The notes under the pieces were generated by a model. That model ran no database searches. It was not told where the DNA came from and worked only from the letters and a program-made list of their open reading frames with translations. A DNA stretch of 37,397 nt. Origin: Eubacteriales bacterium (GTDB taxonomy: Bacteria; Bacillota; Clostridia; Oscillospirales; Oscillospiraceae). Positions 1 through 37,397 of this stretch are shown in pieces. Location: contig JAUNND010000016.1 in NCBI GenBank assembly GCA_030531595.1, positions 1 through 37,397 on the forward strand, read 5' to 3'. Every line of letters starts with the position of its first letter. Within the stretch, counting starts at the first letter, position 1. The position numbers were made by a program, and so were the translations under genes.

Positions 1-30
1 CTTTAACACAGTTTAACACTTGCTATATAC

Positions 31-53
31 AGTTCGAGTCTTGTATCGTCCAT
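31..53 (+). repeat. tRNA 3'-end-like direct repeat, copy 1
   Basis: These 23 bp are identical to 2386-2408. The sequence reads like a tRNA T-loop (TTCGAGT) followed by the 3' acceptor strand ATCGTCC and an A. In this copy the 5' half of the T-stem does not pair well, and no tRNA body is visible in the 30 bases before it, so it is not a complete tRNA gene. Together with copy 2 it brackets the sigma-factor cassette, as an attachment-site duplication would. That role is inference. Confidence 0.5.
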
Positions 54-56
54 CAT

Positions 57-102
57 AAAAGAACCGTAATTTTGATACAAGGTATCGGATTACGGTTCTT
101 TT
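57..102 (+). terminator. Rho-independent terminator-like hairpin
   Basis: A perfect 14-bp inverted repeat, AAAAGAACCGTAAT against ATTACGGTTCTTTT, encloses an 18-nt loop. It ends in a short T run. It directly follows the tRNA-end-like repeat, as a tRNA terminator would. Confidence 0.6.
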
Positions 103-180
103 GTTATTTCACCCCCTACCGCTGAAAATGCCTACGCACATAGGCTTTTCTGACTTCTTTCAAACGAATATATAAATTGA

Positions 181-224
181 GTGCCTCGAAGGATTGATTT
201 CCTCCGGGGCGCTTTTTCGTTTTA
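181..224 (+). terminator. Terminator-like hairpin
   Basis: GCCTCGAAGGA pairs, with some G-T wobble, with TTCCTCCGGGGC, followed by GCTTTTTCG. No gene ends just upstream inside the window. The rest of 1-444 has no open reading frame that looks like a gene. Confidence 0.5.
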
Positions 225-255
225 TGGCTTTTTGTATTCCGCTGCCGATTTAGTT

Positions 256-332
256 ATCGTGTGAAAGATAGGCAATCGTGTGGAAGATGGGGTTATCGTG
301 CGGAAGACAGGAAATCGTGTAAAAGGTATTTA
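256..332 (+). repeat. Four tandem ATCGTGTG-type direct repeats
   Basis: Four imperfect units of 19-20 bp start at 256, 275, 295 and 314. Each begins ATCGTG and continues close to TGGAAGATAGG. They lie between the hairpin at 181-224 and the sigma-factor promoter region. They could be binding sites, iteron-like repeats or the remnant of a repetitive coding sequence; I cannot tell which. Confidence 0.55.
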
Positions 333-411
333 TTAGTCAATAACTGACTACTTTTTAAAATATTTTTCAATTATAAAGCAACCGATTGCGATAAAATGCG
401 ACTATATAGTT

Positions 412-431
412 GAGAACACTCGAGAGTACTC
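412..431. promoter_or_regulatory. Imperfect palindrome before the sigma-factor RBS
   Basis: The 20-nt stretch is an imperfect palindrome centred on CTCGAG, with outer arms GAG and CTC. It abuts the AAGGAGG ribosome binding site at 432-438, so it could be an operator or a small mRNA hairpin. Only the symmetry and position support it. Confidence 0.3.
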
Positions 432-444
432 AAGGAGGTCCGTC

Positions 445-1002
445 ATGGAAGACTTAGATATTGTCGGACTGTTTTTTCAAAGAAACAGTTTGGCTATTGA
501 AGAAAGCCATCGGAAATACGGGAAAAGTATGCAGCGAACTGCATTCAACATACTGTCGGATTATGAAGATTCGGAAGAATGTGAAAACGATGCGCTGTAT
601 GCTGCGTGGAACCGTATTCCGCCCACAAAGCCACAATCACTTGGTGCATACCTGATCAGCATAACAAGAAACATAAGTATTTCAAAGTTGCGTCAGAGAT
701 ATGCAGGAAAACGTGGAACCGGGGAATATTCTTTGGCTTTAGATGAACTTAATGATGTTATATCTTCAGGACATACACCGGATGAAGAACTGAATGCCAA
801 AGAAATGGCCATGGTGATAAACCGATTTCTTTCTACTCTTAAGTCTGATGATAGAACAATATTTGTCAGCCGGTACTGGCTTGTGGAACCCGTGAAGCAA
901 ATTGCTCAAAATCTTGGCACAAGCGAAAGCCGAGTAAAAAGCTCACTTTCCAGAAGCCGAAAAGCACTGGCAAGGAAGTTGAGATCGGAGGGGTACATAT
1001 GA
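445..1002 (+). CDS. ECF-family RNA polymerase sigma factor
   Basis: This 185-residue protein has the size and two-domain layout of an extracytoplasmic-function (sigma-70 family) sigma factor. Region 2 covers roughly residues 20-90, including LGAYLISITRNISISKLRQR for -10 recognition. Region 4 covers roughly 120-180, with the helix-turn-helix VKQIAQNLGTSESRVKSSLSRSRKAL. The start is fixed by a strong AAGGAGG 6 nt upstream of the ATG. Its stop overlaps the next gene's start (ATGA), which implies translational coupling to a membrane partner that probably sequesters it. Regulated genes are unknown. The gene is AT-richer than the core of the window. Confidence 0.85.
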   Translation: MEDLDIVGLFFQRNSLAIEESHRKYGKSMQRTAFNILSDYEDSEECENDALYAAWNRIPPTKPQSLGAYLISITRNISISKLRQRYAGKRGTGEYSLALDELNDVISSGHTPDEELNAKEMAMVINRFLSTLKSDDRTIFVSRYWLVEPVKQIAQNLGTSESRVKSSLSRSRKALARKLRSEGYI

Positions 1003-2135
1003 AATCCGAAGTAATCATAGATGCAATGAATTGTATTGATGAAAAATACAAGGTCGAGGCATTACGCAATTTACAGAATCTCTCCGCATCTCCGTGTGAT
1101 GAAAAGGAGATTTACCAAGTGCATAGAAAAGCAAAAAAAATCAGCAGAACAGCACTAATAGCTGCTGTTTTGGCAACATTGCTTGTCGGCTCGGCATTCG
1201 CCGTGTGGAGCATCCATTCTGCACGGCAGCAGGAGTTGCGGGAAGACATGCGAATTGACGAAAAAGATGTGAACAGCTACGTAGAATTTGACCTGTCGGA
1301 TGAGGCAAAGGAAACGGGCGTTACATTACTCTCAACTGTCAACGATGGTGAAACACAGCGTGTCTTCGTCAATGTGTCGCCTGTAGAAAAAGAAGAACTG
1401 GACAGACTGGAAACTGTTTCCTTTGCCTGGAGGCTTGACGGCATGACGGTGAACGGTGAGGATTACTGGATGACTGCCACTCCCAAAATGAGAGCCGATA
1501 CTACCGCTGTAGGGCATGATGCAGTTCGGGATGCTATTTTACGCGATGCCTACGATGAAAGCACAAAAACACTGACTCTCCAATGCTTTATTCATAAAGA
1601 AGAAATTGCGCAGGCACAGGCATTTGAGAACGGCGAAAGCGTTCATCTCACGGTAACGCTTTGGGATCATCATGCTCAGGCGGATGCCGGGGTCGGCTCA
1701 TCAGACGAATGGCTCCGCAGCCAGAAGAGCTTTGGCAGCGTTTGGTTTACCCCCACGGAGAATGAAACGAGATACTTTGACTTCAATCGTTCCATATACC
1801 ATGATGAGGAGCTTGATAAAGAGATTGAAATAATCGGTCTGGAACTGACACCCTTCAGCGCTGTCTGGAAAGTACATTATGAGGGGGATGCGTCCTTCCA
1901 TACCCCGGAGGCTGATTGGGATTCCTATAAGGATTGGGCTGCTTTGGAGGACAAGGTCTGTATAGAATCCAAGATCATTTTCTCAAACGGCACAGAGTTT
2001 TCTACCGGCGGCGCTCTGACTGCCCCGTATAAAAACGGCGTGGTGGAGCAGCACTGCGATTGGGGAGGTGCAATCAACATTGATGACGTTCAGCGAATCG
2101 TTCTGGACGACCTCGTTCTTTGGGAAAACAAATGA
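999..2135 (+). CDS. Membrane-anchored putative anti-sigma factor
   Basis: A 378-residue protein starting in an ATGA overlap with the sigma-factor stop. Residues 1-45 are polar and cytoplasmic (IDAMNCIDEKYKVEALRN). One hydrophobic helix follows at about 50-70 (TALIAAVLATLLVGSAFAVW), then about 300 residues of extracellular domain rich in beta-type sequence. This single-pass layout next to an ECF sigma gene is typical of anti-sigma factors in Clostridia: the short N-terminal part binds sigma and the outer domain senses a signal. I do not recognise a named family for the extracellular part, and no zinc-binding HxxxCxxC motif is present. The role rests on operon context. Confidence 0.6.
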   Translation: MKSEVIIDAMNCIDEKYKVEALRNLQNLSASPCDEKEIYQVHRKAKKISRTALIAAVLATLLVGSAFAVWSIHSARQQELREDMRIDEKDVNSYVEFDLSDEAKETGVTLLSTVNDGETQRVFVNVSPVEKEELDRLETVSFAWRLDGMTVNGEDYWMTATPKMRADTTAVGHDAVRDAILRDAYDESTKTLTLQCFIHKEEIAQAQAFENGESVHLTVTLWDHHAQADAGVGSSDEWLRSQKSFGSVWFTPTENETRYFDFNRSIYHDEELDKEIEIIGLELTPFSAVWKVHYEGDASFHTPEADWDSYKDWAALEDKVCIESKIIFSNGTEFSTGGALTAPYKNGVVEQHCDWGGAINIDDVQRIVLDDLVLWENK

Positions 2136-2183
2136 TTTAAAATTCACCCCCTTGGTAAAAGTTCACTCCCAAAAAGATAGAAA

Positions 2184-2211
2184 TTCACCCCCTAAACTGA
2201 TTGGGGGTGAA
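2184..2211 (+). terminator. Hairpin downstream of the anti-sigma gene
   Basis: TTCACCCCC and GGGGGTGAA form a 9-bp stem around a 10-nt loop. The arm sequence also appears twice just upstream as direct repeats (near 2143 and 2161). There is no T run, so termination is only possible. Confidence 0.35.
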
Positions 2212-2250
2212 CTCTGAGCCCATTGTATGATTATTAGGGTCATTTGCCAC

Positions 2251-2285
2251 AAACTCCGAGGAAGTTTTCCCCGGAGTTTTTTCTA
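2251..2285 (+). terminator. Rho-independent terminator
   Basis: AAACTCCG and CGGAGTTT form an 8-bp stem, with an inner GGAA/TTCC stem, followed by TTTTTT. This is the likely end of the sigma/anti-sigma transcript. Confidence 0.75.
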
Positions 2286-2301
2286 TGCTCCAATGGGTCG
2301 G

Positions 2302-2408
2302 CTCGAACTTGTGACCTCTGTTTGAGCGAGCATAGCGAGCGGATAAGAGCGGCGAAGCCGGGTGCGCAGCACCGGGCTCGCCACAAGTTCGAGTCTTGTA
2401 TCGTCCAT
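2302..2408. repeat. Compound inverted repeat ending in tRNA-end-like copy 2
   Basis: CTCGAACTTGTG (2302-2313) is repeated inverted as CACAAGTTCGAG (2382-2393). Inside is a second strong hairpin with arms CCGGGTGC and GCACCGGG around GCA. The right end, 2386-2408, is identical to 31-53. Here the T-arm pairs perfectly (ACAAG, loop TTCGAGT, CTTGT), followed by ATCGTCC. The matching 5' acceptor GGACGAT is absent, so this is a tRNA 3' fragment, not a gene. Confidence 0.55.
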
Positions 2409-2413
2409 TCCTT

Positions 2414-2441
2414 AATCCACACTGAAAAGTGTGGATTTTTT
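2414..2441 (+). terminator. Rho-independent terminator
   Basis: AATCCACACT, loop GAAA, AGTGTGGATT, then TTTT. It sits directly behind the tRNA-end-like repeat, as in a tRNA gene. From here to the promoter at 2819 I see only short inverted repeats. Confidence 0.8.
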
Positions 2442-2592
2442 ATTTTCCTAATTCAAAACACAAACCTATTCCCGCTCAAAAGTTCTGATTGCTTTTCCAA
2501 AAAAGCTTTTCCATTTAGTTTTCCATTTAAGCACCTGTTATCTGCATAATCTCATTATCAAGATTCTTTGCGGCACTTTCTTTTGCTTTCCC

Positions 2593-2634
2593 TTTTATCG
2601 CCGATTTTTTTCGGCGATAAAAATCGGCGATAAA
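2593..2634. repeat. Hairpin plus third arm (TCGGCGATAAA)
   Basis: TTTTATCGCCGA and TCGGCGATAAAA form a 12-bp stem with a six-T loop, and a third copy, TCGGCGATAAA, follows directly. Its function is unknown. Farther on, 2715-2760 carries several TTCAGTC/GACTGAA half-sites, probably another decayed palindromic element. Confidence 0.45.
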
Positions 2635-2818
2635 GACAAAGTCGGCGTGCTCCTGTCCGGCTCAGCAGATTAACATTTTCCTTTCCGTGTCCGAAGCAAT
2701 CTGCTGTCAACTGACTGAATCTTTGGCCGAAAGCTCGGTCAGTTCAGTCGCTTCAGTCATATTGCTTTCTTGTTATTATTAAAACGTTTTGATTCATTAT
2801 TTTCCTTATGTTTATTTG

Positions 2819-2847
2819 TTGACTTTGGTTATAATTTTGAGTATAAT
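2819..2847 (+). promoter_or_regulatory. Sigma-A promoter of the AbiE-like operon
   Basis: TTGACT (2819-2824), a 17-bp spacer, then TATAAT (2842-2847). The start codon is 34 bp downstream of the -10. A short dyad around TTCGCGACGAA near 2855-2865 could bind the antitoxin, which autorepresses in characterised AbiE systems. Confidence 0.75.
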
Positions 2848-2880
2848 ATTTTTAGTTCGCGACGAATTGGAAGTGCTTAT

Positions 2881-3474
2881 ATGGATTATATGACAGAGCT
2901 TGCCGCTATTGCAAAAGAACATGGCGGCATAATCGAAACAAAAGATGCAACACAGAACGGAATATCCAAGGCCATGTTGAGCAAACTGTGCAAAGAAGAG
3001 AAAATCCATCGTCTTGTGAAAGGTCAGTATATTCTGCCGGATGATATACAGGACGAATTGTTGTCTATCAGTAAACGTTCCGAAAGCATTGTTTTCTCCC
3101 ACGAAACAGCCTTGTTCCTGCATGGCATTTCTGACCGGACACCGTTTGTACATACAATCACGGTTCCTTCGGATCGCATTCCCTCATCATCTGTCAAATC
3201 TGAATGTAAGGTATATTACATCAAGCCGGAGTTATTTGATCTTGGCAGGACAAAATTAATGACTCCTTCAGGAAATGCCGTTCCTGCATACGATCTTGAA
3301 CGCACAATCTGCGACGTAATACGAAGCCGCAATAAAATAGGAACAGAAACTTTCCTCGCCGCATTAAAGATGTATGCCGCAAGCCAGAAGAAAGATCTGA
3401 ATAAGCTCAGTTCTTATTCAAAACAGCTTCGTATATCAAAGGTTCTGCATCAGTATCTGGAGGTCCTGCTATGA
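2881..3474 (+). CDS. AbiEi-family antitoxin / transcriptional regulator
   Basis: A 197-residue protein of the type IV toxin-antitoxin AbiEi family. The N-terminal winged helix (about 1-60) includes NGISKAMLSKLCKEEKIHRLVKG. The AbiEi core follows, with FSHETALFLHGISDRTP and the YDLERTICDVIR segment near residues 138-150. I chose ATG 2881 because it lies behind GGAAG and after the promoter; the frame is open farther upstream but would include the promoter. It overlaps the toxin gene by 4 nt (ATGA). AbiEi proteins repress their operon and neutralise a nucleotidyltransferase toxin. Here the partner appears broken. Confidence 0.85.
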   Translation: MDYMTELAAIAKEHGGIIETKDATQNGISKAMLSKLCKEEKIHRLVKGQYILPDDIQDELLSISKRSESIVFSHETALFLHGISDRTPFVHTITVPSDRIPSSSVKSECKVYYIKPELFDLGRTKLMTPSGNAVPAYDLERTICDVIRSRNKIGTETFLAALKMYAASQKKDLNKLSSYSKQLRISKVLHQYLEVLL

Positions 3475-3839
3475 GCAATGCAATGAGTCTGAAAGCAAAA
3501 ATACGCAATATAGCAAAAAAGAAAAATATCCCTGCACAGGTCATTTTGCAAAACTATATGTTTGAGCGATTGCTTGTACGTCTTTCCGCCTCTGAATACA
3601 AGGAGAAGTTTGTTTTGAAAGGCGGTATGCTTGTTGCTGCGATCGTCGGACTGGATAACCGTGCAACGATGGCTATGGATACCACCCTGAAAAACCTTTC
3701 CCTCACTCCGGAAGCAATTTTGAGTGCATTAGAGCAGATTTGTGGTATTTCCTTCGATGATGAAGTAAAATTTGAAATAGGAACTATTTCGCCCATCCGT
3801 AATGTTAATCCAAAGGCTTGGACACGCCCACGTGGATAA
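3471..3839 (+). pseudogene. Truncated AbiEii-type nucleotidyltransferase toxin
   Basis: The first about 110 of 122 residues match the N-terminus of AbiEii/AbiGii-type nucleotidyltransferase toxins: the KGGMLVAAIVGLDNRAT block followed by MDTTLKNLSLTPE. Family members are normally 220-300 residues, so more than half is missing, including the C-terminal helical region. The metal-binding motif after RATM, usually Asp-x-Asp, reads Ala-Met-Asp here, so the first aspartate is lost. The last 10-12 residues (NPKAWTRPRG) do not look like the family. I read this as a dead toxin left beside its antitoxin. Confidence 0.7.
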
Positions 3840-3931
3840 CAAATTTTTCTTACTTATTTTCATTCTTTAGAGATTAATACAGAACGATGCAGTATAACAC
3901 GTAGAGCAAAATAAGAAAACCTAATACAATA

Positions 3932-3965
3932 GGAGCAGCGGCGCACCGCTGCTCCCTGCTTTTTC
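3932..3965 (+). terminator. Rho-independent terminator after the toxin remnant
   Basis: GGAGCAGCGG, loop CGCA, CCGCTGCTCC, then CTGCTTTTT on the plus strand. It lies between the toxin remnant and the convergent CoA-transferase gene. Confidence 0.6.
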
Positions 3966-4026
3966 TGCAAGATATATCCATTCCGCCGCTTTATTCCGAC
4001 ACGCAGCGAAATAATTGCGGGAATTA

Positions 4027-5355
4027 TCATTCTTTTATCCATATCTTCTGTTTTTCCGCTTCACGGATCAGTCCGTCCCGAAAGTCCGGATGGGCTATGG
4101 AGATTAGAAGCTCCGCACGCTCCCATGTGGTCCTCCCTACAAGGTTTACAACGCCGTACTCCGTGCAGACAAGGTAGGACTGACTTCTCGGATCTGTCAC
4201 GATATCGCCGGAGAAATGCGGAACGATGCGTGATCTTACAGCGCCGCTGTGATCCGTATAGGTCGAGGTCATGCAGATAAACGCTTTCCCGCCTGCGGAC
4301 ATGGCGGCGCCCGTGACATAGTCAAGCTGTCCGCCCGTCCCGCTTATATGGCGGAGGCCCGCGCTCTCGGCACATATCTGACCGTACAGGTCGACGGCTA
4401 TGCAGTTGTTGATGGAGATCATGTTGTCGTTTTTTGCTATCGTCTCGGTCGCGTTCACATACTCAAGCGGAGCTATCATCACGCCGGAGTTGTGATCCAC
4501 CCAGTCGTACAGCTGTCTTGAGCCGATGACCATGCCGGTAAGCCCCTTGCCCCTGTGTAGCGTCTTCTTTTTATTCGTAAGAACGCCCGCCTCAAAAAGT
4601 CGGAGATAAGCATCCGAGCACAGCTCGGTATGCATACCGAGGTCTTTCAGATCGGACTGCGCCATCAGCTTGCCGAGAGTGTCGGGAAGGCTGCCGATAC
4701 CGAGCTGCAAAGTGGCGCCCGACGGGATATAAGGGATTATATTGTTTGCGATCTGCCGCTCCTGCTCGGTTGGCATATCGCCGTGTCCGGGTATGACGAC
4801 ATCCTTGTGCTCACCCTCCACGATGTAATCCACATCGGAAATGTGAATACATTCATCAAAGCCTCCGTTTATCCACGGAAGGTTTTCGTTTACTTCAAGA
4901 ATGACGATATCCGCCTTGTCAAGAATGCCCTTCGCCACACCCGCTCCGCCGGAAAGATTGAAATAGCCGTGCTTATCCATCGGCGTGACACACATCATGG
5001 CGACGTTGACCGTGAGAAAGTGCCGGTAATACGGGATAACGTTTCTGAATATCATCGGTATATAATTGCATAAGCCCTTATCGCACAGCTTACGCTCATA
5101 GTCCGAGCAATGCCAGGTGTTATAGATGAAATGCCTGCGCTCCGGGTCACACTCGACGATCTCGAGAGGTCCGAAAAGAAGGCTGCCTCGGACCTTTACG
5201 TCATACAGCTCTTCCTTCCTTTCCGCCAGAGCCTTGTCCAGCAGATACGGAAAGCATATATTGGCAGTATAGTCGATCCAGTCTCCGCTCTTTACCACCT
5301 GAACTGCCTCCTGGGGTGTACGGAGTTTTCTTTTATACTCTTCCGAATAGTTCAT
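4027..5355 (-). CDS. Acyl-CoA:acetate CoA-transferase (butyryl-CoA/4-hydroxybutyrate type)
   Basis: A 442-residue family I CoA-transferase of the acetyl-CoA hydrolase/transferase fold. These enzymes move CoA between an acyl-CoA and acetate through a glutamyl-CoA thioester. The expected catalytic glutamate is Glu244 in MHTELCSDAY, and the glycine-rich CoA loop is ISGTGGQLDY at 338-346. Length and motifs fit the 4-hydroxybutyrate and butyryl-CoA:acetate branch that makes butyrate in gut Clostridia; propionyl-CoA cannot be excluded. An AGGGGAG ribosome binding site precedes the ATG. The gene stands alone, and a MITE-like element lies 18 bp upstream. Confidence 0.8.
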   Translation of the reverse strand: MNYSEEYKRKLRTPQEAVQVVKSGDWIDYTANICFPYLLDKALAERKEELYDVKVRGSLLFGPLEIVECDPERRHFIYNTWHCSDYERKLCDKGLCNYIPMIFRNVIPYYRHFLTVNVAMMCVTPMDKHGYFNLSGGAGVAKGILDKADIVILEVNENLPWINGGFDECIHISDVDYIVEGEHKDVVIPGHGDMPTEQERQIANNIIPYIPSGATLQLGIGSLPDTLGKLMAQSDLKDLGMHTELCSDAYLRLFEAGVLTNKKKTLHRGKGLTGMVIGSRQLYDWVDHNSGVMIAPLEYVNATETIAKNDNMISINNCIAVDLYGQICAESAGLRHISGTGGQLDYVTGAAMSAGGKAFICMTSTYTDHSGAVRSRIVPHFSGDIVTDPRSQSYLVCTEYGVVNLVGRTTWERAELLISIAHPDFRDGLIREAEKQKIWIKE

Positions 5356-5373
5356 AACGGATGCTCCCCTTCT

Positions 5374-5540
5374 TTAAGGCAATACCGCATAATGCGGCAA
5401 GAGCAGATGGCGAGAGAAAATGGGTTCTGATGAAGGCATTTTTTTGCAGGAATACTTTGTGTATTTCAAGAAAAAATGACAAAATCAGGGCACATTTTAT
5501 CCGTCAGCTGCCGCAGACGTATTGTGCGGTGTTGCCTTAA
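5374..5540. mobile_element. MITE-like element with TTAAGGCAA termini
   Basis: About 167 bp bounded by terminal inverted repeats TTAAGGCAATACCGCATAAT (left) and the inverse of TTAAGGCAACACCGCACAAT (right), 18 of 20 identical. It has no coding capacity. It fills most of the space between two divergent genes, so it may contribute to or displace the CoA-transferase promoter. No clear target duplication is visible. Confidence 0.7.
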
Positions 5541-5617
5541 TACGATCGTTCTTCCAAGCGTCATTATAGCAGGCACACAATTCCATGTCAAAAGCTTTAT
5601 ATCATAATGTTGAGTAC

Positions 5618-5647
5618 TTGAAATATGCGTGATGAATAGTATATAAT
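5618..5647 (+). promoter_or_regulatory. Sigma-A promoter of the hydroxyacid dehydrogenase
   Basis: TTGAAA (5618-5623), an 18-bp spacer, TATAAT (5642-5647), 42 bp before the start codon. Confidence 0.7.
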
Positions 5648-5689
5648 CATGTAAGAGGTTATTGTGAAGCTTAAAGGAGCGGATATAAA

Positions 5690-6652
5690 ATGAAAATCGT
5701 AATAATGGATGACACTATCGTAAATCCCGGTGATTTGAGCTGGAAACAGATCGAAAAACTCGGTCAGCTCACGGTCTACTCCGGGCAGGCAGCAGGAATG
5801 GATGAGCTTATCCGCAGAGCGTCGGACGCGGATATCATCCTCGCCGATCTGCCGGAGGTCCCTCACGGTCTGATCGAGGCGTGCCCGAAGCTCAAGGGTA
5901 TCTTTCTCTTTGCGACCGGCTATGACTCCGTAGATCTTGAGGCGGCGAAAAAACGCAATATAGTCGTTTGTAACGTGCCCTCCTACGGCACCGCAGCCGT
6001 ATCTCAGTATGCCATTTCCCTGCTGCTCGCCATCTGCAGCAATATCGACTTCTATTCCGAAAAGGTGCATGAAGGACTCTGGCTCAACCGCTCGAAGGAG
6101 ATCGTCGGCGAACACCGGCTTATCGAGCTTGAGGGCAAGACAATGGGTATCATCGGCTTCGGTAAAATCGGTCAGCGCGTGGGGCTTATCGCAAAGGCCA
6201 TGGGCATGAACATCATCGCCTACAACCGCTCGCAGAACGATGCGGGACGCGCCATCGGCGAATATGTGACCCTTGACGAGCTGCTCGAGCGCTCGGACGT
6301 CATATCTCTCCATGCCCCGCTCAACGAACAGAGCCGCCATATCATCAACGCTGCCGCGATCGAAAAAATGAAGGACGGCGTGATCGTCATCAACAACGGG
6401 CGCGGCGGTCTGATCGACTCAAAGGCTCTTGCCGACGCGCTTATTTCAAGAAAGGTCTACGCTGCCGGGCTGGACGTTGTTGACGGAGAGCCTATCGCCT
6501 CGGACGATCCGCTGCTCTCCGCTCCTCACTGCATCATCACCCCGCACATAAGCTGGCTGCCCAGGGAGGCGCGGCAGAAGATCGTCGACTGCTGTGAGGA
6601 AAATATAAAGGCTTTCCTCGAGGGAAAGCCCGTAAACAACGTTGCGGTATAA
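5690..6652 (+). CDS. D-2-hydroxyacid dehydrogenase (glycerate dehydrogenase-like)
   Basis: A 320-residue NAD(P)-dependent oxidoreductase that interconverts a D-2-hydroxyacid and a 2-oxoacid. The Rossmann motif GFGKIG is at 156-161. The catalytic triad is Arg238 (NNGRGG), Glu267 (DGEP) and His286 (TPHISW). The family includes hydroxypyruvate reductase, D-lactate dehydrogenase and phosphoglycerate dehydrogenase; length and the absence of an ACT domain favour a glycerate/hydroxypyruvate reductase. AAGGAG at 5674-5679 sets the start. The following symporter, with its own promoter, may import a related carboxylate. Substrate unresolved. Confidence 0.85.
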   Translation: MKIVIMDDTIVNPGDLSWKQIEKLGQLTVYSGQAAGMDELIRRASDADIILADLPEVPHGLIEACPKLKGIFLFATGYDSVDLEAAKKRNIVVCNVPSYGTAAVSQYAISLLLAICSNIDFYSEKVHEGLWLNRSKEIVGEHRLIELEGKTMGIIGFGKIGQRVGLIAKAMGMNIIAYNRSQNDAGRAIGEYVTLDELLERSDVISLHAPLNEQSRHIINAAAIEKMKDGVIVINNGRGGLIDSKALADALISRKVYAAGLDVVDGEPIASDDPLLSAPHCIITPHISWLPREARQKIVDCCEENIKAFLEGKPVNNVAV

Positions 6653-6685
6653 AGCCGCCGTGCGTGGGAATATATGTAAATCCGA

Positions 6686-6714
6686 TTGATTTATACGATC
6701 CGGTATGGTATAAT
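6686..6714 (+). promoter_or_regulatory. Sigma-A promoter of the symporter gene
   Basis: TTGATT (6686-6691), a 17-bp spacer, TATAAT (6709-6714). Confidence 0.75.
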
Positions 6715-6749
6715 GTTACCTATAAAAATTATTTTCAAGGGGATCATCT

Positions 6750-7934
6750 ATGGAAAAAAACAGCATTTTCAAAAGTCTGCCTTTCCGTCTTCTGCTCGGT
6801 CTGGCAATAGGCATCGTTCTCGGCCGCGTTTTCGGTGAGGGAGCGATGAAGGTAGTCGTGTCCGTCAAAAACGTTCTCGGTCAGGTGATCATGTTCTGCG
6901 TTCCGCTGATCGTTATCGGCTTTATCGCACCCTCGATCACATCTCTGGGACAGAACGCGTCAAGGCTTCTGGGCGTTGCAATAATCATCGCCTACGCCTC
7001 CTCCGTTCTGGCGGCACTGATGTCTACCGCCGCAGGCTACGTACTTATCCCGCATCTGGCGATTGCCTCTGACGCCTCTGTCAAGGCTCTGCCGGATGAT
7101 ATTTTCGCGCTGGCGATCCCTCAGATCATGCCGGTCATGTCCGCTCTCGCGCTGAGCCTTCTGCTCGGTCTGGCGGCTGTCTGGACAAAGTCGAAAACCA
7201 CCATCACCCTGCTCAAGGAATTTCAGAATATCATCCTTGAGATCGTCAAGAGGGTAATTATCCCCATACTGCCCTTCTACATCTGCGGCACCTTCATCTG
7301 TCTCAGCTACGACGGCACGGTCACTCAGCAGTTCCCCGCGTTTTTGCAGATCATCGCCATCGTTCTGATCGGGCATTTCGTCTGGATGGCTCTGCTCTAT
7401 ACCGTTGCCGGTCTCTACTCCGGAAAGAAGCCCTCGGAGGTCTTTAAGCACTATGGTCCCGCCTATCTCACCGCCGTCGGCACGATGTCCTCCGCCGCTA
7501 CCCTCTCCGTGGCTCTTGACTGCGCACACAAGTCAAAGGTACTGCGCCGTGATATGGTCGATTTCGGCATCCCTCTCTTTGCCAATATCCATCTGTGCGG
7601 CTCCGTGCTCACGGAGGTTTTCTTCTGCATGGCGATCAACCTCATGCTCTACGGCAGTCTTCCCACGGTCGGAACGATGATACTTTTCTGCGTCCTGCTC
7701 GGTATCTTCGCGGTCGGTGCTCCCGGCGTTCCCGGCGGCACTGTCATGGCCTCTCTCGGTATCGTTATCTCCGTTCTCGGCTTTGACTCCACCGGCACCG
7801 CGCTTATCCTCGCCATCTTTGCCCTTCAGGACAGCTTCGGCACCGCCTGCAACGTAACCTCCGACGGTGCGCTCACTCTCATACTCACCGGCTATGCCGA
7901 AAAGCACGGCATCAAGCCTGCAGAGGAAGAGTGA
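6750..7934 (+). CDS. Dicarboxylate/amino acid:cation symporter (DAACS family)
   Basis: A 394-residue membrane protein of the glutamate/aspartate/dicarboxylate:Na+ or H+ symporter family. It has the expected alternation of long helices, the re-entrant-loop signature MSSAATLSVAL (about 249-259), the PGVPGG loop (about 329-334) and the transport-site segment DSFGTACNVTSDGA (about 369-382). In characterised members the region corresponding to NVTSD binds substrate and sodium. The DxFGTACN sequence departs from the usual DxxRTxxN: the arginine that holds the side-chain carboxylate is not evident, so the substrate may be a neutral amino acid or monocarboxylate. AAGGGG precedes the ATG. Confidence 0.85.
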   Translation: MEKNSIFKSLPFRLLLGLAIGIVLGRVFGEGAMKVVVSVKNVLGQVIMFCVPLIVIGFIAPSITSLGQNASRLLGVAIIIAYASSVLAALMSTAAGYVLIPHLAIASDASVKALPDDIFALAIPQIMPVMSALALSLLLGLAAVWTKSKTTITLLKEFQNIILEIVKRVIIPILPFYICGTFICLSYDGTVTQQFPAFLQIIAIVLIGHFVWMALLYTVAGLYSGKKPSEVFKHYGPAYLTAVGTMSSAATLSVALDCAHKSKVLRRDMVDFGIPLFANIHLCGSVLTEVFFCMAINLMLYGSLPTVGTMILFCVLLGIFAVGAPGVPGGTVMASLGIVISVLGFDSTGTALILAIFALQDSFGTACNVTSDGALTLILTGYAEKHGIKPAEEE

Positions 7935-7953
7935 TCTCCTGATTATATTGTGC

Positions 7954-8080
7954 AAAAACACCGCCTTTTTCAAGCAATGTCATTAAGTTAAGGCTTTCTG
8001 AGTGTAGGGAACGGTCAAGACCGTTCCCTACCGTGCGTTTGCTAACTTACTGCCATTGCTTTTTCAAGGCGGTGTTTTTT
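7954..8080. terminator. Bidirectional terminator interrupted by a MITE-like insertion
   Basis: The outer arms AAAAACACCGCCTT (from 7954) and AAGGCGGTGTTTTTT (from 8066) form a perfect terminator stem between two convergent genes. Removing 7975-8058 and one copy of the 10-bp duplication CTTTTTCAAG restores ACACCGCCTT, loop TTTC, AAGGCGGTGT and a T run. The insertion therefore sits in the loop, and the hairpin can still form around it. Confidence 0.8.
7975..8058. mobile_element. MITE-like element with CAATG...GTAAGTTA ends, short copy
   Basis: An 84-bp non-coding element. Its ends are CAATGTCATTAAGTTA and TAACTTACTGCCATTG, imperfect 16-bp inverted repeats. It is flanked by perfect 10-bp direct repeats CTTTTTCAAG at 7965-7974 and 8059-8068. 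The cargo is a 28-bp palindrome at 8004-8031 (GTAGGGAACGGTC and inverse). Related elements lie at 21636 and 29934. Confidence 0.8.
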
Positions 8081-8567
8081 ATTCTTTTGCGGCTTTTCTC
8101 ACGGTAACGATACCGATTATATTGGAGACTATGCCGAAAGCGTCCGTTGCGGCGGACACGTAATTCATAACGGCGAAATCGTAGAATATCCACGCGCTCT
8201 GCGAAATGATATATACGGTTTTCAGCTTTACGACATTCTCAACATCCAGAAAGCACGTAATAAGAGTCGTGCCGATGATCGGAAGAACGCCTAATAAGCC
8301 GTGATTGTTTGCCATCAGTCCGGGGCCTATCAGTATCGCGGTCAGAATAAGCTTCAAGGTCCATGTGTATTTCACCTTGAGGCTCAACACATTACGCACT
8401 ATCGAGACAGCGTTGAGCACCGCGCCCGTATACGCGCCAAGCACGATATTGGAAAGACCGAGAAATGTGAGCTGTCCTAATTGAAGGGTCAGCATCTTTT
8501 TTCTCGTTTTCGCAAGCCCCATTGCAACCAGCAGAACAGCGGCGGCAAAAGAGAGAATATTCCCCAA
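8079..8567 (-). CDS. YgjV-family inner membrane protein
   Basis: A 162-residue protein made almost entirely of hydrophobic segments, about five transmembrane helices. It resembles the uncharacterised bacterial YgjV family: MGNILSFAAAVLLVAMG at the N-terminus and an AWIFYDFAVMNYVSAATDAFGIVSNIIGIV block near the C-terminus. Its start lies 21 nt after the stop of the sugar-permease gene, so it is probably the last gene of that transcript. Nothing in the sequence reveals its function. Confidence 0.65.
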   Translation of the reverse strand: MGNILSFAAAVLLVAMGLAKTRKKMLTLQLGQLTFLGLSNIVLGAYTGAVLNAVSIVRNVLSLKVKYTWTLKLILTAILIGPGLMANNHGLLGVLPIIGTTLITCFLDVENVVKLKTVYIISQSAWIFYDFAVMNYVSAATDAFGIVSNIIGIVTVRKAAKE

Positions 8568-8588
8568 AAGTACCTTATTAATACTTCA

Positions 8589-9437
8589 TCATCCCTTTAC
8601 CGCACCGGCTGTCATGCCTTCCACAAAGTACTTCTGTACCGCCGCGAAGAGGAGCACAACGGGAATCGTAGTTATCGTACCGAGCGCCATTATGATACCC
8701 CAGTCTATGTGCGTGGAGCTTATGTAGTTTGATATACCGACCGTGAGCGTCTTCATGGCTTCCTTGTTGATAAGTACGCTTGAAAGCAGGAACTCGTTCC
8801 ACGACATGATAAACGCCATAATGCCTGTTGAAAGTACGCCGGAGACACACAGCGGGAAGTCTATCTGTATAAACACCTGCCACTCGTTCGCGCCGTCTAT
8901 CATCGCCGCCTCGTCTATCTCCTTCGGCAGCTTGCGGAAGAAGGATATGAGAAGCCAGACGGAAAACGGCAGAGTTATCGTCAGATGTCCGATGATAACG
9001 CCCACATGACTGCCGGTGAGGTGCAGAGCCGCCATTATCTTATAAAGCGGGATCATCAGCATTATCGGCGGAATGCAGTACGCCGCTAAAATGCTCATTC
9101 TCAGAAGTCTGCTGCCCTTATAGCTGAAACGTGTTACGGAATATGCCGTCAGAGTGCCGATGACCATGTCGATGACCATGACTATTCCGGCGATCTTCAG
9201 AGAGTTGAGGAAATAGTGGATAACATTCTCGTTGGCAAATGCCTGTTTATACCACTCGGTCGAGAAAAATCTGGGGAACACCTTCGGAGGGACATTGAAC
9301 AGCTCCGTGCCGGGCTTGAAGGAGCTTACCATCATCCACAGCAGAGGGAAGCCGACCATAATAAGAACACAGACCACAAGAACGAAGGTCACGATAGCAG
9401 ATCTCATTTTCTGCTGTTTAATGCTGCTTTCTTTCAC
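8589..9437 (-). CDS. Carbohydrate-type ABC transporter permease (MalG-like)
   Basis: A 282-residue inner-membrane permease with about six transmembrane helices and the binding-protein-dependent transport signature EAAMIDGANEWQVFIQIDFPL (about 185-205), which contacts the ATPase. It is the MalG-type partner of the following upstream gene, with 17 nt between them. The start is a GTG behind AGGGGGA. CUT1-type importers use a shared MsmX/MalK ATPase often encoded elsewhere, which fits the absence of an ATPase gene in this cluster. Confidence 0.9.
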   Translation of the reverse strand: MKESSIKQQKMRSAIVTFVLVVCVLIMVGFPLLWMMVSSFKPGTELFNVPPKVFPRFFSTEWYKQAFANENVIHYFLNSLKIAGIVMVIDMVIGTLTAYSVTRFSYKGSRLLRMSILAAYCIPPIMLMIPLYKIMAALHLTGSHVGVIIGHLTITLPFSVWLLISFFRKLPKEIDEAAMIDGANEWQVFIQIDFPLCVSGVLSTGIMAFIMSWNEFLLSSVLINKEAMKTLTVGISNYISSTHIDWGIIMALGTITTIPVVLLFAAVQKYFVEGMTAGAVKG

Positions 9438-9454
9438 TGTCTTTTCCCCCTTTC

Positions 9455-10369
9455 TTATTCGTCAGCCGCACCGGTTCTCAGATAGAACACGATGCACACA
9501 AACATCAGCACGCCCAGAACCATCGATATCGCGGACGCCGCGCCGAGCTGGAACGAGCCGAAGGATGTGCTGTATATGAGTATCGGCAGATGCGTTGTCG
9601 AGCCGACAGGTCCGCCGCCGGTTATCATGTAGATAAGGTCGTAATAGGTCGCCGTCCAGATGGTACGCAAAACTATGAGGACTGCGGTCGTGCCGCGAAG
9701 CTGAGGCAATGTGATGTAGAGAAAGGACTGCCACTTTGTGGAGCCGTCGACCGTTGCGGCCTCATACAGCTCCCTGTCTATCGATTTCAGCGCCGCCCAG
9801 TATATGAGCATCGGGAACGGGTATGAACGCCATATATTTATGATGACGACCACCCACATCGCGGGTCCTTTCATGGCAAGGAGCGATTGACGCGGCTCTA
9901 TCCAGCCCGCCTGCTGCATCCAGTAGCTGAGAATGCCGTAGTCGGAGTTGAGCACCCATTTTGCGATAAGCGCCATCGTGACGGCGGGGACGACATATGG
10001 GATAAGCAGGAAGCTTCTCAAAGCCGTTGCACCCTTCATCGGGCGGCTTATGAGAAGTGCCAGTGCAAGACCTAAAACTATCTGACCGAGGACCGACCAG
10101 AAGGTCCATTTGCAGGTGTTCCAGAAATACTTCTTGAACAGCTTGTTGGAGAACATTGTGATATAGTTCTTTATACCGACAAAATGGACAGCCTTCTTTG
10201 TGGAAAGCTGTGCGTCCGTAAAGCTCAGAACCACGTTATAAACTACCGGGTAAAGCACAAAAACGAGTAAAAAGATGATTGCCGGAAGTGCAAAAGCCAA
10301 GCCGATCATATTGTGTCTTTTTGCGTACCCGCCTGAAAGTCTTCTTTTCTGAATAGTTGTTTCTCCCAT
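9455..10369 (-). CDS. Carbohydrate-type ABC transporter permease (MalF-like)
   Basis: A roughly 304-residue permease with six predicted helices and the ATPase-contact loop YEAATVDGSTKWQSFLYITLPQLR. It pairs with the MalG-like protein and the solute-binding protein to form a CUT1 importer. I prefer the ATG at 10369 (MGETTIQKRR), which has a weak GGAATGG upstream; a start at 10390 is in frame and possible. The 10369 start codon lies inside one arm of a perfect 18-bp inverted repeat, which could hide it in the mRNA. Confidence 0.85.
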   Translation of the reverse strand: MGETTIQKRRLSGGYAKRHNMIGLAFALPAIIFLLVFVLYPVVYNVVLSFTDAQLSTKKAVHFVGIKNYITMFSNKLFKKYFWNTCKWTFWSVLGQIVLGLALALLISRPMKGATALRSFLLIPYVVPAVTMALIAKWVLNSDYGILSYWMQQAGWIEPRQSLLAMKGPAMWVVVIINIWRSYPFPMLIYWAALKSIDRELYEAATVDGSTKWQSFLYITLPQLRGTTAVLIVLRTIWTATYYDLIYMITGGGPVGSTTHLPILIYSTSFGSFQLGAASAISMVLGVLMFVCIVFYLRTGAADE

Positions 10370-10440
10370 TTTTATGACCATTCCATTCATTATAACTTAA
10401 GGCACAAAATGACCATGAAAAAGGAATGGTCATAAAAATG
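10367..10440. promoter_or_regulatory. 18-bp inverted repeat over the MalF-like start
   Basis: CATTTTTATGACCATTCC (10367-10384) is the exact inverse of GGAATGGTCATAAAAATG (10423-10440), with 38 nt between. On the minus-strand mRNA this makes a perfect 18-bp stem covering the weak ribosome binding site and the preferred ATG. It may lower permease translation relative to the binding protein, or may simply be a repeat. Beyond it, 10441-10575 holds a hairpin (AAGGTTGAAA/TTTCAACCTT) near 10496-10520 and no gene. Confidence 0.5.
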
Positions 10441-10575
10441 TGCCATGCTTTTCGGTTGCCGCACAAGCGGCGAGAAAAGCGGCTTTATATAATCAAGGTT
10501 GAAAAAAAGTTTCAACCTTCTAATCTCCCGGTTTATATACGAGTATTCCGTCAAATCCGATGCTTTAATCTTTCC

Positions 10576-10652
10576 GTAGGGCGGGGGCTCTGCTCCCGCC
10601 GTGACATTGCAGACAAATCGATCTTTCGGCGGGAGCAGAGCCCCCGCCCTAC
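10576..10652. repeat. GTAGGGCGGGGG palindromic repeat, copy A
   Basis: A 77-bp unit starting GTAGGGCGGGGGCTCTGCTC and ending with its inverse, ...GCCCCCGCCCTAC, around a unique centre. It belongs to a dispersed family (copies at 13656, 21664, 23259, 26734 and 29964). It lies between the SBP gene and the permease genes. Confidence 0.85.
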
Positions 10653-10669
10653 AATCAGTTTTAAAACAA

Positions 10670-10696
10670 GCGGGAGGAGAGAGTTCTCCTCCCGCT
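10670..10696 (-). terminator. Attenuating terminator between SBP and permeases
   Basis: On the minus strand AGCGGGAGGAGA pairs with TCTCCTCCCGCT, followed by TGTTTT. It lies just after the SBP stop and before the permeases. A partial terminator here would explain more binding protein than permease, as in many importer operons. Confidence 0.65.
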
Positions 10697-10731
10697 GAGT
10701 GAGTTACTTAATGCTGTTGAACCGTCAAGGA

Positions 10732-12042
10732 TCACATGGTTGCGGCGAATGCAGCCAGATCGTCATTGATCAGCTCGTATGCCTCTTCGGAGGTGTAGGT
10801 GCCGTCGCAGGCGCCCTGCAGAGCCTCACCGAAGATGGTGGTGCCTTCGATGTGTGCGGACATCGGGGACAGACCGTTCTCCATGCCGTACCAGTACCAT
10901 GTGGTGTTCTCGAAAGCATTCATGATGGTGTCAACCTCGGTCTGGAATGCGGCGACCTTCTCGCTTGCCTTGTAGATCTCAAATGCAGGCAGATAGGAGG
11001 GGAATGCAAACATAGGACGGGAGAGAGCACGCTCTGCGGCACGCTCGGGAGTGTAGAGCTTGGTCAGGAACTCGGAAACAAGAGCGGTACGCTCGTCGGT
11101 GTCCTGCTTGGTGCCGACGAAGCAGTAGCCGGAACCGAAGGATGCGACCTTGTTGCCGTCAACACCGGGGAAGTCGAAGCAGCCGAGCTTGTCGACCATC
11201 TCGGGAGCATTGCCCTGTGCATTGCCGATGACAGCGCCCATATCGAGGGTCATGCCGACAGTGCCGGAGACAGCAAGTGCGTTGCGGTAGTCGCCCCAGC
11301 TCCATGTGAGGGAGCCGGCGGGAGATGCGGACTTGTACAGGTCAACGAGGTAGTCAATAACTTCGATCATCTGATCCTTTTCCTGATCGAATACGTACTC
11401 GCCGGTTGCGGGATCAAGGAAGTATACGCCCTTGGAGCACATCAGCTCATAGAGGGTCTGTGCTGCAACCTGAACGCCGTCAAGAGGTACGGGGAAGCCC
11501 TTCATTGCGTCGCCGTCGTTCAGAGCTTCTGCTGCTGCCTTGAACTCAGCCCAGGTGGTGGGGATCTCAAGACCCTTCTGCTCGAACAGGTCCTTGCGGT
11601 ACCATACGGAGGTGTGCATTGCCCAGTCGGGGAGGCCGTAGATGTGGCCGTCAGCGCCGGTCAGAACGGTCTTGTATGCATCGGAGAAGTCATCGGCGCC
11701 GATGCCGTTGATGATCTCATCCAGAGGCATGAGGACTTCGTCTGCGTAGAGCTGTGCGGTGCCGCCGAAGTTGACGTGCATGACGTCGGGAACTTCGTCG
11801 GTGGCAGCAGCGGTAGCCAGCTTACCGATCATTTCGCTGAAGGAGAGCTTTTCAACTTCAACTTCAACGCCCATCTCAGCGCCCAGTTCGGTGAACTGCT
11901 TGTTGAGGACCTCAAACTGTGCATCTGCTGTGAGGCAGGTCCAGATGACCAGCTTCTCGGGCTCTTCTGCCTGACCGAAAACGGTGAGGGAGAACATTGT
12001 GAGAACTGCGAGGAGGAGTGCTATCAGTTTCTTTGCTTTCAT
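10732..12042 (-). CDS. Extracellular solute-binding protein (family 1, CUT1 importer)
   Basis: A 436-residue binding protein for the ABC permeases downstream. The N-terminus is a signal peptide (KAKK, then ALLLAVLTMFSLTVFGQA). There is no lipobox cysteine; the likely cleavage is by signal peptidase I after FGQA, unusual for a Gram-positive binding protein. The mature part has the two-lobe family 1 pattern: LVIWTCLTADAQFEVLNKQFTE, PDVMHVNFGGTAQLY, and the Trp/Tyr-rich TTWYWYGMENG region near the C-terminus. Aromatic residues suggest a sugar or sugar-acid ligand, not identifiable from sequence alone. Confidence 0.85.
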   Translation of the reverse strand: MKAKKLIALLLAVLTMFSLTVFGQAEEPEKLVIWTCLTADAQFEVLNKQFTELGAEMGVEVEVEKLSFSEMIGKLATAAATDEVPDVMHVNFGGTAQLYADEVLMPLDEIINGIGADDFSDAYKTVLTGADGHIYGLPDWAMHTSVWYRKDLFEQKGLEIPTTWAEFKAAAEALNDGDAMKGFPVPLDGVQVAAQTLYELMCSKGVYFLDPATGEYVFDQEKDQMIEVIDYLVDLYKSASPAGSLTWSWGDYRNALAVSGTVGMTLDMGAVIGNAQGNAPEMVDKLGCFDFPGVDGNKVASFGSGYCFVGTKQDTDERTALVSEFLTKLYTPERAAERALSRPMFAFPSYLPAFEIYKASEKVAAFQTEVDTIMNAFENTTWYWYGMENGLSPMSAHIEGTTIFGEALQGACDGTYTSEEAYELINDDLAAFAATM

Positions 12043-12121
12043 GTTTTTGCGTCCTTTCCTTGTTGTGTATATTTGTACGGAGAAAACTCCGCCAAATCCG
12101 TAAAATAACAGAATACAATCC

Positions 12122-12226
12122 GTTTTCGGAGCCGCTTTGCCGCTCCGAAAACTCTCTAAGGCGAGCCATGCGAGCCCTCGCGCCGACCAAAGCGGGCGTA
12201 AGCCCGATGCGATAAGCGCGAGTGAT
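12122..12226 (-). repeat. Structured repeat copy 1 (GCGCTTATCGCATCGGGC family)
   Basis: On the minus strand this begins ACTCGCGCTTATCGCATCGG and ends in a 31-nt hairpin (12122-12152) with arms GTTTTCGGAGC and GCTCCGAAAAC. A second copy in the opposite orientation lies at 15965-16071. It fills most of the spacer between the FAD oxidoreductase and the SBP gene. Confidence 0.75.
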
Positions 12227-12227
12227 T

Positions 12228-12260
12228 AATAAAATGTAAAACGAAGTTTTACATTTTATT
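12228..12260 (-). terminator. Hairpin at the end of the FAD oxidoreductase gene
   Basis: AATAAAATGTAAAAC and GTTTTACATTTTATT form a perfect 15-bp stem with a 3-nt loop, overlapping the stop codon of the oxidoreductase. It lacks a downstream T run, so it may stabilise the mRNA end instead of terminating. Confidence 0.5.
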
Positions 12261-13602
12261 AGAGTATACCGCCCTGCTCAATTAGCTTCGCCTGCAGCGC
12301 CTTGATATCGACGTTGCGTGCGGTAACGCCTGCCTTGACTGCCATGGCGGCGGCGGTGCCGACGGCCTCGCCCATGACCATGCACTGAGGCATACAGCGG
12401 ATGCAGTTTGCGACCTCAATTTCATAAGAAGCGCAGCGGCCTGCGACCAGCAGGTTTTCCTTGCCCTTGACGACCATGCAGCTATAAGGGATAGTCATGG
12501 AGGTACCCGGTTCGAGGTCATAAACTACCATTGTCTCACCCTCGGGAGTGTGGAAGCCGGCGGGCATTGCGCCGCGGCCGATGCTGTCGGGGAAGTCCTT
12601 CGCGTCGAGGAAGTCCTGGAACTTGACCTCGTAATCGCAGATGACGCGGCGGGACTCACGAATGCCGAGCATAGCCGCGATCGCGGTCAGGTAGGAGTTT
12701 TCAAAGCCGGGGATGTAATTCTTCATCGCCCATGCCACATCGTACAGGCACTTCTGAGAGAAGTTCTCCTGCTCGGTACGGGTCTCCATGCCGACGGTGC
12801 TGTTGGCCTCCAGAGCACCCGAGCAGTTGATGGTCATTTCACCTGGGTTGGGAGTGGAGGTGAAAATGCCGAGCCAGTGGCGGAGATATTCCTTGTCTGC
12901 GGGCAGGTCGACATCCTTCAGCTCGTCCTTGAGGCCGAAGTGCATCATACCCGGGAAGCTTCTGTAATCGTGCCATGCGGGGGGCATCATGGTGTCCATC
13001 ACGGGAGGATTATCCTCGTAATACTTTGCGACCTTCTCCATGTCCACGCCTGCCATCTTGCCGATAAGGGACATGGGCTGAATATCCTCGTCCTTGCGGA
13101 TATCGTATGTAGCGCCCGCCTTGGCGCACACGCCCGCATCACCCGTGCAGTCGATGACGACCTTTGCGTGGACCTCGATGATATTCATTTCGGATACGAC
13201 GACCAGACCGGTGACGGTATCGCCATCCTGCAGTACGTCAATGATCTGGGTGTTCAGCCATGTGGTGAGGTTGGGCTCCTTTGCCGCCAGATCGTCCAGA
13301 ACGACCTTTGCGACCTCGGTATCGTAGAGGTAGCACACGTCCATTTCGGGGTCCTTGTCAACGATGGCGCCCATGTCGTTGAGAATGTTTCTCAGCTCCC
13401 ATGTCATACCGCCGACACAGCGCTTGAGCTTATCGGAAAAGCCGACCCATGCGCCCTGCATACCGGAGGTGAACTGACCGCCGAGGCAGCGGTTCTTTTC
13501 AACAACGAGAGTCTTTGCGCCGTTTCTTGCGGATGCAAGAGCCGCGATGCAGCCTGCGGTGCCGCCGCCGGCAACTATAACATCAAATTCTTTAGTAATC
13601 AT
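12259..13602 (-). CDS. FAD-dependent oxidoreductase (FAD_oxidored type)
   Basis: A 447-residue flavoprotein. The dinucleotide-binding motif GGGTAG is at 12-17 after EFDVIVA, followed by VVEKNRCLGGQFTSGMQGAW, where FAD binds. VVIDCTGDAGVCAKAGATY (about 148-166) and the C-terminal LLVAGRCASYEIEVANCIRCMPQCMVMGEAVGTAAAMAVKAG are family hallmarks. The family includes uncharacterised dehydrogenases found in sugar-acid and glycan catabolic loci. It is flanked by a lyase and an ABC importer on the same strand, so it probably oxidises the imported compound or its product. The substrate is unknown. Confidence 0.8.
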   Translation of the reverse strand: MITKEFDVIVAGGGTAGCIAALASARNGAKTLVVEKNRCLGGQFTSGMQGAWVGFSDKLKRCVGGMTWELRNILNDMGAIVDKDPEMDVCYLYDTEVAKVVLDDLAAKEPNLTTWLNTQIIDVLQDGDTVTGLVVVSEMNIIEVHAKVVIDCTGDAGVCAKAGATYDIRKDEDIQPMSLIGKMAGVDMEKVAKYYEDNPPVMDTMMPPAWHDYRSFPGMMHFGLKDELKDVDLPADKEYLRHWLGIFTSTPNPGEMTINCSGALEANSTVGMETRTEQENFSQKCLYDVAWAMKNYIPGFENSYLTAIAAMLGIRESRRVICDYEVKFQDFLDAKDFPDSIGRGAMPAGFHTPEGETMVVYDLEPGTSMTIPYSCMVVKGKENLLVAGRCASYEIEVANCIRCMPQCMVMGEAVGTAAAMAVKAGVTARNVDIKALQAKLIEQGGIL

Positions 13603-13655
13603 TTAATTCCTCCGTGCGGTAAAACCGCACAAACAATTTCGATGAATTATGAACC

Positions 13656-13730
13656 GTAGGGCGGGGGCTTGCTCCCGCCGAAAAATCAAAGCTTTTTCCG
13701 TTCTGCGGCGGGAGCAGGCCCCCGCCCTAC
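13656..13730. repeat. GTAGGGCGGGGG palindromic repeat, copy B
   Basis: A 75-bp copy of the dispersed family, with arms GTAGGGCGGGGGCTTGCTCC and GGGAGCAGGCCCCCGCCCTAC-like inverse. It lies in the 280-bp gap between the oxidoreductase and the lyase gene. Confidence 0.85.
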
Positions 13731-13747
13731 AGTTTCGCCCCATCTCA

Positions 13748-13880
13748 CACCCTGCATAAAGCAGGGTGCGGGAAAGGACAAAAAACATACTCTAAATATC
13801 TGAACAGGCTCCCTCTTTGAGGTGTGCGCAGCCATCCCGTAAGGGTGAGCTGTCACGCCGTGCGTGACTGAAGGAGACGC
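13748..13880. repeat. Hairpin plus CTCCCTC-type repeat between lyase and oxidoreductase
   Basis: CACCCTGC, loop ATAAA, GCAGGGTG makes a hairpin at 13748-13768. From about 13808 a second repeat contains GGCTCCCTC, GGTGAGCTGTCACGCCG and CTTCAGTCACGC on the minus strand. No gene or clear promoter is seen, so the oxidoreductase is probably read through from the lyase promoter. Confidence 0.45.
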
Positions 13881-13883
13881 TTA

Positions 13884-14801
13884 TTATGCGATGTAACCGA
13901 AGTGCTTGAGCACCTTCTTGAGTCTCTCCATATCCTCTTCGGGCAGCTCGGAAATAACGGGCTTGCGGCAGTAACCGGCGTCAACACCGCGCAGCTTCAG
14001 ACCTTCCTTGATGATCTGCAGCCACAGCACGTCGCCGTTGGAGTCTGCTTCGGTGAACAGAGGCAGGTAGGGCCATACCAGCTCCTGCTGAGCCTTCATT
14101 GCCTCGGCGGTCTTCTTTGCCTTGGCGAGATTGTAAACGGTGGAGTTCTCTTTCGGGAACAGGTTGCCGGTGCCGACGACCCAGCCGTCAGTCCAGCAGG
14201 ACAGAGTCTCAACTGCGCACACGTCATAGCCGTAGAACAGGTTGAAGTTCTCGTCGGTCAGACGGCGGAGGTTCTGCTGTCTGAATACGTCTGCCTGACG
14301 CTCCTTGATAGCGTCGATGCAGCCCTCGTTGTAAAGCTTTGCGATGAAGCGGTCGTCAAGAAGAACGGTGGAGTAGTAGGGGTTGTGGTACATCATGACG
14401 GGGATGTCGATTGCGTTGTGGATCTCCTTGTAGTGCCAGTACAGCTCTTCCTTGTTCGGGCCCATGTACCAGGGAGTGACAGCCATGATGCCGTCGGCGC
14501 CGTCTGCTTCGGCTGCCTTGGACATCTCGACAACGTCCTTGGTGCGGTATGCGCCGGTGGAGGCGACGACCTTGATGCCGTACTCGTGACCGGCCTCAAT
14601 GTATGCCTTGTTGACTGCGATCTGCTCGTCCTTCTCCAGAGCGATCATCTCACCGGTGGAGCCGGAGGGAATGATGCCGGTAACGCCGTTGTCAGCGAGG
14701 AACTTTGCAACTTCCTTGATGCCCTGGAAGTTGATGGACTCGTCCTTGTTGAACGGAGTAATAACGGGAATATAGATACCTTCGAGTTTTGTTCTTGCCA
14801 T
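13884..14801 (-). CDS. DapA/NanA-superfamily lyase or aldolase, substrate unknown
   Basis: A 305-residue Schiff-base TIM-barrel protein of the dihydrodipicolinate synthase/N-acetylneuraminate lyase superfamily. GSTGE is at 47-51, the tyrosine of the YHNP motif is Tyr138, and the Schiff-base lysine is Lys166 (DAIKER). Lysine-pathway DapA carries an arginine shortly after YNVP to bind the substrate carboxylate; here that stretch is YHNPYYST, so lysine biosynthesis is unlikely and a 2-oxoacid aldolase or dehydratase is favoured. The start at 14801 has a perfect AAGGAG. It is first in the locus, behind a strong promoter. Confidence 0.8.
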   Translation of the reverse strand: MARTKLEGIYIPVITPFNKDESINFQGIKEVAKFLADNGVTGIIPSGSTGEMIALEKDEQIAVNKAYIEAGHEYGIKVVASTGAYRTKDVVEMSKAAEADGADGIMAVTPWYMGPNKEELYWHYKEIHNAIDIPVMMYHNPYYSTVLLDDRFIAKLYNEGCIDAIKERQADVFRQQNLRRLTDENFNLFYGYDVCAVETLSCWTDGWVVGTGNLFPKENSTVYNLAKAKKTAEAMKAQQELVWPYLPLFTEADSNGDVLWLQIIKEGLKLRGVDAGYCRKPVISELPEEDMERLKKVLKHFGYIA

Positions 14802-14837
14802 TGTGATTTTCTCCTTAAACAATAAATTGTTTTTATA

Positions 14838-14888
14838 CGGAACAGACGTTTCTGCGGAACAGATGTTTCGTCGGAATACCTATTCCGA
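14838..14888. promoter_or_regulatory. Operator array for the IclR regulator (putative)
   Basis: TCGGAATACCTATTCCGA (14871-14888) is a perfect palindrome with a 2-bp centre, just downstream of the lyase -10 box. Two direct repeats with a 17-bp period follow: CGGAACAGACGTTTC (14838-14852) and CGGAACAGATGTTTC (14855-14869). Sites at and after the transcription start would suit repression. The assignment to the adjacent IclR protein is inference from position. Confidence 0.6.
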
Positions 14889-14893
14889 TTTTG

Positions 14894-14922
14894 AATATAA
14901 ACCCTTTTCACCGTAAAGTCAA
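14894..14922 (-). promoter_or_regulatory. Sigma-A promoter of the lyase operon
   Basis: On the minus strand: TTGACT (14922-14917), a 17-bp spacer, TATATT (14899-14894). The palindromic operator overlaps the expected start of transcription. Confidence 0.8.
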
Positions 14923-14960
14923 CATCTGTTTTTTGTCACGATGCTTTTTGTTGATTTTGC

Positions 14961-15000
14961 AAAAAAAGACTCCTGCCGCTTTGTAGAAAAGCGACAAGAG
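14961..15000 (-). terminator. Minus-strand terminator in the divergent control region
   Basis: On the minus strand an imperfect stem from CTCTTGTCGCTTT to AAAGCGGCAGGAG is followed by TCTTTTTTT. No minus-strand gene precedes it closely, so it may stop antisense transcription from across iclR before it reaches the lyase promoter. Confidence 0.6.
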
Positions 15001-15036
15001 CGCATAAACATACCTATTATATATTAATTCGCCTTA

Positions 15037-15064
15037 TTGACAGATATGCGTCAAATGGTATAAA
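15037..15064 (+). promoter_or_regulatory. Sigma-A promoter of the IclR gene
   Basis: TTGACA (15037-15042), then TATAAA at 15059-15064 (16-bp spacer) or TAAAAT at 15061 (18 bp). The spacer contains TGAC...GTCA, a possible autoregulatory dyad. Confidence 0.7.
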
Positions 15065-15105
15065 ATAACCTATAATTACACTGTTCGACACGGAGGACCG
15101 ATATA

Positions 15106-15888
15106 ATGGAAAGCACTGTCCAGAAGGCTGAAACGATAAAAATGGTCGAGAGCGCCATGAGCGTGCTCGATCTGCTTCGCGGCGCAAAAACGCCCCTCGG
15201 TGTCAATGCCGTTGCCAAGACCTGTGCGCTCAATCCGTCCACCGCTTTTCGTATTCTGAAAACGCTTGAAAAGACCGGATGGGTCTATCAGCTTGAAGAG
15301 GGGCAGTACATAGCCGGGGAGAAGCTCAGCTTCGTCACCGATCGGAACAATTTCCATATCGCGCTGAGCGACGCGGCAAAGTGCCCCATGGAGCAGTGCA
15401 CCGCCAGACACGGTCTGGCGATGAATCTTATCGTGCGCAACGGTCCCGACTGCTACATTCTCCAGCAGTCGCTCACCAAATCCATTATCAACTATGTTCC
15501 TCCCCTCCACTCGGTACTCCCCTACTACGCCTGCGGCGGCGGCAAGATCCTTTTGTGCGAGCTGCCGGAGACTCTGGTCGATCAGCTTCTCGAAACGCAC
15601 AGACCTGAAGCTCTGACGCCGTTCACGATAACCGATCCCGAGGAATACAAACGCCTCCTCGTGCAGACCGAAAAGGACGGGTACGCGATAGATTTTCAGG
15701 AGAGCAGCATCAACGGAAGCTGCATCGCCGTTCCAGTGCGCGACAAGGACGGCACGATCATCGCTTCCCTCTCCTTCAGCGGACTTATCGGCGTATCCGC
15801 GCCGGAAAAGCTGCTCAAATACGTTCCGTATCTTACGGAATGTTCAAAAGTCATCACGGACACTCTTTATAAATGTTGGGAAATCTGA
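15106..15888 (+). CDS. IclR-family transcriptional regulator
   Basis: A 260-residue regulator with an N-terminal winged helix-turn-helix (about 13-65, including LGVNAVAKTCALNPSTAFRI) and a C-terminal IclR effector domain (about 80-255; YACGGGKILLC and AIDFQESSINGSCIAVPVRD). IclR proteins bind small carboxylates or aromatic/sugar-acid intermediates and control neighbouring catabolic genes. It is divergent from the lyase-oxidoreductase-importer locus, and the shared intergenic region holds promoters for both plus palindromic sites. GGAGG at 15092-15096 supports the start. Confidence 0.9.
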   Translation: MESTVQKAETIKMVESAMSVLDLLRGAKTPLGVNAVAKTCALNPSTAFRILKTLEKTGWVYQLEEGQYIAGEKLSFVTDRNNFHIALSDAAKCPMEQCTARHGLAMNLIVRNGPDCYILQQSLTKSIINYVPPLHSVLPYYACGGGKILLCELPETLVDQLLETHRPEALTPFTITDPEEYKRLLVQTEKDGYAIDFQESSINGSCIAVPVRDKDGTIIASLSFSGLIGVSAPEKLLKYVPYLTECSKVITDTLYKCWEI

Positions 15889-15905
15889 ATAAACGCTGAT
15901 ATTTC

Positions 15906-15927
15906 AGGGCGGCAGAATTGCCGCCCT
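15906..15927 (+). repeat. Duplicate of the IclR terminator stem-loop
   Basis: A 22-nt hairpin with arms AGGGCGGCA and TGCCGCCCT. It is a near-copy (20 of 22) of the hairpin at 16131-16152 but lacks the T run. The 203 bp between the two copies hold a palindrome and a repeat but no gene. Confidence 0.7.
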
Positions 15928-15932
15928 CAAAT

Positions 15933-15963
15933 CGTCGACAAAGTCTTGAAGACTTTGTCGACG
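15933..15963. repeat. Perfect 15-bp palindrome
   Basis: CGTCGACAAAGTCTT, one G, then AAGACTTTGTCGACG. It sits at the start of the segment between the two terminator copies and abuts the structured repeat at 15965. Confidence 0.7.
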
Positions 15964-15964
15964 A

Positions 15965-16071
15965 GAATTACTCGCGCTTATCGCATCGGGCTAACGCCCT
16001 CTTTGGTCGGCGCGAGGACGCGTAAAACGCGCCTCAGGGTGTTTTTGAGGCAGCAAAGCTGCCTCAAAAAC
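15965..16071 (+). repeat. Structured repeat copy 2 (GCGCTTATCGCATCGGGC family)
   Basis: It aligns over about 105 bp with the inverse of 12122-12226. Both start with ATTACTCGCGCTTATCGCAT or close to it, and both end with a 31-nt hairpin. Here the hairpin is 16041-16071, with arms GTTTTTGAGGCAGC and GCTGCCTCAAAAAC. Its stem differs from copy 1 mainly by paired changes. Confidence 0.75.
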
Positions 16072-16130
16072 AGATTTAACTCTACTCGCATCTATGGGCG
16101 CGAACTCTGTGAGGCTTTGTCTACAGTCTG

Positions 16131-16160
16131 AGGGCGGCAGGAATGCCGCCCTGTTTTTTT
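16131..16160 (+). terminator. Rho-independent terminator (IclR gene)
   Basis: AGGGCGGCA, loop GGAA, TGCCGCCCT followed by GTTTTTTT. It ends at the stop codon of the convergent ABC permease gene. Confidence 0.8.
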
Positions 16161-18003
16161 ATCGGGGTGCGGGGACCGGTGTCGGCTCGGTGAGCTTCTG
16201 TACATCGCCGAGGCTTTGGAGGACGAGGTTTGTATTCTCCGTTATCCATTGACAGCATCTTTCAGCGTCCATATAGATGATAAATTCCTTCCATCTTATA
16301 CTCTCATAGCGGTCGAGGTTATCAAACCGAAACTCTATCCGCAGAGTGGAGCGGTTTGCGTTATACTCCTCACCCTGCACAGGCCACAGCCTTGCCATGT
16401 GTCCGTCGGCGGCGTCGGGGAGAATGCAGCTTTCATAAAACTGCGCTGCCTGCTTCGGGGAAAGAGAAAACGACTGAGTTTCCTGCTCACCGCACGAGTT
16501 TACATAATAACCGTATATCATACAGTCGATAATATCGTCCGCCGTCAGACCTTCCGGCAGAGCGACGCGGCTGTTTACCGCCTCCGGCACATTTATAACG
16601 CTTTCAATGGCGTACAGGTCGGGGCTTGACTCGCCGTTTAACTCACGGTTTATCGTATAGCTTCGTGTCAGTGTCTTTCCGTTTTTAAGCGTATAGCCGA
16701 TGCCGAGGTAATCAATATCGGCCGTGACAAGCTCGTTATTTTTCTTGCTGTCGATTATCTGACGGTGAAGCTCGGTAATCTTTTCGATGTTCTCCGGCTC
16801 TTTGTATTCGGTGTCCATGCTGTAATACAGCGTGACCGACTCGACCTCCTCCGCGTCCGGCACGTATCTTTCAAAGCCGAACATATCACACTCACAGCCC
16901 ACGGCAAGCACAAGAATTATAAGCGTGAATACGATAAACCCTTTCCAGTGCCCGTGAAAGACTCTGAGGCTCCTGTCAAGGAGCATCTGCGCGGCAAAGT
17001 AGCCGATAAAGCCGCCGATAACAAGAGAAACGACCGTCCTTATACCGGCAGACGCGCCGTTGAAGCTGCCCTCATAAAACATCGCATACATGAAGGGAGC
17101 AAAAATGCAGGCGCCGGCAAGCGCGGCACAGTATTTGAACACCGGCTTCAACACCTTCACCGCAACTATATCGCCCGCACTCTCCATCGCCCTTTTGCGG
17201 TAGAGAAGCAGAGCAACGACCGACAGCACGATACCGGCTATGCAGTACCAGCCAAGCAAATCCCCGTTATACACCCGCAGATTGCGGGAATACGCGATGC
17301 CGTTTTCAACGATCCTGTCACTCTCCGCATAGAGCGACTCCAGACCGATAAAGGGCGACAGCTTCCGAAAAAGCTCGCTTTCATGGAAGGAAAAGCCGTA
17401 GAGCAGAGCTTGCAGTGTTGAACCGATACCGGCGTAGGCGAGATACGGCGCAACGCCCAAAAGCGAGTATGCAAAGGGCAGGACAACTATGTTTCCCGTG
17501 AGCACAGCGCAGAACACCGCCATGCCGTAAAAGGCAACTGTACTGAAAACGAGCATCCACAGGCATTTCATCAGCACTCCGTTATCAACAAATCCCGACC
17601 CTCCGCACATAACGACCGTAACAAGCACCGTTATAAGCTCCGCCAGCAGCAGCGGGACAAGCCCCGTGAGAAAGAAGGTCGTGAAAACGCACTCTCTTTT
17701 TATCGGCAGGGAGGCGATCATGCCGCTTGAGCGGGACGTGTAGAGAAACGAGAACAGCAGCAGTACCGTGAGGGGACAGATAACGGCGGCAAAGCAGACA
17801 AGGGCAATGCCGTAATTGATCAGCGCGGAATTGATCTGAAAAGCGGCGTCAAAAGAGCCGTGCTTCAATATATTGCCGATCTCGGTGGAGAGATTGATCG
17901 GCAAAATGAATATCAGTGCCCAGAACCATATCACCCACAGCGGCCAGAAGCGTTTGAAAAGACTTTTGCCTAAGGCGGAATTATACAAGGATGTTTTTGA
18001 TTT
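16159..18003 (-). CDS. ABC-2-type permease with large C-terminal extracytoplasmic domain
   Basis: A 614-residue membrane protein, second component of the GntR-ABC operon. About ten hydrophobic segments occupy the first 350 residues, ending at FIVFTLIILVLAVGCECDMFGFE. A soluble region of about 240 residues follows, beginning VESVTLYYSMDTEYKEPE, probably outside the cell. The layout resembles Clostridial ABC permeases carrying a C-terminal domain of unknown function that accompany YtrA-type regulators; I recall DUF6449 for these but cannot verify it. The start (MKSKTSLYN) has GGAGGG upstream inside the ATPase gene, giving a 23-nt overlap. Substrate unknown, perhaps an antimicrobial or lipid. 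Confidence 0.7.
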   Translation of the reverse strand, partial: KSKTSLYNSALGKSLFKRFWPLWVIWFWALIFILPINLSTEIGNILKHGSFDAAFQINSALINYGIALVCFAAVICPLTVLLLFSFLYTSRSSGMIASLPIKRECVFTTFFLTGLVPLLLAELITVLVTVVMCGGSGFVDNGVLMKCLWMLVFSTVAFYGMAVFCAVLTGNIVVLPFAYSLLGVAPYLAYAGIGSTLQALLYGFSFHESELFRKLSPFIGLESLYAESDRIVENGIAYSRNLRVYNGDLLGWYCIAGIVLSVVALLLYRKRAMESAGDIVAVKVLKPVFKYCAALAGACIFAPFMYAMFYEGSFNGASAGIRTVVSLVIGGFIGYFAAQMLLDRSLRVFHGHWKGFIVFTLIILVLAVGCECDMFGFERYVPDAEEVESVTLYYSMDTEYKEPENIEKITELHRQIIDSKKNNELVTADIDYLGIGYTLKNGKTLTRSYTINRELNGESSPDLYAIESVINVPEAVNSRVALPEGLTADDIIDCMIYGYYVNSCGEQETQSFSLSPKQAAQFYESCILPDAADGHMARLWPVQGEEYNANRSTLRIEFRFDNLDRYESIRWKEFIIYMDAERCCQWITENTNLVLQSLGDVQKLTEPTPVPAPR

Positions 18004-18877
18004 CATGGCCTGCACCCTCCATTTCATATATAAATATTTCCTCCAGTGAAAGCGGCAGAATGTCACACAGCAGCGGTGCGCAGGTATAAAGCTTTGCCGT
18101 CAGCTCCTCCGCATTGCCTCTGAGAATGAGCTGCCGCACTCTGCCCACCGAGGAGCTGTGAAGAACCTCAAGCCCATCCGGCAGAGAAACACCGTCCGGC
18201 AGAGCAAGCTGAATTTTGACGATGCTCGACTGGAGATCGCCAAGTGAACGCTCGATGCACATTTTCCCTCTGTCCATTATGCCCACATGATCGCACACGT
18301 CCTCCAATTCGCGCAGATTGTGCGAGGACACTATCACGGTCGTTCCGTTTTCCGCCACATCACCGAGCAGGATGTTCCACACCTGACGGCGCATGACGGG
18401 GTCAAGCCCGTCCACCGGCTCGTCAAGTATCACAACATCGGGACACTGGGACAAAGCGAGAAGAAACGCCGATTGCTTTTGCATACCTTTACTGAATTTG
18501 CGAATGTGGCGTTTGCGGTCAAGCTCGAACGCCTCGCTTAATTTCTCAAAGCGTTCCGGGCTGAAGGTGGGATAAACGGATGAATAGAATTTCATCATGT
18601 CGTTCAGACTCGCCTGCGAAAAATAGAATATCTCGTCGGGGATATACGCTATGCGGCTTTTGACGGCGGTATTCTCATATACCGGTTCGCCGTCTATGAG
18701 CACCTCGCCGCTGTCCTGCCGATATATACCCGCCAGATGGCGGATAACCGTGGATTTGCCCGCGCCGTTCGGCCCGACAAGTCCGTATACCGCGCCATTC
18801 GGCACGTTTATATTCAGCCCGTCAAGAGCGCGAAAGCCGTCAAAGCTCTTTACAAGCTCACGTACTTGAATTTTCAT
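17981..18877 (-). CDS. ABC transporter ATP-binding protein (YtrB-like)
   Basis: A 298-residue ATPase with Walker A GPNGAGKST (about 35-43), a variant signature FSKGMQKQ in place of LSGGQ, Walker B DVVILDEP and the switch histidine in SSHNLRELEDVCDH. The variant signature is common in the YtrB/EcsA-like group. It starts immediately after the GntR stop codon (TAA directly followed by ATG), with AAGGAGG overlapping the GntR gene end, so synthesis is coupled. It energises the downstream permease. Confidence 0.9.
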   Translation of the reverse strand: MKIQVRELVKSFDGFRALDGLNINVPNGAVYGLVGPNGAGKSTVIRHLAGIYRQDSGEVLIDGEPVYENTAVKSRIAYIPDEIFYFSQASLNDMMKFYSSVYPTFSPERFEKLSEAFELDRKRHIRKFSKGMQKQSAFLLALSQCPDVVILDEPVDGLDPVMRRQVWNILLGDVAENGTTVIVSSHNLRELEDVCDHVGIMDRGKMCIERSLGDLQSSIVKIQLALPDGVSLPDGLEVLHSSSVGRVRQLILRGNAEELTAKLYTCAPLLCDILPLSLEEIFIYEMEGAGHEIKNILV

Positions 18878-19237
18878 TTATGCTTTACCTCCTTTTATAA
18901 GGTCTGTGAGCTCATCCTCCGTAACGCCGACGGTTTTCAGCTCATTGATGAGGGCGGAAAGCTGAGAAATAAGCTCAGCCCTTCGCGCCTCGATAGCGGC
19001 AGTCGGACGGCTGACAAAGCTGCCCTTGCCGGAGACGGAAACGATATAGCCGTCGTTTTCCAGCTCGCGGTATGCCCGCTGGATGGTGTTGGGATTGATG
19101 GTGAGGGTGGTCGCCAGCTCGCGCACCGAGGGGAGCTTCTCGCCCACCTTAAGTGCACCGCTGATAATGAGATCACGAAAGCCGTCCCTCACCTGCTCGT
19201 AGATCGGTCTTGCGTCACGAAAGTTGATATTTATCAT
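18878..19237 (-). CDS. GntR-family regulator, YtrA subfamily
   Basis: A 119-residue repressor: a winged helix at about 10-75 (FRDLIISGALKVGEKLPSVRELATTLTINPNTIQRAYREL) and only a short helical tail, the size typical of the YtrA subfamily, which controls ABC transporter operons. AAGGAGG precedes the ATG. The palindrome upstream has the TAGTAC/GTACTA half-sites expected of this subfamily, so autorepression relieved by an inducer such as a cell-envelope-active compound is a reasonable inference. Confidence 0.9.
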   Translation of the reverse strand: MININFRDARPIYEQVRDGFRDLIISGALKVGEKLPSVRELATTLTINPNTIQRAYRELENDGYIVSVSGKGSFVSRPTAAIEARRAELISQLSALINELKTVGVTEDELTDLIKGGKA

Positions 19238-19257
19238 TCACTGTACCTCCTTCGTGT

Positions 19258-19286
19258 TAACTGTACTAAAGCGCTTAGTACAGTTA
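19258..19286. promoter_or_regulatory. YtrA-type operator palindrome
   Basis: TAACTGTACTA and its exact inverse TAGTACAGTTA flank a 7-bp centre, AAGCGCT. It touches the -10 box and covers the transcription start, so binding would block RNA polymerase. Confidence 0.8.
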
Positions 19287-19314
19287 GCATACAGCAGAAA
19301 ATGAAATCTGTCAA
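19286..19314 (-). promoter_or_regulatory. Sigma-A promoter of the GntR-ABC operon
   Basis: On the minus strand: TTGACA (19314-19309), a 17-bp spacer, TATGCT (19291-19286). Confidence 0.8.
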
Positions 19315-19367
19315 GAGGAAAATTTGTCAGCAGCGTAACAGCAGCCGTACGTCATACTGCCTTTCTG

Positions 19368-19510
19368 TTGATTACATAATATTGTTTATATAATTCAGCT
19401 TACGTAATTTATTTTTCATATTCATGTTTACTTAAATTTGTTAACCTAATTTTAGTTACTTATTTCTGTTTGCATAAAATTGTTTACCTAAAATAAATTA
19501 CATAATTCTG
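19368..19510. repeat. Degenerate AT-rich tandem array, about 13-15 bp period
   Basis: Eight or nine variants of TTTACNTAAATTTG follow each other: TTTATATAATTCAGC (19385), TTACGTAATTT (19400), TTTACTTAAATTTG (19427), TTAACCTAATTTTAG (19441), TTACTTATTTCTG (19456), TTTGCATAAAATTG (19469), TTTACCTAAAATAAA (19483), TTACATAATTCTG (19498). It is far AT-richer than its surroundings and lies upstream of the GntR promoter and downstream of the NSS transporter. No gene is present. Confidence 0.6.
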
Positions 19511-19519
19511 AATTCGGTC

Positions 19520-19553
19520 AAAAAAAACGGTGCAGCCCGTGAGGACTGCACCG
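19520..19553 (-). terminator. Rho-independent terminator (NSS transporter)
   Basis: On the minus strand CGGTGCAG pairs with CTGCACCG around a short loop, followed by at least seven T. It lies 20 nt after the transporter stop. Confidence 0.85.
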
Positions 19554-19571
19554 AAATATGAGCAAATCAGA

Positions 19572-20906
19572 TCACCATGCGAAGGTTGCCAGACCGTAGA
19601 TGTAAAGACCGATGACGACGACGGGGACTAAATACTTCATAATGGGCTTCATCCAGGGCTGAACCTTGAGGCCGTTTCCGGCGTTTGCCTCGGCAATGAA
19701 GTTATCCCAGCCCCAGCCGAATTTGGTGCAGCAGAAAATTGCAAGCACAAAAGCACCGATGGGCAGAGCGTTTGTGGAGACGATGAAATCCCAGAAGTCG
19801 AGCCACGCCGAGCCCTCTGCAAACGGCTGGAAGGAGAATTTACTGTAACCGAGCGCCGTTGTCAGAGCAAAAGCGAATACGGCAATACCGCAGACCGCGC
19901 ACGCGCCGGGACGCTTCCAGCCGGTAAGCTCACGCACCATGGCGAGAATATTTTCACACACGGCGAGGACAGTTGACATGGCGGCAAAGACCATGAACAG
20001 GAAAAACAGAGTGCCCCACCAGCGGCCGCCGTTCATGTTGTTGAAAACGGATGCCATCGTGTCAAACAGGAGGCTGGGACCGGCGTTGACCTCCACGCCG
20101 TAGGTAAAGCAGGCGGGGAACATGATAAGGCCGGCAACGATCGCAACAAAGGTATCAAGGCAGATAACATTGATCGACTCGCCCATCAGAGAGCGCTCCT
20201 TATCCATGTAGCTGCCGAAGATCGCCATGCTGCCGATACCGAGGGACAGCGTAAAGAACGCCTGATTCATCGCGCCGACAATGACCTGTCCGTTGATCTT
20301 GGAAAAGTCGGGAACGAGGTAGAACTTAATGCCCTCTTTCGCCCCTTCCAGCGTCAGACTGTTGACGGTGAGAACGAGCATCAGAACAAGCAGCGCGGAC
20401 ATCATGTACTTTGTGACTCTCTCCAGACCGCCCTGCAGATTGAAGCTGAGGATAATGAACGCAACGACAACCGTAACGGCAAGGTAGGTGACGTTGACGC
20501 CGGGATTTGTGATCATCGGCACAAAGCCGAGATCGGCGGTCGCTCCTGTGAGGAACTGAACGAAGTAATAAATGATCCAGCCGGTGACGACGGTGTAGAA
20601 CGCCATCAGCGCAAAGTTTGCGAGCAGACAGATCGCGCCCATAAAGCCCCATTTCTGTCCGGGCTTCTGGAGCTTCTGATACATACGTACAGGGCTTGCC
20701 TGCGAAGCACGACCCACGGCAAACTCCATCGTCATGACCGGAAGACCGAGGATAAGCAGGCAGAGTATATAAATAAGAACAAATCCGCCGCCGCCGTACT
20801 GACCGGTCATCCACGGGAATTTCCAGACGTTTCCGCAGCCGATGGCACAGCCCGCGGACAGCATTATGAAGCCGATGCGGCTTCCGAGTCTCTCACGTTT
20901 TTCCAT
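19572..20906 (-). CDS. Neurotransmitter:sodium symporter (NSS/SNF) family transporter
   Basis: A 444-residue sodium-dependent transporter with the LeuT fold. The first-helix signature GCAIGCGNVWKFPWMTGQYGG (about 19-39) carries the unwound region that binds sodium and substrate. About 11-12 helices follow. Bacterial members carry tyrosine, tryptophan, leucine or alanine; the ligand cannot be assigned here. The start at 20906 (MEKRERLGSRIGF) has AAGGAG upstream; an upstream in-frame start would place the ribosome site inside the gene. It is monocistronic, with its own promoter and terminator. Confidence 0.9.
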   Translation of the reverse strand: MEKRERLGSRIGFIMLSAGCAIGCGNVWKFPWMTGQYGGGGFVLIYILCLLILGLPVMTMEFAVGRASQASPVRMYQKLQKPGQKWGFMGAICLLANFALMAFYTVVTGWIIYYFVQFLTGATADLGFVPMITNPGVNVTYLAVTVVVAFIILSFNLQGGLERVTKYMMSALLVLMLVLTVNSLTLEGAKEGIKFYLVPDFSKINGQVIVGAMNQAFFTLSLGIGSMAIFGSYMDKERSLMGESINVICLDTFVAIVAGLIMFPACFTYGVEVNAGPSLLFDTMASVFNNMNGGRWWGTLFFLFMVFAAMSTVLAVCENILAMVRELTGWKRPGACAVCGIAVFAFALTTALGYSKFSFQPFAEGSAWLDFWDFIVSTNALPIGAFVLAIFCCTKFGWGWDNFIAEANAGNGLKVQPWMKPIMKYLVPVVVIGLYIYGLATFAW

Positions 20907-20956
20907 ATTTCTCTTTCTCCTTCGATGAAAACACTTCTGCAATTTAAATCATTTTT

Positions 20957-20985
20957 TCAATAAAGTATTTACCCGTATTTGTCAA
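20957..20985 (-). promoter_or_regulatory. Sigma-A promoter of the NSS transporter
   Basis: On the minus strand: TTGACA (20985-20980), a 17-bp spacer, TATTGA (20962-20957). Confidence 0.65.
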
Positions 20986-21073
20986 GGAAAAATCATTGCT
21001 TTTTCCTCTTGATTTTTTAAGTAAATAATGTAAAATGATATTGTTGATTATACTTCTCAGGAGGAAGAATAAA

Positions 21074-21628
21074 ATGACTTACGAGATTGACATCGCCGGA
21101 TTGAAACGTGATCTGCCTATATGCAAGGTTTATGATGACCTCTACATCGGCGCATTCGTTATTTTCGATGATGTTGAACTGACCGTTCACTGCGCAGCCG
21201 AGCTTCTGAAAAGAGCTCCCGAATATGACTACATAATCACGCCCGAAGCAAAAGCCATTCCCCTCGCTTACGAAATGGCACGTCAGAGCGGCTCCAACCG
21301 CTATTTCGTGGCACGCAAAAAGGCAAAGGCCTATATGTCCGGTATCCATCAGGTAACAGTTAAATCCATTACGACCTACGACCCCCAGACGCTCATTATC
21401 GACGCTGCGGACGCGGAGTTCATCAAGGGCAAGCGTATGCTGCTCGTTGACGACGTTATTTCCACCGGCGACTCGATCCATGCTCTTGAAGAGCTGGTCA
21501 AAAGCTGCGGCGGCACGGTCGCGGGACGTATGGCGCCTCTGGCCGAGGGCGACTCGATAAATCGAAGCGATATCATCTGCCTCGGCAAGCTGCCCCTGTT
21601 CAACCCCGACGGCACGGTAAAAAAATAA
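21074..21628 (+). CDS. Phosphoribosyltransferase (adenine phosphoribosyltransferase-like)
   Basis: A 184-residue type I phosphoribosyltransferase. The PRPP-binding loop MLLVDDVISTGDSI lies at about 120-133, and a second conserved stretch, YIITPEAKAIPLAYEMA, at about 53-69 resembles purine salvage enzymes. It would attach a free base, most likely a purine, to phosphoribosyl pyrophosphate in the cytoplasm. I prefer the ATG at 21074, directly after AGGAGG; a weak promoter (TTGATT, 16 bp, TAAAAT at 21031) precedes it. Adenine is the likely base but xanthine or another cannot be ruled out. A MITE-like element abuts the stop codon. Confidence 0.75.
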   Translation: MTYEIDIAGLKRDLPICKVYDDLYIGAFVIFDDVELTVHCAAELLKRAPEYDYIITPEAKAIPLAYEMARQSGSNRYFVARKKAKAYMSGIHQVTVKSITTYDPQTLIIDAADAEFIKGKRMLLVDDVISTGDSIHALEELVKSCGGTVAGRMAPLAEGDSINRSDIICLGKLPLFNPDGTVKK

Positions 21629-21635
21629 TCTGTCC

Positions 21636-21768
21636 CGGTGGCGGTAAGTTAGCGTTTTCATCCGTAGGGCGGGGGCTTGCTCCCGCCGCAGATTTGCAGA
21701 AACTCCGACCTTTCGGCGGGAGCAAGCCCCCGCCCTACAGACACGTTTTTCTTAACTTACTGCCGTTA
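21636..21768. mobile_element. MITE-like element with GTAAGTTA ends, carrying GTAGGGCGGGGG cargo
   Basis: Ends CGGTGGCGGTAAGTTA (21636-21651) and TAACTTACTGCCGTTA (21753-21768) are imperfect inverted repeats. They are flanked by direct repeats ATAATCTGTCC at 21625-21635 and 21769-21779. The cargo at 21664-21738 is a copy of the dispersed GTAGGGCGGGGG palindrome. It inserted across the stop codon of the phosphoribosyltransferase gene; the duplication keeps the TAA. Confidence 0.8.
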
Positions 21769-21822
21769 ATAATCTGTCCATTACACCCGTATTTTACGGG
21801 TGATTTATAGGAGAAAAAGAAT

Positions 21823-22311
21823 ATGAAGGGTGAAAATGTTAAAAACGGAAGCAGAAAATTCATAACCGAATTCAAAGAGTTTATTTCCAAGGGCAATGTT
21901 CTTGATCTGGCCGTCGGTGTCATCATAGGCGGCGCGTTTACCTCCATCGTCAACTCTCTCGTAAACGACATCTTCATGCCGGTCATCGGCGGTATTCTCA
22001 GCGGCATCAACTTCACCGATCTGAAGGTCGTCATCCCCGCCGCTATCGAAGGCATGAGCGACGTCACCATCTGCTACGGCAGCTTTATTCAAGCAATCGT
22101 CAACTTCCTGCTGACCGCGCTTGTCGTGTTCCTCTTCATCAAGGGCATCACCAAGCTCCGTTTCAAGAAGGAAGAGGAAGCCAAGGAAGAAGCTCCCGCA
22201 GAGCCTCCCAAGCCCTCCGATGAGGTTCTTCTGCTGCGTGACATCTTAGCGGAGATGAAGAAGGCCAACGGCGAGACCGAGGAAGAAGCCGTGGAAGAAG
22301 CCACCGTGTAA
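21823..22311 (+). CDS. mscL: Large-conductance mechanosensitive channel
   Basis: A 162-residue MscL, the membrane-tension safety valve that opens in hypo-osmotic shock. The N-terminal FKEFISKGNVLDLAVGVIIGGAFTSIVNSLVND covers the amphipathic helix and the pore-lining first helix. The second helix is at about 86-108 (IQAIVNFLLTALVVFLFIKG). The charged C-terminal bundle ends with VLLLRDILAEMK. It is slightly longer than usual (about 130-150) because of an acidic linker and tail rich in Glu. TAGGAG lies upstream, after a small hairpin at 21783-21802. Confidence 0.95.
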   Translation: MKGENVKNGSRKFITEFKEFISKGNVLDLAVGVIIGGAFTSIVNSLVNDIFMPVIGGILSGINFTDLKVVIPAAIEGMSDVTICYGSFIQAIVNFLLTALVVFLFIKGITKLRFKKEEEAKEEAPAEPPKPSDEVLLLRDILAEMKKANGETEEEAVEEATV

Positions 22312-22320
22312 GAATTAATT

Positions 22321-22353
22321 ATCCGTGCTGTTTTTACGGCACGGATTTTTTTG
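22321..22353 (+). terminator. Rho-independent terminator of mscL
   Basis: ATCCGTGC and GCACGGAT around a 10-nt loop, followed by TTTTTTG. Confidence 0.85.
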
Positions 22354-22406
22354 TTGCAAAATATTTCTCCGGTGGTATAATGATGCAAAAATTAATGGAG
22401 ATGTGC

Positions 22407-23255
22407 ATGAGTATTCGTAATATCGCCGCATCGCAAATAGCCGATGCGGTCGAAAAGCTTGTCATAGAAGCAAATTACTATCTTCCGCAGGATGTGCGCT
22501 CCGCCCTTGAAAGCGCAAGGGAGAAGGAAGCCTCCCCGCTGTGCCGGGATATTTTGGGCGATATTCTCAGAAATGCCGATATTGCCGCCATGCGCGAAAT
22601 GCCGATATGTCAGGACACAGGTCTCGCTGTGTTTTTCGTCGAGCTCGGGCAGGACGTACATATCGAGGGCGATTTTCAGTCGGCTATGGACGATGGAGTA
22701 AAACGCGGTTACAAAAACGGGTATCTGCGCAAAAGTACGCAGGACAATGTACTGGGCGAGCGCGTAAACCGAGGCGACAACACGCCCGCGATATGCCACA
22801 TTGAGCTTTGCTCGGGCGATAAAATAAAAATAACCTTCTGCCCCAAGGGCGGCGGGTCGGAGAATATGTCGGCGGTCGGTATGCTCACGCCGTCACAGGG
22901 GCGCGAGGGCGTAAAGAACTTCATCGTCGATACCGTTCAGAAGGCCGGGAGCAACCCGTGCCCGCCGATCATCGTCGGCGTCGGCGTGGGCGGCACAATG
23001 GAAAAAGCCGCGATACTTGCCAAAAAATCTCTCTGCCGCGAGGTGGGAAAGCCGTCCGACGATACTGATACGGCGGCGTTTGAGAAAGAGGTTCTGGAAG
23101 AAATAAACAAGCTCGGAATAGGCGCACAGGGCTTCGGCGGCACTCAGACCGCGCTTGCCGTCCATGTGCTGACACATCCCGTGCATCTGGCGAGTCTCCC
23201 TGTGGCGGTGAATATCCAGTGCCACGCCGCAAGGCACAAAACGATTGTTATATAA
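22407..23255 (+). CDS. Class I fumarate hydratase / tartrate dehydratase alpha subunit
   Basis: A 282-residue iron-sulfur subunit. Three cysteines that would hold a [4Fe-4S] cluster are visible: Cys68 (PICQDTG), Cys185 (NPCPP) and a C-terminal one in NIQCHAARH. Family blocks CPKGGGSEN and [12 protein letters not shown] are intact. With the beta subunit it hydrates fumarate to (S)-malate; tartrate dehydratase has the same layout, but the malic enzyme next door favours fumarase. The start at 22407 has GGAG 6 nt upstream. An oxygen-labile enzyme of this kind suits an anaerobe. Confidence 0.88.
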
Positions 23256-23258
23256 TCC

Positions 23259-23283
23259 GTAGGGCGGGGGCTTGCTCCCGCCG
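23259..23283 (+). repeat. GTAGGGCGGGGG repeat, half copy
   Basis: Only the left arm, GTAGGGCGGGGGCTTGCTCC plus CGCCG, is present, between the two fumarase genes. No right arm follows, so it is a deleted or solo unit. Confidence 0.8.
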
Positions 23284-23322
23284 AAAAGAGTGGAGAGTGA
23301 AGATAAAGTGTGGAGTTCGGAA

Positions 23323-23847
23323 ATGAAGCGTATCCGCCTGCCGCTGAATGATGAAATCGTCAAGTCACTTCATGCCGGTGATAGAGTTATGTTAACCGGA
23401 ACAATCTATACCGGACGGGACGAGGCACATTTATATTTAAAAAGGATGATAGAGCGCGGCGAAAAGCTGCCGTTTGACTTAAGCGGTGCGGTCATATACT
23501 ATGTCGGTCCCTGTCCCGCAAAACCCGGGCAGGTCATAGGCTCCGCCGGTCCCACGACAAGCGGACGCATGGACGCGTATGCGCCGATGCTGTTGGAACG
23601 TGGCTTAAAAGGCATGGTCGGCAAGGGCAAACGAAACGACGCTGTAAGACAGAGCATGATGAAAAATACCTGCTGTTATTTTGCCGCCATAGGCGGGGCG
23701 GGTGCGCTCATAAGCGACAGCATAAAAAAAGCCGAGGTCATAGCCTTTCCCGAGCTGGGCGCGGAGGCGATATACAGGCTTGAGGTGGAGGATTTCCCCT
23801 GTACGGTGGTGCTCGACTGCTATGGGGATGACCTTTATAAAATCTGA
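23323..23847 (+). CDS. Class I fumarate hydratase / tartrate dehydratase beta subunit
   Basis: A 174-residue partner of the alpha subunit, matching the C-terminal half of single-chain class I fumarases. GDRVMLTGTIYTGRDEAH, YVGPCPAKPGQVIGSAGPTTSGRMD and GKGKRND are conserved blocks around the active site. I start it at 23323 (MKRIRLPL); the frame is open upstream only into the repeat. It lies 67 nt after the alpha gene and 16 nt before the malic enzyme gene, so the three form an operon. Confidence 0.88.
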   Translation: MKRIRLPLNDEIVKSLHAGDRVMLTGTIYTGRDEAHLYLKRMIERGEKLPFDLSGAVIYYVGPCPAKPGQVIGSAGPTTSGRMDAYAPMLLERGLKGMVGKGKRNDAVRQSMMKNTCCYFAAIGGAGALISDSIKKAEVIAFPELGAEAIYRLEVEDFPCTVVLDCYGDDLYKI

Positions 23848-23863
23848 CATGAGGCGTATTGTC

Positions 23864-25051
23864 ATGGATAAAAATGAAATTCGTGAAAAGGCTCTGAAAT
23901 TACATGAGGACAATAAAGGCAAGCTCAGTACCGTCGGCAAAGTGCCGCTTGAATGCCGTGACGATCTCTCGCTGGCATACACCCCCGGGGTAGCCGAGCC
24001 GTGCAAAGAGATAGCAAAGAACGCGGAGCTTGCTTATAAGTACACCTTCAAAGGCAATATGTGCGCCGTTATCACCGACGGCTCAGCCGTTTTAGGCTTA
24101 GGCAACATCGGCGGTATCGCCGGTCTGCCCGTGATGGAGGGCAAGGCACTTTTATTCAAGGAATTCGGCGGCGTGGACTGCTTCCCGATATGCCTTGCGA
24201 CACAGGACGCCGAGGAGATAATCAAAACCTGCATCAACATCGCCCCCGCCTTCGGAGGCATCAATCTTGAGGATATCTCCGCCCCGCGCTGCTTTGAGAT
24301 CGAACGGAGATTAAAGGAAGCTCTCGACATTCCCGTTTTCCACGACGACCAACACGGCACGGCGGTCGTGGTTACAGCCGCTTTGATAAACGCCTGCCGC
24401 CTCACGGGTAAGCGCATGAAGGAGCTGAAGGTCGTTGTCAACGGCGCGGGCGCTGCCGGAACAGCCATAAGCCGTATGCTTCTTGATCAGGGCATAGCCG
24501 ATCTGTTCCTGCTCGACTCAAAGGGCATTATCCGCAAGGGCAGAGAGGGGCTAAACTGGGCTAAAGCGGAGATGGCGGAAATATCCAACCGCGAGGGCAG
24601 AGAGGGCGGACTTGAAGATGCTCTTGTCGGGTGCGACGTCTTTGTAGGTGTCTCCAAAGCCGATATCCTTACCGGCGAAACGGTAAGGACGATGGCGGAC
24701 TCGCCCATTATATTTGCCATGGCAAATCCCAACCCCGAGATACGTCCCGAGCTTGCGAAAATGGCGGGTGCCGCCGTTGTGGGCACGGGCAGGAGCGACT
24801 ATCCCAACCAGATAAACAACGTTCTCGCCTTCCCGGGTATATTCCGAGGCGCGTTCGATGCCCGTGCAAGAGATATCACCGAGAATATGAAGACTGCCGC
24901 CGCTTTTGCTCTGGCAGACCTTGTATCTCCCTCCGAGCTGGCAGCGGAGCACATCATCCCCGATCCCTTTGACAAAAGAGTCTGCCCCGCCGTTGCCAAG
25001 GCGGTCGCGGACGCCGCCGTCCGGGACGGTGTAGCATTAAATAATGCATAA
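23864..25051 (+). CDS. Malate dehydrogenase (decarboxylating), malic enzyme
   Basis: A 395-residue malic enzyme converting malate to pyruvate and CO2 with reduction of NAD(P). Catalytic features are SLAYTPGVAEPC (tyrosine), EGKALLFKEFGGVDCFP (lysine) and the metal site FHDDQHGTAVV. The Rossmann motif follows at VVVNGAGAAGTA, and AMANPNPEI and the C-terminal nucleotide-domain motifs are intact. There is no phosphotransacetylase domain. The start at 23864 has GAGG upstream. With the fumarase it completes fumarate to pyruvate. Confidence 0.9.
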   Translation: MDKNEIREKALKLHEDNKGKLSTVGKVPLECRDDLSLAYTPGVAEPCKEIAKNAELAYKYTFKGNMCAVITDGSAVLGLGNIGGIAGLPVMEGKALLFKEFGGVDCFPICLATQDAEEIIKTCINIAPAFGGINLEDISAPRCFEIERRLKEALDIPVFHDDQHGTAVVVTAALINACRLTGKRMKELKVVVNGAGAAGTAISRMLLDQGIADLFLLDSKGIIRKGREGLNWAKAEMAEISNREGREGGLEDALVGCDVFVGVSKADILTGETVRTMADSPIIFAMANPNPEIRPELAKMAGAAVVGTGRSDYPNQINNVLAFPGIFRGAFDARARDITENMKTAAAFALADLVSPSELAAEHIIPDPFDKRVCPAVAKAVADAAVRDGVALNNA

Positions 25052-25063
25052 TACATTCTGCAA

Positions 25064-25112
25064 TAAAAAAACATCCCCCGGGAAAACTTTCCCGGAGGAT
25101 GTTAATTTTCCA
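25064..25112 (-). terminator. Strong terminator, mainly for the minus-strand remnant
   Basis: AACATCC plus CCGGGAAA pairs with TTTCCCGG plus GGATGTT. The run of seven T is on the minus strand; on the plus strand only AATTTTCC follows. It fits the remnant gene at 25117 better than the malic enzyme, but may serve both. Confidence 0.75.
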
Positions 25113-25116
25113 TAAC

Positions 25117-25304
25117 TTATTGAACCAAAGGTTCTGAAACCCACTCGAAAACCGTTTCTTTCGCATTCCATACGTAGTTACCATTCGCATAGTTACAATC
25201 ATCATAACCCATGTTATCGGCCGAGAACAACTCGCCCAAAGATTCACTATCAGGAGCCCGCGTGAATTTAATATAATATGCATTACTGGGTACATCTGCG
25301 CCAT
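25117..25304 (-). pseudogene. C-terminal remnant of an unrecognised protein
   Basis: About 60 codons on the minus strand (from SNAYYIKFTRAPDSESLGEL to EWVSEPLVQ and a stop) look like a genuine protein end: no low complexity, aromatic-rich, with a proper terminator directly behind. The open frame extends upstream only into the 80-bp palindromic repeat at 25305. I read it as the tail of a gene whose front was removed. The family is not recognised. Confidence 0.45.
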
Positions 25305-25384
25305 GAGAGTCAGTGGGGACGGTTCTTTTCGACTCATTTTTTTGTTTTTCGTTTGAGTCAAGAAGAACCGTCCCCATTGACTCT
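25305..25384. mobile_element. 80-bp palindromic element with 32-bp inverted repeats
   Basis: The left arm begins GAGAGTCAGTGGGGACGGTT and the right arm ends with its inverse, 29 of 32 identical. The 16-bp centre is T-rich. GGGGACGGTTCTTTT-type palindromes are widespread in Firmicutes and resemble REP-like units that tyrosine transposases mobilise; that link is from memory, not seen here. Confidence 0.7.
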
Positions 25385-25419
25385 CTAACGGATAATTATA
25401 TGTGCGATTTTAACAAATC

Positions 25420-25433
25420 GGAATTTTTATTCA
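25420..25433. promoter_or_regulatory. ARG-box-like operator upstream of argG
   Basis: The minus strand reads TGAATAAAAATTCC, 13 of 14 positions identical to TGAATAAAAATTCA, the classical ArgR/AhrC half-operator pattern. It ends 8 bp before the argG -35 box, so arginine-dependent repression is plausible. A convincing second box is not seen. Confidence 0.6.
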
Positions 25434-25441
25434 TTTTACCC

Positions 25442-25469
25442 TTGACTTTTGTCGGGAGTGTTGTATAAT
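25442..25469 (+). promoter_or_regulatory. Sigma-A promoter of argG
   Basis: TTGACT (25442-25447), a 16-bp spacer, TATAAT (25464-25469). Confidence 0.8.
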
Positions 25470-25499
25470 CTGTGCATAACCTTAAAAGGAGATAAACTT

Positions 25500-26717
<1,218 letters not shown>

Positions 26718-26733
26718 TTCTTATTCAACTGTT

Positions 26734-26861
26734 GTAGGGCGGGGGCTTGCTCCCGCCGCAGATTTGCAGAAACTCCAACTTTCCGGCGGGAAGACTCCCT
26801 CCGGCGGAGGGAGATGTCTGTTTGCAGACAGAGGGAGGGGTGATAGAAGCCCCCGCCCTAC
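26734..26861. repeat. GTAGGGCGGGGG palindrome with a nested CTCCCTCCGGCGGAGGGAG module
   Basis: A 128-bp copy of the dispersed family in which the right arm is interrupted after GGCGGGA by a second palindromic module of about 55 bp (CTCCCTCCGGCGGAGGGAG, then GTC...GAC, then GGGAGGGG). The same arrangement occurs at 29964. It fills the argG-argH spacer. Confidence 0.8.
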
Positions 26862-26897
26862 GGATTATTCCTACAAAAGCACTTTGAGGAGCATAAA

Positions 26898-28267
<1,370 letters not shown>

Positions 28268-28271
<4 letters not shown>

Positions 28272-29059
28272 AAAAAACACTGATTACCCTTCTCTGCGTA
28301 GTTCTCGCCCTCACCGCCCTCACCGGCTGCGGTGAAAAGGGTACCACCCTCAAATCCGTTCAGAACGCGGGCGAGCTTGTGATTGCCAGCAGCCCCGATT
28401 TTCCGCCCTTTGAAAGCCTCAACAGTGACGGAAGCGTTGACGGCATTGAAATCGAGCTGTGTAACCTCATCTGTGAAAAGCTGGGCGTAAAGCTGAAGAT
28501 CGAGCAGGTCGACTTTGACTCTGTTCTTCCCGGCGTACAGGCAGGCAAGTTCAACATGGGCGTGTCCGGCATATCCATCACCGAGAAACGCCAGAAAAAT
28601 GTCCTGTTTACTGACCCTTACTGTTTAGCCGCACAGGCCATCGTTGTGACCGAGGGCAGTCCCATCACCTGCAAGGCGGATCTTGAGGGCAAGGCAGTCT
28701 CCGTCCAGACCGGCACAACCGCCGAGAGCTACTGCATGGAGCAGGGCTACGCTGTCAATTCCTTCGCAGCCAACAGCGACGCGCAGGCTGCTCTGACCAC
28801 CGGCAAGGTAGACGCATGGGTCATTGACGATCTGACCGCCGCCGAAATGGTCAAGGCCTATAACGGGGACGGAAACGGTACTCTCGTCATTCTCCCCGAA
28901 GCCATGACGACCGAGCCCTACGCCTTTGCCTTCTCCTTCGGAAGTGAGGAGCTTGTCAAGGAGATAAACGGCATCCTCTCCGAGCTTGTGGCAGACGGCA
29001 CGGTGCAGGCGATTTTCGACAAATTCGACGCGCCTTACACTTCGCCCGCGCAGGCTTAA
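28268..29059 (+). CDS. Polar amino-acid ABC transporter substrate-binding lipoprotein
   Basis: A 263-residue binding protein of the family 3 (HisJ/GlnH) type. The signal peptide ends in the lipobox LTGC with Cys21, so it is anchored to the membrane surface. SPDFPPFESLNSDGSVDGIEIEL, GVSGISITEKRQKNVLFTDPY and the hinge region VQTGTTAESYC are typical. The ligand is probably arginine, glutamine, histidine or a related amino acid. The start overlaps the argH stop (ATGA). A hairpin at 29072-29095 (CGGCGGGAG/CTCCCGCCG) follows and may protect or end the mRNA. Confidence 0.9.
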
Positions 29060-29071
29060 AGCAGAAAATCA

Positions 29072-29095
29072 CGGCGGGAGTTCAAGCTCCCGCCG
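29072..29095 (+). terminator. Hairpin after the binding-protein gene
   Basis: CGGCGGGAG, loop TTCAAG, CTCCCGCCG, followed by only three T. Probably a weak attenuator or mRNA-stabilising stem between binding protein and permease. Confidence 0.45.
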
Positions 29096-29126
29096 CTTTG
29101 AAGCTTATTGAAAGAATTTGATTATT

Positions 29127-29194
29127 GTAGGGAACGGTCTTGACCGTTCCGAAATTTGCTGTATTCCGGCGGAACGGTCAAGACCGTTCCCTAC
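29127..29194. repeat. GTAGGGAACGGTC palindromic repeat
   Basis: A 68-bp unit that starts GTAGGGAACGGTCTTGACCG and ends GGAACGGTCAAGACCGTTCC plus CTAC. It is made of two small palindromes. A 28-bp version is the cargo of the element at 7975. Confidence 0.8.
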
Positions 29195-29223
29195 GTATAA
29201 AACTTCAAAGGATGGTATCACCC

Positions 29224-29910
29224 GTGAGCGCATGGTTTTCCAAATTATACGAGACCTTCATCGAAACAGGCTATTACAGTCTGATGCTGGAGGGCTTTAA
29301 AAATACGCTTCTGATCACCGTCGGGGCGCTGATCATCGGTCTTGTGATCGGTACGCTGATAGCGATGATAAAATTTTTTGCGGAGGATGTGCCGATACTA
29401 AGACCGATCAACTGGCTGTGCACCTTCTATGTCACCGCCATACGCGGCATACCGGTCGTTGTGCTGCTGCTGATCTTCTACTTTATCATCATGACCTCCG
29501 CCGACGGCATCACCGTCGCCACTCTCACCTTCGGCATCAATTCCGGCGCGTATATGGCAGAGCTTATCCGGAGCGGCCTCAACGCCGTTGACATCGGACA
29601 GAACGAAGCCGGACGCAGTCTCGGTATGCCGAGGCTCATGACGATGCGCCACATCATTCTCCCCCAGGCTCTGCGCTATATTCTCCCCGCCATCGGCAAT
29701 GAATTCATCGCGCTTCTCAAGGAGACCGCCGTCGCCGGTTATGTGGCCGTCGTCGATCTGACCCGCGCAGGAAACCTCGTGCGCAACAACACCTTCGACG
29801 CCGTCAATCCTCTGATGACCGTTGCGCTCGTTTACCTCATTCTCGTCGTTGTGCTTTCCGCCGCTCTCGGCAGGCTTGAAAAGAAGCTGGCTGTGTCGGA
29901 TCGTAAATAA
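29224..29910 (+). CDS. Polar amino-acid ABC transporter permease
   Basis: A roughly 228-residue HisM/GlnP-type permease with about five helices and the ATPase-contact loop NEAGRSLGMPRLMTMRHIILPQALR. TAIRGIPVVVLLLIFYF is also family-typical. I start at the GTG at 29224, behind AAAGGATGG; ATG 29212 is an alternative. It pairs with the preceding binding protein. No ATP-binding subunit is encoded on either side, so the ATPase must come from elsewhere or has been lost. Confidence 0.9.
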   Translation: MSAWFSKLYETFIETGYYSLMLEGFKNTLLITVGALIIGLVIGTLIAMIKFFAEDVPILRPINWLCTFYVTAIRGIPVVVLLLIFYFIIMTSADGITVATLTFGINSGAYMAELIRSGLNAVDIGQNEAGRSLGMPRLMTMRHIILPQALRYILPAIGNEFIALLKETAVAGYVAVVDLTRAGNLVRNNTFDAVNPLMTVALVYLILVVVLSAALGRLEKKLAVSDRK

Positions 29911-29933
29911 ATATTCACACAGAGAACTGTCCC

Positions 29934-30120
29934 CAATGCCAGTAAGATAGGATATACATGTCCGTAGGGCGGGGGTTCTACTCCCGCCGTTACCGCGGAA
30001 AATAACCAACTTTTCGGCGGGAAGACTCCCTCCGGCGGAGGGAGATGTCGGCGAAGACGACAGAAGGAGGGGAGATAGAGAGCCCCCGCCCTACGCAAAA
30101 ACCTTAACTTACCGATATTG
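29934..30120. mobile_element. MITE-like element with GTAAG ends and nested cargo
   Basis: Ends CAATGCCAGTAAGATA (29934) and TAACTTACCGATATTG (30105-30120) match the elements at 7975 and 21636. Flanks AGAACTGTCCC (29923-29933) and AGAACCGTCTC (30121-30131) are 9 of 11 identical, a likely worn target duplication. The cargo at 29964-30094 is the GTAGGGCGGGGG palindrome with the nested CTCCCTCC module. The element fills the permease-carA spacer, and I see no promoter in it. Confidence 0.7.
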
Positions 30121-30162
30121 AGAACCGTCTCCTGTGTACTCTATGTTAAGAAGGACATTCCC

Positions 30163-30579
30163 ATGAAAAAAGCAATTCTCACACTGTCGGACGGCAGCGT
30201 ATTTGAAGGTCTGAGCGTCGGCTTTGAAGCCGATGTGAAAGGCGAAATAGTGTTCACAACGGGAGTCGTGGGCTATCTCGAAAGCCTCACCGCTCCCGAA
30301 TTTGAGGGAAAGATCCTGATGCAGACCTTCCCTCTTATAGGGAACTACGGCGTCATCCCCGAAGAAGTCACCGGAAAAGCGACGGTCGGCGGCTACGTCG
30401 TGCGGGAAATATGCGATGCACCCTCAAATTTCCGCTGCAAATACCCGCTTGAAAAGTTCCTGAAGGATAACAGTATCCCCTGCATCTGCGGCGTTGATAC
30501 GCGGGCGATCACAAAGCTTATCTGCAAAAACCCCGGCATAAGCGCCGAAATCACTATCGGAGGCGAGGAAAATGCCTAA
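30163..30579 (+). CDS. carA: Carbamoyl-phosphate synthase small-chain N-terminal domain only
   Basis: A 138-residue protein matching the N-terminal domain of CarA: ILTLSDGSVFEGLSVGFE, GEIVFTTGVVGYLESLTAP, FPLIGNYG and CGVDTRAITKLI. Normal CarA is about 350-380 residues; its C-terminal class I glutaminase domain, with the Cys-His-Glu triad that frees ammonia from glutamine, is wholly absent. This is not a frameshift: the gene ends in a clean TAA that overlaps the CarB start by 8 nt (ATGCCTAA), leaving no room for a lost domain. The remaining domain is the one that packs on CarB. AAGGAC precedes the ATG. Confidence 0.85.
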   Translation: MKKAILTLSDGSVFEGLSVGFEADVKGEIVFTTGVVGYLESLTAPEFEGKILMQTFPLIGNYGVIPEEVTGKATVGGYVVREICDAPSNFRCKYPLEKFLKDNSIPCICGVDTRAITKLICKNPGISAEITIGGEENA

Positions 30580-33500
30580 AGATAAAAGCATACACAAGGT
30601 ACTGGTCATCGGTTCCGGTCCCATCGTCATCGGGCAGGCGGCTGAATTTGACTACGCAGGTGCACAGGCCTGCCGCGTTCTGCGCGAGGAGGGCATAAAC
30701 GTCGTTCTCGTCAATTCCAACCCCGCCACCATCATGACCGACAAGCACCTTGCCGACGAAATATATCTTGAGCCTCTCACCGCCGAAACGATCGAGCGCA
30801 TTATCGCCATCGAGCGCCCCGACAGTCTCTTAGCGGGTCTCGGCGGACAGACGGGGCTTACGATCGCCATGCAGCTCGGCAAAAGCGGCATTCTGGAAAA
30901 ATACGGCGTCCGTCTTTTAGGTACGAACGTTGAAGCCATTGACAAAGCCGAAGACCGCGAGCTTTTCCGCGAGACGATGACGAAAATGGGTCAGCCTCTC
31001 GTCCCCTCGGCAACCGCAAACGCTCTTGATGCGGCCTTAAAGATTGCCGATGAGATCGGCTATCCCGTGATCGTGCGCCCCGCCTTCACCCTCGGCGGCA
31101 CCGGCGGCGGCATAGCCGCGGACGCGGAGGAATTAAATGTCATTGCGAAAAGCGGACTGGATATGTCCCCTATTTCTCAAATTCTGGTCGAAAAGTGCAT
31201 CTCCGGCTGGAAAGAGATCGAGTTTGAGACGATGCGCGACGCCGCCGGAAACGCCATTGCCGTGTGCTCCATGGAAAACGTCGACCCCGTGGGCATCCAC
31301 ACCGGTGACTCCATCGTTGTCGCCCCCGCCGTCACGCTCTCGCCGAAGGAATACAATATGCTCCGTCAGGCCGCTCTTGATATTATCAGAGAGATCGGCA
31401 TTATCGGCGGCTGCAACTGCCAGTTCGCCTTAAATCCCGACAGCTTTGAATATGACGTTATCGAGGTCAATCCCCGCGTGTCCCGCTCCTCCGCTCTCGC
31501 CTCCAAGGCGACCGGCTACCCGATTGCCAAGATCACGACCCGCCTTGCCCTCGGCTACACGCTCGACGAGATCAAGAACGATATCACCGACAAAATGAGC
31601 GCGTTTTTTGAGCCGACCGTTGACTATATCGTCGTAAAGTTCCCCAAGTGGCCCTTTGACAAGTTCGCCGGTTCCTCACGGAAGCTCGGCACGCAGATGA
31701 AGGCCACCGGTGAAGTGATGTCGATCGCGCCCTCGTTTGAAATGGCGCTGATGAAAGCCGTGCGCGGGGCGGAAATTTCTCTCGACACGCTCAACTGCCC
31801 GCCGCTTTCCGACGCTACGCTGAAGGAACGTCTCAAAGAGCAGAACGACAGACGCATTTTCACGGTCTTTGAAGCTTTGAAGGCCGGTATGAGCGTTTCC
31901 GAAATAAACGCCGTTACAAAGATCGACTGCTGGTTCATTTCCAAAATAAAAAAGCTTGCCGATTTTGAGGCAAAGCTTGCACTTGAAGGTCTTACCGACG
32001 CAAATTACAGAGAAGGCAAGCGTCTCGGCTATCCCGACAAAGCGCTGTGCCGCATTTCCGGCGCAAAGTCTGCCCCCGGATATGAGTTCTCCTACAAAAC
32101 GGCGGACACCTGCGCCGGTGTTGTCGACGCGGTAAAGCCTTACTTCTACTCGACCGCCGATACCGTGTGTGAGTCCCGCTCCTTCTCGAGAAGCGGCAAG
32201 CCGGTCATTATGGTTCTCGGCTCCGGACCCATCCGCATCGGGCAGGGTATCGAGTTCGATTACAGCTCCGTGCACTGCGTGTGGACGCTGCGTGAAATGG
32301 GCTATGACGTGGTCATCGTAAACAATAACCCCGAGACCGTCTCCACCGACTACGACACCGCCGACCGTCTGTACTTTGAGCCGCTGACGCCCGAGGACGT
32401 CATGAATATCATCGGCATTGAAAAGCCCGTGGGTGTTGTTGTGGCATTCGGAGGGCAGACTGCGATCAAGCTGACGCAGTTTCTTGACGGTAAAGGCATA
32501 CGCATTCTCGGCACCTCCGCCGACAGCATCGACACCGCCGAGGACAGAAGCCGTTTTGACGCGCTGCTTGAAAACTTCGGTATCAGCCGTCCGAAGGGCA
32601 TGGGCGTAAATACGCTCGAAGAGGCTCTGGAAGCCGGTGAGACTCTCGGCTATCCTGTACTTTTGCGTCCGTCCTACGTCATCGGCGGGCAGAACATGAC
32701 CATTTCGAGAAACGCCGCCCAGACCGAAAAATATATGAACACCATTCTCTCCGGCGGCATCGACAACCCCGTACTGGTGGATAAATATATGCCCGGGACG
32801 GAGCTGGAAGTGGACGTGATCTCCGACGGGGAGAGCGTGCTCATTCCCGGTATCATGGAGCATATCGAGCGTGCGGGCGTACACAGCGGTGACTCCATCG
32901 CCGTATATCCCCCCTACAATCTCTCGGACAGACAGCTTAAAAATATCTGCTCCGTGTCCGAAAAGCTGGCCATCGCCATCGGCACAAAGGGGCTTGTGAA
33001 TATCCAGTACCTCATCTATCAGGATGAGCTGTACGTCATCGAAGTCAATCCCCGCGCCTCGCGCACCGTACCGTATATCAGCAAGGTGACGAATATCCCG
33101 ATGGTCGATCTTGCTTCAAAAATCATGCTTGGCGCGAAGCTTTCCGATCTGGGCTACGGCAGCGGTCTGTACCGCACCCCGCCTTACTATGCTGTAAAAG
33201 TGCCCGTATTCTCCTTTGAAAAGCTCAACGACGCAAACTCCATTCTCGGTCCCGAAATGAAGTCCACCGGCGAAGTGCTGGGCATCGGCAAGACGCTGGC
33301 GGAGGCGCTGTTCAAGGGACTCACCGCCGCTGGCTTCCGTGTGCCGGAGCTGCATGGCGGGAAAAAGCGCGGCGTGCTTTTAAGCGTGGAGACCGAAGAC
33401 TGCCCCGAGGTCATTTCGCTTGCAAAAACGCTTTATTCCCTCGGTCTAAAACTCTTTGCCACCGCGGATACCGCCGACGCCATCGCAGAGCTTGGCATTG

Positions 33501-34606
33501 ACGTGACCTATGTCAAGAACGCCACGGAGAGCGACGAGCTGAAAGATCTTATGGAGAGCGGTGAGCTGTGCTATATCATCTATACCGGCGCTGTCAAGGA
33601 CGCCACCATGGGTGATTACATTGCCCTGCACCGCCGCGCCATGCAGCTCGGCATCCCCTGCCTTACCTCTCTCGATACCGCCAACGCTCTCGCCCAGATG
33701 ATCTCCGGACGCTACAACCAGAGCAACACCGAGCTTGTGGATATCAACTCCATGCGCACATGGCGGCAGAACATCCCGTTCACTAAAATGCAGAGCTGCG
33801 GCAATGACTATATTTTCATCGAGAATTTCGATAACTCCGTCAACTGCGTCGAGTCGTTGTGCGTCAACCTCTGCTCACCGCACTACGGCATCGGCGGCGA
33901 CGGGATCGTTCTGATGGAGAAATCGGCTGTCGCCGACGTAAAAATGCGCTCGTTCAACCGCGACGGCTCCGAGGGCAAAATGGCGGGCAACAACATCCGC
34001 TGCGTAGGCAAATATATGTACGACAAGGGCTACATCCGCTCCGAATATCTCAGCGTTGAGACCGCCAGCGGCGTACACCGCTTAAAGCTCTACATCCGCG
34101 ACGGCAAGGTAAGCTCCGTATCGGTGGATATGGGCAGAGCGGAGCTGACGGCAAAGAACGTGCCTGTCATCAGCGAAAGCGAAAAAATGATAGATGCCCC
34201 CGTGAAGCTCGGAGGCAAAGATTATAACGTGACCTGTCTGTCCGTGGGCAACCCGCACTGCGTGGTGTTCTGCGAGGGGATCGACGCGCTTGATCTTGAA
34301 AAGCTCGGTTTCGTGTTTGAGCACGCGCCGCTCTTCCCCGAGAGAGTCAACACGGAGTTTGTGCGTGTTGTGAACCGTACAACACTTCGTGTGCGCACAT
34401 GGGAGCGCGGCAGCGGCGAAACGCTCGCCTGCGGAACGGGCGCGTGTGCCGCCGTGATCGCGGCGTGTGAGCTTGGATACTGCGACAAGGGCGGCAACGT
34501 CACGGTAAATCTTTTAGGCGGCGAGCTGACCGTCAACTATACCGACGAGCGCGTCACGCTTTTAGGCGACGCGGTGAAGGTGTTTGAGGGGAGCTTTGAA
34601 TACTGA
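30572..34606 (+). CDS. carB: CarB-DapF fusion: carbamoyl-phosphate synthase large chain plus diaminopimelate epimerase domain
   Basis: A 1344-residue fusion. Residues 1-1060 are a complete CarB: the carboxyphosphate half ([21 protein letters not shown] at the start, [20 protein letters not shown]), the oligomerisation domain, the carbamoyl-phosphate half ([31 protein letters not shown]) and the MGS allosteric domain (about 930-1055). After [10 protein letters not shown], residues 1068-1344 are a full-length DapF, beginning [19 protein letters not shown]. DapF converts LL- to meso-diaminopimelate using two cysteines. Cys1287 (ACGTGA) is present, but the first catalytic position, Cys in CGNG of the family, is Ala1138 (MAGNNIRC). 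GGAGG lies in the carA end. Confidence 0.92.
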   Translation: [1344 protein letters not shown]

Positions 34607-34620
34607 AATAATAAATAGTT

Positions 34621-34645
34621 AAAGCCGCCTCAATCGGGCGGCTTT
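34621..34645. terminator. Terminator after carB-dapF
   Basis: AAAGCCGCC, loop TCAATCG, GGCGGCTTT. T runs are short on both strands. It could serve this operon and the convergent DHHW gene. Confidence 0.65.
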
Positions 34646-34676
34646 AAACATACAAAAAATATTTTGAGGAAACTGT

Positions 34677-36035
34677 TTATCGGAAATCGAACAGATTATC
34701 ATGGTTTGTTAAGTCTATTTTATCTGTCAGCACGGACGGATTATATGCCAGAACTACAATATCCGGCTTTTCTGCTTCTATATAGGATTTCAAGCTGCCG
34801 TTGAAATGCCGTAGGTCGATGGCATCAACCTCCTGAATACTCAAGCCTAAAAAAGGAGCAACAACATCTGTAAATGAATCATGCACTATCAGCAGTTTTG
34901 TTTCTTTTTGGATGCCATTATTTTGAATCACATTCAACGGTTGATCGCCGTAATTATATGTATGATATGCAATTCTCTCGTCATCATACATAATGGAAAA
35001 ATTGCCTGCCAAATCTACGCCGCACGACGGAACCGAATAGGAAAAATCGGTATCGAAACGAGGATAAACCATGTATAAATCATCATACTCCCACTCTGGC
35101 AGTTTTTTCTTTTTTCCTTGAGACCCTAAAAAACATTTAGGATAGAGTACAAATTCAAAGTTTTCCTTGTTCAACTTTTTGCTGTCAAAGTCACAGCCAA
35201 GCAAATCATTCATATATTCCAGCATTTTCTGTGCCGCCCAAAGACCGGTTTCCGGCTTCCAGTGGTGATCCGTGCGGAAAAAGGCTGCATGATGGTCAAG
35301 TCCTTCATCGTGCAGTGTATGGCGGAGATCCAACGTTGGAATATTTTTCTCCTGCAGCATGGACAGAAAATCATCCGCATTCTGATTATAAAAATCCCTT
35401 ATTCCGCAGATATCCGCATCCTGATAGACACAGTTTTTATGCGGGTACTGAACATAAAGAAATTCTATACCCCGCTCTGTGCAGAAATCACTTAATTGTT
35501 CCGCTGCCTCCGCGCTGACCGTAACGTCGATTTTTTCTTTCGCACCCGAAAGGTAGCCGTCAGAAAGCGTAATTACACCGTTATACTCCGTATAATCGAC
35601 ATAGTTCCACCCGACAGTCTGCTCATAGTATTTTGCAGCAGAAACAAGTGAAGAATAGCCCGGGAGAAAATCTGTGCAGTATACCTCTGTATTTCCTTTG
35701 ATTATCTTCGCGCTTTTGCTCAGTTTATCATATAAGGTTTCTTTTCCCTCTTCTGCTCCTCCCTCCGGTAAAGACGTTCCCGCCGGGAACGGATACAACT
35801 CATACCATTTTATATTGGATACTTTAGGCGTATCTTCTTCATTTTCAGCTTCTTTGGTATCTTTCAGATCGTACTGATCAAAGAACACAGCCCTTGTAAA
35901 CACATTGTCTAACCCCATTCGCTTAATAAGCACCTGACGCGTGACTGTACGGACAGCGATAGAAGCGAACATTAGTCCTATGATTAAAAAGAACACCACA
36001 GCAAGTCTTTTTTCGTGTTTCAAATTTACCGACAT
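34677..36035 (-). CDS. DHHW-family (AlgJ/AlgX-like) secreted acetylation protein
   Basis: A 452-residue protein with one N-terminal membrane anchor (about 11-30, LAVVFFLIIGLMFASIAV) and an extracytoplasmic domain. The signature FFRTDHHWKPETG (about 256-268) carries the Asp-His pair of the SGNH-like AlgJ/AlgX acetyltransferase group. LLIVHDSFTDVVAPFLG near 385 is the expected GDS-like serine region. Partnered with an MBOAT protein, such enzymes O-acetylate surface polysaccharides. It lies 9 nt after the MBOAT gene. The codon and base composition is AT-richer than the arginine operon, which suggests a separately acquired surface-polysaccharide pair. Confidence 0.85.
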   Translation of the reverse strand: MSVNLKHEKRLAVVFFLIIGLMFASIAVRTVTRQVLIKRMGLDNVFTRAVFFDQYDLKDTKEAENEEDTPKVSNIKWYELYPFPAGTSLPEGGAEEGKETLYDKLSKSAKIIKGNTEVYCTDFLPGYSSLVSAAKYYEQTVGWNYVDYTEYNGVITLSDGYLSGAKEKIDVTVSAEAAEQLSDFCTERGIEFLYVQYPHKNCVYQDADICGIRDFYNQNADDFLSMLQEKNIPTLDLRHTLHDEGLDHHAAFFRTDHHWKPETGLWAAQKMLEYMNDLLGCDFDSKKLNKENFEFVLYPKCFLGSQGKKKKLPEWEYDDLYMVYPRFDTDFSYSVPSCGVDLAGNFSIMYDDERIAYHTYNYGDQPLNVIQNNGIQKETKLLIVHDSFTDVVAPFLGLSIQEVDAIDLRHFNGSLKSYIEAEKPDIVVLAYNPSVLTDKIDLTNHDNLFDFR

Positions 36036-36044
36036 AACTGCTCC

Positions 36045-37388
36045 TTAAAAGTTGAAATAAATGAAAGGATTGTATGTGCCTCCCACGATCTGTAAAAGAG
36101 AGCCAATAAATACCACAATCAAAAAAGCATTTTCCAGCCACGAAAGTTTTTTTGCGGCTGTTGAATTCCGGAATTTTGGAATGATCGGGAAGCTGCCGAT
36201 TACAGCAAGCAGCAATACAAACCATGTACCGCGCAATGTCTGCCATGCAGCATTCCAACCGAAACCGCAGCCAATGCCGAACATCTCGCCCATATAACGT
36301 ACGCCTGCCGCGATGGAATCCGAGCGGAAAATAACCCACGCAAGGATTATGATCAGCATTGTGCAGATATGGGAAAGCACAGTGCTGCGCTTGGTCGAAA
36401 GACCTGTCAGCTTTTCCGTCAGTAAGCTGACAAACCATACAAGCCCCCACAGCAGAAATGTCCAGTTTGCCCCGTGCCAGATTCCCGTCAGCGCCCATAC
36501 GACAAAAAGATTGCAAATCCACTTGGAGCGTTTCACACGGTTGCCGCCCAGCGGGATATACACATAATCCCGAAACCACGTACTGAGAGAGATATGCCAG
36601 CGCCGCCAGAATTCTGTGATACGTCCCGACATATAAGGATAGCGGAAGTTCTCTGAAAAGTGAAAGCCGAACATTTTCCCAAGTCCGATTGCCATATCCG
36701 AATATCCGGAAAAATCATAATAAATCTGCAAAGTATATGCAATCGCGCCAAGCCATACAATTGAAACGGTATGCATTGACGGATTGTCAAACACATTATC
36801 CGCAATCTGTGCCATATAATTTGCTATCAGCACCTTTTTGCCCAGACCGTAAATAAAACGCTTTACGCCTTCGGTGACCTCATCAAATGTTTCCCGACGA
36901 TGAAGAATATCACGCTCTACCTCGCTGTAACGGACAATAGGTCCGGCGATTAGCTGCGGAAAAAGTGTAATATAAAGAGCAACATAAAACGGATTTTTCT
37001 GTGCCGACGCGGTTCTATAGTATACGTCAAAGACATAACTCATCATCTGGAAAGTAAAAAAAGATATGCCAATGGGCAGCACAATATTCAAAATCAAACG
37101 TTCGTTTCCGAAGATTGCAGCAATATTTTCAGATATAAAAGAAGCATATTTAAAAAAGGCAAGAATGGCGACGTTCACTATAATCGCTGCAGTAAGCCAT
37201 GCTTTACGCTTTTTATGTATATTCTCCTTCTCAATATGAAGTCCGACCCACCAATTGATCAGGACAGAAATGAGCATAATAAAAACGAATATCGGTTCTC
37301 CCCATGCATAAAAGACGATACTGAAAAAAAGAAGAATCGTGTTTTGATATGATCCCCCTAAAGTTGACCAAGGAAAAACGAAAGTCAA
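36045..37388 (-). pseudogene. MBOAT O-acyltransferase, 5' end lost or disrupted
   Basis: A 447-residue reading frame of the membrane-bound O-acyltransferase family (AlgI/PatB-like). FRYPYMSGRITEFWRRWHISLSTWFRDYVYIPLGG and the active-site histidine in ALTGIWHGANWTFLLWG are intact. These proteins pass acyl groups across the membrane to a DHHW/SGNH partner. The usual first about 25 residues and first helix are missing: family-like sequence begins at YQNTILLFFSIVFYAWGEP. The codons before it derive from an inverted repeat at the window edge, with a TAG directly before the only possible start (TTG). It may be truncated by an insertion; a contig-end artefact is also possible. Confidence 0.75.
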
Positions 37389-37397
37389 CTATAGGGG
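37355..37397. repeat. Inverted repeat at the window edge, insertion end candidate
   Basis: CCCCTAAAGTTGAC (37355-37368) and GTCAACTATAGGGG (37384-37397) are inverted repeats with one mismatch, 15 bp apart. The repeat replaces the start of the MBOAT gene and runs exactly to the last base, as expected when an assembly stops at a multicopy element. Confidence 0.65.

Follow-up and report, generated by a model that had tools for sequence, protein, structure and literature searches.

The locus examined here raises the question of where a bacterial carbamoyl-phosphate synthase (CPS) obtains its nitrogen when its small subunit, CarA, stops short of the glutaminase domain. The window, which is the whole stretch of 37,397 nucleotides that was analysed, contains a truncated carA gene (carA') that runs directly into an extended carB gene:

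30151..30155, plus strand: AAGGA, the Shine-Dalgarno-like sequence of carA'
30163..30579, plus strand: carA', the N-terminal (CPSase small chain) domain of CarA only, 138 aa, without the glutaminase domain
30178..30531, plus strand: match to PF00988 (CPSase_sm_chain), profile positions 1-119 of 126
30298..30312, plus strand: codons 46-50 of carA', with Glu at position 46 (Ser in intact CarA) and Lys at position 50 (Gln in intact CarA)
30547..30560, plus strand: approximate junction of the putative deletion, from alignment and junction DNA; the last codons of a normal CarA follow
30559..30563, plus strand: GGAGG, the Shine-Dalgarno-like site of carB, inside the 3' end of carA'
30572..34606, plus strand: carB-dapF, CarB residues 1 to about 1060 plus a DapF-like domain, 1344 aa
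33770..34603, plus strand: DapF-like domain, residues about 1067-1344, with Ala (in MAGNN) in place of the first catalytic Cys

The 138-codon gene with its own ribosome-binding site, a TAA stop and an 8-nt overlap with carB, as given in the preliminary description, was confirmed from the sequence: the frame begins with ATG, ends with TAA at 30577-30579 and overlaps carB, whose ATG is at 30572, by 8 nt. PF00988 is the sole Pfam match of carA' (E-value 1.5e-38; 131.9 bits against a cut-off of 27). The glutaminase triad of CarA is Cys269/His353/Glu355, and the domain carrying it, which a glutamine-dependent CarAB requires, is missing from carA'. Because carB overlaps carA', the domain is physically absent; a glutaminase that had been frameshifted rather than deleted was ruled out, there being no DNA between the two genes to hold one. 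The carA' product was aligned with eight full-length CarA proteins of the genus, namely seven partners of carB-dapF operons and the pyrimidine-type protein of G131. It tracks its congeners as far as about residue 130 and finishes with IGGEENA; the operon CarA proteins end in MMGG plus four residues in six of seven cases (e.g. MMGGKSNA) and in MMRGEEA in the seventh (G160). GGAGG was also found near the end of carA in all seven congener ends inspected. Since carA' jumps from about residue 130 to the last residues of a congener CarA, the gene is best read as the product of an internal, in-frame deletion that removed the glutaminase domain and retained the 3' codons with the GGAGG of carB. The earlier view that the domain had been excised with frame and translational coupling intact is borne out by the single PF00988 match and the retained GGAGG. 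Just 5' of carA', at 29950-30110 of the window, intergenic inverted GC-rich repeats (cgtagggcgggggttc ... gagcccccgccctacg) were noted by eye.

The downstream gene had been named correctly as carB, but its fusion to a DapF-like domain, which brings the protein to 1344 aa, had been overlooked. The CarB portion has the usual two ATP-grasp halves, D3 and MGS domain; its residues 1-1045 match E. coli CarB 1-1055 (phmmer), and it is conserved with respect to E. coli CarB in the alignment, inspected to about residue 980. C232, A251 and A314 (E. coli numbering), which we take to be the ammonia-gate residues of CarB, are conserved in that alignment. The C-terminal domain lacks the complete pair of cysteines required by diaminopimelate epimerase, presumably Cys73 and Cys217. 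The first of these is replaced in all 20 motif-matched CarB-DapF proteins, by Ala in 19 and Gly in one (the window, L109, L116, L119, L120, L124-L126, L130, L131, L134-L136, L145, L147, L157, L245 and L247-L249), and is present in the stand-alone DapF of L162. Because of this replacement the fused domain is perhaps no epimerase, and it may be a regulatory or a new catalytic domain.

Upstream of carA' lie argG- and argH-like ORFs and an amino-acid ABC transporter:

25449..26717, plus strand: argG-like ORF, named by sequence reading with no family search; homologues adjoin carAB in relatives
26898..28271, plus strand: argH-like ORF, named by sequence reading
28268..29910, plus strand: binding-protein and permease ORFs of an amino-acid ABC transporter, named by reading; homologues occupy the same place in several congeners

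Names of arginine and pyrimidine genes were assigned by sequence reading and transferred to relatives with tblastn; family matches underlie the names of carA, carB, dapF and the OTCace gene only. Relatives show the order argG-argH-argJ-argD-argF-carA-carB-dapF, or parts of it. The genome assembly to which the window belongs (2.32 Mb, 121 contigs, 92% complete) has one CarB (PF02787) match and a single OTCace-family gene, 63% identical to argF of its congener G120 and 31% identical to a congener's pyrB. With a single CarB and a single, argF-like transcarbamylase, carA'-carB-dapF is, by gene content, an arginine CPS within the assembled genome.

The preliminary description had proposed that the enzyme either depends on ammonia or uses a glutaminase in trans, and had suggested searching the genome for a second carA or a stand-alone glutamine amidotransferase. 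Neither was found: PF00988 gave one match in the 92% complete assembly, making carA' its single CarA, and PF00117, the class I glutaminase domain, gave none, with 14 of 14 control genomes positive for each. Supply of ammonia to CarA'-CarB by another glutaminase or amidotransferase is therefore very unlikely, although the PF00117 search was limited to class I domains; moreover, the retained N-domain would probably occupy the docking site of any second CarA. Ammonia dependence stands as the best reading of the sequence. No pyrG (PF06418) was found in this assembly either, so the absence of PF00117 reflects more than carA and may in part represent assembly gaps; with 121 contigs and 92% completeness, a second carAB could sit in the unassembled part. 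PF00117 is absent from 6 of 61 genomes of the genus (G000, which is the window's own, G127, G144, G154, G164 and G174), one of them 97% complete, and PF06418 from 16 of 61. The window's genome also has one glutamine synthetase-type (PF00120) match (L244; G000:C93:15140-15628), which is partial, covering profile positions 20-178 of 344 in a 704-residue frame.

Across the genus, PF00988 is present in 48 of 102 genomes. The 46 CarA rows counted comprise 41 with an intact triad, four cut by an edge and one without the domain, which is the window; congeners with carA, edge-cut rows aside, have the glutaminase domain whole. CarB was found in 42 and CarA in 27 of a sample of 61 genomes, so that 15 of the 42 CarB-bearing genomes had no CarA found; among the 23 genomes with completeness of 90% or more and contamination of 5% or less, the numbers were 18 and 10. 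Eight pyrimidine loci (L110, L111, L112, L114, L117, L122, L127 and L128) read pyrC-carB-pyrK-pyrD-pyrF-pyrE-pyrB as far as each reaches, with carA absent beside carB; G131 (L121) is a counterexample, its pyrimidine-type carB being adjoined by an intact carA. These CarB-only operons resemble the window in having a CPS gene without an adjoining glutaminase partner, but they lack carA altogether, and their CarB is a different paralog (46-48% identity). A further pyrimidine-type carB without adjoining carA was noted in G174 (L113, 3664-6840), with malic-enzyme-like and fumarase-like ORFs, named by sequence reading, as neighbours. In G120 (95% complete), argF lies directly 5' of carB-dapF and the assembly has no PF00988 match; thus, the N-domain is not needed everywhere, and calling the window's enzyme a minimal CPS was an overstatement.

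At least seven further glutaminase-less genes were identified, two of them short carA genes (L132 and L245) and five encoding single-chain CarA'-CarB-DapF fusions (L157 and L246-L249). A scan of 31 loci yielded L132 (JAFTZM010000028.1, a metagenome-assembled genome from roe deer colon), whose arg operon includes a 140-codon carA', and L157 (MWBL01000003.1), in which one ORF contains PF00988, CarB and DapF domains and no glutaminase. Among the matches listed in an order-wide search of 157 genomes were a 158-codon open frame of G377 (L245) with a CarA-tail-like end, MGGNPNA; four fusions from one genus (L246-L249) with frames of 1503-1514 codons in an argJ-argD-argF context; and a match in G317 (98% complete) that is 100% identical to the carA' of L132. 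CarA N-domain proteins of about 140 residues beside carB, for which a database search had been suggested, therefore exist in L132 (140 codons) and L245 (158 codons). They bear on whether the short gene could be an artefact, a deletion collapsed during metagenome assembly. The genome is indeed fragmented, but the same architecture was assembled independently in L132 and L245, the domain is also absent from the five fusions, the missing segment leaves the frame intact, and the N-domain has residues that are rare where a glutaminase domain is present; such an artefact is extremely improbable. Two of these genomes also bear on a glutaminase in trans. That of L132 holds a second, intact CarAB of pyrimidine type, which could favour such an arrangement. 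That of L157 argues against it: its other full-length CarA, in a pyrimidine operon (L163, 2464-3558), has a broken triad (GIGLGCL), so that both CPS enzymes found in this organism look glutaminase-free.

A census was made of 202 distinct CarA rows, with triad columns taken from alignments: 151 have an intact triad, 33 a broken triad and eight no domain, and ten are edge-cut. Where rows agreed completely over a short N-domain stretch, only one was counted, and frames with a match starting after profile position 12 were left out. The 31-locus scan contributed 29 rows, a set biased by similarity to the window, and the 157-genome search 38 rows, from 40 loci among the matches listed (34 high-scoring and six of odd frame length). 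The family sample, the least biased set, comprises 85 rows (71 intact, 10 broken and 4 edge-cut), after omission of 5 of 90 matches: that of the window itself and four fragments at contig edges in G038, G058 and G081. Truncation at a contig or locus end accounts for short CarA in ten rows (e.g. G119, G139 and G341), which were set aside as edge-cut.

The 33 broken rows are not independent, ten of them forming one clade in a 34-row tree. In 32 of them another residue stands in for the Cys (Gly 28, Ser 3, Ala 1); the remaining row, L166, still has Cys and His and is missing Glu alone. These dead-triad proteins (e.g. L138, L150, L194 and L252) resemble the window in having lost glutamine-site residues, but in them the domain is still present, with Cys to Gly the commonest change (28 of 33) and Gln50 retained in 31 of 33. 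Intact and dead forms occur in close relatives: L130 and L131 have CarB sequences 94% identical over the first 800 codons, and the CarA of L130 is intact, whereas that of L131 is dead (Cys to Ser, His to Ala, Glu to Gly). No second CarA-length PF00117 match was found in 11 of the 15 searched assemblies with a domain-less or dead CarA; in the rest, the second CarA is intact (L131, L132 and L156) or broken (L157).

Built from 28 rows, the CarB tree puts the domain-less genes in four separate places (the window; L132 together with L157; L245; L246-L249), on inner branches that are often weak (11 of 25 starred) and with uncertain placements of L109, L245 and the f3 fusions. A single origin of all eight domain-less rows was rejected (log-likelihood lower by 111; AU p 1.25e-5), as was a clade of the three separate short genes (lower by 114; p 1.31e-5). 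The fewest changes that account for deletion among arginine-type rows number four, and the window and L132 were also separate in the earlier 34-row tree. Whole-operon transfer possibly lies behind the gene-tree pattern. On the evidence of these sequences, relatives of the window have repeatedly lost the CPS glutaminase, by deletion, fusion or a broken triad, and since the same activity has been lost so often, the window's enzyme probably runs on free ammonia.

The retained N-domain was examined for signs of adaptation or decay. Position 46 of carA' aligns with position 47 of E. coli CarA, where we take Ser47 to be a glutamine contact. Ser stands there in 150 of the 151 intact and 7 of the 33 broken rows, but in none of the eight that lack the domain. 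At position 50, 150 of the 151 intact rows and 31 of the 33 broken ones have Gln, and all eight domain-less rows have Lys; elsewhere Lys50 occurs only in L156, a dead CarA that has kept the domain, and in the edge-cut L154. The probability of an identical residue at one of 50 columns in four lineages under random placement is 2e-5, a figure for a column chosen post hoc among columns that are unequally mutable. The contrast between Lys50 in all domain-less rows and Gln50 in nearly all intact ones makes the retained N-domain look like a functional, adapted domain and not a relic. In 94 intact arginine-like CarA proteins, 50 columns are conserved; 19 of these are kept in all eight domain-less genes, and 25 are changed in the fusion L157. 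Against eight intact relatives, over 120 codons, carA' has pN of 0.24-0.27 and pS of 0.62-0.80, a divergence that may partly predate the deletion. Its dN relative to that of CarB is 1.88, against 1.18 among intact relatives. Selection on carA' seems to persist, but in a looser or altered form, and the faster divergence of the N-domain relative to CarB makes partial decay possible. A pseudogene reading is unsupported, the frame being intact and pN well below pS; the dN ratio is raised, however.

A related reading holds that CarA' is a decaying remnant that serves the translation of carB by coupling, with CarB alone acting as an ammonia-dependent enzyme. It would suit the position of carB's GGAGG inside carA' codons, the raised dN ratio and the ability of G120 to do without carA. 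It is unlikely nonetheless, given the intact frame and low pN (part of the divergence may be older than the deletion), the shared Lys50 and conserved columns of the eight domain-less genes, and the in-frame fusion of the N-domain to CarB in other lineages, where coupling would be pointless.

Taken as a whole, carA'-carB-dapF very probably encodes an arginine-pathway, ammonia-dependent bacterial CPS without glutamine use, analogous to animal CPS I and reached independently. An in-frame deletion would have taken the glutaminase domain of CarA, sparing the N-domain, which we take to correspond to domain S1 of animal CPS I, and the ribosome-binding site of carB. CarB would retain its synthetase machinery and draw free NH3 from the cell. 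The N-domain would probably be docked on the carboxyphosphate half of CarB, closing its surface, and may guide NH3 to the tunnel gate, CarA' thereby capping CarB and shaping the entrance. It is somewhat more likely than not that obligate ammonia dependence of CPS arose repeatedly among bacteria of this order, through deletion or inactivation of the CarA glutaminase, and that the orphan N-domain was refashioned (Q50K, with the glutamine contact Ser46 lost) as a dedicated cap or ammonia port of CarB, in some lineages within one chain.

The nearest counterparts among characterised enzymes are E. coli CarAB (CPS II; 1BXR and 1JDB) and human CPS I (5DOT and 6UEL). The window shares its CarB architecture and sequence with bacterial glutamine-dependent CarAB, and CarA' residues 2-125 align with E. 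coli CarA 3-126, but the glutaminase domain is absent and CarB has a DapF-like C-terminal domain. Animal CPS I is the ammonia-using, N-acetylglutamate-activated enzyme of liver. The window is likened to it by its probable use of ammonia, and CarA' 4-124 align with residues 35-166 of the 5DOT chain, so that CarA' corresponds to part of the CPS I N-terminal moiety. CPS I, however, keeps an inactive glutaminase domain (Cys to Ser), whereas the window has none; and CPS I is one chain, whereas the window's subunits are encoded by two genes, a single chain being found in L157 and L246-L249. The window's CPS should work in a CPS I-like manner, yet it lacks both the tested structural features of CPS I and the defining glutaminase of CarAB.

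In general, bacterial CPSases are described as relying on glutamine as donor, and the E. coli enzyme as accepting ammonia only when its concentration is very high (PMC6245113), which counts against the ammonia reading. Animal CPS I is described as the one CPS type that does not use glutamine; for it an external NH3 path has been proposed, which starts between Glu82 and His142 and follows the boundary between the two moieties as far as the gate (PMC4655335). For Blochmannia, it has been suggested that an ordinary carAB might use excess ammonia (PMC3017870). No description of a bacterial CPS without a glutaminase domain was recognised in a literature search conducted mainly outside subscription journals. 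Within the literature searched, the components are known, and no account was found of their combination in a bacterial CPS whose glutaminase has gone repeatedly, through excision, fusion or loss of the triad.

For genome interpretation, the annotation of carA alone is an unsafe basis for inferring a glutamine-dependent CPS. Should these enzymes indeed use ammonia, CPS I would no longer be the only one of its kind; close pairs such as L130 (intact) and L131 (dead) would allow the transition to be studied, and what the CarA N-domain does by itself could be tested directly. A set of bacteria, many of them from gut or rumen by their record titles, would then channel free ammonia straight into arginine.
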